A stretch of 64,000 nt of DNA from the NCBI GenBank assembly GCA_003550305.1, contig QKYT01000072.1, forward strand, positions 153,089 through 217,088, read 5' to 3'. This DNA comes from Glomus cerebriforme. Taxonomy: Eukaryota > Glomeromycota > Glomeromycetes > Glomerales > Glomeraceae. Shown in pieces: positions 1 to 64,000 of this stretch (positions are counted from its first letter, which is position 1; each line of letters starts with the position of its first letter). A program made the position numbers and the translations under genes. The notes under the pieces were generated by a model. The model saw nothing but the letters and a program-made list of their open reading frames with translations. It searched no databases and was not told the origin of the DNA.

Positions 1-1138
1 AAAACCTGAAAAAAAAATTCCCTTTTAAAAATAACAGATAACAACCCATTTTGACAAACAACAAGTTTTTTAACAATAGTAGTAACAAAAATACAAGAAT
101 TTGAAAAAAAAATTGGACAATTCAACTTTCAATTTTCATTATCGTTTCAAATCAAGTTTTTTTTCAATTATATTCTCACACTTTTTTTTTTTTTAAAAAA
201 AAATACATAAATATAATCAATTAAAAGACGTTTAATCTTTCATTTTTTTTTTCGATTTTTTTTTTTTTCCACAAAAGAAAAAAAAACATTCAGGGTTCTT
301 TATTAACTGCTTATTTATTTACCTTTTATTATTATTATTATTATTCAAATCAAAAAAGAAAAACGGTGTTTTTACTGAAAGAGTTCCAAGTTTTCCGAAA
401 AAGGCTTTTTTTTTGTTTATACTAACCGAACGAATTATCAGCCATAAATTGTACAATCCCTTTTTTCTTTGCTGAAAAAAAAAAGCTCCGGGTGAAAGAA
501 TATAAACATCATCCTGTCGATCTTCTTTTAAACTTTTTAAAAAAGAACCGAAAAGAACAAGGTAAATATTATTATTTCTTTTATAAAATAAAAAAAAATA
601 CAATTGAAAAAAAAAATCGAATGTGTAAAAGGGGACGATTATTTTTTTTTAAAAATATTCATATGATCGCTTAAATATTTAATTAAAAATTAACAACAAT
701 AACAACAATATATTATATATATAATATATATTATATATATGTTATTAAGTTTTTACTTTACTCAATATATATATATATATATATATATTTTTACAGTAAA
801 AAAACACTATAGAACAAAAAATCGTAGATTCAAACACAAATGACCCAAAACAGTTAATGAATAAAAAATATATATATATATATACAATTTGGTAGAAATT
901 TTTTTTTTTTCTCTAATCCGAGAAATACCATTTTCCTCCTTTTATTAAATCAACGACTTTTTTTTTGTCTAAAAATAATTTTTTCTCGTTTCCTTTTTGT
1001 TAAAAATTTTCTTTCTGTTAACAAAAAAAAATTGTTTGTAACGATTGTCATCTAATATAATTTATCAAATCTCATTTTTTCCAATTTTATATAGTTTACC
1101 TTTTTAAAACCTTTTTTACAATCTCTTTTTAAACTACA
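1..1138. other. Low-complexity upstream region of the zinc-finger gene
   Basis: This stretch is almost entirely A/T, with long T and A runs and (AT)n tracts around 715-745, 762-788 and 866-884. No protein homology or RNA gene is visible. It presumably holds the promoter and 5' UTR of the zinc-finger gene starting at 1139; the 60 bases before the ATG are T-rich. Short open frames here are Phe/Lys/Asn-rich translations of homopolymers and are not credible genes. Confidence 0.6.
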
Positions 1139-1525
1139 ATGGAACAACAACATCATCATCATCGACATAATTCTTACTTATCACCATCGGAAGAAGTTTC
1201 AATGTATCATCAAATGAATTTTGAATTAACTCAAATAAAATGTCAACAACAACAACAGCAACAACAACAAAAAAATAATAATATTCTATCTTCACCTACT
1301 TCTCGAGAACAAGTTTCTCAATTACGTAAATCTTTTGGATCTGAATTAACAAATAATCATTCTTCTTTTCATCATCGATCAAATAATATTCAACAACAAC
1401 GATATATTTTACCATCAAATATGTCGTCATCTCATCCACTTCGTTATATATCTTCAAATGAATATTCTACTGCGCCACAACCTTCAAATTCTTCATATAT
1501 TCATCATATTCAAAAATCACAAACC

Positions 1526-1567
<42 letters not shown>

Positions 1568-2792
1568 CCATCATCATCATTACAAGATATAGTATTATAT
1601 CCTGATGGTTCTCAACATCATCATCATAACTTACCAATGTTTCCTTCTCCTTCAACCGTTGCAACAAGTCAACAGTTAAAACCTTCTATATCTTCTTCTC
1701 AAGATAAATTTTATTCTACTCAACAAAAATTATCTGGTCCTACTCCTCCATTAACTCCTCCTGGTTATTATCGTACCGTAAAAAAGAAATCTTCCACTTC
1801 TTTGATTGTGAAAAAATCTGATGGTGCTGTAGTAAGTTTGTTAAATGATGATGATGATGATTCTTCTACTATTTCTTCCGCTTTAAGTCCTCCTTTGGCG
1901 CATGTACAAGACTTATCTTCCTTCAGAAGAAAACGATCAATTACTACTGAAGAACCGTTTGTACAACGTAAAAACCAGAGTAATAATAATTCATCAACAA
2001 CAAATTCGGTTAACGGTAATAAACGCAAATATATTTGTACTTATCCGAATTGTGGAAAGGGTTTTACTACAAGGTATGTTTATGTTCATTAACTATTTCA
2101 TTTTTGTACACCCCCGAAATTAATGATTTGTAATATTGAGTAATGATTATCTAATCAAAAGTTTGTTGATCTTTTTTTTTTTTTTAAATTATTAATATAG
2201 TGGACATTTAGCTAGACATAATAGAATACATACGGGTGAAAAGAATTTCCAATGTTTAATGCCAGGATGTACATCAAAATTTTCAAGACAAGATAATATG
2301 ATGCAACATTATCGTACTCATTTATCTGTAAAGAGTCGTAGAAGTTCGAAAGCTGCTAGTTCTCTACATCATCAATCAACACATCGTACACCAATTTTAC
2401 AAGAACCTCACTCAAAAAGGGTGAAGCGATTAGTTAATAATAATAATATTCTTAATAATATTAACAATAATAATAATATTACTTGTAATACGAATATTTC
2501 TTTGATGTTACCTCCAACACCATTAACTACTCCTACTTCAACCTCAGTTAATGGTTATAATTTTGTTTCGGATGGTAATGATACTTCTTTACCACCTGTA
2601 CGTTCAATAATTCCTGAATCCGAACAAGTGGTGTTACCTCCAATTCGTACTTTGGCTCCTCCAATATCATCGGCTCAACCAATGACATCGCATCGTATTG
2701 AATTAAATAATAGTCCACATTTAATGAGAAGTGGTCAACAACAACGAAATGAATTTCAATTAACAAATCATTACGTTAGTATAGTGGGTTGA
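1139..2792 (+). CDS. Nrg1-like C2H2 zinc-finger transcription factor
   Basis: Two exons, 1139-2073 and 2201-2792, joined by a 127-bp GTATGT...TAG intron give 508 residues with an intact frame. The intron falls inside the first zinc finger, so the finger is complete only after splicing. The fingers are CTYPNCGKGF...SGHLARHNRIH and CLMPGCTSKFSRQDNMMQHYRTH, with the linker HTGEKN. The phrases SGHLARHNRIHTGE and FSRQDN..QHYRTH are characteristic of the fungal Nrg1/Nrg2 repressor family (established knowledge), which acts in the nucleus on glucose- and stress-regulated promoters. The roughly 310 residues before the fingers are disordered, with His, Gln and Ser runs and an Asp run near residue 240. 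The C-terminus holds Asn runs and Pro-rich LPPI/LPPV repeats. The targets of this protein cannot be read from sequence. Confidence 0.85.
1528..1569 (+). repeat. (TCA)n microsatellite encoding poly-Ser
   Basis: A run of about 13 TCA codons lies inside the zinc-finger coding region and encodes a serine tract, with CAT and CAA runs nearby encoding His and Gln tracts. Being trinucleotide, length changes would keep the frame; such tracts commonly vary between strains (general knowledge). Confidence 0.75.
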
Positions 2793-4012
2793 TTTTTTGA
2801 CACACGTTTATTGCGTTTATTATGTTTATTTCTTTCTATTTTTCTCCCCCCTTTTCCCCTTTTTTAGCAATTTGTAATATAAAATTTTTTTTTTTTTTCT
2901 TTTTATTTGTAATTAGTTTTTTTTTAATTTCCCCCCTTTGTCGATTTCTTTCTTTTTTTTTTCTTTTTCTTTTTTTTTTAATGCTTGACCGAAATTTTTT
3001 TTGATGAATGTTTAAATTTTTCACATGAAACAATCAACAAAAAACAAATATTATAAACAATTAAATTAAAATATATATTATATATATATATTTTCAAAAA
3101 AAAGAAACATTATTTGTTTGATTTTATTGTAATTTTTATTATTATTATTATTGATCTTTTTTTCTTTATTCTTTTTTTTTTTTGTTTTTTTTTGCACATT
3201 AATATTTTATAAGAAAAAGAATTTTTTTTTTCTTTCAAATTTGAATTTGAACGAAATAATAATAATAGCATAAAAAAATTTTTTTCAACCAGAATGATTT
3301 GAGAATTTTTTTTTTTTTTTTTATTTTTTTTTTTTTGCAAAAAAAAAAATGAAATAATTTTTTTTTTAGAAAAAAATTTCTTTTAAAAGAAAAAAACGAG
3401 ATAAAAAAACAATGAATTAATAACATACAACATAAATTTATAAATACATATATACACGTATATAATACATATAACATATTCTTTGCATCATTACTTTTTT
3501 ATTTTTTTTTATTTTTATTTTTTATTTTTTTAATATTTTCCTTTTTTTTCATAAATTTCTCGATTTTTTTCTTTCATAAATACCAAACCCCTAATTTGTA
3601 CATTCTAATTATATTTTATTTTATTTATTTTTAAAGACCTTAAATTTTTCTTTTTATTTTTTCTTGCTAAAAAAAATTTTAAAAGCTGCGCTTTTAATAA
3701 AGAATTGAAAATGATTTTTTTTTTTTAATATAATTTTTGTTGAATTGTTATAAACAATCGCTCATATCTTTAATGTCAAGATTAAGGCCGACATTATGTA
3801 TAAATATCAAGCCGAAAAAGGTAAATTTGTATAAACATCACATGATAAACAAAAAAAAGGAAGAGTTTATATTACTGTTAAATTGTTATACATGAATGTC
3901 ATTTATATAAACTTTACAATATGATATGGATACAATTTCTCAAAGGTACCAATAATGATATTGAAACATTTCAAAGGCAACATACTAGACACATCCTCTT
4001 CAAAAAAGACTA
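2793..4012. other. Intergenic, T-rich, between convergent genes
   Basis: This stretch lies between the ends of the zinc-finger gene (+) and DDB1 (-). It consists of T-rich runs with a small TTATTA microsatellite near 3137 and (AT)n near 3070. No gene or structured RNA is recognisable. It presumably contains both 3' UTRs and polyadenylation signals. Confidence 0.6.
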
Positions 4013-7000
4013 TTAATGTATTCTCGTATATTCTTCTACTATCTTCAATAAATCATCCACTTTTATACCTAATGTTCCAGCAATTTCTGCCATATCTTTA
4101 CGAGGTAAATCTAGAAAAGATTCTATCAAATCGCCATCAACAAAATCTCGTACTTCACGCGATCGATATTCATTCTGAAAAATTCTCCACCTTTATATAA
4201 AGTTCATCAAGGTTAAGGATAAAAAAAAAAAAAAAAAGAACCCACCTACTTTTCTAAATAATAATAATAAAGGATACTCAGAATGTGTTAATCCGCCAAT
4301 AGGACCAATAGTTTTGTCTATGCAACGTTCCAACTTTTGTAAAAAGTTAAACCTTTCTTCTGATATGGTTGCAATGACACCAATAGCACCGGAAACTGTA
4401 CAAAATAATAAAGTATTTGAAGCAATAGGTTCAATATCTGGGTTATTCATGGCCAAAGATCCTAATTTATAATATATAAGTATTTTTTGTTAGCCTTTAC
4501 TTAAAAAAAGTGTATATGTATATTTCTTAATAACAAAAAAAAAAAATAATCAAACCATGTCGTATTCGATTTATTTGATCACCCAAATGAAATGCACCCA
4601 CTTCTTCCAATTTTTTTCTTTCTTCCTCATCTGTTGAATCAGAATTCTTTCTAAGCGTAAAAAGGTTGTGATCTGCATCAGAAGCTATAAATTCTTCATC
4701 ATCAAGAGCTTCGATTGCCAATAACCAATTTTGATTATAATCTTTAGCTATTAATTCTAACATCTTCTCTCCTTTTTCCGATTCTTTAAATGCTAACAGA
4801 GTAACAGATCGCATTAAATCACCAACTATTACGAAATGACCTCGTGCGACAACGTGCAATGCCATAGTAAGATCTTGGTAATCGCAAACTTCTGTCAATT
4901 GTTCTTCTCCTTCTTCAGGATTCCATTCCAAAACAATCACCTAATATTGGATTTTATAATGGGCAATTATTATTAATTAATAAAGATAAAAAAATGTGAA
5001 TCACAATTATAAAATAATCTACCTTAGAATTTATACCCGCCAATAATTTACCATTAAACGGTGCGCACGTGAAAACTGCACCTCTCACTTCTTTTTGATG
5101 AACTGGTCTTAATTTAGGTGTATGTTCAGCTTTTTTATCCACGTGAAATACAAGAATTCTGCCTCTTGACACGTCAGATTCATTTGGATAAACAAATGAA
5201 GTTCCAATAACATAATATTCTGGTGCTGTTTCTCTTTCTTGATCGAATTTTACAGAAGTAAGACAGGTAACCAATTCATGTTGTAACATTTGGAACCAAT
5301 CGTAAACTTTTTTTTTTTTAAAAAAAAAAAAAAAGTTAATATTTTTAAATATAATTGATTATTCGTCATGAAATTTCATAATCTATGATTTGCTTACATT
5401 CAAACGATTGATCATCCAAAATCTTGAAAAATGATAGATGTTCTTGTATACCAGTTTCAGGGTCGGGTACTGGTCTTGTTGTCAAAATTCCGAGAGTATT
5501 ACTGTATTCTTGATGAAATATACGACGAGGCATTTCATTGAGGGGTATTGTCCTAATGTGAAGCTTTTGTATTTCATCAATGCTGCCAATAGTTAAACCT
5601 TCTTCATGCGTGATAACCAATGATGTTGCCATAGGTGTAGGTCGGAAAGGACACATATATGTCACGTCCTTTAGAGTTTTAGGATAGAAAATTGAATCAA
5701 AAAAACAACCAAATACTTAAATAAACAATAAAAAACAAAATTTAACTTATTTACTTTTGTATTGACATTAGAATAAAGTAATTTTTTGTTGCTACTATAA
5801 ATTACTGTTGGTCTATCTGAAGCAGCAAAAACATGATTCATTCCATTTGATGTGAATGATGTTAACATTATAGGTTGTGTACCAAGAGAAAGTTGTTTCT
5901 TCTCTGATAATCGACCTGTTTCTGGGGTGAAAATAAAATGAAACAATTGTCCATCACCTAATGCAGCTATGAGGTAATGGTTATACTCAAAAGTTGTTAA
6001 TAATACAGAACGAGTAATTGCCGTGCCTTCAAGAGGTTGATTTGCTATTATTTCTAAGGTAGGCAACCTCAATATCTGCACGCCAATTATGGTCCAAAGA
6101 CCTACGGCAACTACCGTAGAATTTATAGGTTTATTTATATCTAATGGACTAATATTAACGCATGAAATTTCGTATTCTAATCTCGTTGATCTGAATTGGA
6201 TTGATTATAAGATTAAACCAATTGAAAATTATAAAAATAATTATATATATTTTTACTTACTTTATTTCCACGAGATCTAACCCTTTTATCTCAAAATATA
6301 CCAAGTTTCCGCCACCAAGTGCTACAATTACTTGGGTAGGATTTATATCAGCAACAGTAATTTTGCTTAAGGCTGGAGGATTCCACTCTGAAGTGACTCT
6401 CTGATTATTTAAATCAATCAATCTTACACTAGTCTCAGTAACCTTATATTTAAATCAAATTTTTACGATTAATCCGAGTAAAAAAAAAAAAAAAAAAAAA
6501 AAAAGTATTCTTTGACTTTAACGTACTTGTGCAAGTAAATTTCCAACTATATTGGCGGTTGCTATAGTGGGATGACTCATATCAAATCCACAATATTGGT
6601 CTATTTCTTCTAATTCTTCGCCTTGTGATAATTTTAAAATACGTGTTTCTCCAATAAAAGAGATAACCAACATATCATCATAACTAAAAATAATTACAAT
6701 TAAATTCGTATTTTCAACAAATAAAAATAAACGAAACGTTTCGCACATAATTAATACATACTCAGCATCAAAATGTGGACGTAAAGACCAAATACCATTT
6801 ATTCCAGACATATCAAGCGTTGCCTGAACCGTAATGCCAACACCATTACGAATAATTCGTAACGACCCATCTCTTGAACCACCTGAACAAGTAATAACTT
6901 GACCCTATATTTTACGATAATAAAATTTAAATTTAAATGTGAATGAATTAAACAATCAAAGATTCTACTTTAACAATGAAAATCTATCAGACTTATAAAT

Positions 7001-8931
7001 TCATACTTGTCCCTGTCGTTCCAAATTTACTACACAAAAATCTTGTATCGGCGACAAGTTGATAAATTTTTCAAGTATATCTAATAAGAAGCCTTGCTCA
7101 TTCTTGTCTTGTCGTAATCTTATTAATTGTGAATCGCCAAAATGCGATCCAACAAAAACATAACTATGGTCAAGATAAAGAAGACTTGATGGTACTGAAA
7201 TCTGTAATTATTAATATATCAGTTAATTATGATATATATGATAAAATAAAACATCAATATTAAATTCATCCTTTTTACCTTTCCAAGAAAATGCGTATAT
7301 AAATCTCCTGTATCAGGCAATACAATCAAAATAAGTTGTCCAAATACATCACCAATCAAATATCTTGATCCGTCATCGTCAACAGCCGCAATTCTTATTA
7401 AAAGAAAGTTTCCCAAAAAAATATAAATTTAATATCTAATATATATAGTCTTGTTGATGATCGCATTAACAAATTCATTTGAGTTATATCGGTGTGACTA
7501 AACCAATCACATTAAGGTTGGATTCATTTTACCCTCAAATCACATTTGGATTGAGTCTGGGGTTGGACTTATAATAAAAATATCTATTAACTCTTGATTA
7601 AATACATTATGAGGCCCCTAACCGTTCCGACCAAACTCAAATAAATCTGTGAAGTACTATATTAAACTTCTACTCGTCTGAAGTCGAAACTTAATCACCG
7701 AAAATCTTTTACGGAAATTTTAATGAAGAGCCAATTCTAATTACTAAGGTATTAATGTCTTGCGTATTTGTTATGACTAAAATATATTCTAATCAAATAA
7801 TATAAATGAAATTTTACCCTCTTGCCGCAGTTGGGAATTCCAAATCAATTTGTCGAGGTTTAAAATCACCATCATAATATACGATGGTTTTTGATTGTAC
7901 AATTAAAAATCCACCTGAAAAATTATACCGCGTTAATAAAATTAATTCTGCGATTATAACTTACGAATTTTCACAACAAACCTTTAGGAACAGAAACTAA
8001 TAAATTTGACGTATCATCAATATTAGTCAGTTTCCAAGGACTATCTACACATTCTTTCTCTTTAAGATTTATTCTATAAGTTTTGATATGACATTGTTCT
8101 TTTGAGTCTTCATATAAAATAGCAATTGTAGGTAATTCCGTGTTGTGTAATAAAACCATTGATCGAATCAATAATTCCTTTAATCTATATTCAATATATC
8201 AATTTAAATTTATTAAACTTTAACTTTGCTGAACAAATTTAATAGAATAATCAAACCTTAAGTTAAATGGTTTCTGGATGGTTCCAACAGGTTGAATATT
8301 TCTTGATTCTCTTCGGATTTGCTGAGAACTTTTAGTCAATTGCTGTTTTTGCTTCCCAGAACTCGTCACCATTGGCATTACTGTTAATAGTCCTTGATAC
8401 GCATATAATCCAATCATTCTACAGCTAGGATCCATTGCGGAAAGAACTCCCAATTCTGCAGGTCTTCCGACTCGATTTTTAAAATTTCCCGTTGCTTCAG
8501 AAATTAGTTTTTGATTTTCAACATCATAAGAAAGAACAAAATATTGATATCGAGCAGTTGCAACAAAAAGAAGATCCGTTGTACGTCCCTATAACAAATC
8601 AAAGATCAATCAATTCTACACATTCTTAAATATGGAAATCTTGATAACATACCCGCGGTCTATACACTTCCATGGCGGAAATTCTAGCATAAACAGGTAA
8701 GTCCATAAACAATTTTAACCCATTTGGTACGAGTGTGTAAAATTCTAAGCGTGTCGTCTTACTTTTAATGCGAATAATATATTTATATCAGTAAGTAATA
8801 GTTTTATAACATGAAACTCTAAGTAAAACTTACTTTAAAATCAAATTTGTTTCATCGGGAGCAGAAAAACTTGCTCTCACGGAAGAGACAACTGTACTAG
8901 GTTTATGAGCAGTGACCACGTAATTATACAT
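4013..8931 (-). CDS. DDB1: DNA damage-binding protein 1 (DDB1), CUL4 adaptor
   Basis: This is a multi-exon minus-strand gene. It starts at 8929-8931 with MYNYVVTAHKPSTVVSS and stops at 4013-4015 after DDLLKIVEEYTRIH; both ends match DDB1 family ends closely. Internal exons carry typical beta-propeller stretches, among them GSRYLIGDVFGQL, GINGIWSLRP, SDRPTVIYSSN, TIGSIDEIQKLHIRT, VPLN-type propeller strands, GDLMRSVTLLAFK and DEEERKKLEEVGAFHLGDQ. Introns are mostly 50-100 bp; one near 7391-7817 is about 0.4 kb. The family is about 1,100 residues, made of three WD-like propellers plus a C-terminal helical domain. It links CUL4 ubiquitin ligase to DCAF substrate receptors in the nucleus and acts in repair and replication (family knowledge). 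No break was seen in the exons I followed. Exact exon borders were not all checked. Confidence 0.93.
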
Positions 8932-8960
8932 TATGCAAAGTGTTTTTGTAAAGTAAATTG

Positions 8961-8976
8961 AGACCCGCGCGGGTCT
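8961..8976. promoter_or_regulatory. 16-bp perfect palindrome upstream of DDB1
   Basis: AGACCCGCGCGGGTCT is a perfect palindrome and one of the few G+C-rich patches nearby. It lies 30 bp upstream of the DDB1 start codon, and a CACGTG E-box core follows at about 8991. It could be a binding site for a dimeric factor or a 5' UTR hairpin. The role is inferred from position and symmetry only. Confidence 0.45.
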
Positions 8977-9095
8977 TTTTGTGATTCTAGCACGTGATTA
9001 TATGTAGGTAATCGGAAATTGATTATTACATAATATGACAGAAAAATTTCCCAAATCTGATTGGTCCATAATGTAAAAATTTGCACGTCTGAAAT

Positions 9096-9498
9096 CTGTG
9101 CCGGGTTTGTGGCGCAATATTCAAAAAAATACATAACAATTTTTTTCTTTGTCATAAAGCTTTTAAATTTTTACTGTAGATGTAATTTCGGCTGCTCTGC
9201 AAGTTTACTTATGCTTTGGAAGGAGTTTTAAAATGCCATTTTTGACTTTACATATAAATGATTGATTTTACCATCTTTGCCGATTATTTCCAAAAATGGA
9301 TTTGACGAAAATAAAATTTTTGTCAAATAAGTCAATAATGATATTTAAAACTGCTTTTAACACTCTAAGTAAACTTGCAGAGCAGCCGAAATTAGGTATA
9401 TTTAGTAACTTTTAAAGGCTATATTTTAATATAAAAAAATTTCTTTTTATGATTTTTTGTTGCGCCACATCGGTTAGCTGCGTCACAACCTGGCACAG
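9096..9498. mobile_element. Foldback/MITE-like inverted-repeat element
   Basis: The ends are inverted: CTGTGCCGGGTTTGTGGCGC at the left, and the complement of CTGTGCCAGGTTGTGACGCA at the right. An inner pair of arms of about 29 bp (9184-9212 and 9368-9396) matches perfectly and contains TTTCGGCTGCTCTGCAAG. It has no coding capacity. Similarity between the arms may extend some 30 bp further out on both sides. No clear target-site duplication was found, so the exact limits are uncertain. It sits in the DDB1-SIR2 intergenic region, just upstream of DDB1. Confidence 0.7.
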
Positions 9499-9949
9499 AC
9501 AGAACATGCTAAAATTTATTGGCTTTTTGCTTATAAAAAATTTACATTATAAAAAATTTTCTTGTACAAACCAATTTTTAAAAATATATATATATAACAG
9601 TTCTTAAATTTATAACGAAAAAAAAAAATAAATCAAAACAAAGTTGTGTTTAATAAAAAATCTATTAATCCTGATTTGGTTGTAATTATAATTATACCTA
9701 AAAAAATAATACAAAAGACAGAACTTGACCTGTTGCATAACTTATTAATTGCACAATCGATTGTTCTAATAAAGTATAATACGAAAAATGAGAAATTTAA
9801 GAAACAGAAATGATTTCTATTGTATTTGTGCCAGTGAATTCTGTATAAATAGTATTAATTCAAGTGTATATATTGTGTGTTCACTAACAAAATGTACGTG
9901 CGGACCTAAACGTAAAGGTTATATAAGATAATTTGACGTAACAGATCAG

Positions 9950-12591
9950 TCATGTATCTAAATGAGACAAGGTAGTCCGTCCTACTATATTATTACTTTT
10001 TACTGTATTTTCATTTTCCTCGCTTTCATCTCTAATTTCCACTTTGTTTTTTCCTTGAACGCTTAATTTTTCAATGCTTGTTGTCCTTACACCAAGTCCA
10101 GCCAAATCTCCTTGTTTCACTACCGCTCCCTCAAATAAATAAATGTGTGGATCTAAGAATCGTTTTGATTCAGATTTTTTACACGAGGACGAACCACCAG
10201 GTAGTTTTTCATGAAATAACTCCCATCCAAGCATTCTACAAAGTTCAGGAATTATAATATCACAATCACCAAGAAGCTGCACATCGAACTGCATGTGTTT
10301 GATGGGTGTTCGATTGATAACAATCTGAGGAACGCGATGAGGAATTTGACCTATTATAAAGATTAATTATTAGAAATTAAGCATATATAAAAAATATTTC
10401 TCCGACTATTCATTCTAGATTGGTAATTTTCGCTATAACTATAGTAGCCTCTTAGTTTCACAGTTTCACAACAGTCATGAAAAGCTGTGGTTGAATTACT
10501 GTCCCTGCTAGTTTTTATATATAAGGTTAAATTCATAATTAATATACTAAATACTAACCCATTATTTCGCTAACGGGAGCAACCTTTAAGCTACTTCCCA
10601 TCACAATCAGAAGATCAACTTTTTCTCGATCTCTAGGAAATGACCGATCAAACTCTGGAGGAAGTTTTTCGCCAAAAAATACTATATCAGGTTTCATTAT
10701 AGCGACACTTTCTCCTATATAACCGTCTTCGTCATCAGTGGTAATACATTTAGGACAATACGGCACTCGTTGATTTAGAATGTCATCTTTGATATCATTG
10801 CCATCTACTTTGTATCCACACACAATACAACTTGCAGTTACAAAAGATCCTATATTTTGTAAAGAAAAAGAGGTTTAAAACTTTATCCTAATATTTATTG
10901 TAATATATTTATTGAAATATAATACCATGACATTGTAAAACATTTTTAATTCCAGCAGCTTGTTCAAGTGTATCAATATTTTGTGTATAATTTCTCAAGA
11001 GTTTTCCCTTTTCCTCTAATAGTTTTACAAAATAATGTGAGGGTGAAGGTGTAAAATTGCTGGGATAAATTTCCTGTATATATTAATTATGATACGTATA
11101 TTAAAAAAAAAAAATTAAAATATAAACTATTACATGAATAGCCAAAAATATGAAATAATAACCTTTGCAAATGAATAAAAGACTTCGGGACAATCTCTAA
11201 AATAATTGATATCAAACATATCTTGTGGATCATCCAGGTCAAATTCAGATAACCTAGAATAAATACCATTTTCTGATCGAAAATCAGGAATACCACATGA
11301 CACAGAAACCTGATCATTTTCATCATATATTAATAACATGTTATGAAGAAATTATTTTTTTTTTTCCGACAAATAAAAATATTACACACCCCTGCACCTG
11401 TCAAAACCATAATGTTTTTTGATTCTCGTAATAATTCGATAACTTCCTCTAAAGTATTGACATTAGGTAATTTTTTACGTTGTCGAAGAAACTTTTGCAC
11501 GACTTTACTAAGAACTTGAATTAATTGCACATCAGAAAAGTTTATTTTCCCCGGCTAAATCCAATAAAATCCCAGAAAAGTAATGAAGGCAATAATTCAA
11601 AATATGAGAATCCGAAAATTATTAAAAAAATTCAATATAAAATTATTCATCTTAACTAACCAATTTATAATCAAAGGCATAAAAAAGTTTTTGAAGAGAA
11701 ACTCCTTTTTCAAAGAAATATTCTTGAATAAAATTTTGTGTTCCTAAAATATATAAATATATACAAAAGTTTAGCGCATGTAATATTTAATCAGAAAAAA
11801 AAAAAATATTGCAAATAAAAAACCTTTCTCTCGAGCTTCCTGCTTATAAAATTCAACTTCGTCATCATCCAAAGGCGGAATATCTGTAATAAAACTCTCA
11901 TGTAAATTAAATCCATGTAGAAAAATTCTTGCATTATATACAATGAAATAAATAAATAATTAATTCTACTTAGATCTTCCTTTTCTATCGACAGTGCTTC
12001 ATCTTCATCAGCATTCTCATGATTCATTTGATCAATAATATCATCAATGGATGAATTCTCATCGCTACTATCGTTTACATGATCACCCTCGTTCCAATCT
12101 TCATCATCATCGTCGTCATCTTCCTCTTCTCTTTCAACAAAAATACGATGTTTCCCAGCCACATCTTCATCCGCCGATTTTAAATTGGGCCCCCCTTTAG
12201 AGCCTTCAATTATCTCAACAGCCTCTGGCTGCGATATGATTGAATTAAGAGTTCTTTCTATTATAGAATATTCTTGGGTAACTAAATTTTGATTTCTCGC
12301 TTCTAGACTAAGTTGTACAGTCCGTGTCGATGTTTGACACGGCCGAATTGTTTCGTCTGTTACGACGTAATGGTTATGATTAGCGGAATGTTCTGAAGAT
12401 GTGGTCAAATCTTCTTGATTTGAGAAATTAATGGTCTCAACAGTTGAAATTGTATATGTGTGTGAGGAAGAGAGTGTTGAAAAGCATGTCGGATACTGTG
12501 AATCGTGATCCGAATCACCCACTCGTATACGTTTAGGCGAACTCAGACCCGTAACTTCGGCAGAATTTTCTTCACGTCTTCTAGTAAGCAT
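9950..12591 (-). CDS. SIR2/SIRT1-class NAD-dependent protein deacetylase
   Basis: This multi-exon minus-strand gene stops at 9950-9952. I take the start at 12589-12591 ([13 protein letters not shown]); an in-frame upstream ATG at 12666 would add 25 mainly hydrophobic residues and is less likely for a nuclear protein. The N-terminal third is acidic and low complexity ([12 protein letters not shown] near residue 155). The sirtuin core has the NAD motifs [16 protein letters not shown] (joined across an intron) and [10 protein letters not shown], the catalytic His in QCHGSF, zinc-binding CIVC...CPKC pairs, and [16 protein letters not shown] and INRTPIKH. The combination matches class I Sir2/Hst1/SIRT1. 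The enzyme removes acetyl groups from histones and other proteins and serves in silencing (family knowledge). It shares a divergent intergenic region with the V-ATPase gene. Confidence 0.92.
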
Positions 12592-13146
12592 GTTGGTTAA
12601 CACTTTCTTTCTCAGAAAAAAACAAACATATAAATTTCCCAGTCCCAAAGTTGAGACTACTTGCAAAACGGTTCAAAGATGACGGCAATAACGAAAATGT
12701 CACGAAGGTGGACTCTTGGGGGGCAAGATCTATTAATGATGGAACGGGTTTGCACCTTAAGGTTTTTGAGAGAAAAATCTTTTGTTTTGCTGGATTTTTG
12801 TGACGTTGTTCTTATTAATGTAGGACGGAATTTCCTTTCCGTTTAATGATTGGTCAATAAACTTTAGATAGTCCTAGTCCTTGTGAACCGTGATCGGGGT
12901 GGGTTTATACTATAAAATGCTTGCAATCACCAACTATAAATTATTTTACCGCTAGGGTGGCATTAGAGGAGTGATCTGTAATAAAATCTGGTCAAATTTA
13001 TAAAATTGAAACTCCGGATTATCTACAAGATATTGTCGATTATTCGTGTAATCATCTTTCATCTCTAATCTAACATCTAGATTGACGCCAACTATATATA
13101 TCGAGATTTTTAACCTTAATCCGCTTTATCTTTTCATTTATTCACA
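12592..13146. promoter_or_regulatory. Divergent intergenic region SIR2 / VMA13
   Basis: This is 555 bp between two divergently transcribed genes. The part next to SIR2 has higher G+C than the rest and a short open frame (12661-12846, +) without recognisable homology. T-rich and CT-rich stretches (13110-13140) precede the VMA13 start. It presumably holds both promoters. Confidence 0.5.
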
Positions 13147-15529
13147 ATGAACGACGACTCGGTTCCTGATGTTCCGCTTGCATTCGTCTCAAATTCATAT
13201 TTGGATGAACTTACAAATAATATACGTTCACGTCCAATTCCCTGGGATGTAAGTTTCTAAACAAAATGTCTAGTTTTCATTGCTGGTTTGTTGTTAGAAC
13301 TTTAATCTCATAAATTCTTTGGTTTAAAAATCTATTTTAGACAAAAAATTATTGTTGTATAGGAAGTTATTTTGACGCTTCTATTCTATTATTTTAGGGG
13401 TACAAAAGCGCTGATCTTATCTCCGAAGATGAACTCGATCTTTTAAAAAAAATTGATAAACAAAGTTCCGAACAATTAAAAATGGTTATGCGAAAGGTAT
13501 TCATTATTTGTGACTTTACGTAATGTTACTTAATACTTTAATTATCTTGAATTTGTTCATTTTTATGAATAGGATGCCGAAAAATACTCAGAATTATACG
13601 TAACACTCTTGGAAAAATTGAAACGTCCTGATACTGTACAACATATCCTGATTTTTGTTAGTGATATGTTATCAGGTAAGATGTATTTTCTGTTAAAATT
13701 ATTAATATGTGGTTTGAATATATTCATAGAGTTTAACAATAATTTAAATTTAGATGATGAACAACGTGTCAAATTTTTCCACAAAATTTCTGAAAAAGAT
13801 GCTAATCTCCCTTATCGCACTTTTTTAAAGTAATTAAATTTGTTTATATTTTTGAATTTAAAAAGTTTTAAATATTAATTAGTTCTGTTTTCACTTTACA
13901 GCTTGTTTAATGTTGATGACGAGTTCGTTCCTTTAATGTCTGCAAAAATCCTTACTTTATTAATTGTGTAAGAATTTTTATATTAATATTAATTTAATTG
14001 AAGATTTTAATTAAAATTGATTTTATAATTTGTTAATATGTTTTAGCTCAGCTCCAAAAGCTCTTCCTTTTGATCTTGACGAATTTTTCCGTTGGATCAC
14101 TTTAAAACTTAAGAGTAATAATCCTAATGTTTATGATCTTGCTGTTCAGATATTAGATTCAACTTTGAGAGTTCCAAGTTATCGTCTGAAATTGTGGGAA
14201 GTTTCACAAGCTGTAGACACGTAAGTAATTCTATCATCATAAATTTTCTATACAATCTTAAAACCAGGATCAGTGTTCAGAATAGTTCGCGAGTTACTTT
14301 CATTTTTACTTTTTTATCAAAATTTTGCTAAATAACTAGCTCTATTTTTCATATAGATTGGTTAATCTCCTCAAAGTTAGAAATCCTACACCTCAAATGC
14401 AATATCAAATAATTTTTTGTTTCTGGCTATTAACCTTTGAAAGAGAAATATCAATGGAATTTAACAAGTAAATCTATTTTTTTTTTTGAATTATATCATC
14501 ATCATATTCTTACATTATATATATATTTATTCATAGGAAATATGATTTAGTTCCTACACTAATCAATATTGCTAAAGCTGCAATTAAAGAAAAAATAATT
14601 CGCGTGATTATTGGAACTTTCAGAGTAAATAAATTTTGTATATTTTCGGTTATTGCTTTACTCATATCAAGTTTTAATCGAATTCTTCATTGATTTATTC
14701 TTCCAAGAATTTGGTCGATAAAGCTCCAGAAGCTAATTTGCCTGCGATGTTGGTTGCGAAATTATTAAACTTTTGTGAGAATTTATCGAGTCGAAAGTGG
14801 TCTGATAATGAAATTGTTGAAGATATTGAATTTTTGAAAGATCGACTTCAAGAAAATTTCCATAGTTTGACGTAAGTCTGATAAAAAATATTTATATGTA
14901 TTTGTAATAAGAATTAATAATGAAAACAATTGTTGTTATTTTAGGACATTTGATGAGTATGCATCAGAAATTTCTTCTGGTATGCTTCAATGGTCGCCAC
15001 CTCATGAGTCTGATCAATTTTGGAGACAAAATGTAGCAAAGTTAAATGAGAAAGATTATGAATTGTTAAGGTATTCGAAATTATTGCAATATAGAGTATT
15101 TATTATATAAATTGCATCAATTTTTAAATTTAATTTCATGTATATATATAGAATTTTAGCAAGATTGCTTAGTCAATCAAACGATAATATAGTTCTTGCA
15201 ATTGCTGCACATGATTTAGGACAATATGTGAAATATTATCCTAATGGGAAAAAGTATGAATTATTTATATAACTTTTATTATATTGACCTATTTTTTATA
15301 GAATATTTTTTATTTATAGGTTTTTACAAGAAATTGGTGCTAAACAAAGAATAATGGAACTTATGACGCACGATGATCCAGAAGTTCGCTACAGAGCATT
15401 GATAGCTGTTCAAAAATATATGACACATGCATGGTATGTGAATTTTAACTACTATTTATTTATTTGAATGTTCTAATTTCCTATTTTTTATCGAGAGATT
15501 CTAATATAAATATTTTTCATAGGGTGTAA
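13147..15529 (+). CDS. VMA13: V-type proton ATPase subunit H (Vma13)
   Basis: The gene starts MNDDSVPDVPLAFVSNSYL at 13147 and ends ...MTHAWV with the stop at 15527-15529, after a last intron at 15434-15522. About ten introns of 60-150 bp interrupt it. Diagnostic stretches include RPIPWDGYKSADLISEDEL, a helical-repeat middle (FNVDDEFVPLMSAKILTLL, NPTPQMQYQIIFCFWLLTFE, LVDKAPEANLPAMLVAKLL) and a C-terminal lobe with LQWSPPHESDQFWRQNV and DPEVRYRALIAVQKYM. These match the ARM/HEAT-like subunit H, which couples V1 to V0 and silences the free V1 sector (family knowledge). The protein is peripheral on the vacuolar membrane. Length is about 430-450 residues, normal for the family. No lesion seen. 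Confidence 0.93.
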
Positions 15530-15891
15530 AATAAATTATTTATTTTCGAGGGAAAAATATTATTTATTTATTTTTTTTGTTTGGATTTCATAATAATGAT
15601 TACATTAGATCAATTGCATTTCATCATGGAAAACGTTATCAGAAGTTTTATTAATTAATTTTAACAGCATTCACTTATCTAATAAATTATCTATTTATAA
15701 TAATGTATTGCACTATTTATTGCTTCAATAATTTGCAAATTTGCCTGAATATTTTCCGGATCACAGTGATTTACATTTTCCTTCAACGTACATATTTGGT
15801 AATTCTAATTCCGGCCAGATTCATAATAAAGTAGCACAGTTTAATAGATAAAGTGATCGCATCTGAAGTGTGTTCGAAAACTTCGGTTAAC
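15530..15891 (+). other. Intergenic VMA13 - sorting nexin
   Basis: This is 362 bp of A+T-rich spacer between two genes on the same strand. It presumably carries the VMA13 3' end and the sorting nexin promoter. An in-frame ATG at 15853, 13 codons upstream of the chosen start, falls here. Nothing else is visible. Confidence 0.5.
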
Positions 15892-18130
15892 ATGTCTGAC
15901 ATCGAAAATATTGACCCTTTCGCTAACACAAAAAATGCTGATTCTGAAGAAGAATTAGAACAGGAGTTTGAAGCAGAAGAACATGGAGAAACTAGACCGG
16001 TTAGACCAACGGTAGCGATAAATTACCAGAATAATCTAGAAGTTAAAACCAACTTCTGCTGTCAAATTGACAGAGATATTCACACTGAAGGAACTGTCAT
16101 TTCGATTACTAATGCACAAAAGACAACTGACAATAATGGGAGTTCGTATATTACATACACAGTAAAAGTAGGGGTATGTAACCATTCATACTTATAATTA
16201 TTTAATAATAAAAATTTTATCGTTAATTTATTCCATACTTTCGGAGGACCATAGGAAGAAGAGGTTAAGCGACGTTATTCAGAGTTTGAATCCTTGAGAA
16301 AAGCCTTAATGAAATTATACCCCACTTTGATAGTTCCGCCAATTCCTGAGAAACATTCATTTGGTGATCTATCTTAAATTCTTTGCCACCTTTAATGGAA
16401 AGGAGGCGAGATACTTTTTATTTCAATTGATTCTCTTTGTATTTACTTAGACAAATACATGTCAATTGATTTGACCTGTAATGTGACATTGATTAGCTGA
16501 TTATGCGACTTTGCAAAGCAAGGCCAAAGAAGACGTCGCAATTATCGAGAAACGTAAAAGGATGTTGCAAAGTTTCTTAAATCGTGTATCTAACCATCCG
16601 CAACTTTCAAATGAGCACGTGTTTCACAAATTTTTGGAAGCCGGAGTTTCTTGGGTATAATTTATTCGTAAATTGTCTTTATCATTATATATTTAATTTT
16701 ACTGTAATTCATTTTATTATCCGACAAATATTATACAGAATGAAGTGTTAAATTCCCGTCCGCTTTCCAATCTGCCAAAAAATATTCTTCAAGCATCTCC
16801 TCCTAATCTTTCGTCTCGTTCTTCCAGCGCATCTTCATCACCTACTGGTAGCACGGCTCATCAGACTGTACTTCCTAATCCAAGTGCTTCTCAGCAATTA
16901 AAGAATCCTGATCAGCGATTTTTAGATTCTGAAGCCTTTACCAACAAATTTGCACATCACATAAGTCAAAATTTGGAAAAGACGAACAAGAGGACTTGGA
17001 AACGTTTGAATGGTACGCTTAATTTTATTATTTTATAAATCATAATTTTTGAAATATAAACTTACATCTTTTATAATATATAGACTTGTCAAATGATTAT
17101 GCTGAACTAGGTGCAATTTATAATGGGTTCAGTTTGAACGAGCATGGTGAATTAGCTAACGCCATCGAAAAAGTGGGACAGGCTGTTGATTCCTCTTATA
17201 TGACCACAGGATCTTTGGTACAAATTCCTATTTAATAATGGACATATGACATATAACAATAACTTATTTTTCTCTTTCCGTTATAAACATTTAGACTTCT
17301 TCACTAGAAGCTGAATTTTCTGAACCATTGCAAGAATATTCACAGTTTGCTCAGGTTATTAAACAGGTTCTTAAGTATAGACACCTAAAACATTTGCAAA
17401 TGGAGCTTACAGCCGAAACATTGGAGAGGCAGAAATTTAATTTGGAAATTTTGGAAAAATCTGATCAAGAGGCGAAAAGATTAGAAGAAGCTTTAGCTAA
17501 AGAGCGTGGCCTCCACGACACTTCTATTCAGAATTCACAATCTTTTGATGACGAAAATAATGAAAATGCTATTGGAGAAAACGGTCATCATGATGAGTTC
17601 TCACAGAATGCAGACATATCAACACTTTCCAAATCCCACCAAAAGAGACGCAGCGGTTCAAAACTTTTTTCCGTTCTTAGCCATACAATTCATGGAATTA
17701 TGGACGTTGATCCAGAAGCTACTCGAAGAAATAGCCTCGGAAAAACTAGAGAATCTATAATCCAAGTTAGTTAAATTATTTTTATTGCTTTAGCTTGTTC
17801 GCATGCTCTTTTTATTAAATAACTTCTTGATTAATATAGCTTGAAGAAGCTTTGGTGATTACCACCGAAGATTTAAAAAAAATATCAGTTTCAATTCAGA
17901 ATGATTTAGATCGCTTTCAACGTCAAAAAATTCGCGATTTAAGAAATATGCTTTTAAATTATGCAAAGAATCATGTAATATGGTGTAAAAAGGTTTGTAT
18001 TGCATGATACATATTGATTGAATTTTATTAATAATTTAAAATCTAATTTCAAATTATATTAATCTCAAATCTCTAGAATTTGAGTAGTTGGGAAGAAGCC
18101 AAAGTCGAAGTTGAGAACATTCAAATATAA
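15892..18130 (+). CDS. SNX41: PX-domain sorting nexin, Atg20/Snx41 type
   Basis: I start at 15892 ([15 protein letters not shown]). Acidic residues follow, then a PX domain: [52 protein letters not shown], then after an intron near 16361-16496 [28 protein letters not shown]. The next stretch is [27 protein letters not shown] and the PPIPEKH loop are the phosphoinositide-binding signature. The C-terminal half is BAR-like helical, split by a Ser-rich linker ([14 protein letters not shown]) and by an acidic insert after [20 protein letters not shown]. The stop is at 18128-18130. Snx4-Atg20/Snx41 complexes act in endosomal recycling and selective autophagy (family knowledge). Atg20 and Snx41 are paralogous in yeast, so the symbol is provisional. 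Confidence 0.85.
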
Positions 18131-18834
18131 ATTGTTAATCATATTCCATATTATTAATTTTATTACCTTCCTTATTTATAAAAAATTTGGTGGTATTGGT
18201 CGGATTTGGTAAAGGTAATATTTTAATTTATTATGTAACACTTTCTTCATCTACCTTCTCTTTGCACTTTGAAACAACCCAACAATCTATAATTACTATT
18301 TAATGACATTCATGAATTAAGATTCATTTTTTTATTTAAGATACTGAACAAACATGATAATTATTACATAATTATTACCATTAAAAAGTAATATTTTATC
18401 ATGTAAAAGTGAATTTTAATATAAGATTTAAATAGAAATACTGAATGTTTTATGTTACAATATTAAATATTATAAATTAGATTAGTTTTTTGTACAATTC
18501 TATTTGTTTGATAAAAACTAAATATACTACAATGAACTTTGCAAGTTGAGATATTTAAAAGTTATAAATGATTTGTCTTTAAGTAATTACGTAATAAATT
18601 AATCTTTCACGTGATTAAAATTTCGTTAAGATTTTTTAATTACGCCCAAATTATTAATTGGTATAAAAATACTCAAAAGCTGATTTATTGGTTAATCACC
18701 AGAACAAACTCTGATAGACACTGTTATACTTGCAGAAAAAAAAAGTGACGAAAGAAAAAAAAAACGAGAACGTGAACTTTCTTCGCCACACACCCTTGTT
18801 CTGAACTCTAAAGTATGAACATTTTCTTGCTACA
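18131..18834 (+). promoter_or_regulatory. Upstream region of SWR1
   Basis: This is 704 bp of A+T-rich sequence between the sorting nexin stop and the SWR1 start. It contains a CACGTGAT motif near 18609 and a purine-rich patch at 18736-18770. No gene was recognised. Confidence 0.5.
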
Positions 18835-21800
18835 ATGGTCGCAGCTTGTGCATTGACAATGTCAAACTCCAGCGAACAAAGTGCTAGCGGAATCGATTTT
18901 ACTGAAAATGAAGAAGTAAAAGTGGTAATCTGTCAAGATAATAGTGCCGCAGTAACAACCACACGAAGGTCACAAAGGAATATTGGAAAAAAGCCTAGGA
19001 GATATAATATCTATTCAGAAACAGATACTAGTAATGATAGCTTTAGTAGTAATAGTAGTACAGAATCTCCCACAAAAAAGAAATCCTTATCTGCAAAGAA
19101 TCAAGTTAAAGTCATTAGTCCTAAGCGAGGACCTGGTCGACCACGAAAAAATCATGATTCAGAGTCTCAACGCAATATAAGTTTACCTATAACAACTCGT
19201 CCAAATGCGCAAGTGAATCAACCTACTGGTAAAACACCTTTAATGCCTGTAAAGTCCCTTCGTTTGAAGTTTTCTTTTGATTCAGGTACAGCCTCCGCCC
19301 CTGTAAATACTACCCCTATTAGACGAGGACCAGGTCGACCTCGAAAAAATCCGTCACCATTAGATAATGTGAAATCATCTCCTGTTAACGGAAATCCCGC
19401 GCGTCATAATGATACCAAGGAAACTATCATTACTCCTAGGACGAAAAGAGCAAAAACTTTGTCAAATAGCGAAGAACCTTCATTACAGATGACATCAAAG
19501 ATACCAGAAAAACCAAAGACACCCTTGGATATAATTCGTGAAGAGCATGTGAAGGAACGCGTAGATAGTCTCGTACAAGTTGTTGAAGAACATGACAGCT
19601 TGGTTCGAGAGTTGTATTATATGGAATCTTATAATATGTTGATGTGGGATCTCGACCCACAAAGAATAAATTCTGATAATAGTGAGCGTATGGTTAAGGT
19701 ACGATTGTCTCGCACCGTTACCCTGATTCATATTAGATTTAAATTTAACTTATTCAGAGTTTTAAAGTTATTCATTTTTACTTTTATTCTGTATCATATA
19801 ATATTGATAAATAAACTTAAAAAATTATTTTTTCATTTATTATACTCATTTTACATCTGTTTTAAATAAATCATTCCGGGTGTGCTAAATGGGTGTTTAC
19901 GATTTATTTGTTATAATAATAATTAATTATAATGATTGACTTAGTACTTAGAAAATCACAACTTATGGTCCTCTTTAAACGACCAAGTCACCAACAGCAT
20001 CCAATCAAATTCTACTAGGATGTCCACTCGTCGGTCACTTAACAAACATCGTGATTCTATTCTCAATATGTTACAACAATCTATCGGTTCGCGTGTGTTC
20101 CATAATGTCATACCTTCCGAACACACATCTGGAGATTCTGATAATGGAAGTCGCCCACACCGTAGGTCCTCAAGAGTAGATTCTACTAATAACCGTGATA
20201 ATACATCATCAGGTAGTATGTCATTATATTCACTACGTAAACGAGGTCATGCTCAATTTCCAAGTTTTGAGGCATATTTGGAATCGTTTGTCACTTTGGA
20301 TGACGAGGATATTACCCCCGCTGAAGAAGAAGCTAAGCTCCAAAATGAAATAGACGTTGATTATCGCATTTGGGTCTTAAAAAATCAAGGAAAATTACAA
20401 CCGATCCCTAAACCAGCTTCTGAACCACCACGCCAGAAAGTTCATTGGGATTTTATTCTTGATGGAGTAGTGGCAAAATCGAAAAGAATAAATAAAACTA
20501 GTGATGAAAGGTTAAGAAAAACGCATCAAATTAGTAGAGCAATTTTAGGACATTTTAATAAATTGGCAATGAAAGAACCAAATGCAATAAAAGCTGAAGA
20601 GAAACGGATCAAAAAGTTAGCCAAGACAACAGGCAATCTAGTAAAGCAAAGGTGGAGAGAAATAACGAAAGTAAGTTATCACGATATATGTATTTTCTTT
20701 TTATCTTATATTTATTGTCAAAATATCATCTTATATTTTGATGTTATCAAAATTTATATCCATAGATATTACTTCAAAAAATTTATATGACATTATTTAT
20801 TAATTCGAAATTGATATTCTAGTTTATTAATGATATGCATGACAAGTTAGTGGCCGAAGAAGAAGAAAGAAGAGGCAAACAAAAGCTTAATGCACTTTTT
20901 GAAGATGCTACTCAGAAGATTGAATTTCACGAAAAATATTTAATGGGTACTACTTCTACGGACAATGTTATTGTTAACAAATCTAATGAAAATGACAATA
21001 ATAACGGAGCGGATATTAATTCGTCCGATAACGATCAAATGTCTATAGATGAGGACTTGGGAGTTGATTATCCTCTTGATTTTGATCATGATGATGATTT
21101 ATCCACAGATCCGGATATGTCCGAAGTAGCACTGGATCAAAATGTTGAAGATGATGAAGCTTCATTGGAAGCTCAAGAACTTGAGGAAGATTCTGAAGAG
21201 GAAGCAGTTGAATTAAATGATCTGGCTGACGAAATGAATCTTCCCATAGATGAATTATTGAAACGTTATGGTGTTAATGTTAATAAACATTCTGAAGAAG
21301 AGAATGAAGATGACACCAAGCGTTTTGAAGATTCAAAGCCAGTGTTAAATGGTACTACTAGTCGGGACTTAAAAAAAAATCCTCAAGAGAAAGATGTCTC
21401 GTCATTAGATAATAGTGATGATGATAGCCTTTCAGAATTAGAAACGTTAACGCAAAGTTCTAATACTACTAAAACGAGGACTCCAATACCTTCATTACTG
21501 AGAGGTCAACTTCGTGCATATCAACACGATGGACTTCATTGGCTTGCCAGTTTATACGAGCAAAAGAGTAATGGTATTCTTGCTGATGAGATGGGTCTCG
21601 GTAAGACTATTCAAACCATTGCTTTGTTAGCCCATTTGGCTTGCGATAAAGGCGTTTGGGGACCTCATTTAATTATCGTACCTACAAGTGTTATTATCAA
21701 TTGGGAAATGGAGTTTAAAAAGTGGTGTCCTGGATTTATTATTTTAACCTATTATGGTAGCCCAAAAGAACGTAAAGAAAAACGTTTAGGTTGGTCTAAA

Positions 21801-24145
21801 GAACATTCATTTCATGTTTGTATCACGTCTTATCATCTCGCAGTACAAGATGCAATTAATTTTAGGAAAAAGAAATGGCACTATTTGATTCTTGATGAAG
21901 CTCATAACATTAAGAACTTTAAATCTCAACGTTGGAATACTTTGTTAAACTTTAATTCTGTGAGAAGACTGCTACTAACTGGAACGCCATTGCAGAATAA
22001 TCTTATGGAATTATGGTCGTTACTGTACTTTTTAAAACCTAACGTACGTAATGATGATGTGCCATTCGAGTACGCTAATCAGAAAGAGTTTCAGGATTGG
22101 TTTTCGCGACCTGTCGATAAAATGATTGAAAATAATGAAGGATTTGATGAAAAAACTCGTACAGCTATTCTTACCTTACATACATTACTACGACCTTATC
22201 TTCTACGTCGTTTAAAAATTGACGTAGAAAAACAACTACCTGCTAAGCATACTCATATTATCAAGTGTCGCTTATCGAAAAGACAAAGATTTTTATATGA
22301 TGACTTTATGTCGAGATCTAAAACCAAGGAAACTCTTCGATCAGGAAACTTTTTAAGTATTATAAATTGTCTTATGCAACTACGAAAAGTCTGTAATCAT
22401 CCAGATTTATTTGAAGTTCGACCTATTGTAACTTCATTTGCAATGAGTCGATCCGCTATTAGAGATTATGAATATATTGAATTAACTTTACGTAATCGAC
22501 TTAATCGAGGAAACGATTATTTGAATCAAATAAATTTTGATCTATTTAATCTTTTACCAATTTCTTATGAGAGTATGGATTGGTTGGCTTCTTCCGAATG
22601 TAGTATATTAGATTCAGACATTTTGTTCGAGAACAAAATTGATTTATGTAATTCAAGAATTAACAACATTGTTGAAGAGATATCATATTATAGTCTTATT
22701 AAGTTTGGTGAAATTATGCAAAATCGTGCTCACGTAGCAAATCTAGAACGTTGGAAGCATATGAGATATATCAATTCCTTTCGTCTTAAACGTCGACCTA
22801 TATATGGAACAGGTTTAATTAATATATGTAGACAATTGGGTATTTCATCATTTAATCAAACTTTAATAGATTCCAAGAATCCTAGAAAGTATTTGGAATA
22901 TACTAACACGTTACCTGATATGGTTGTATCTTATGAACGAAGATATGATATGATGGAAGAAATCATAAAGAGATATGCTTTCGTGACTCCAGCGGTGGTT
23001 TCTACAGATGTACGTTCATATGCACTATCTGGGTTACCAGAAGAATTTCAATATATTGTTCATAATCATGTGCAGGACTTATATTACCCAATACGGGTCA
23101 AGCTTATGATTGCTTTTCCTGATAAGAGACTTTTACAATATGATTGTGGTAAATTGCAAGAATTGGATAGATTACTTCGCAACCTTAAAGAAAAAGGACA
23201 CCGTGCTTTAATTTTTACACAGATGACTCGTGTACTTGATATACTGGAAATCTTTTTGAACATTCATGGACATCGTTATCTTCGTTTAGATGGTGCTACT
23301 AAAATAGAGCAACGTCAATTATTAACAGAACGATTTAACAATGATCCAAGAATTTTGGTGTTTATACTTTCAACGAGATCTGGTGGGTTGGGTATAAATC
23401 TCACAGGTGCGGATACTGTTATATTTTATGACATTGATTGGAATCCTTGTATGGATCGACAGTGTCAAGATAGGTAAATAAAACTTTTTTTTTATTATTA
23501 AAAAAAAAAAAAGGAAATTAATCTGATGAAGTTTCTTTATTTAGATGTCATCGTATTGGACAAACACGTGAAGTAAACATATATCGTTTTGTATGTGAAG
23601 CAACAATAGAAGAAAACATGCTTGCAAAAGCACAACAAAAAGAAATGCTTGATAAGATGGTTATTACTGATGGTGGTTTTACAACTGATTTTTGGTCACA
23701 ACCAAAAGTTGATTGGCGCGATTTAGTAAAAGTGATCGCACCCGATCATGACAAAGAAATTAATGATGAACCAGAATCAGGAATTGAATTAGAACAATGT
23801 TTAGCAAAAGTTGAAGATGATACAGATGTAAATGCTGCACAAATAGCGAGGAAAGAAATGGAATCAGATTTAATAGATTTTGACGAAAATGCAGCAACAA
23901 CACCGGCAGAAAGTTCAGGTGGGGCAGAAAATTCTGGTACTGCATTAGTGAGAAGGGAAAGTACCGTTTCTACAGCACCTTCACCATTGAATGAAAATTT
24001 TGAAGGTGATGATAGTCTTAAATCTCATCTTTTACCTGTGGAACTATATATGTTTCGTTTTGTGGAATATGATTTGGATAAATATGTTGGATTTAGTAGA
24101 ACATTTGAATACAATTCAACTCAAGATATAAACAATGAAGAATAA
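18835..24145 (+). CDS. SWR1: SWR1-type chromatin remodelling ATPase
   Basis: Four exons (18835-19698, 19945-20670, 20823-23473, 23545-24145) give an intact 1613-residue protein. Two AT-hook motifs (KRGPGRPRKN, RRGPGRPRKN) lie near residues 100 and 162. An HSA domain is at about 445-530 (KVHWDFILDGVV...QRWREITK). Acidic stretches at 590-680 are typical of histone-binding regions. The Snf2 ATPase follows: ADEMGLGKTIQT (Walker A, near 785), LDEAHNIKN (near 888), LLTGTPLQNN, then an insertion of over 200 residues, then STRSGGLGINLTGAD and RCHRIGQTREV near 1380-1420. The split ATPase with its long insert, together with the HSA domain, assigns it to the SWR1/INO80 class; the helicase wording fits SWR1, which exchanges H2A for H2A.Z (family knowledge). 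The last 150 residues are acidic and variable. Confidence 0.92.
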
Positions 24146-24737
24146 AATTAATCATTATAAAAAGAAAAAAAAAAATTTTCAAATATGTTATATAAATTAT
24201 TATTTTTCATTAATAAAATATTAGGCTGTAAATTGTTTTTTTTTTTTTTTTTAAATTTATAATTTGTCAGAAATTTATTTTATTTTTTTTTTTTTTTTTT
24301 TTTTGTATCCTTTATACAGATTTTAATAAATTTACATCAAAAGAAAATAAATTTATACTAAAGTTTTTTTTTAACAAAAACGGTATAATTGACCTAAATG
24401 CTAAGCGGTTAAGAGTAGCCAATTACACGATATTGTCACGAGACATTATTTATAGTCTAATTTAACTTAGCCTTTTAAAAAAAAAATAATTTCTTAAAAT
24501 GTGGAGCACGATAATAAAAAAAAATTAAAATACATTTGATTTATAAAATTTATAAATAAAAAACAAAACGGCATTTTTTGATATTTTTAAAAGCATATTA
24601 AACCTTTTGTAAATTTTTCATTGCAACATTATAATTAAACCAAAATACATTTTTTTTTGTTGCACAGTCCTTTACTTATTCATTATACTATTTTATTAAT
24701 GATTGCAAAAAAATTGAAATGATTTGATTCGAAACAA
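24146..24737. other. Convergent 3' region SWR1 / Ran
   Basis: This stretch is rich in T and A homopolymers (24236-24252, 24283-24304, 24768-24785 just beyond). Nothing coding is visible; it is expected to hold both polyadenylation regions. Confidence 0.5.
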
Positions 24738-26021
<1,284 letters not shown>

Positions 26022-29000
26022 TTTATTTTTTTTTTTTTGTTGATGCTTTTTCCTTTCTATTGAATATATTAAATAATAATCAGAAAAAAGCCGCGAAAAA
26101 AAAAAAATTTTTAAAAATAAAAAATAATAAAAAGGAGGTTATTGACGTTATCGATTTTCTTGTGATCAAATGATATTATGACAGATCATCATTTGATAAC
26201 CTACACATATATATATATAGGAAAAAGTTACTTTGATTATTATGATGATTATTATGATTAATAATTTATTTAGCTATTTTTTTTTTCCTTTTTTCCTTAT
26301 AACAGATTATCGAATCTTTTTTTCTTGTGAAAAATAAAAATTTTTTAACTTTAAAAAGTAAATGAAGTTTTATGATAATAAAAAAAATTTTTTCTAAACA
26401 TTTCATTTTAAAAGATTTTACTTTGCCACCCAGGCACGTGTACTCTTATTACCTCATCATTCCCTTACGGCATATTACTAATCAAAGATTTATAAACTCG
26501 TGTAAGATTCAAACTAAATCGTCATAATTACGTAGTACATTACCGAATTAGTTAATAAAAAGTTAAGAGACATTCAAACTGCGGCGTTGCGGAATTAGAC
26601 TTTACGTGTTACGAATTTAAAAGAATGTTTTGGAATATGCATATGCATAATACAACGTATTTCCCTAAACCTGATATGTATAATTTCTTTTATAATTTTG
26701 CGTGCTTTAATTTATTTTTAAATTTCGATACAAGTAACACAAGTACATTACAAGATAATTAATAAAGTTAAGGAACCTCCGTTTTTTTTTCAAAGTTTGA
26801 ATGTAATAAATTATTTTTGTGAAATATTGAAATAAAAAAAATCTCCTTAACAGTCAAATTCAATTTCAGAATGAATTCCAAATTATCAAATTACGCGTTT
26901 CAAAAAAAAGGAAAAACCCTTTGTATTTAATATTATATAATTTTTGAAATTTTTTTTGGACCGATATGTCAAACAATCAAAATAAAAATAAAAATTTAGG
27001 AAAATTCTTTTAAAGGAGAAAAAGATAAAAAAAAAAATATAAAAGCACGTAATTTTTATGAAGCATTTTATTTATATACAAAAACTCAAAAAAGTATGTA
27101 TGTTAAAGTAAGGATATAAATAAATAAATAAATAAATAAAATTAAATTCGAGATATAATTTTTTTTTACGTTGCATGTAATTTACATTTGCATTTTTGCA
27201 TTTAAATGTTTTTTTAAAGATCGAGAAAAACAAAGAAATTTTAAGATCTCGAATAATTAAATTTTCTAATTAATTAATTATACTGTACAAATATATAATT
27301 CAAATATTACCGTAATTCAGTTAATTAATGAAACTTGTATCAAAAAAAAAGTTAGTAATGACGTAATAAAAATATTTAAATATTTAAAAAGCGGTATCGG
27401 TTAAATTCTTAAAAACTTAGCCGAAACGAAAAAATTGAAGTTGAAATATAAAAAAAAAAAAAAATGATTGGTACAAAAAAGACCGATTGTGGCATCTTGT
27501 GGCTTTGACCGAAAATTTGATCGACATGCATCGGAGACTCGGAGTTATACACCTATACCGATCGGTCATTGGCTACACTCGGCAAGTTATCTAATCATTT
27601 TAATTTGTTTTTTTTTTTTTGCCAAGGAATTATCATGTGTTTTTTTTTTTTAAGATTGTAATATGTTTACAGCTTGTTACATATGCATTAGAAGAATTGA
27701 GATTTAAAATCTCTAAATTAAGTCAAATAATGATTCGGAATTAGATTTTATTCAATGTTTTTAATATTTCATTGTTTTTTTGTATACAATTTATTATTTA
27801 TTTTCTTTGTTGGCTTAAAAAAAAAAAAAATTCAACACAAATACTTAATCTCAAACACGGAGAACATTCAATCAATCAATAAATTCTTTCAAATTTCCCT
27901 CTCGAATTAAAGTTTTTTTGATATTCTTCAAAAATGGTTCATTGAAAATTAATCAGACGAATTATCATAACTTGTAAATATGTAACATGTTCTGTTACAG
28001 TAAAGATACAATCAGGGCTTAAAATAAACAGAAAAAAAAACAAAAAAAAAAAAATTTTTTTGATTGGTGTAAAAAAATGTTTAACTGATCTCACCCACTT
28101 GAAAATTCAAAAAATAATCATCTCGATGCTTTTATTTATCACACAAAAAAAAAAATGGTTACTTTTTGTACCTATAAGAAAATCGGATTTTTATTATTAT
28201 AATCAACTTATTTATTAATTAATTAATTCGGTTCGTGATAACTCCACGGGAAATTACCGTTCTTAATAATTGTATTTCAGTTAAGGTTTGACTTATCTTT
28301 AAAAATTTTTTGAAACGTTTTAGTGTTGTTCCTCACATAATCAGTCTATAAATTTTTTGATTATCATTTCTTGTTTTAGAAGATTATTATTATATTTCGT
28401 TGTTTTAAAATGATTGTCAAAATCAGTCCAAATTAATTTTAAAATAATACATATTTCATTTTATTATCACGTATAATATCAAATCTTTTTAATAACTTAT
28501 TGATGATTATTATATGATATTCTTTTTTAACATTATACAAGCTTAAAAATTATTTATTTAATTATTTAAATTGTTTAGATTGTTCTTAGAACACATGGTA
28601 TCATTGAACTGTAAATCATAATAATATTTATTATTATAAAATAAAAAATAAATATTTATTATATTTTTTTTTTTTCATTTCGATAACAACGTTTTGTCGT
28701 AGTATAAAGTAACAAAATCTGTAGCGTACGATTTGTACAAAACGTAAACATAATGACATGCAGATTGGATGATTGAAGATCATCCAATCATAATTCATGA
28801 AAGAAATTAAAATATCGTTTCAAACTATCTACGGCCAAATTTTTTTTAATATGAGGTGATGTTCTTATTTTCCCTTTTTTTCTTGAAATATCTTTCTATC
28901 CTTTTTTGAAAATTATTGGTCCTGTTCCATTATCTGCAAACCCATTATTATTTGGTAACATTAAAAGATCGAACCATTTTATTATTTAATTAATTTGTTA

Positions 29001-29683
29001 TACTACTTTAATAAAGTGAAAGTTTTTTAAAGTCTAAAGTTTTCCCGTTATAAATTTTTTTATAATTTCGTGATATAGACCACGTGTAACGTTTCACTAG
29101 TCATACTTATTTTATATAATAATAGTTTCAGTTTTAATTATTATTATATCTATTTTTTTTTTGGAATTGGAACTCCCCCCTTGTTACAGTAAGTGTTTGT
29201 AAATTACTCTATTCCATATTTAGATAACCAACGAGAATTCTAATTCAGTTAATTCCACGCCCTTTTCTTAATATAAATAAAAAATTTTTTATACATTAAT
29301 AATTTATTTTATTTATATTATCGTTACAAATTTGGTTAACTATTTAAATTTCGTGTATAAATACTGTTATAAATAATTGGTTATCACATAATATCAGTAC
29401 TTTGATAGTACCTTTTTTTTTTTTTTTTTTTATTGCATAAATTTAAATAATCCTTAAAAACTTCATAAACTCCCCAATTCTCCCTTTTTTTCTTCTCGAT
29501 TTTCTTTCATTCATCCTCTCTCTTTTCTTTCTTTTTAACTTTTCTTTCTTTCTTTTTTTTTTTTTTTTTTAAAAAAAAAAAACTTTTAATCCATTTGGAT
29601 TATTATATTTATTATATTTTATTGATAAATAAAATTATATATATATAGATATATTAGAAAAAAATAAAAGTCATTTCTGGAAA
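26022..29683. other. 3.7-kb intergenic region between Ran and NADPH oxidase
   Basis: This is A+T-rich DNA between divergent genes. Only a few patches have mixed composition: around 26420-26620 and 27470-27600. The latter has a 61-codon open frame without homology and a CCGATCGG palindrome. The sequence ATGCATATGCAT at about 26637 is a short palindrome. T-rich and CT-rich tracts (29400-29580) precede the oxidase start. I see no convincing gene, tRNA or transposon. Confidence 0.5.
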
Positions 29684-31345
29684 ATGGCCGAATCATCATT
29701 TTTTGAAAGAGAATTTGCACCAAAACGTTTGGCATTTTGGATATTTTGGTTTGGTAGTCATATAGGTTTATTCATATATGGTTATCTTAAACAATTATTG
29801 GATCCTGAACTTGATCAACTTACAGCAATTGGTATCTCTGTGACAGTCTCTCGAGGTGCTGGTTTATGTTTAGGTTATGATGGTGCTTTAATTCTTTTAC
29901 CTGTTTGCAGAAATATAATTAGATATTTACGTCTTACTTTCTTAAACAAATTGATTCCTTTTGATGAAAATATTTGGTTCCATCGTCAATGTGCTTATTC
30001 TATATTATTTTGGACTTTGGTTCATACTTTTGCTCATTATATTAATTTTATTAGAGCTGAACAATTACACCTTGCTCCCGCTTGGGTTATTCATTATGAA
30101 AAACCTGCTGGTATAACGGGTCATGTTATGTTACTTATAATGGTTTTAATGTATACTTCTGCTCATCGTTCTATAAGACAACAATCTTTTGAAACTTTTT
30201 GGTATACTCATCATTTAGCTTTCTTTTTCATGTTATGTCTTTATACTCATGCGGTTGGTTGTTTCGTAAAAACCGATCCTAAACTTGGTCCACCCCATTG
30301 TAAAGGTTATTTCACTTGGCATTTCACAATTTGGGGTGGAATTATATATTTCTTTGAAAGAGTTTTAAGAGAATTTAGATCTCGTCAATCAACTCAAATT
30401 ACGAAAGTTATTAATCATCCTTCAAAAGCTGTTGAAATTCAATTCGCAAAACCATCTTTTAATTATAAAGCTGGACAATATTTATTTTTAAATGTACCAA
30501 AACTTTCTAAACTTCAATGGCATCCTTTTACTATTACTTCAGCTCCTGATGATCCTTATGTTTCTGTACATATTCGTCAAGTTGGTGATTTTACAAATGA
30601 ATTAGCTGAATTACTTGGTTGTAATAATTCTAGTGAAAAAGGTTATATTCCAAAAGATTTACCTAAACTTCGTATAGATGGTCCTTTTGGTGCTCCAGCT
30701 GAAGATGTTTTTAATAATGAAATTGCAATTTTGGTTGGTTGTGGTATTGGTGTAACTCCATTTGCTTCTATCTTGAAAAATATTTGGTATGTCAATTTTT
30801 TTTTGTTTTTGTTTTTTGTTTTTTGTTTTTAAATTAAATAAATTAATACTGATATTATATATATAAACATTTCCGACTTTAGGTATCAACATCAAAATCA
30901 AAGACCATCAAAATTACGTCGTGTAGAATTCTTCTGGATTTGTCGTGACACTGGATCATTTGAATGGTTTCAATCATTATTAAAAACATTAGAAGCAACA
31001 CAATTAGAAGAAGGATTCTTAAAATTCCATATTTATCTTACATCAAAATTACGGGAATCAACTATACAAAATATTGTTATAAATGATGTATCAAGTTCAT
31101 ATGATCCATTGACAGATTTGGAATCACGTACTCATTATGGTAGACCAAACTTTGGTGATGTATTCTTAAAATTAAAGAGAGCAATTGAAAGTGGTAGATA
31201 TTTACCTGAAACTGAAAGAAATTTATCAACAAATGTCGGTGTATATTATTGTGGTCCTTCTGCTCTAGCAAAAAGTCTTAAAGTTGAAGTTAAAAAAGCA
31301 AATTCTGAAGGAATAAAATTCAGTTTCCATAAAGAGCATTTTTAA
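29684..31345 (+). CDS. NOX: NADPH oxidase (NOX, EF-hand-free, NoxA-like)
   Basis: Two exons, 29684-30786 and 30883-31345, give 521 residues without frame breaks. The N-terminal half is a six-helix ferric-reductase-like membrane domain. Heme-ligand pairs are visible as FHRQCAYSILFWTLVH (His about 100 and 114) and THHLAFFFMLCLYTH. Then come the FAD-binding HPFTITSAP and the NADPH-binding stretches [24 protein letters not shown] and YYCGPS. The C-terminus is KEHF, close to the F-terminus usual in the family. There are no EF-hands. Such enzymes move electrons from NADPH across the membrane to make superoxide; in fungi they need NoxR/p67-like and Rac partners, not found here (family knowledge). 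A decayed copy lies 2 kb downstream. Confidence 0.94.
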
Positions 31346-31750
31346 AAAAATAATTATTGATTTTTTTTTTTAANANAAAAAAAAAAAATTTTTCGGTTGG
31401 TCCTTTTTTTTTTATTATTATTTAATTAAATTAATTTAGTATTTATTTTATAATGAAAAAAAAAAGAAATACATTGATCACTTTCTCTTTTTTTTTTTGC
31501 CAACAAAATCACCAATTGTTTTTTTGTTAAGTATAAAAAAAAATATATATATATATATATATTTTTTGTGTAAAATTATTTTCACATAAGGGTTTTGCAG
31601 GGTTGAGTTGTCTTTTTTTTTTCTACCACTTCTTTTTTTTCGCTTGTATACAAAATTTTTTTTCATATAATACATTTTATTTAAATTTTTTTTTTTTATA
31701 AATATTGGGAGAATGGTTTTTTTTTTTTCGAAAATGTAAATTGAATTTTT

Positions 31751-31782
<32 letters not shown>

Positions 31783-33360
31783 GATCCAAATTGTNAATAA
31801 TCAAAATATATCAATTTTCAAAAAAAAGAGCATCAAATCACATAATTCCCATTTCAATTTTTTTTTTTTTTTTTATGCTTGTAAAAAAAAAAAACATAAT
31901 AAAGTTATAATCTTTAACTAATAAAAAATTATGATGTGATTTTGTTTACCCATTCTATCTTTAATTTCAATCATAAAAAATTTCTTCGAAAAAACTAAAA
32001 CTTTTGTTATGTGAAATCAGTAAAGATCTGTTATTGTATATTTATCACTACTATTACTACTATTCTATAATTATTATAGTTATCCAAATTTAGTTCATAC
32101 ATTTTAGTCATTTTCTAGAAATTATTATTATTTAATTATTTACATATATTACCGCAAAATTCCTTTTTTGGACTGTATCACCTTACTTTTCGTTCTTGAG
32201 CTGCATATAATATATATTCAATATGAGGATAAATTTGTCAATTGTCATTAACTAAATAAACGCCAATAACAGATAGATAAGACAGTATATATCTATATAT
32301 ATATACAAAGTACATCTTTGTTGTATAATAATAATAAGCTTTATAATATGAAATTTTAATTAAAAACAATACAGTATTTAATAATATAATAATAATGAAA
32401 AGAAAAAGAAAAAGAAGGGTTCCCGGAAAAGTTCGGTATATTTAAATATATATAACAGGTAAGGTAACACTAACATTTTTTTTTTTTAACGTTTTGGAAT
32501 TTCCCGTATACCGTACACGTTCATTCAATCAGTATTTTTCATTTTAGTAGAAATATTTTTTTTGGTACATCTGAAACAAAGGACATATAATATTTGATTT
32601 AGGGAATTATGCAAAAAAGTCAGGATAAGTTTCAAAATTATTATTTTTTTTTTTTTTCAATAATACAAATAAAAAAATTTTTTTTTTAGAATATTTTTTT
32701 TTTTTTTTTTTTTTTTCATTCGAATTCTAAATTGAATATGATCTAGTTTCAAGGTATATCAATTAATTATACTTTGATAAAGTAAACAATTTAAAAAAAT
32801 TGTACTAAACTGTAAATAATAAAGTAGAATTTTTTAGTATTATTTTCCGATTTAAACAAAACGGATTTTTAATTTTGTTGTAAATAGTACATCCCTATTA
32901 CGAAATTAATCTGATAATCTGATGTGAATTTATCTAACCTTAAATGAATCGATAAATTGTGTTGTTTATTAAACCTTTATCACCTTAAAATAGAAAATAG
33001 AATTCTTGCCGGGTAGTCAAAAATAAGAAGGAAGGAATTCAAATTAATTTTTCATATGTCATAGTAATTTCTTTATCAATAAAAAGTCTGATATAAAGTT
33101 GTCATTTTTAATACATAATTAGCAAATAAATTATGATTTTAATAATTTAAATTTAGTAAATAATTTTTACTAATATGGATAACTAACTAATAAATTCAGT
33201 GTATATAATATTTCCGATTCGATATCTGAAATTATAACCTATCATCTTATACATTCTTTTTCTTTCCTTAAATTCAATTTACCTTTTTTTTTCTCCTCAT
33301 TGAACCCTAATTGTTCTATTTTTCATATTTATATTAAACAGAATATAGATTTTAAAAATA
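31346..33360. other. Spacer between NOX and its decayed copy
   Basis: This is homopolymer-rich DNA with isolated N bases at 31374, 31376 and 31796, all next to A/T runs and so probably sequencing ambiguities. No gene or recognisable repeat family was found. Confidence 0.5.
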
Positions 33361-34798
33361 GTCGAATCAATTTTTGAAAGAGAATTATCTCCAAAACGTT
33401 TGATATTCTGGATATTTTGGATTGGTAGTCATCATATAGGTTTATTCATATATGGTTATCTTAAAGAGATGTTGATTACTAATTGGACTTTCGGTATTAA
33501 TTTCTCGTGGTGCTGGTTTATGTTTAGCTTATGATGGTGCTTTAATTCTTTTACCTGTTTGTAGAAATATAATTAGTTAATTTCTTAAACAAAATGATTC
33601 CTTTTGATGAAAATATTTGGTTTCATCGTCAATGTGCTTTATTCTATATTATTTTGGACTTTGGTTCATACTTTTGCTCATTATATTAATTTTACAAGAG
33701 CTGAACAATTAAACTTTGCTCCCGCTCGGGTTATTCATTATGAAAAACCTGCTGGTATAACGGGTCATATTATGTTACTTATAATGGTTTTAATGTATAC
33801 TTCTGCTCATTCGTTCTATCTCATCATTTAGCTTTTTTTCTTCATGTTATGTCTTTATATTCATGCAATTGGTTGTTTCGTAAAAACAAATCCTAAACTT
33901 GGTCCATCCTATTGTAAAGGTTATTTCTCTTGGCATTTCACAATTTGGGTGGAATTATATTCTGTACATACATATTCGTTCAAGTTGGTGATTTTACAAA
34001 TGAATTAGCTGAATTACTTGGTTGTAATAATTCTAATAAAAAAGATTATATACCAAAAGATTTACCTAAACTTCATATTTTGGTACTCCAGCTGAAGATG
34101 TTTTTAATAATGGAATTGCAATTTTGGTTGGTTATGGTATTGGTGTAACTCCATTTGCTTCTATCTTGAAAAATATTTAGTATGTCAATTTTTTTGTTTT
34201 TGTTTTGTTTTTATTTTTATTTTTATTTTTATTTTTTTTTGTTTTGTTTTGGTTTTGGTTTTGGTTTTGATTTGATTTTTAAATTAAATAAATTAATACT
34301 GATATACAGTATATACGGTACATTCCCGGCTTTAGGCAAAATCAAAGATCATCAAAATTACGACGTGTAGAATTCTTTTGGATATGTCGTGAAACTGGAT
34401 CATTTGAATGGTTTCAACCATTATTAAAAACATTAAAACAAACACAATTAGAAGAAGGATTCTTAAAATTTCATATTTATCTTACACCAAAATTACGTGA
34501 ATCAACTATACAAAATATTGTTATGAATGATGTATCAAATTCATATGATCCATTAACAGATTTAAAAATCCTCGTACTCATTATGGTAGACCAAATTTTG
34601 GTGATATTTTTTTAAGATTAAAAAAAGTTATCTGTTATTGAAAATGGTAAATATTTACTTGGTATAGAAAAAAATTTTTTAACTAATATAAGAGTTTATT
34701 ATTGTGATCCTTCCGCTTTAACAAAGAATCTTAGAGTTGAATGTAATAAGACTAATACTGAAAAGATAAAATTCATTTTTCAAAAAGAACATTTTTAG
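33361..34798 (+). pseudogene. Decayed tandem copy of the NADPH oxidase gene
   Basis: The copy can be aligned to the 29684 gene from the second codon to the stop. The start ATG is lost (AATAGTCGAATCA against AAATGGCCGAATCA). There is a short deletion near 33470, a stop plus a lost segment near 33575, a frameshift near 33640, loss of the segment around the histidine region at about 33810, and a deletion of roughly 210 bp at about 33957 that removes the FAD-binding segment. Further lesions hit the 3' exon (34326, 34565, 34630). The intron is kept and has expanded with TTTTA and TTTTGG runs. Intron retention means DNA-level duplication, not retroposition. It is not expected to encode an oxidase. 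Confidence 0.92.
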
Positions 34799-35401
34799 AA
34801 TTAATAATAATTATTCGTATATAAAGAATACTTGTATAGAGTATAGATGTTATAATAGATGATTTTGCCGTCTTATTTAAATTTTTTTTGATCACGTGAG
34901 GCGCATTATAACCCATTTCGCATATACTGTACTTGAGCAGGTGAATCTACAATTATTATTCAATTAAACCAGTTAATCATCTTTATAAATATATATAAAT
35001 ATATTTACATTACTAGACATTTATTTTTACTGTGTGATTATTACCGACAAACAGTTACGTAACCTCATAACTGCAGTCTTACTTTGTATTTGCAATAAGA
35101 ATGTAATTGCTGAACGGAGCTCAACAAATTCCACCAATCAAACATTGTTTATTGCAAATATTCGGCACGAAATGCCGAGTAACTATATATTAAATATTAG
35201 TTAAACTTGTTAAATTTGCTTTTGATAAAGTAATTAATGACTTATTTTATCCAAAAAAAAAATTTGATTTTTTCTGTCAAAAAATTGACTGGTAGATTGA
35301 TCATCTGTTCAATTTTTTGAGTTAATAAATTTTATTTTAACTCCTGACCGAATTACAAAAAAAAAGGTGAATAATTATTTTTTAATTTAGTAGTTTGTTA
35401 T

Positions 35402-35469
<68 letters not shown>

Positions 35470-36930
35470 TGTATCAATTATGGATTTCATTGATTAATAT
35501 AGTATTAGTTCTTTAAGATTAAATTATTACATGGATTTTTAACCCATTTTGCCATTATTTTTAAAATTTAATACACAGCAGGAATTATAAATCAAATAAT
35601 CAATCTACTCTTTTTTAAAACAATTGTGTAAAGCTTTTCAGTTCTTAACATTAAGGATGCAGACTATAGCAGTAATATGAATTTAGTAAAGCATCTTTCA
35701 GCTATGCATTCTAATGCAACTGAAAACAATTAGGGATCAGTAAATTAGATTGATAACGTAAGTTTAGAGATATTTATATTTTGCAACAATTATAGCAAAT
35801 TCCCAGTTTATAGAAAATTAGATATCTGAAATGCATTAATTTCAAAATTCTTATTCCAATGATAGTAATTTCAGATTAATTTTACTTTTATTTAGCCTAA
35901 ACTTAGTTTTAGAGAAATTCTGTATAAATAGAATACAAATGTAGGGATATTAAAAGTCACAAAATTTTCTTTATACATTTCACAATAAATCTTCAATAAG
36001 CACTTTAGAAGTTTAAATAAATAATACTACAGATGGAAATTTTCTAATTTAAAGCATTTTTATTAATAAACAACCTGCAAAATCAAAATATTTCAATTGT
36101 ATTCAGCTATAAAAATCTTCTAGATCTTAATCCATATAGTTTTTGTGAAATAAAAATTCTTGCTTTTGATTTCAAATATTTGTTATATTGTTATATAATT
36201 ATATTTTTCACAGAATATATCTTGAAAAGCATATTTGTGCAAGCAGAATAAAGTATTCTTTATGTTTTTTATATTCTATAATAATCATTAAACTATCTAG
36301 AGAAGAATTGGCATTTATTTTTAAAAAATGTTACATAGTATAAAAAAAAATAATCTGAAAAAAGTAATAACATTTTGAAGAAAAAAACTGAGAAGTAAAT
36401 TATAATTTCACTAAAACTTTTGAAAAATGATTCTCATGTTAAATAAAAAAATTAATCAAACCAAATAATTAAGATTTAAAAGTAAAAAGTCTAATTGTAT
36501 TTGCAGATAATACTTCTATTGATAATAATAATAAAAAAATATCAGAAATATCAAATTATATTATTGCTATCTATATATAAGATAATTTGAAAAATTAAAT
36601 TCAATGCAAATAATAAGAATAATGATAATATCAGTATACAAAAAAATAAATTTCAATTGAAAAGAGACAATTTCTTTTAAAGATTATTCATAAACAAAAA
36701 AATTTTTATAATTTATTATAAAAGTTATCTATATCTGTTAAGACTCAAAAGAAAATAAACTAAAAAATACTAATAATATTAAGAAAAATAATGATAAATC
36801 TGTATCATAAAGTTTAGCCTAATTATATTAAAAAGCAATTAATACAAAATTATGTATTACAAAAATAAATTAAGATGAAATTTTATATTAATATAAATAT
36901 GCTAAAGAATTCAAAAATAAAATTAAGTCT
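34799..36930. other. A+T-rich region without recognised gene
   Basis: No coding region was recognised. A 63-base T run is at 35405-35467. The rest is A+T-rich with many stop codons in all frames. Confidence 0.5.
35405..35467. repeat. 63-bp poly-T tract
   Basis: An uninterrupted run of T, by far the longest homopolymer in the window. It could be the poly-A tail of a minus-strand retrotransposed copy, but the sequence to its right has no recognised similarity. Its exact length is unreliable in draft assemblies. Confidence 0.7.
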
Positions 36931-36934
36931 GTTC

Positions 36935-37288
36935 TTTATGGGCAGGACAGGACTTCTCAGATTAGGTACATAAGGGATTGTATCATATAATTTGGTAACA
37001 GAGGTCTCACTCCCAATCCTGCTTCACCGGTAAGTCAAAGGTAACTTAGTCAAGTTTTTTCGCTCCTCTCCAAGACTACAGGCATTTTGATCTAAGGAAG
37101 AATTGTTTTCATTCTTCACCTGTAATAGAGTAAACATGATACCCTCTTCTCAGTTGTGATGACATGAACAAATAATTGTAACATGCAATAGTGTTTATTC
37201 TTAATTTTGATTGTGTATTCTTGAATAGTAATCAATAAAGTTTATTTGTGAGAAAGGTTTAAAAAAAAAAAATAAAATAAAATAAAAT
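36935..37288 (+). repeat. Dispersed SINE-like repeat, copy A, A-rich tail
   Basis: The segment beginning ATGGGCAGGACAGGACTTCT and containing CGCTCCTCTCCAAGACTACA can be aligned over about 200 bp to copy B at 56325-56560, where the matching pieces are AGGGCAAGGCAAGACTTTTC and TGCTCCTCTCCAAGACTGCG. Copy A ends in an A-rich (AAAATA)n tail near 37260-37288, as retrotransposed elements do. No open frame and no clear tRNA-type A and B boxes were found, so the class is uncertain. Confidence 0.55.
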
Positions 37289-37632
37289 TAAGAATATTAA
37301 ATCTTAAGATTTATTAGTTATTAATCTAATAGCTAAAAGTTAAACATATTATAAAATTATTTAATATCTTTTAGATATTATAGAAATAAATTAGTGTAAA
37401 AAAAATTGAATATATACAAAATATTTATAAGAATAAGAATAAACAAAATCAAGTAGATAAAATTATTTAATATTATTTTAAACCTGATACTAATATTTTT
37501 TTTTTAATTTTATAAGGAACGGCCTTGGGGACTTTAAGTAAGTAAGGCCATTTCTACAAAATAAAAAATGGTTCACTATTCCTAAAAAAAAGAAAAAATA
37601 TAAAATGGAAACAACGCATTTAAAAAAAACCA

Positions 37633-37678
37633 ATCAAATTTTATTTAATCATGTAATATAAGGGGATGCGTTACAACG
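37633..37678 (+). repeat. Direct repeat left of the plus-strand mini-exon array
   Basis: The segment CCAATCAAATTTTATTTAAT...GATGCGTTACAAC recurs at 38984-39030 as CCAATCAAATTTGATTAAAT...AATGCGTTACAAT. The two copies bracket the array in the same orientation. They could be promoter-type elements or the ends of a larger repeated unit. Confidence 0.55.
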
Positions 37679-37681
37679 TCT

Positions 37682-38400
37682 CAGCTTGAAGGTAAATTAG
37701 GAGAAGATTTTCATTTTTTTTGGTTTTTTTTATCTTTGGAACGTTACTAACACTCCTTTTACTTTTTTTCTTTAGAAAGCATCTTTCTGAACTGGATTTT
37801 GACTTGGACTATAAAAGGTAAGTTGGAAGTAGAGATTGTTTAGTTTATTTTTTTGTTTTTTTTTTGTCATTAAAACGTTACTAACATTTCTTTTGCTTTG
37901 TTTTTAGAGAACATTTTTCTGGAACTGAATTTCAACTTAAAGGTAAGTTAGAAGGAGGGGATTTGTTTTTTTTTTTATCTTTGAAATATTACTAACATTT
38001 CTTTTACTTCTTTTCTTTAAGGAATGCCTTCCTGAATCTGGATTTGGTTTAAATAAGTTGGGAATGGAGATTTTGGGTTTTTTTTGGATTTTTTTTTGTC
38101 TTTGAAATATTATTAACGTTTCTTTTTGTATTTTTTTTTAGAAGAATGCCTTCCTGGACTTGGATTTTGATTTGGATTATAAAAGTAAGTTGGGAGGTTG
38201 TGTTTTTTAGGTTTTCTTTTCTTTATTTTTGGAACATCATTAATGCTCCTTTTTGCATTTTTTCTTTAGAGAAAGCCTTTCTGGACCTGAACTTTAGCTT
38301 AGACTATAAAAGGTAAGTTAGGAGGTGGTGTTTATTTTTTTTTCTGTCTTTGGAATGTTATTAACATTCCTTTTGCATTTTTCTTTAGGTGATGGATAAT
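37682..38400 (+). repeat. Tandem mini-exon/intron array, plus strand
   Basis: Five imperfect units of about 115-130 bp follow one another. Each has a mini-exon (37776-37817, 37908-37942, 38022-38053, 38142-38184, 38270-38312) bounded by an acceptor such as TTTCTTTAG and a donor such as GTAAGTTGG. Each intron holds a branch-point-like TACTAAC or TATTAAC inside a palindrome, e.g. GGAATGTTATTAACATTCC at 38352-38370. The exons translate in one frame as variants of KNAFLDLDFDLDYK. One donor is mutated to ATAAGT (38053). The unit resembles no family I can name. Repeated short exons are known in SP7-type effectors of this fungal group, but the peptide here is different; that link is inference only. 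Confidence 0.6.
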
Positions 38401-40700
38401 CAGATTGATCAGATATCCATTGAACCATTCGGTCAATCCAGTGATACAAACAGATCAATCTAAATCTGGTCATTTTTTGGATAGATGACTGGATATAGCA
38501 TACCTCTAGAGAACAACAGTCTTAGGGATTTAGGTGAGTTGGGGGTTTTTAAAATGGAGTTTAAGAAACATAAGTATAACCCACTAACATTTCTTTTTTT
38601 CTTTAATTTTGTAAGAAATTTAAAAATCTTATCTTGAAAGATAATTATAGATGGGGAGTGTTTTTAATTTATTTTTTTTGTAAATACTGCTTTAATCTCA
38701 TGATGTTGCTTAATTTGCTGCTATAATGGTACTTTAATTTTATGATAGTATTTAATTTCATGATATTGCTTAATTCTNTAATGGTANTTTAATTCTAGTT
38801 NTCTTTACTTTTATTATNATNAACTTTTATTTTTATTCCTNTTTTTATCTCTGTCCTTTATTTTATATATAATAAAACTTGTATAATTTGTTATTAAAGT
38901 GATAAATAAAATAAATAAAAAATTGGCCAATAAAATTATTTGTAAATTATAATAAAGGATAAAAATTTGTAATAATATATTTGGCCAATCAAATTTGATT
39001 AAATCACGTGATTTAGGAATGCGTTACAATGCGAGGACATATAAATTTTAAACCCTTTAGATCATTTTAATTTTACCTTACATATATTTTGAAATTCTGA
39101 AATCATCATTAATAAGTCACAAACACAAAGTATACAAAATAGATGATAAGTATAATATAAATAAAATATAAAGAATTGTGATTTGTGATAAATAAAAAAA
39201 ATTTATTTTATAAAATATTCAATAAATAATAAAGAAAAACTATTATTTATCAAAATCTTTATTTTTTACATATAAAAATAAGAAAAATATTGGGTTTAAT
39301 CATATAATTTTGTAAATATTATTCATATTATTATATGGTTACTATATTTTATTATTGCAAAAATGTACTATTAGTTTTGCAGATTGCTTTTGATAATATT
39401 ATATTAATTATTATATTATATCTCATTAATTATACATAATCATAATTAATTAAATATAAATAAAAATTAATAAAAAGAAAAAAAATTGGTAGTTAAGTAA
39501 AGATTTTTAAATTCTTTAAATATTATGAAAAAAAATAAAATATTAATATTTATTTATTATATCTTTTATTCTAAAATTTAATTTATTTTATTAAATTATT
39601 TCTAGTTTAAAAAAAAAAATATAAAGTTTAATTAATTCATAAAATGAATTAAAAAGATTAAGGCCAGAAGATTCTTAGATTATTAAAATGATATTATACC
39701 TTTTATTGAGTTATCTACTAGTAAATATAAAAGTACAAAATTATAATATATATTTGAGAGTTTTGGAATAAATCCTTTTTTATACTATATATTCTTTAGA
39801 ATTTTAAAAACTATACTAATTTTTTTACTATATTAAAAAAGTTTTTATTTAAATTCTTAATTTTTATATTATTTTTTTGGATATATAAATCTCTTAGGAC
39901 TTTAAAAACTATACTGATTTTTTTATTATATTAAAAATACTTTTAAGAGTTTCAGATTTTTAATTTCTATAACTACTTTTTTATTATATAGTATTTAATA
40001 AATCTAATGAAATAAATATATCAAAAATTATTTTTACATGACTTAGTTTATTAAATAACATATTTTTCATAAATTTAATAAAAATTCATAAAATAGGACT
40101 AATTATCCTAATTTCTATCATAAATTTAATGAAAAATATATATAGCAAAAACTATTTTAGGATAGATTAGCTTATTAAATTACATATTCTATCATATAAG
40201 TCTAATAAAAATTGTTCTAATTCCTTCTAAAATATATTATTCTATAAGTTAAATCTAATAAAAATTAATATATTAAAAACTGGTCTACTTCCTATTAAGA
40301 TTGCTTATCTAAATTCTTTTAAAATCCTATACCTAATTTTACCAAATTTTACTATAGTTTTATTATAATTTCACAACGTTTTGTTAGTTTTGCCATTTAT
40401 AATAAGTTTTAATAGATTTCATCTTTTATCAAATTTTACTAACTTTTAATAAAATTTTAATATAATTTCATCAAATTATTACATTTCATTATTTTGCCTA
40501 TTTACTAAATCTTTTAATTTTACCAAATAATCTTAAGCATCATCAATAATGCATTGGCATAAAATGATATTAATTCCTATAAAATAAAAAGTAAATTCTA
40601 ATAAGAATTTAACTTATACAGTATATATATTTTATTATACTAAAACTAATTTTATTATACAGTCAGATCTCTATATAATCATAAAATTAGTTTTAACTCC
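38401..40700. other. A+T-rich region with diffuse repeats
   Basis: From 38401 to about 38630 the sequence continues the array's style (another CCACTAACATTTC plus T-tract at 38580-38617) without clear mini-exons. Isolated N bases occur at 38777-38841. From 39780 to 40330 there are weak direct repeats of about 100-120 bp (TTTTAAAAACTATACT at about 39802 and 39902; AATCTAATRAA motifs later). No gene was seen. Confidence 0.5.
38984..39030 (+). repeat. Direct repeat right of the plus-strand mini-exon array
   Basis: Second copy of the roughly 47-bp segment described at 37633-37678. It contains an AATCACGTGATT palindrome that is degraded in the left copy. Confidence 0.55.
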
Positions 40701-40728
40701 TTCAATATTGATGATAGAAAGATGAATT

Positions 40729-40960
40729 TTATACCATTCAAATCCTCTTATAGAGATGAATTAATTGATATAATATTTATTAAAATCTAATTATTGGATC
40801 ATGTTTTGTTTTCAAAAATTTTTAAATATTTGTATAGTTGTATCTCTCATCAGGAAGTTTTGAACAGGCGTATAAAGTGTAAACATATGCCATGTATTGC
40901 TCAACACCAAAAAAGTGTTGCATAATAAACCCTTTGTCAACCAACGTGATTAAAAATGTA
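40729..40960 (+). repeat. Left inverted end around the minus-strand array
   Basis: The parts ATACCATTCAAATCCTCTTA and CATCAGGAAGTTTTG, followed by CAACACCAAAAAAGTGTTG, recur in reverse order and on the opposite strand at 44780-44935. The match is good in these blocks and poor between them. The pair encloses about 4 kb including the minus-strand mini-exon array. Confidence 0.5.
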
Positions 40961-41285
40961 TTGCACAACACTTTTTTAGATGTATAATAACATACAGTAA
41001 AATAACAGCAGTTTAAAAATGCGTATAACAACACTAGATTAGTTGAAAAACGCGTATAATTAGTTAAAAAATGCATATAAAAATGTTGAAAAACGCATAT
41101 AACAATACAAATTTTAGCATATATTAACTACATTTAATAAATAAAAGCATTGTTAAACTTGTCAAATTGATTTTATTATGTTTAAATTATATTCGTTTAT
41201 TAAAAATGTATTAAATTACAAATTCTTTCTAGATATACTAACTATGCTATACTAACTAACTATTCAATTCTAATATCCAAACTAG

Positions 41286-43093
41286 CTAAGCTGCGAAACT
41301 TACGTTTCTAACTTCCAAAAACCCAAATTTCAAGGAACAAACTGAATCTACAAAAAAAAAAGAAAAACATTCGGTTAGAACATTTCTAATAAAGAAAAAA
41401 AATGAAAAAATGAAATTTTGTAACGAAATATTCGTTACAAAATTTACGTTTTGGTTTCCCAAATCCAGAAGCAAACCTACAAAAAAAGAAACATTCAGTT
41501 AGAACGTTTCTATACAAAGAAAAAAAAATGAAAAACGAAGTTTGTAACAAAATGAACGTTACGAAACTTACGTTTCCGTTTACGTTTTCAGAGCCGAATT
41601 TACAAAAAGAAAAGAAACGTTCAGTTAGAACGTTTCTATACAAAGAAAGAAAAAACAAAAAAATGAAGTTCATAACAAAATAATTCGTTACGAAACTTAC
41701 GTTTCTTTTCTAATTCTGAATTCCCAGAGCCGAATCTACAAAAGAAAAGAAGAAACGTTCAGTTAGAACATTTCTTAAAGAAAAAAACCAAAAAAAAATG
41801 AAGTTTTGTAATGAAATGAATGTTACAAAACTTATGTTTTCAATCCCAATTCACAGAAGTAAACCTACAAAAAAAGAAGAAACGTTCAGTTAGAACGTTT
41901 CTTAAAAAAAAAAATGAAGTTTCGTTATGAAACTTACATTCCGAAAAGAAAGTTTCGAAGTTTTAACTTCGAAATTTACTAGATTTCCAAGCCGAAATCG
42001 AAAAAAAACCCAATCCTACAAAAAAAAAATGAAAAAAAAAGAAACATTAGTACCATTTCTACTAACGATTCTTTAAGTAAATGCATCAGATAGGAATTTC
42101 GCGAAGAAACTTCCATACCTGAAANGAAATCCAAGAACCTANAAGAAGAAAAAAGAAGAAACGTTAGAAACGTTTCTATTTAAAAAAAAACAAAAAAAAA
42201 AGAATGGTAAGTTTCGTTACGAAACTTACCATTTCCTAATTCCAAGTGCTGAACCGAAGAAGAGTCTACAAGAAAAGAAAAAGAACTGTTAGAAAACGTT
42301 TCTAAAAAAAAGAAAAAAAAATGGTAAGTTTCATGAAGAAACTTACCGTTCTTCAATTTCACGTACTAATCTGAAAGCTAAGAGAACCTACAAGAGAAAG
42401 AAATGTTAGAAACGTTTCTAATAAAAGAAACCCAAAAAAACACGGTAAGTTTCCCAAAGAAACTTGAGAAACTTACCATTTCTGATTCCAGTATCGAACC
42501 GAAAGCATAGAGAAGCTACAAGAAAAGAAAAGAAAAAACGTTAGAAACGTTTTTTTAAAAAAATGAAAAAAATGATAAGTTTTACGAAGAAACTTACCAT
42601 TTTCCCTTTCTAGTCCAGACCGAAGAGCTTGGAGAACCTACAATAATAAAAAAAGAAACGTTAATAAGCATTTCTAAAAAAACAAAAAAAAATAGTAAGT
42701 TTCGTGAAGAAACTTACCATTTCCGATTTCAGTATCAAACCGAATGCACAGAGAACCTACAAGAAAAGAAAAGAAGAAACGTTAGAAACGTTTCTTTAAA
42801 AAAAAAATGAAAAAAATAATAAGTTTCGCGAAGAAACTTACCGTTTTCCCTCCCATTCCAAACCGAAGAGCTTGAAGAACCTACAAGAAAAAAAAGAAAC
42901 GTTAATAAGCATTTCTAAAAAAAAAACAAAAAAAAAACCCCATAAGTTTCACGAAGAAACTTACCGGCTTCCACTTTCCAGTATCGGACCAAGAGACCTA
43001 CAAAAGAAAAAAAGAAGAAATGTTAGAAACGTTTCTTTAAAAAAAAATGAAAAAAATAGTAAGTTTTATGAAGAAACTTACTGTTTCTCAATT
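41286..43093 (-). repeat. Tandem mini-exon/intron array with splice-site hairpins, minus strand
   Basis: About 15 units of 115-130 bp. Read on the minus strand each unit has an acceptor (TTTTCTTGTAG or similar), a mini-exon of 36-40 nt, then a donor GTAAGTTTC. The donor is followed within a few bases by its own complement (GAAACTTACC), so the donor lies in a hairpin, for example GGTAAGTTTC/GAAACTTACC at about 42209-42233. The branch-point-like TTCTAAC sits in a second palindrome (AGAAACGTTTCT). Several mini-exons are 39 nt and differ mainly by substitutions, e.g. at 42488-42514, 42724-42760 and 42845-42881. The right half is the better conserved; the left half (41290-42000) is diverged. The encoded peptide is not one I recognise. 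Confidence 0.6.
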
Positions 43094-43156
43094 TTCAGAA
43101 CCAAGTTCAAATGGTGATTAAAACTGATTTAAGGTTTTTAAATTTTTATTTAAACT

Positions 43157-43281
43157 AATAAACTGCGGCTGCGGCTTAATTGATAAGTGCGGCGCGCAGT
43201 TATTTTTTTTAAAATAAACTGCGGCTGCGGCTTAATTGATAAGTGCGGCGCGCAGTTATTATTTTTAAAATAAACTGCAGC
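43157..43281. repeat. 56-bp G+C-rich tandem repeat, two copies plus a partial
   Basis: AATAAACTGCGGCTGCGGCT starts the copies at 43157 and 43213, and a truncated copy starts at 43269. Each unit has inverted arms AACTGCG and CGCAGTT and so can form a hairpin. The units are far more G+C-rich than the surroundings and lie just upstream (in the minus-strand sense) of the mini-exon array. Confidence 0.8.
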
Positions 43282-43380
43282 TCATATCATGTGATACACG
43301 TGATAAAAAAAAGTATATAATGAGCCTTTTTTCATTTTTTTTTTCTTTTTCAACTTGAATTTTTTTTTAATTAATCTTGC

Positions 43381-43490
43381 GAAAAGCCCCTCCTCTATGG
43401 ATGGGTAGAGGTCATTAGTATCTACAGGGGAAGAGCCATTACTGCTTTCTCCGCCCATTCATAGTGACAAAAAAAGGATGTATCAGTAGT
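43381..43490. other. Potentially structured G+C-rich segment
   Basis: CCCCT (43387-43391) can pair with AGGGG (43426-43430). CCTCT (43392-43396) can pair with AGAGG (43407-43411). An alternative pairing joins CTATGGATGGG (43395-43405) with CCCATTCATAG (about 43454-43464). This may be a structured RNA or simply the end of a repeat. No known RNA family was recognised. Confidence 0.3.
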
Positions 43491-43638
43491 AAAATATTTT
43501 TAAAAAAAAAAAATTTTCAAAACTAATCAGACGCTTTTGGCCTGAATTATTTTCGAATTTGGCCAGAATTATGTTTAATGTTGGCCAATATAATAATCTG
43601 GACCCCGATTTTAAAGATTTTTAATAAATTTAATAAAA

Positions 43639-44553
43639 GGGAAAATTTATTTCTCACCCCAGGGTGAGATTAATATTACTCACCCCCTGATCACGTTTCC
43701 ATTTTTGGCATCACCCTTAAACAATGTTTATTTGTTTATCATTCTAATAATAAACTTTTCAAATCTTTTTCTCCTTTCTTTCTTTTCTTTCTTTTTGTTT
43801 TAAAAATTTATTTTAGAAGTTTTCATTAATTAATAAAGCTAAATATTTTTTCAATAGTGGTTTAGAACTTGTGTAAAATTTTATCATAAAGTTATATTTT
43901 ATAATTTCAACAAACGCGCTTTTCATATTGTATAGAGATTTCACAACACAATTTTGTTATTTTAGTTAAACTAAATAGATGAAAAATACTTAAAATAATT
44001 GTTCAGCAGGTATGGAAATAATTGCATATTAATTTTCATAAGGCTAGCTCAAGTGGTTGTGGAGTTATGAATTTTTTTGTAAAAATACTTAAACGCATTT
44101 TGTTTTTTTACTTTCAAGTGTAATTTCAACACTTTGGCCAAAGAAAACAGCTAAGGAAGCTTAAGTAAAGTTATTCAGCAGGTATGGAAATAATTGCATA
44201 TTAATTTTCATGAGGCTAGCTCAAGTGGTTATGGAGTTATGAATTTTTTTGTAAAAATACTTTTAAAAACGCGTTTTATTTTTTTTACTTTCAAGCGTAA
44301 TTTGAATACTTTGGCCAAAGAAAATAAGTAAAGGAAGCTTAAGTAAAGTTGTTCAGCAGGCATGGAAATAATTGCATATTAATTTTCATGAGGNTAGTTC
44401 AAGTGGTTATGGANTTATGAATTTTTTTGTAATAATATTAAAGATGCGTTTTTGGAAAAAATTTAAAATACAATCAACATTATATATCATTATATGATCA
44501 CGTGACGGGATGAGGAATATTGATCTCACCTGGGGTGAGGAATAAATTTTCTC
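43639..44553. mobile_element. 915-bp TIR element with 9-bp target duplication
   Basis: The terminal inverted repeats of about 60 bp are near-perfect: GGGAAAATTTATTTCTCACC at the left, and the complement GAGAAAATTTATTCCTCACC at the right. TTAATAAAA flanks both ends (43630-43638 and 44554-44562), giving a 9-bp target-site duplication. Long TIRs with a 9-bp duplication fit Mutator-like elements (established knowledge). No transposase is encoded, so it is non-autonomous. The interior holds a tandem repeat of about 172-178 bp. Confidence 0.88.
44002..44440. repeat. ~175-bp tandem repeat inside the TIR element
   Basis: Copies begin with TTCAGCAGGTATGGAAATAA at 44002, 44174 and 44352; the third is truncated at about 44440. 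Spacings are 172 and 178 bp. Two N bases (44394, 44414) fall in the third copy, suggesting collapsed or ambiguous reads. Confidence 0.9.
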
Positions 44554-44779
44554 TTAATAAAATTTTAATAAAAAAATTATTTTTTAATATATTTGTAAAT
44601 TTAAAATAAATAAAATTTTAATTATATAATAACTATTTATATTATATTAAAAAAATATTAAGTGGTATTGATATATGGGTGTTGTGCAACAGTATATAAT
44701 GTGTTTAACAACTGTTGGTATAGAAAAATATGTATATTAACTGCATGTATTGATAAACTCCAGTATACAGGTGTTTTAC

Positions 44780-44935
44780 GACATGTTGAACAACTGGTAG
44801 TGTTAATCAACACGTTTTTTGGTGTATATCAACACCTCCAAAACTTCCTGATGCTATCAATATTAATATTAGAAAGATGATATTTATACCATTCAATTCA
44901 TCTCAATAAGAGGATTCGAATGGTATAAATTTTAA
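44780..44935 (-). repeat. Right inverted end around the minus-strand array
   Basis: On the minus strand this reads in the same order as 40729-40960: ATACCATTCGAATCCTCTTA, CATCAGGAAGTTTTGGAGG and CACCAAAAAACGTGTTG. It also contains its own hairpin (ATTTATACCATTC ... GAATGGTATAAAT, about 44889-44932), a motif found again at 58179-58220. Confidence 0.5.
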
Positions 44936-46130
44936 CAAAATCTAATTACTAGATNTCGAGTAATTTGCAATTTTGTATTTTATATAAATCACATGATTGG
45001 TATTACTGTGCAATTCAAAATTCTGCAATATTGCAAATTTGGTGCAGTATTATCTTATCTTTAGCAGATTTTTTCATATTATCTTTAGCAATTTAAAGTT
45101 TTTTTTTAATATTGACTTAGCAAATTTTTTCTCATTTAAATTTCAAAAATAAATATTTTACTATATATAATTATTAGTTTTAAAATTCTGTATATATTCC
45201 ATATTTATTATTACATATAATTATTATAGTTTTTATGAATTCCGTATACATCAGATTTTTAATAAAATCACAAAACATGAAATTTGTATAAAATATACAG
45301 AATTATGATACAAAAATTGTAAAAATATATACAAAACATATCATTTCTATTTATTTCTTATAGGGATAATAATAATATATTTCTTTCTTCAGAATTGGAT
45401 TATTTTGATTATGATAGATATACTATTTATTCTACTGATAATAATTTAGCAAAATGGCCTTTAGTATCACTATTTATTTCTAATTTAGAATTACTAATCT
45501 TTTTAGATAAAAACAATATATTTACTAATAAATAATCTATAGTTTATTATATATATAGAAATTTTAAAATTCAATAATAAAAGAGTTCAAATTATTTTAC
45601 AATAATTATATATATATACAAAGTAAAATAAGTGAAAAAATAATAATAAAATAATTGGTATAAATTTTATATATACAAAAAACTGGATCAACATTTTTAT
45701 AAAATTTTCAATCTGATTATTAAATTGGATTAAAACTGGTTTACTTGATATAGTAATGGTTATATAGAAGGTAAATAGCAGGTAGATCTGAAAATAAATT
45801 CAAATTTTTAAGAAGCAATTNAAATAATTTGTTTAATTACTTTAATAAAATAAATAAATAAATAACATATAACTTTATAAAGTTTTTTAAAAATTAAAAA
45901 AATAAGCAGTTCTTGCTAATATCTATCTAGATTCTTTTATTCTAAATTCTAATTATAATTTCAAATTTCAAAAATCTACCTTTATGAGTTTATGACATTA
46001 TTNTTTAACTGTTAATTCTTTATTAAAATATTAAAATAAAATTCAAATATTAACAGTAATCAGTTAAAAAATAAGAATCACTTTTATTTGATAAAGTAAT
46101 GGACCAATGAAAATTAATTAACAGGATGAA
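44936..46130. other. A+T-rich region without recognised gene
   Basis: No coding region was recognised. There are short (AT)n tracts and single N bases near 44956, 45821 and 46003. Confidence 0.5.
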
Positions 46131-46139
46131 TCATATTAA

Positions 46140-48310
46140 AATTGGATAAATTTTTCTTCAAAAACATAATCTTTTTGAATAGTTTTGGGTTCATTCTCGT
46201 TCTTTTATTGGTTAATAAGTTCCCTACATTAGAAAATAGACGTTTGCTGGCAGTTGAAGTTGCCAAAACTGCTAGGTATTTTTGAGTAAGGTCACTTGAA
46301 ATAGAAAAATTTGCCTTTTTTTCACTTCATCACATGAGAGGATTCAAATCTAGGGCAATTTCTGGTAGCTGAAGATATTCTTCAACTTCATTAATAACAA
46401 CTACATTAGATTTGGAGAGTCGTGCCATTAAAGTCTTCCTTTTTGTTGAAGATTTTGATTAAGTTATTGATTGAGTAATGGTTTGGTTATTTTGATGACT
46501 TGCCTTTTCATTATTGAACAATTCTTGTAAATGAAGTTTGGTGCTGATTTATTGAGCTTCTAGAGCAAAATCCAACCTTTTAATTCTAGGATCAAGTATA
46601 AAGAGAATTAGATTTTCAGTAATAAGGATCAGATAGTATTCTTTTATATTTTTATGTAATTTTGATTTGACTTCATTTAGCAAATCAAAAGTATTTATTG
46701 GTTCATTTATTTTATTATTTTATGTGCCTTTTTTTCAGCATCATTATTTCCGAATGCATCATTCTCATCTTCATTAAAATCTTGATTGTATGATAAATTA
46801 ATTGTTACTGTTTTAAGAATCTCTATTAACATCAGTATATGCATACTATTCATCACATATTTACTTTCCTCCAAGTCTTCAGTCATACTAGCAAATATTA
46901 ATAGTACCTCCATTAAGTCGGCAATAAAATCCCATTTGTCATCAGTAATCATTATCTGTTTTAATCNTTTTGCGTCCTTTTTTGAATTCAAGTCTGTATT
47001 ATATAATAGAATATTCACTAAAATCTTTATCCATTCTTTTAAATATAGCAAATGAATCCATGTGAGATAACTAGAATTCTAGCGTATCGATATGTCATTA
47101 ATTGGATAGAGATATTTGGCCATATCTTTTGCATTCTATAATATTAATCAAAAAAATAAATTATATTAATCAAAATTATTAGAATATAGAAATTAGAAAT
47201 AATAAAATAAACTATTAGTATTTACGATTGTTTCTTTTTCGGCTTCGTCTAAATTTTCATCGATTTCATCATTCGGATTCGGATATTTCTTTTGTATGTC
47301 CTCCAAATGTTCAGATTGTTTAGGCCACATAAAAAATTTGATTAGCCATTTAACTTAGCAAATTAAAGTTTTAACTAAAGCTAATGCTTTTCTAACTATA
47401 AGTTGGAGAGTGTAGGCATTATACCCTTGCCATCTAACATTATTCATATTTGCGATCACTTTTTTCATGTTAGAAGCATTATTTGTAGTGATCGTAAAAA
47501 CTTTTTTGCATAAATTCCATTCATTGAACGTTTTTTCCAGACTTTTTGTGATATGTTGAGCAGTATGAGGGTACCTAATGTACAGTAATTAACTGTTAAA
47601 GTAATTTCATTAAGATTAAATTTTGCATTAATATAAGAATAAGTTATACTGATATATTCTTATCCATTTTGAGTGATCTACATATCAGTGGTTATTGAGA
47701 CACTTTACATTAATCTTAATTTTTTTGATTATTGTAAGCAATATAAAATTATAAGCCTTATAAATGACTTTTTTAATGCTTTTTTTGTCTATCATTATAA
47801 AACCTGAATTTAATTCATTAATCAATCGTCAGAATGGAAAACTTTGGACTACATATAACGGCTAAAGATCTTTAATGATCCAATCTGTTAAGAATTAATA
47901 AAGTTCACGTTAATGACTTTCTTTGTATCTATGAGCTTTAATGACAGTAGGAAGAGTTATTTGTTTCTATATAAAAAGAGAAATTTTTTAATTTAAGTTT
48001 ATTTAAGTATTTTATAAAAAAAAAAAAAAATAAGAAAGAAAAATATTTACCTTATCTATTTTTCCTTCTTTTGATATATCATATATAACAAATGGTTTAT
48101 AGTATTTCCTGTTGATCCATCATTAATATAAATAACTTCACATATATTTCCTTTAGCATTAGTAAGTTTATATCTTTTTCATAGTTCTTCTTTATCACTT
48201 GCTTTTTCATTAATGTCTACTTCTTCAAAATAATTTCAAGTCCAGCTTCTTTTTTTCAGCTACTTTTTGCTTTCATTTTTGGATGTCTACAAGGATTAGG
48301 TTGATCTTAT
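46140..48310 (-). pseudogene. Decayed hAT-family transposase
   Basis: Read on the minus strand, fragments in different frames follow the order of a hAT (BED-type) transposase. A basic N-terminal remnant is at about 48250-48310 (PCRHPKMKAKSS). The RNase-H-like core has TNNASNMKKVIANMNNVRWQ and YTLQLIV near 47400-47520. The middle, DKWDFIADLMEVLLIFASMT, runs near 46900-46960. The C-terminal hAT dimerisation domain (EEYLQLPEIALDLNPL, KYLAVLATSTASKRLFS, LTNKRTRMNPKLF) is at about 46170-46400. Stops and frameshifts interrupt it throughout. No clear TIRs or 8-bp duplication were found. Confidence 0.85.
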
Positions 48311-51154
48311 TCTATATGATCTTATCTTATATTACCTATTTCAGTAATCTTACTCATAATAATATGATTGCATAATGTAAAACAAAATTATAGAAATAAT
48401 AAATTAAATACAATGTATTATGTATGTAGAAATATAGAATATATTGTATAATTTGTATTTGTGTAATATAAAACAAATTACAGATGGTGATTGCTAATAG
48501 CATGACCAGCTGACGGTTGACTTGTGACTGCATGACAGATTGTCATCAATTTAGATCAACCAGATATTTAATATATTTATCAGATCTAACCAGTTTAATA
48601 TCCAGATGACAATCTGTTATTTCAAATTTCAAACCAGATATCTGATAATCTAGATTGATAGCAGATATCTATTATTATTGATTTATGGTTCTGAACATTA
48701 TTTCAATATAATCAAATGACCTATAACTGGTCATCCAAGTTATATAGGTTATAAAAGGTCATATATTAATACTATCAGAAAATAGATTATCATTCATTAT
48801 GAGAATCCAGATGTATTTGTGATTATTACTAAAAAAGATAAATTTGATTTCAAAGTATTCTGCAATAAAATGAAAGAAGATATGTAAATGTGTAAAATAT
48901 AAATACATAATAAAACTTGAAGAGAACATTTATAAAGAGATAAACATGATAGTACAAAAAAGATTGATAGAAAAGAAGATAATCTGCTATTCTTTTGAAA
49001 AAAAAGAGAATTATAATCTTGTAGCTTGATATTAATAAGAAATGGAAAAAAACAAAAAGTATAATCCAAAAAAATAGTATGCTATAATAATAAGCAAAGT
49101 GTAATTAAAATAAATTTAAGACTATAAATAAAAATAATAGATATTACTATTTAGTTAGGTCTTTTGATAATAAAAACACTCTTATATATGTTACCTCTAT
49201 ATTAAACAGAAAAAGAAATTTACTAGATAAATGAAAAAATACTTGGTATGACTATAGTGAGCTTTTATTTAATGAAATATTAATGTAAATATACTATACT
49301 CTGATTACATATTTTTAAGATAAAAGCTTCTGGCTTCTGCCAATATTTTACATAATGATTATGTAGAAGCCTTTATATTTGAAATATATTTTTTTTACTC
49401 ACATCTTGATTAGGGATGTTAGTTTAGGTTCAGTTTAGATTTAGTTTTTTAAGATTCCAAAAATTAGAATTTAAGAACTCAATTTTTATTAAAGTTCTAA
49501 TAAACCAATTATGATAAGTTCTAAATTTATTTTAAACCAGTTTATAATCAATTCTGAACTGTATTTAAATATATAAATTTGCTTTAAAATTATATAATTA
49601 ATAAAAAAAATTTGCTTTTTTAAAACTTATTTAATTGTTCTTATTTATATAAAATAATTTGATTTTTATTATTTAAAAAAAAAACTTAAAATATCCATCT
49701 CCTATCCTTTTCCTACCTCCCACAGGTCAAATGAAAAAAATCAGATTTTGCCAATTTTAGCTGATGTTTTATATAACCATTATATATAATTAATATATAC
49801 AGTATATATTACTTATAGATTAATTAACTGTTAATTAACTATTAATTAACCAAATTTATAAGTAACAATTATTTTACCAACCCTAGACTCATACTTAGGA
49901 ATGCTAAGTATTATGTTACATTATGTTACATAACTTACGCTATAAGTTACATAGACTTGATGTAATATTACATTTATATGTTTATCAGAATTAAGCTGAT
50001 TTAGCTAGCATTACTCAGTTAAAACCTAATTTTGGCTGAATTATATAATTTATATGAAAGTCATACCCTTCACTTTTTATTTTCATTAAGTATTTCAGAA
50101 ATAGAATTTTTTTGAGATGTGAAATCATATTTATCATGTCCTTATTTGTCATATAGTTAATTTCTTAATGCTATAATGCCAGCCAAAAGTCACATAGAGG
50201 TGGAAAAAGTATGAGCATTTTTATTAAGACAATTTATTTGTTACCACATGCTTTCACGTGTTTGTGCATATTTAATTAATCTTACCCTACAAAAAACTAC
50301 CTTAGCATTACTATGAAAAATTCACATTACATGATATTTACTAATTAAATATGCATGAGCACGTAAAAGCATGTGGCATACCTGTGACAAATAGGGAATG
50401 TCAAATAATTTTTTTCACACAAAAAAATTCTGTTTCTAAAATAAATATAAAAATAGAAGCATGTAAAATCATGTGAAGGGTAACATTAAATATCACTGGT
50501 CATGTAACTATAAATTTTTCATGGTGATGCTGGAAAAGATCACTGCAAAAATCATTATTACATAACCAGTAATGTTTAATGTCATTTAATACGTGACTGA
50601 CAGTATTGCGTTTTTATTAAGTATCTGAAGAACAATTTTTTCGCGTGAAAAAAATTATTTATCATGCATTATTTGTCACAGATACACTATATGATTTCAC
50701 ATGCTCGTGCATATTTAATTAGTAAATATCATGTGATAGTGATTTTTTTATGGTGACAGGACCCTAGATAATTATAATAAAGATCATATGCAAAAAAAGT
50801 ATATAATTTTGTATTTTTAATGGAAAGGTCATATGAAAAATGGGTATTTTAAGAAAAAGTTACATACCAAAATAGAATAACACTAACAATGTTTCAATAT
50901 AAATAGTAAATGAGAAAAATTTATTTTATATTGGATAAATTTATCACAATATCAAATCTTTTAGAAAAATTCATTTTGTGTATGATAAATTTATCACAAT
51001 GTAATAAATTTATCAAATTTACATTATATTATCCATGATAAACTTATCAGAAATTCAATATATTTTACTATTTATTTATACTTCTAAAATGTTAAAATAC
51101 ATATACGTCTTAACTTTTATCTTTTATGTTATTATATACCAATATTAACATAAA
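48311..51154. other. Repeat-rich region without recognised gene
   Basis: Sub-repeats rich in CAGAT and GATATC occur at 48480-48700. A palindromic TTAATTAACTGTTAATTAAC tract is near 49820. A cluster of inverted and direct copies of a TGCATATTTAATTAGTAAAT motif spans 50230-50760. ATAAATTTATCACAAT repeats lie at 50930-51050. No coding sequence was recognised. Confidence 0.5.
50230..50765. repeat. MITE-like cluster of inverted and direct copies
   Basis: The segment ACATGCTTTCACGTG...GTGCATATTTAATTA at about 50245-50278 recurs inverted at 50331-50385 and directly at 50695-50745. A shorter copy (TTTAATTAGTAAATATCAT) lies at about 52742-52760, followed there and at about 50750 by TTTTTTATGGTGA. This suggests nested copies of a short non-autonomous element. 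Limits are approximate. Confidence 0.55.
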
Positions 51155-51376
51155 ATGAATAGTAAAAATCTTGAGCAACTTTTAAACATTAATAAATTTC
51201 TCTCTACAACTTCACCTTCTAATATTCATTCTGTTCAAGCTTATATTTTAACTATTAATATATTTGATAATTTTTCTATTATTTTTAATACTCCTCATGA
51301 AACTATTCCTTTATTAGCTAATATTAATAATGCTGCTGAAAAAATTCTCCACTTGCAACATGACATATTGATTTAA
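51155..51376 (+). CDS. Unrecognised small open frame, possible gene fragment
   Basis: A 73-codon frame begins MNSKNLEQLLNINKFLST. It has more balanced composition than nearby random frames, with regular Ile/Leu spacing that suggests a helical protein. Shortly after its stop, another frame continues similar sequence (ALTQNDGVRSRTLRIN at about 51410-51460), so it may be the front of a frameshifted gene. I do not recognise a family. Confidence 0.25.
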   Translation: MNSKNLEQLLNINKFLSTTSPSNIHSVQAYILTINIFDNFSIIFNTPHETIPLLANINNAAEKILHLQHDILI

Positions 51377-52826
51377 TTCTGAATCTTAACAAAATTAATA
51401 ATCTAGTTGCTTTGACTCAAAATGATGGTGTAAGATCTAGAACTTTAAGAATAAATAGATAGTAAAATAGAAAACATGAAATATTGGAAAGATGTTAAAA
51501 TACTCCAGGTAAAATTATTGATCATTATTAATTATAAATGATAATTAATTAATTAATTCATAATTTATTTAGCTTTGCCAAGCATTAGTGTTGCAAATAT
51601 TACTTTAGAAAATCCTACAAAGTGCGGTAGTTATGTACTTTTAGAATCAAAAATTTATTTCATTCAAATTTTGGCTATGTATTATAAATTATCAAATTAT
51701 TATTTTTATATTCACTTTTTTATGTTTATACAGAGCAAATTTCAAGTATTTTTGGACATTTTCTAACAGATGAACTAAAATATGCTTTTTGCATATTCCT
51801 AGTAATTTTATTATTTATTATTTAGGAAACTGCAAAAATTTCACTGAAAATATGGGATTTTTAATTGTAGGAAAAAAAAAATGACAATCTATAATTTTTT
51901 TAATTCAGTTATAGATAAATTACAATTAATTATTTCTACAGTGCGAATAGTCTATAATCAAAACTTAGAAAAATTAAAATAAAATTTAAACCAATGATCT
52001 GATTTTATTCAAATTAAAAATATGAATATTACATACGAAAAGAAATCATTTTATTAAATAAAAAAAATTCTCAATTTTACAAATTATATAAGCATCATGT
52101 GATATTAATATCATCCAATTAAAAATTAGAATTTTATAAATCATGTGATATTTATTTTATATGCTATTAGGTACATGATGATGTGATTTATATTTTCTAT
52201 GGGAAAAAAAATTTTTTTTTGATATAATATGATTGTCATTAACCATTACAATAAATACAACTAAAAAAAAATAATTACACAAAATTTTATATATTATCAA
52301 TTTTTAGTTAGCCTAATTAAATTACATGCTTTTATAAACGCTATAACTCAGTCAAAATTTAACTTTAAAAAAAATAACTGATAATTTTTAAAGCTTAATG
52401 TTAATATCTATTAAAATTATCAGTTCAAATCTTCAAATTATTATTAAAATTTTTTTTTTTAGAGAATTGAAGTTGACCAATTATTACTATAGATAAGTTT
52501 TGATTATAGACTATCCATACTCAAAGTCTGCTTAATAAATTTAATATAAAATAAAGTTTTCTGACCTGTTTACTAGTAAAAAATAGTATAAAAAAGGATA
52601 TTTTTAGTATAATATAAGGGTCATATGATAAAAATGTATACTGTATCAAAACGGCAAAATTTATGTATATTTTTAATTAGTACTGCGGATGTGACCTCTA
52701 TTAGAATTATCCGGGGTCCTATGGTGACGCAGGGGTAGTTTATTTAATTAGTAAATATCATATGACTGAATTTTTTATGGTGATGCTGTAATTGGTAATA
52801 CGGATCAGGCTTGCGTATCTTGTGTA
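51377..52826. other. A+T-rich spacer
   Basis: A second small open frame (51575-51766) starts PSISVANITLENPTKCGSYV, then becomes Phe/Tyr-rich; it could be a fragment of the same unknown gene. A more mixed patch at 52680-52740 precedes the nuclease-like gene. No other feature was recognised. Confidence 0.4.
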
Positions 52827-54162
52827 ATGGAATGTTTTCCATGGAGAAGTATGACAACTCAAAATACTCAGGCAACTGCCACAAGCTCAAGCTCAAGCTC
52901 TCTTGCTTCCGTTTCTAATGAGATCAGTCAATTGGAAAAATATCGTTATTATTGGTGGAAGACCGGAAACATGCACCCGAAAGCTAAATGGGAAGAAGTA
53001 AAGTAAGACTCTTTCTTATTTGTTACTGGTTGTTTACGAAATATCTGCTTAAATCAGCTGTCGTTTATTATCAAGTTTGCCATATGAACTTGCTAAAGAT
53101 GTCCCTTTTGATACGTATGTCGAACAAACGGATAAATACAATATCCACGGCTTTTGGGAGTGGGAAAACAATACAGTTCGTGTCATAGAACTTCCTTCGT
53201 CATTTCACGAAAACTGTGTTAACGGGATTGTCCGACAAATTAGTAGACAATTAGGAGCTGTGGAGGGTACTAATGTAGATATTTTTAATTATGGAGCAAC
53301 AAGTGAGTGTTTGATTTATTAGGTAAAGTATTATTCTATTACTAACTATTTTTCGTTAAAAGCGACAAGATCAAGAGGATCAGGCAAAGAGGCGGATGCA
53401 TCATTTCGGCCAGTATCAAAGCCACAAGTAAATCGTGGTGGATCTGACGGAAACGTATGAAAGTTAATTTTATTCATTTCCTGATATGATGATTATTTTA
53501 ATTATTTTAAATATCTGATATTTACGTTCTTAGAATCAGCCCTGGCCAAATTTGGTTGTGGAGGTTGCGTACACTCAAAGTGAAGCGGATGTCAGAAATA
53601 AGATAGAAAATTATTGGCTTAGGGCTGGTCGAGCTCATGATGCTATCCTGATTAAAATTGAACCACCAACCGCACCAGATATAATTCCCAAATTTATGAC
53701 AGTAAGTAATGGCAAGATTATCTGATTCCTGCTCAATTCACATTGATTAAATAATTTTTATTCTTTAATATGCCCGACATTATTGTATAAACAACCGAAC
53801 AGCTATTGGTGCATTACAGCCTACAATGGTATGTTATATTATGTACTTTTTAGAATAAGGTCAAATCTGATATAAGGTATTTTTATTAGTATGACTTCTC
53901 TACAACCGACGATCAAGGAAACCCCACCAATATTCAACCCGGGCAAAGAGTTATTAACATTCAACACGCATGCCTTTATCATGGGGTGCCAGTTAATGTT
54001 TGGAATCCACCACCGCCTCCACTACCTCCACCACTTCCTCAACCTAACGCACCACTTCAACCTAATCCTCCACCTCAACCTAATCCTGTTGCTAATTTAC
54101 CTAACCCCATTATCATTGACTTATATCTTGTTCAGTATCAAATCATAAATTGTATTATCTAG
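52827..54162 (+). CDS. PD-(D/E)XK (Uma2-like) nuclease-fold protein, multi-exon
   Basis: Exons at 52827-53002, 53076-53302, 53363-53454, 53534-53701 and 53890-54162 can be joined in frame. Landmarks are MECFPWRSMTTQN, LPYELAKDVPFDTYVEQ, HENCVNGIVRQISRQLGA, GSGKEADASFRP, WPNLVVEVAYTQSE and LRAGRAHDAILIKIEP. The last exon has a Pro-rich tail (PPPPPLPPPLPQPN). EAD...LVVEV is the core of the Uma2-like PD-(D/E)XK fold; the usual Lys after E-x is not evident, so activity is doubtful. One segment (about 53771-53828, encoding RHYCINNRTAIGALQPTM) has no AG acceptor in the expected place (TTTAA instead). With a cryptic acceptor (CATTACAG) a 9-nt exon keeps the frame, giving 314 residues. It may be functional or newly broken. 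Confidence 0.65.
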
Positions 54163-54329
54163 GTTGAAGCAAATTAATATACATTTTTTTATAACAGCAG
54201 ATGGGTTTCGTGCTATTAGGATAATAATATAATTGCTAAAGCTTGTAATTTTTACTATGTGGTTTGCTAATATTAGTGTTCTATTATATAATTCTGCGTA
54301 ACGGTTTGACATTCTCTGTATTAAAATTT

Positions 54330-55090
54330 AATACTCCTAATAGTAATGTTTTTATTGAGTTAGAGGTAGAATCTATAGAACCAGTTTTTAATAATACAAA
54401 TACTTCTAATGATAACCAAAACCCTTTTATTTATCAATATAATCTTTGTGTTGAAAATATTTTTGATAACTGAATATCTGTTAATACATTTATATATAAT
54501 TATTATTTAGAAAGAGATTTTGGTTATCAAGTATATTGAAATGATAAAGATATAATTGATCATTCTGTTATTTGACATAAATTATTTATTGTTGTAATTA
54601 TGAAGCTCGTAAGACAGTTAACCAAAATGTATATTGTTTGTGCAATTCTAACAAATCTAACTGTAAATGGCATTGTAATTTTAAATTACTAAAAACTGAA
54701 CAACAAATAAGATGTATAACACTAATTAATAATTATAATTACAAATTAAAACTAATTCAAATAGTTCATTTTAATGCTAGATATTAACAGTTTAATGATA
54801 ATATGATATAAGATTTAAAATTTTTTACAAGTTGTAAAGTTGCACCTATAATACAATTAGAAATTCTTAAAAAAAAATATCTACAGTATGTATTTCACAA
54901 GCAAGATGATTATAATTCAATTTATAGATTGCATGAAAGTAATAAAAATAAAATTCTTGATTCTGGTTCATTATTCAATGTTTTTTTTGAAAAATAATTG
55001 AAGATCCAAATTGGTTTGGTATTCTAACAATAAAAGATATTTATCTAGTATTTTTTGGATATCATTATCTTAGTAGAACTTATATCAATA
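54330..55090 (+). pseudogene. Fragment of a MULE-type transposase
   Basis: Pieces in several frames read as a MULE N-terminal zinc-binding region: KTVNQNVYCLCNS, CKWHCNFKLLKTEQQIRC, then FFTSCKVAPIIQLEILKKKY, VFHKQDDYNSIYRLHES and IIEDPNWFG. The order and spacing match MULE transposases as I recall them from this fungal group. The catalytic DDE part is absent and stops are frequent. The first part (54264-54473) is an open frame ending FIYQYNLCVENIFDN. Confidence 0.55.
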
Positions 55091-56320
55091 ATTTCATAAT
55101 ATAGTATTAAATGATAATACCTGTAAAATCAATAAATATAATAAGTTTATGATAATTTCCAGTCACTGACGTCTTTTTTAAAGTTGATACCAAAGAGGCC
55201 ACTTGGTATTTTCAGGCACTCTTTTTTGCACAAGACGGAGAGAAAAACTTGTGGCTGCTTTTGGTAAACCCAGAAGTTAGCTTAGCATAAAGTTTCTTTA
55301 GAAGTAAAGACCTTTTTATAGAGTTGATACATGGGTTTGGATAATAAGAAAATCTTTTCTGATATACTGGATATAGAAGAAAGTAACCCAACTGGTTTGG
55401 TATTTAGTTGTCTTTTTTTAATTTAGTTTTTGTTTTCTGATCACTTCTAGATGCCTTTCTCTAAGTAGTTTCTGAAAAGGTGCAGTTTGCTATTTTCTTC
55501 TTCATACTTGCTACTTTAAGTGGGGGGAATGAAGGTATTCAAAATTTGATCTATAGCTGATTACTGTTATGTGATTGGTTCTTATTATTGTTATATTCCT
55601 TTAATTTAGTTTCACAGATGGTAATCTCTTTTGTGTGCCCTTAAGGTGTTGAATTTGATTAAATAGTTAATAAAAAATTTATCTCTTGTACTTTTCTTAT
55701 TTTTGTATACTGGAAACTTTTTATTGATTTATTCAGATAATAATCATTAGGATACTATCTTTCTGTTTTTTTAACTCATCCGCCTAGATTATTACTTGCA
55801 TTGTTAGAAGTAGCTTTATACTAAATTTATGTAATCAACTTTATAGGATCACTGAATTAAAATGTAAAGGATTTGCTTACAAAGTATGAGAGCAGAAATC
55901 TGGTTGTCATAAGTAATTTTAGTTTCAAAGTATGCTTGTAATCAAGTTCTGGAAGCCATTGGAAAGCTTATTTGTTATATTATTTTTTTCTTCTGAAGAC
56001 TGATATCAGCATTCAGTCTCTATAAAGTTATTAATATTTCTTACTAATTTAAAGACCCAAATTGATTTAAAGGAAGATTTAAGTAACTTGAAAAGAATTA
56101 GATATAATTAATAAACCATAGAAGATTTTGTTCTAGGATGATGAAAGATGGAAGAATGATATGAAAGACTCAGATGAGGATAATTTTAGGTAAAGGAGTA
56201 TGTATAGGGTTGGATAGGAAAGGTATTAGCAGGTTAAAGAAAATAGCATTAAAAAAAATATATAAATTTCCATTAACAAGAATATTAGTATTTATCATAA
56301 AACAAAGGTAACCTTCTAAG
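55091..56320. other. Unassigned region
   Basis: More mixed base composition than most of this half (e.g. 55160-55260), but with stops in all frames. It could be an old retroelement body upstream of repeat copy B. No homology was recognised. Confidence 0.35.
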
Positions 56321-56324
56321 TATT

Positions 56325-56560
56325 CCATTCTTTAAGGGCAAGGCAAGACTTTTCAAGCTGGATACATATGGAATTATACCATACAGTTTGATAATAGTAG
56401 TCTCTTCTACACCTTACTTTTCCAGTAGATATAAAATAACTTTGTCGGGCTATCTGCTCCTCTCCAAGACTGCGAGCACATATAGATGTCTAAAGAAGGA
56501 TGGATACATCTCTCCACCCACAATAAATAATCATTAATAAAATTTTATACATGTTAAAGA
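56325..56560 (+). repeat. Dispersed SINE-like repeat, copy B
   Basis: Second copy of the repeat at 36935-37288, perhaps 65-70% identical by eye, ending in a short A run near 56563. See copy A for shared landmarks. Confidence 0.55.
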
Positions 56561-56599
56561 TTAAAAAAAAAAATCAATAAATATAATATATATTTAAAT

Positions 56600-57914
56600 A
56601 TTTTTAGACAAAAGTAACGAACCTCATTTTTTAAATTAATTCTCAGAATTGTACATAATAATTTAGGCTAAAATTTTAACATATGTTAGTTTACATCTTA
56701 TGTAAACAATGATGTAAACATTATTTTATTTATAAACATATTTCAAATATGATTGACAAAATAGGATTTTATACTACTTTACACTATGTCCGATTTAACA
56801 GAGGATGAATGCAACCAAATTATTGGCCTATTTAAGGGTAGTGTCACAAAAGCAAATATTAAAATGCTTAGCTTTTCTAAAACTACAGTTCTTCGAACTA
56901 TTTAAACCTTTTGTGAAAGAAAAAGTCTTAAGACTTAGCCACAAAGTGGTCGTCCAAGACTTTTAAATTGTGAATACTAAAAAGTACTAAAAAAAATTGT
57001 TAAAACTGATAATTACCAGTCAGCTAAACAAATAAAGAACAAATTTCAAGAAAAAACTGAAATTCAAATTTCTACATATTAGAATAATAAGAAGAAATTT
57101 GCATGAGCTTAATATTTTTTTTTTGTATTCTAGTATGCAAACCTCTTCTTAGTGATAAATAAAGAAAAAATTGCTTAACCTGATGTATTGAAAAAAAAGA
57201 CTAGTCTGTTAGGAAATAGAAGTCAGTTATCTGGAGTAATGAGAATCACTTTACAATTTTTAAAAATGATGGTCCAGGTTGTGTTTGAAGAACTTCTGGA
57301 ATATGATTCAATATTAAAAATATGACTTCTACAGTAAAATATAATGGTGGATGTGGAGTTGTTTTTTAGAAAAAGGATTAGAACCGTTAGTAAAAGTTGA
57401 TAAAAAAATAAAACATCATGATTATATTCAAATACTTGAATAATATTTATTTCCATTAATTAATAATAATTTTAATGGAAAAAATTATTTATTCCAAGAT
57501 GATAATGCCCTAGTTCACACTGCTAAAAATATTAAAAAATGGATTGAAGCAAAAAATAATAAAAATTTTGAAAAATTGACCAAGTCAGTAATCACCTGAC
57601 TTGAACCTTATTAAATATTTATAATCAGAGCTGAAAGGCATATTAGAAAATGTTTCAGACCTGCAAAAAATATGAAGGAATTGGAATATGCTTTGCATAA
57701 AGAATAGAATAAAATTCTGAAGTATACTTTAACAAATTTAATTGAAAATATACTATGTCGGATAGGAATATGTATTAAGAATAATGGCTGGCCAACTAAA
57801 TATTAGTTTTATAATAGTTAACCTAATAATAATTAAAATTTTAACCCAATTATTATGTACATTTTTGAGTAATTAATAAAAATATGAAGTCTACTACTTT
57901 TGTCTAAATAGTGT
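56600..57914 (+). mobile_element. Decayed Tc1/mariner element
   Basis: The ends are inverted: TTTTTAGACAAAAGTAACGA at the left, and the complement of CACTATTTAGACAAAAGTAG at the right, next to a TA that fits the family's target. Inside, transposase remnants run from MSDLTEDECNQIIGLFKGS (56787) through an HTH (KTTVLRTI), GRPRLL and then DDE-domain pieces (VVFWKKGLEPLVKVDKK-like, FPLINNNFNGKNYLFQDDNA near 57450-57510). Many stops and frameshifts. Size (about 1.3 kb) is normal for the family. Confidence 0.88.
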
Positions 57915-58178
57915 ATATTTAGATTTTACAATATTTGATAAAAGCAAATAATAAAATAGCTTTAAAAATATTTTAGATAAATTCAAAATCTGGTTTAATT
58001 AATATTATATCTTAAATTTTTCTAATAATATTACATTTTTATTATTTTTTTTATATTTGGCAAAAAAAATTTAATAAAATGTTTTATTTGTATAAAAATA
58101 TATTAAGTATTAAATTAAATAAATATTTAACAATTATTGGTGATGGAATATCATTCAGTAATTGGATTTCAATAAAAT

Positions 58179-58220
58179 TTATACCATTTGATTCATCTCA
58201 ATGAGAGGATTCGAATGGTA
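58179..58220. repeat. ATACCATT hairpin motif, third copy
   Basis: TTTATACCATTTGATTCATC...GAGGATTCGAATGGTA matches the hairpin at 44889-44932 and one arm at 40735. It is probably the end of the same repeat family. Confidence 0.6.
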
Positions 58221-58509
58221 ATAAAATCATTATTCTAGTATCGATATTGGTAGAATTATGCTTTAATAAAGTTTATAATATATAATTTCAGCCAAAATTG
58301 CAGAATTGGACCTTAATTTCTGCAATTGTTCACAATATCGCGAGACCCATCTTTAGATGGAATCATGTGCAGAAATTACACAATTGGTAATACATAGATG
58401 TTATAATACAAGATTTAAACTTGCATTAAAAGAAATTCACATGCTTAACTGACATAATATTTTAATTCTTTTAAAATCATTTTAAATGTTATTTTAAAAT
58501 TTTCTTTAT

Positions 58510-59490
58510 CAATACAGCCATAATAAATCTAATAAAATTCTGATGATATTTTTTTATTTTTGTTAAGTAATTGTAAATTTTAAATTTACTTTCTTATTGC
58601 TAATTGGTTTTTTGATTTTAGAAGTTGCATAAAAACATCACTTTCTGATTTAACATATATTATGGTATTTTGAAATGCAAACAGATCAATCTTGTTTTAT
58701 TTTCTTGTAACATACATATTTGATTTACATATAGGTAATTTAAAAAAGTATGTTATATAGGTATAAGAATGATATATTTTTGCTTTTAAGATATTTAAGA
58801 TAAGCCATATTAAATATTATCAAGTTAAGGTTATGTATTTTATTTTATATTTAGTTATCTTGGATAGTGCAATATTATTGTTTTGTAAGCTTTAATAAAA
58901 TTGTTTTAACTAGTTAGTACAGGATTTTTGATAACTATATTAATTAAAAAAAGTGGTTGTAAGAGTAATGTACAATTTATTTATTTTTTTTTTTACATTT
59001 TTTTTGTAATAGTTAAGATTACAAATTATATCATTAAAATTAAATAGATTATCAGTTTAAAAATTCAGGTTGTACATTACGCCATAAAATGATGAAAACT
59101 TTTTTAATTTAATAAAAATCTAATAATATTTTTTATTTTTGTTAAAAATAAAAAAGTGAATTTAAAATTTATTACTTGATTAGTTTTTTGATTTAGAAGT
59201 CACATAAAAATTACTTTCTGATTTATTTAATATATATTATTATATTTTAAGATATTTGAAAATAATAAATAATATTATTGCTTTGTAAGCTTTAATAAAA
59301 TTATTTTTAACTAGTTAGTACAGGATTTTTAATAATTATATTAACTAAGAAAGTGACTGCAGAAGCAGTATACAATCCATTTTTTTTTTTTTACATATGA
59401 TACATATTTTTTTTATAATAATTAAAGATTATAAATTACATCATTAAAATCAAATAAATTATTAGTTTAAAATTCAGGCTATATATTATG
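58510..59490. repeat. Imperfect ~0.6-kb tandem duplication
   Basis: The order of blocks at 58515-59090 (TTTTTATTTTTGTTAA; TTTTTTGATTTTAGAAGT; TTTGTAAGCTTTAATAAAAT; CTAGTTAGTACAGGATTTTT; ATCATTAAAAT; TTCAGG) is repeated at 59125-59490. The second copy lacks about 170-200 bp in the middle. No coding potential was found. Confidence 0.75.
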
Positions 59491-61030
59491 TCACATTGAA
59501 AAAATACTATAAAAATAATAGAAACTTTCTTAATTAACATGATATTTATAATAAAAAAAGAAAATTATTTGAAATGGATTTTTTTTTTAAAAGGTTTTTA
59601 AAAAGAACCTTTTTATGGACTTTCTGGTTTTTTTTTATAAAATTTTCATAAACTTTTTATATAAACTTTTTATAAACTTTCAAACTTTTTTTTTTAAAAA
59701 ATATTTAAAAAACAAAAATTTAATAATAAAGAAAATGATATAAAAAATATATATAAGATAACTGTAGATGATGTTAAATATAAAATGAATACTTTAAATA
59801 AAGTTTATAATACCCCAGTAAACTATTTAAAAGAAACATAAGTAAATAGTATTATTTTTAATATTATATATTACATAGAAAATTGGTAAAAAAAAAATTT
59901 TTTAATTATAATTTTTTAATATCTAATATATTTTGTATATTTTGTTAATTCTTTTAAACTATTATTAACAACATTATTTGCAATATCAAAGTATGATTCA
60001 AATATAAATACTTTATTTATAAGTTTTAATGAATGAAGGTAACATAATTTTATCAATATATATAAAATATAATATAATTTATTAAAATAAAAATTTTAAA
60101 AATTATAGCAGCTGTATCATTATCTGTAGAAATAGCAGCAGTATCAGGAATAACAGCACTACCACCAAAATCATTGGCAGAAATAGTAGTAGTACTACTA
60201 ACATCATCAGTAAGAATAGTAGTAGTGTCACCAATATCATCAGCAAGAGTAGTAATAGCAGTACTACCAACATTATTAGCAGAAGTAGTAACAGCAGTAT
60301 TATTAAAATTATATAACAGATTATTATATTTATTGCAAATTAAGTAAACATTAGATAAGCATCTGCATATTAATTCCTAAAGATTATAGGGGTTATTATG
60401 TTAAGTGCTAGAAAACTACAGATCATCAAGCTAAGGAATGTCCATCAAAGCATAAAAAAAAAGAGCTTTGGTTTAAAAAATAAATATTTTTTTTTCATAA
60501 ATAAAATTTAAAATAATTAGTAATTAGATTTTTTTAATATTTTTAAAAATTAACTAATTTTTAATTTTTTTTAGTAGGGTAAAGAAATTTTTTTTTCATT
60601 ATATATATATATATAACATAATTAGGTCTAGGTAAAAAAAATTTTTTTTATTATATATAATAAATAATATAATATTTTTGAGTAGAAGGGATTTTTTTAA
60701 TATCATTTTTTTTTTATTATATAATATATATAATATAATAGGATTAGAAAAAGAGTTTTTTTGTAATTTTTTTTTTATATATTTTAGTATATTTTTTTTT
60801 ATTATTACCATATATAATAATACTTATCAGAGAACTGAAAGTATTTATTGGTAATAAAATTTTAATGGGAGTCAGAATCTATTTGCACCAAGATCTTTTG
60901 GAATTTTCTATACGATAACTTTCAATTTTAATGTAATAAGTAATTACCATTAGGATAATAATGATAATCCAAATGATCTTTGTTTTGTGATTATCTTGGA
61001 GGTGAATTATGTTTTCCACAACTTGAAATT
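59491..61030. other. A+T-rich region with low-complexity tracts
   Basis: A (GTA/CAGCA)-rich imperfect repeat lies at 60100-60305. A possible zinc-knuckle remnant (TDHQAKECPSKHKKKELW) is at about 60419-60470. Homopolymers and (AT)n follow up to 60840. No intact gene. Confidence 0.4.
60100..60305. repeat. Imperfect trinucleotide-based repeat
   Basis: Variants of a roughly 48-nt unit containing ATCAGCAAGAGTAGTAATAG and AGCAGTACTACCAACAT recur about four times. Both strands have open stretches rich in small residues, but no start or homology suggests a gene. It may be the relic of a repeat-encoding gene. Confidence 0.5.
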
Positions 61031-61041
61031 ATAGTAGAATT

Positions 61042-61089
61042 AGTGGGATACCACATGTGATATAATTATATCACATGTGATATCCCACT
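61042..61089. repeat. 48-bp near-perfect palindrome
   Basis: The two 24-bp arms (AGTGGGATACCACATGTGAT... and its complement) differ at one base. A series of ATCACATATAATCTAAAT-like repeats follows to about 61330. It could be a transposon end or a hairpin. Confidence 0.85.
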
Positions 61090-61090
61090 T

Positions 61091-63060
61091 ACCCTAGATT
61101 ACAGTATCACATATAATCTGAATATCACATATGATCTAAATGATGTGGTCTAATTATCACATATAATCTAAATGATATGATCTAAATACCACATATAATC
61201 TAACATTTTATTATTTTCTATATTACTTTTATGTTCTAGCTATGTCTTTAAGTCTTTCTTGATATTCATGTTTTTTATGCTAATATACTTTTATTGCCAC
61301 AATATAATCTAATTATCATATACATATAATCTAAATACCACACTTTTTTTCTTATTTCTGAGTCGTTTACATACTAAATTCTATAATGGGATTGTTAACC
61401 TTCTGTAGTTGTTTAGATGCCTGATTTTATGCTGAGGTACTGACCTCCTATGCCTGATTGGGTGCTGGATTCTATATTAAAGTGCTTACCCTTTGCGCCT
61501 ATTTGGTTGCCTTTCTTGATGTCAAAATGTGGTAAAAAATATCACGTCAGGTGACGCAGTAATTCGATCTAGATCTGTGATTAATTTTGGCTGACACTAT
61601 ATCATAATTCTGGCTGATCTTTTGAATATATAATTTGAGGATCTAGCTTGGTGCCATGATAGTGACCTGGTAATGACCTGGTAGCTACCGTGGAACTGTC
61701 ATAGAACTGTCATGGTACTAGTAGTTTGCTAGTTTGGATGCTGAGTTATTATATCCAAGTATCTGGCCGAAATTGTAGAATAATGCTGGCCGATACTATA
61801 CCTTACTGCGCTGGTCATATGACTTTCACTGACCTGCAAGTCAGAGAATTCGAAATGCAAAATATAAAAAACTGTGCATTACCATAGTCGGCCTGCACTA
61901 TCTTGTAACCCAACTATTGCCCATTAGTTGCTGGTATATGTATGCCAATTTCACGTCTGTAGTTGGAGGTGCATTGTGCATTACTATGGCCGGCCCATTT
62001 GATTGCCAGAAGTACACCATTTCACAATTCAACTATTGCCTATTTGTTGCCAGCATATTGGCAGAATGTTATAAGCTCTTCTGAGGCCTGATCATGAGTC
62101 TAAACTGGGTTGGGACAATGAGTATACTAATTTTTTAAGCATCTCTAGTGTCCTTAGTAAAAGTAAAGTTCTAGGAAAAAAATTCAAAGTTATCAGCCCC
62201 CAAAGAGATCTCATCAACCAGACATGATCTGTCCTAGTTATCTAAGTTATTGGATTAACTAGGACGGGAACTAGGATGGGTTTTGATATGGGAGAAGAGC
62301 TTCTTTCTTTAATTTAACTTGTTCTTTTATATTATGTCTTAGTTGTCCTAGTTGTCCTAGTAAAAATAAAAATTCTAGAAAAAAAAATTGTAACCCATCC
62401 TATAGTATATGTATAATATACACTATGTATGCTATTTATATGCTATATAGATATATACCAGTATATCTATAGGTAAAAAAAATAAAAAAAGGTAAAGAAG
62501 TCTGAAATTTACTACTAGGATGACTAGGATAATTAGGACAGACTATTTCTTTCCCTTTCAATCGACTTAAAATTACCATCTAGCTATATTTCATCTGTTC
62601 TAGAAAATTTTGACAACTAGGACGGAAACTAGAATAGAATTTCTAGAACAGTTTGCTGAGATATATTCTTGGCTTGCTTAGCCAGCTTTTTCTGATGGTA
62701 CTGTTCCCTTTTACAGTGCTTTCTAGCATATAGATCGCAAAATCTATATTCGGAATAAGTTCATTTACCACATTCAATGCAAGGTATATATGAGGGAGAA
62801 TTCTGATGTATTTGGCACCCTTTTAGGTGGAAGCACTCCCAATTACAAACTTCTCCAGTCCTGAGAATATATGGACATCGATAAAATACTATTTTTGATA
62901 ACTATGAATAATTCGATTATGTATCGATTTATATATTTCAGAATTAATTTTCATTTTGAACTTTTTTCTCCCAGAGTATATACTTTCTCTTGAACTGTAT
63001 ATTTGTTATATAATATTATAACCGAACAATCCTCACTTTCAGAGTTCCTTGACGCGCCCT
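61091..63060. other. Non-coding region with local repeats before the polymerase gene
   Basis: Composition is more balanced than in the rest of the second half. TATCACATATAATCTAAATR repeats occupy 61110-61340. Two diverged units with GTGCATTAC.ATRG.CGGCC lie at about 61874 and 61974. TGTCCTAGTTGTCCTAGT-like motifs occur at 62230-62640 on both strands. These could be parts of a large mobile element that includes the downstream polymerase, but this is not shown. Confidence 0.4.
62630..62895 (-). pseudogene. Cys-rich zinc-binding fragment
   Basis: On the minus strand, one frame reads RCPYILRTGEVCNWECFHLK, then GCQIHQ, then IPCIECGK, a TGA stop, and RFCDLYARKHCKREQYHQKK. Regular Cys pairs (CNWEC, CIEC) suggest a zinc-binding protein. 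There is no start codon and a stop interrupts it. Not assigned to a family. Confidence 0.35.
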
Positions 63061-63174
63061 CCGCCCCTTTTCATCCAGAGGCTGAAAAAGATAAAATGAT
63101 AGGCTAGGTGATCAGATATCCCAGCGAGAATTACTTGATGGACATTCCAACTCGTGATGATTTAGTTCTTAGAA

Positions 63175-64000
63175 ATGATGAGGGGGTTGACTTCAACTCT
63201 TAATGACGAAATAGTGAACCATCGAGATATTCCATTCATGCTGGCTGATGTGGAAGAAGCTAAAGAATATATTAATCAAATTCCCCATTATATTCTTCAC
63301 CTCTATAGATATCTCATTAATGGCCAGAAAGCAGTTCTTACTATTACTGGCATCAAGGTATTTTTCAATATTCGTGTTCCTAACAATGCAAGCATCCCTA
63401 AATTCTGGTATAAAGTAAAAAGTATACTTTTTACTGGAAAAGACAGTAGGGAGAATATTGTGAACATAAATCTAATCCAGATGGAATGTATAAAGGCATA
63501 TCCTATTCGTGGTTACCATGTGAAAAAAAAGTCATATCTTCGTATTATCACACCCAATAGAGACGAAAGGTTTACTGCTCTTGATATCATCTCAAGCTAT
63601 AATTCAAAGGTTGATCTTGAATGTAAAATAAAGACAGCTTCAAATGATACAGGCATATATTATTGTAAAGTTGCAAAAAAGTATCAAATACCACTTTCTG
63701 GCTGGGGATTGATAAGTAATTATAGATATAATTTCAGAGCACCATATTATGTGAAATCCCATCATTGCCTATATGCATTTTATCTCCTAATTAATAACTT
63801 TCATCCTATAGAGAATTTTGAACCACTTTACAAAATCTATCCATCTTCTCTCTTTGCCCACGATCGAGTATTAGTACTAACATGGGACATAGAAACATAT
63901 GATTCACGTGGATTAGAGAACTTCCTAGAAGCGAAAAATGACACATCCCAAGTTTTTATGATCTGCATGACCCTATACTGGAAAGATGACCCAATTCCTC
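63175..64000 (+). CDS. Family-B DNA polymerase, N-terminal part (runs off the window)
   Basis: The frame is open from ATG at 63175 ([18 protein letters not shown]) to the end of the window, about 275 codons. The 3' end shown reaches [12 protein letters not shown], the Exo I motif (D-I-E) of the family-B 3'-5' exonuclease. The preceding 240 residues are a delta-like N-terminal region. The polymerase domain would lie beyond the window. A second frame just upstream ([20 protein letters not shown], 63113-63200) reads naturally into the same protein but is separated by a 1-nt shift, with a TAG upstream at about 63105. So either the gene starts at 63175 or its 5' end is damaged. It could belong to a mobile element, an endogenous viral copy or a plasmid-like element; the sequence here does not decide. 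Confidence 0.75.

What the first reader, a model, noticed from the sequence alone, without database searches (positions are those of the whole stretch)
41286..43093. Array of about 15 mini-exons whose 5' splice sites each sit in a hairpin
On the minus strand, each 115-130 bp unit has an acceptor, a mini-exon of about 39 nt, a donor GTAAGTTTC and, a few bases on, the exact complement GAAACTTAC. The donor would be base-paired in the transcript. The branch-point-like TTCTAAC lies in a second palindrome (AGAAACGTTTCT). The repeat conserves splice signals and their masking structures more than the exon text. That suggests selection on splicing, perhaps for combinatorial exon inclusion or skipping. 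I know of no described system with this layout.
Basis: partly seen in the sequence, partly recalled or inferred. Interest (0 to 1): 0.82.

Follow-up and report, generated by a model that had tools for sequence, protein, structure and literature searches.

The report
Transposon carrying tandem mini-introns
In the genome of a root-symbiotic fungus, a mobile DNA element carries more than a dozen head-to-tail copies of a tiny exon plus a tiny intron with folded splice signals; it looks like a repeatedly spliced non-coding gene inside a transposon, and two further repeat families in the same genome are built in a similar way.

Summary
The array is real: the minus strand of 43105-41286 holds 15 donor-like sites and 13 readable mini-exons of 28-44 nt. 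The donor hairpin pairs 8-9 of 9 bases at 8 of 15 donors and 7 of 9 at five. It is the body of a dispersed non-autonomous TIR transposon, window 40848-44853, with 15-bp TIRs and a 2-bp target duplication in 7 of 7 copies tested. One relative (C635) shares the terminal 190 bp and has a Plavaka transposase domain 2.2 kb inside. Exons keep no reading frame. Across unit types, splice signals and the donor's complementary arm resist transversions; exons do not. Present copies look neutral, without clear covariation. Two more dispersed families share the design and a branch-point palindrome; one lies in a TIR element with an 8-bp duplication. The genome is Glomus cerebriforme; a public protein threads exactly through one copy with 13 introns. 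Best reading: a transposon-borne, multiply spliced non-coding transcription unit. Splicing is inferred, not shown; combinatorial exon choice is unsupported.

The parts
40848..44853 (-). complete copy of the non-autonomous TIR transposon that contains the array
   Evidence: exact TIR at both ends, TSD; homology to the 20 fetched loci L016-L035: all 20 in the upstream half of the array, 16-18 in the downstream half, 10-16 in the 5' part and 9-12 in the 3' part
44839..44853 (-). 5' TIR CATCAGGAAGTTTTG
40848..40862 (-). 3' TIR CAAAACTTCCTGATG
44854..44855 (.). 2-bp target-site duplication CT (its partner is 40846-40847)
43640..44490 (.). sequence private to this copy among those compared: nested insertion with a 178-bp tandem unit (43999-44442)
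   Evidence: almost no homology in the 20 loci; TRF; boundaries approximate
43426..43458 (-). putative first exon (ATG at 43458; a second ATG at 43439, in another frame, corresponds to the start of protein P0004); donor GTAGAT
   Evidence: first exon found by threading P0004 through the C928 copy; window sequence
43082..43123 (-). 42-nt exon before the array, donor 43081 in a hairpin
42965..42997 (-). mini-exon, 33 nt
42842..42880 (-). mini-exon, 39 nt
42718..42756 (-). mini-exon, 39 nt
42598..42637 (-). mini-exon, 40 nt
42477..42515 (-). mini-exon, 39 nt
42347..42387 (-). mini-exon, 41 nt
42230..42265 (-). mini-exon, 36 nt
41980..42015 (-). mini-exon, 36 nt; a second donor-like site follows at 41937
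41836..41864 (-). B-type mini-exon, 29 nt (donor decayed to ATAAG)
41701..41735 (-). B-type mini-exon, 35 nt
41572..41599 (-). B-type mini-exon, 28 nt (acceptor decayed to TAA)
41448..41476 (-). B-type mini-exon, 29 nt
41304..41347 (-). last mini-exon of the array, 44 nt; its donor has no good hairpin in this copy (6 of 9)
37660..38430 (+). array of a second, different dispersed mini-exon family (F2) in the same window, outside this element
   Evidence: sequence; 76 matches in the genome with 40 of 106 candidates scored

Best explanation
A non-autonomous CACTA/Plavaka-type DNA transposon carries, between its TIRs, one transcription unit read on the minus strand: a short first exon, a 42-nt exon, then a tandem array of 13-15 mini-exons (28-44 nt) separated by introns of mostly 80-100 nt, then a 3' region. 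SHOWN: transposon ends, target duplications, dispersion, array anatomy, absence of a reading frame, stem conservation across unit types, relation of one end to a Plavaka-bearing locus. INFERRED: that the unit is (or was, in the active progenitor) transcribed and that the spliceosome removes the array's introns, giving a short non-coding RNA of joined mini-exons; most introns have the 5' splice site in a hairpin stem and the branch site at or in the loop of a second hairpin; the array grew by tandem duplication of one exon-intron module. SPECULATIVE: being cleanly spliced benefits the element, for instance by better expression or export or by escape from RNA-based silencing; the donor hairpin would tune splicing speed.
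For: Element. Transposase-bearing relative: C635 shares the terminal 190 bp at 89-90% with a Plavaka domain 2.2 kb inside (E 2.3e-25, E 1.2e-17 for one ORF). Arrays of at least 3 same-strand units in 19 of 20 loci L016-L035 (L031 has 2), and in the 4 complete copies whose interior is readable (window; L039, half N, L041 and L042). Intron grammar: median intron 92 nt, branch A 26 nt before the intron end. Region-specific conservation. Donor unpaired probability 0.10 (37 donors) against 0.39 with the intron body shuffled. Two other families, F2 and F3, with the same order of signals. A public protein, P0004, threads exactly (150 of 150 residues) through the C928 copy with 13 GT-AG introns, 8 of which start at GTAAG array donors.
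Against: No RNA was available. The threading of P0004 is my script's; the record's own exon coordinates and any RNA support were not seen. It also needs cryptic donors (gtccag, gtacgt, gtatgg, gtaacg) and keeps part of an intron, as a gene caller saving an open frame would. Present copies lose donors (ATAAG) and acceptors (TAA) freely, and variable stem pairs show no clear covariation, so the copies read look neutral. A stem over the 5' splice site would be expected to hinder U1. The branch hairpin (at least 7 of 8 pairs) is found at 19 of 37 F1 sites, 29 of 37 when a second loop geometry is allowed, and at 4 of 8 F2 sites. No benefit to the element was tested.
Confidence: 0.6

Rival explanations
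1. Dead weight: the progenitor transposon captured one small intron-containing fragment, which expanded by unequal exchange into a minisatellite. The splice grammar is inherited and does nothing for the element.
For: Neutral-looking decay of present copies and near-independent change at stem pairs; no frame; variable unit numbers between copies.
Against: Unit types diverged in exon text, length and hairpin loop while donor arm, complementary arm, branch palindrome and pyrimidine tract stayed nearly free of transversions. Two further families with unrelated exons have the same order of signals, and their branch palindromes differ in the outer arms yet stay complementary (read from copies, not a formal test).
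Confidence: 0.25
2. DNA-level palindromic repeat: the array is a set of binding sites (for transposase, a dimeric regulator or recombination proteins) and the splice-like strings are incidental.
For: Short palindromes with 3-bp spacers resemble dimer sites (recalled, no call); the palindrome arms are among the best conserved parts.
Against: In the three families the spacer gives CTAAC or TTAAC, followed by a pyrimidine tract plus TAG, a mini-exon and a GTAA donor (F1 measured, F2 and F3 by reading). A symmetric binding site does not need this asymmetric order.
Confidence: 0.1
3. A coding mini-exon gene family (effector-like), as the public proteins C1645_* suggest.
For: Seven annotated hypothetical proteins match the exons; putative ATG first exon.
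Against: 165 exons: lengths 0, 1, 2 mod 3 = 55, 62, 48; 1-nt length differences between similar exon types; stops in all three frames of the joined exons in 4 of 4 copies, with a parser that missed or shortened some exons; P0004 needs cryptic donors; no Pfam family above its cut-off for P0001 and P0004.
Confidence: 0.04

Closest known systems
Plavaka transposons (CACTA/CMC/EnSpm superfamily), reported in R. irregularis in PMC11075540 (passages seen)
   Same: TIR, 2-bp target duplication, same terminal 190 bp as a locus with a Plavaka domain
   Different: no transposase in the copies read; a tandem exon-intron array instead. The word intron does not occur in the main text of that paper
Introners / introner-like elements (PMC9860276, passages seen)
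   Same: mobile DNA that carries spliceosomal splice sites; some families have TIRs and TSDs
   Different: an introner as described there makes one intron at its insertion site; here many introns lie inside the element, hundreds of bases from its ends
Symmetrical sister introns and stwintrons of Hypoxylaceae (PMC8469720, passages seen)
   Same: small fungal introns whose own sequence is an inverted repeat able to form a hairpin
   Different: those are single introns at novel gene positions with 45-55 nt arms and no flanking duplications; here two short hairpins per intron, in tandem, inside TIR transposons
Introns arising from tandem arrays or tandem duplication (search listing only)
   Same: tandem duplication of a segment containing splice signals
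   Different: those cases concern introns in host genes; here the array is non-coding and mobile
SP7-like effector genes of Glomeromycotina (PMC11333574, passages seen)
   Same: same fungal group, tandem repeats, intron
   Different: the paper reports one conserved intron before the first repeat and protein repeats; here one intron per repeat and no frame
Micro-exon genes of schistosomes (recalled) and aphid bicycle genes (named, otherwise recalled)
   Same: many tiny exons
   Different: those encode proteins; here exon lengths ignore the frame

Membership tests
Non-autonomous CACTA/Plavaka-type TIR transposon | terminal inverted repeats at both ends | tested here: met
   15-bp exact TIR at both ends of 7 copies 3-4 kb long; 77 exact genome matches, 0 in reversed control
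Non-autonomous CACTA/Plavaka-type TIR transposon | short (2-3 bp) target-site duplication | tested here: met
   2 bp in 7 of 7: TA, TT (3 bp possible), TT, TA, CA, AA, CT; an eighth TIR pair, C167, 10.3 kb apart, was not tested
Non-autonomous CACTA/Plavaka-type TIR transposon | ends shared with a transposase-bearing element | tested here: met
   one locus, C635; one end only; two pieces read, the stretch between and the other end not seen
Non-autonomous CACTA/Plavaka-type TIR transposon | TIR beginning CACTA or a Plavaka-typical motif | not tested
   TIR begins CATCAGG; no reference Plavaka TIR was compared
Introner | the inserted element is removed as one intron, with splice sites at or near its ends | tested here: not met
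   array splice sites are internal; the 15-bp TIRs hold no donor/acceptor pair; insertion into genes not surveyed
Coding micro-exon gene family | exon lengths that keep a reading frame | tested here: not met
   165 exons, 55/62/48
SP7-like effectors | in-frame repeats and a single conserved intron before the first repeat | tested here: not met
   one intron per unit, no open frame through the array; signal peptide not tested
Plain satellite DNA | no mobile context, no region-specific constraint | tested here: not met
   array inside a TIR element; region-specific transversion rates
Spliceosomal introns | removal shown in RNA | not testable with these tools
hAT element (for family F3) | 8-bp target duplication and TIRs | tested here: met
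   one copy, L016:550-2210; no transposase was sought, so the superfamily is by duplication length only

The most novel reading that the evidence does not exclude
Splice-array transposons: in Rhizophagus, non-autonomous DNA transposons of at least two kinds (CACTA/Plavaka-type with 2-bp and a hAT-like element with 8-bp target duplications) have independently acquired, or exchanged, cassettes of tandem non-coding mini-exons whose introns carry a branch-point hairpin around AACGTT-N-CTAACGTT, in one family also a hairpin over most donors. The cassette was kept in the active lineages because being spliced many times helps the element, for example to avoid RNA-based silencing. Its hairpins would make a natural test array for RNA-structure control of 5' splice-site and branch-site use.
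Probability: 0.3. Interest if true: 0.85.

Novelty: new variant of a known kind. Interest (0 to 1): 0.66.

Why it matters
If the introns are spliced, these are mobile non-coding genes made almost wholly of splicing signals. That would give a new angle on how transposons meet the spliceosome and RNA silencing, and a natural series of more than a dozen similar introns per copy, differing in hairpin strength, in which the effect of structure at the 5' splice site and branch site could be read directly. It also indicates that some annotated hypothetical proteins of G. cerebriforme come from transposon arrays, and that repeat masking and gene calling in arbuscular mycorrhizal fungi should look for such modules.

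Tried and rejected
Rfam: no family reached its gathering score in 36000-46000; two sub-threshold matches (E 0.023 and 0.52) are taken as chance. Coding reading: rejected on exon-length, stop and cryptic-donor evidence. C167 (TIRs 10.3 kb apart) was tried as an autonomous copy; its 6-kb extra stretch holds ORFs that look like a Helitron/Pif1 helicase from memory (no domain search), so it was read as a nested insertion. Extra sequence inside L033 gave no gene that I recognised. L031 is a short partial copy next to ORFs that resemble a Crinkler-type protein from memory. Of 34 Plavaka and 27 PF02992 matches compared by eye with the 77 TIR places, one each lies within 4 kb on the inner side: C635 (followed) and C837 (not followed). 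An inverted-repeat search did not settle the ends of family F2. Covariation in stems across copies: at the variable donor pair T-A 9 seen, 9.0 expected; at two variable branch-stem pairs 28 seen against 26.6 and 25 against 19.9 (my arithmetic on the margins), so at most a slight excess at one pair. Two of the three ORFs from C635 gave no Pfam match. Literature: searches listed no paper that I recognised as describing tandem exon-intron arrays in a transposon; one search returned 0 papers. They cover only open-licence PMC papers. Passages of PMC3886924 and PMC8786786 had nothing on it. Morin et al. 2019, on the G. cerebriforme genome, was seen only as a citation.

Full report
OBSERVATION. On the minus strand of 43105-41286 there are 15 donor-like sites (GTAAGTTT, GTAAATTT or ATAAGTTT), mostly 102-144 bp apart. 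Between acceptor and donor 13 mini-exons can be read: 33, 39, 39, 40, 39, 41 and 36 nt in the upstream half (A-type), then 36, 29, 35, 28, 29 and 44 nt (mostly B-type). A 42-nt exon precedes them and one unit near 42138 is degenerate. Counting G-U, 8 of 15 donors pair with a downstream arm at 8-9 of 9 bases, five at 7 of 9 and two at 6; the exact complement follows only four. TRF sees 120-129 bp units and a 241-bp higher-order unit. In the 112.5-Mb genome the pattern GTAAGTTTC-N4-14-GAAACTTAC occurs 149 times and its reversed control never.

WHERE IT LIES. I fetched 20 regions around hits of that pattern, taken from the listing and so not a random sample. A profile of seven window units finds arrays of at least three same-strand units in 19 of 20; L031 has two. 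In the copies with both types, A-type units come first and B-type units follow (whose output was cut). Homology runs beyond the array and stops sharply: all 20 loci cover the upstream half of the array, 10-16 the 5' part and 9-12 the 3' part. The ends are CATCAGGAAGTTTTG ... CAAAACTTCCTGATG. The genome has 77 exact matches to this TIR (36 forward, 41 reverse; 0 in control), and the two in this window give 40848-44853. Seven copies have exact TIRs 3-4 kb apart; all seven have a 2-bp target duplication. An eighth pair, C167, is 10.3 kb apart and was not tested for it. Three of the seven (L038, L040, L043) are 82-97% N inside and could not be checked for the array; L039 (48% N), L041, L042 and the window have it. 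The window copy is longer (4,006 against 3,034-3,461 bp), which fits a private insertion at about 43640-44490. A search with the 3' end gave 42 matches, with 40 of 127 candidates scored.

WHICH TRANSPOSON. The Plavaka family matches at 34 places. One, C635:88817-89368, lies 2.2 kb inside an exact TIR at C635:86615. The first 190 bases there are 89-90% identical to array elements L041 and L042, and one ORF of a piece read inside matches PF18759 at E 1.2e-17; two other ORFs from this locus match no Pfam family. Only two pieces of that locus were read and its other end was not seen. PMC11075540 (passages) places Plavaka in the CACTA/CMC/EnSpm superfamily, reports it prevalent in several R. [quoted passage not shown] A non-autonomous CACTA/Plavaka-type element is therefore well supported but rests on one relative.

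ORGANISM AND PUBLIC ANNOTATION. A search with spliced-exon peptides (a typed, joined query) hit seven hypothetical proteins at E <= 0.01 among 199 candidates, all named Glomus cerebriforme; only proteins of 0.55-1.75 times the query length were candidates. One of them, P0004 (C1645_817873, 150 aa), threads through the C928 copy with all 150 residues matched, 14 exons and 13 GT-AG introns. The genome is thus G. cerebriforme (R. cerebriforme by recall). Eight of the 13 introns start at a GTAAG array donor; four use other donors (gtccag, gtacgt, gtatgg, gtaacg) and one exon keeps part of an intron, which suggests a gene caller saving an open frame. The record's own exon coordinates and any RNA support were not seen.

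NOT CODING. Of 165 exons found by a strict pattern, 55, 62 and 48 have lengths 0, 1 and 2 mod 3. Similar exon types differ by single nucleotides (39, 40, 41 nt). All three frames of the joined exons contain stops in L041, L042, L039 and the window, although that parser missed or shortened some exons.

SPLICING GRAMMAR. In F1 the median intron is 92 nt (quartiles 84-98, n=125) and the branch A lies 26 nt before the intron end (24-27, n=114). In 166 A-type unit hits (140 of them near full length) the transversion rate is 10.2% in exons, 0.7% in the donor arm, 8.7% in the hairpin loop, 0.3% in the complementary arm, 9.1% in the T-rich spacer (where alignment is loose), 2.5% in the branch palindrome and 0.7% in the pyrimidine tract. 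The complementary arm is not itself a splice signal, yet it is as constant as the donor. B-type units (131 hits) keep a hairpin in altered form, roughly AAGTTTCGTAACG facing CGTTACGAAACTT with the GT end poorly paired. Predicted donor accessibility is 0.10 (37 donors) against 0.39 when the intron body is shuffled; four introns of ordinary window genes give 0.16-0.63.

AGAINST SELECTION NOW. The copies differ mainly by transitions. At the variable donor pair, C-G, C-A, T-G and T-A are seen 90, 45, 18 and 9 times, so T-A equals the product of its margins (9.0). At two variable branch-stem pairs the double change is seen 28 times against 26.6 expected and 25 against 19.9 (counts, arithmetic mine). 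Donors decayed to ATAAG and acceptors to TAA are common. Constraint, if any, acted on the progenitor line more than on the copies read here.

OTHER FAMILIES WITH THE SAME DESIGN. F2: window 37660-38430, plus strand, mini-exons of about 30-43 nt, donors mostly GTAAGTTRG without the donor hairpin; 76 matches, 40 of 106 candidates scored; one further copy read (L045). F3: found through the pattern AACGTTNCTAACGTT, which occurs 154 times against 6 for the reversed control; 179 matches, 40 of 168 candidates scored. In L016 a script finds ten F3 exons, all 29 nt, inside a 1,661-bp TIR element (L016:550-2210) with an 8-bp target duplication ATTAAATC (one copy tested); its TIR has 55 exact matches and 0 in control. 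An 8-bp duplication suggests a hAT-type element (recalled, not tested with a transposase). The branch palindromes, read as ancestral forms from CpG-decayed copies, are AGAAACGTT-TCT-AACGTTTCT (F1), GGAACGTT-ACT-AACGTTCC (F2) and AAGAACGTT-GCT-AACGTTCTT (F3): the core is shared, the outer arms differ between families but stay complementary, and the spacer gives CTAAC, or TTAAC in variants; F3 units in L016 also have ACT spacers. By script, arms with at least 7 of 8 pairs occur at 29 of 37 (F1, two geometries; 19 with the common one), 4 of 8 (F2) and 11 of 11 (F3) acceptor sites with a branch motif, against 0 of 3 in ordinary gene regions and 1 of 10 in other parts of the window. F2-like peptides hit a predicted protein of R. 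clarus (E 3.2e-4) and, weakly, of G. cerebriforme (0.037) and R. irregularis (0.041).

HOW IT MOST LIKELY WORKS. The transposon is a mobile transcription unit. A first exon and a 42-nt exon lead into the array, which grew by duplication of an exon-intron module; a transcript of the correct strand would be spliced at up to about 15 places into a short non-coding RNA. That is inference from anatomy. What the element gains is unknown; escape from RNA silencing or better expression are possible but untested. Combinatorial exon choice has no support, since there is no message to combine.

COMPARISON. The element meets the tests for a CACTA/Plavaka-type non-autonomous transposon that I could make; a TIR motif comparison was not made. 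It is not an introner: its ends are not splice sites. It is not an SP7-type or micro-exon coding family: there is no frame. Symmetrical sister introns (PMC8469720, passages) share hairpin-forming introns but are single, in genes, and without flanking duplications. I found no description of tandem exon-intron arrays inside TIR transposons in the searches named in Tried and rejected.

VERDICT. Real, and odder than a satellite: a transposon-borne array of mini-introns, with two similar designs in the same genome. That it is a transposon is near certain; that it is spliced is likely but unshown; what it is for is open.

Noticed in passing
window 37660-38620 (+): A second mini-exon array of a different dispersed family (F2) a few kb from the element; a sequence resembling the F3 element's 3' TIR (GCATACCTCTA at 38498) is embedded in it.
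   Followed up: partly
L016:550-2210: Third family (F3): ten 29-nt exons in a 1,661-bp TIR element with 8-bp target duplication; TIR TAGAGGTATGCTCTG has 55 exact matches in the genome.
   Followed up: partly
L020:1100-6980: Two copies of the array transposon appear to lie head to tail (homology coverage).
   Followed up: no
L044:398-6440: A stretch with Helitron/Pif1-helicase-like ORFs appears nested inside an array element (recognised from memory).
   Followed up: no
window 43999-44442: 178-bp tandem unit inside the nested insertion; contains a tRNA-like A-box string (recalled), perhaps a SINE.
   Followed up: no
window 29633-31345 and 33598-34615 (+): NADPH-oxidase-like gene and a broken, truncated second copy of it downstream (recognised from memory).
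   Followed up: no
L031:1227-3499 (-): ORFs resembling a Crinkler-type protein next to a short array remnant (recognised from memory).
   Followed up: no
G000 C67, C151, C195, C325, C490: AACGTT[AG]CTAACGTT hits lie within about 230-360 bases of an exact F3-type TIR on these contigs, so F3-like elements may come in several subfamilies.
   Followed up: no
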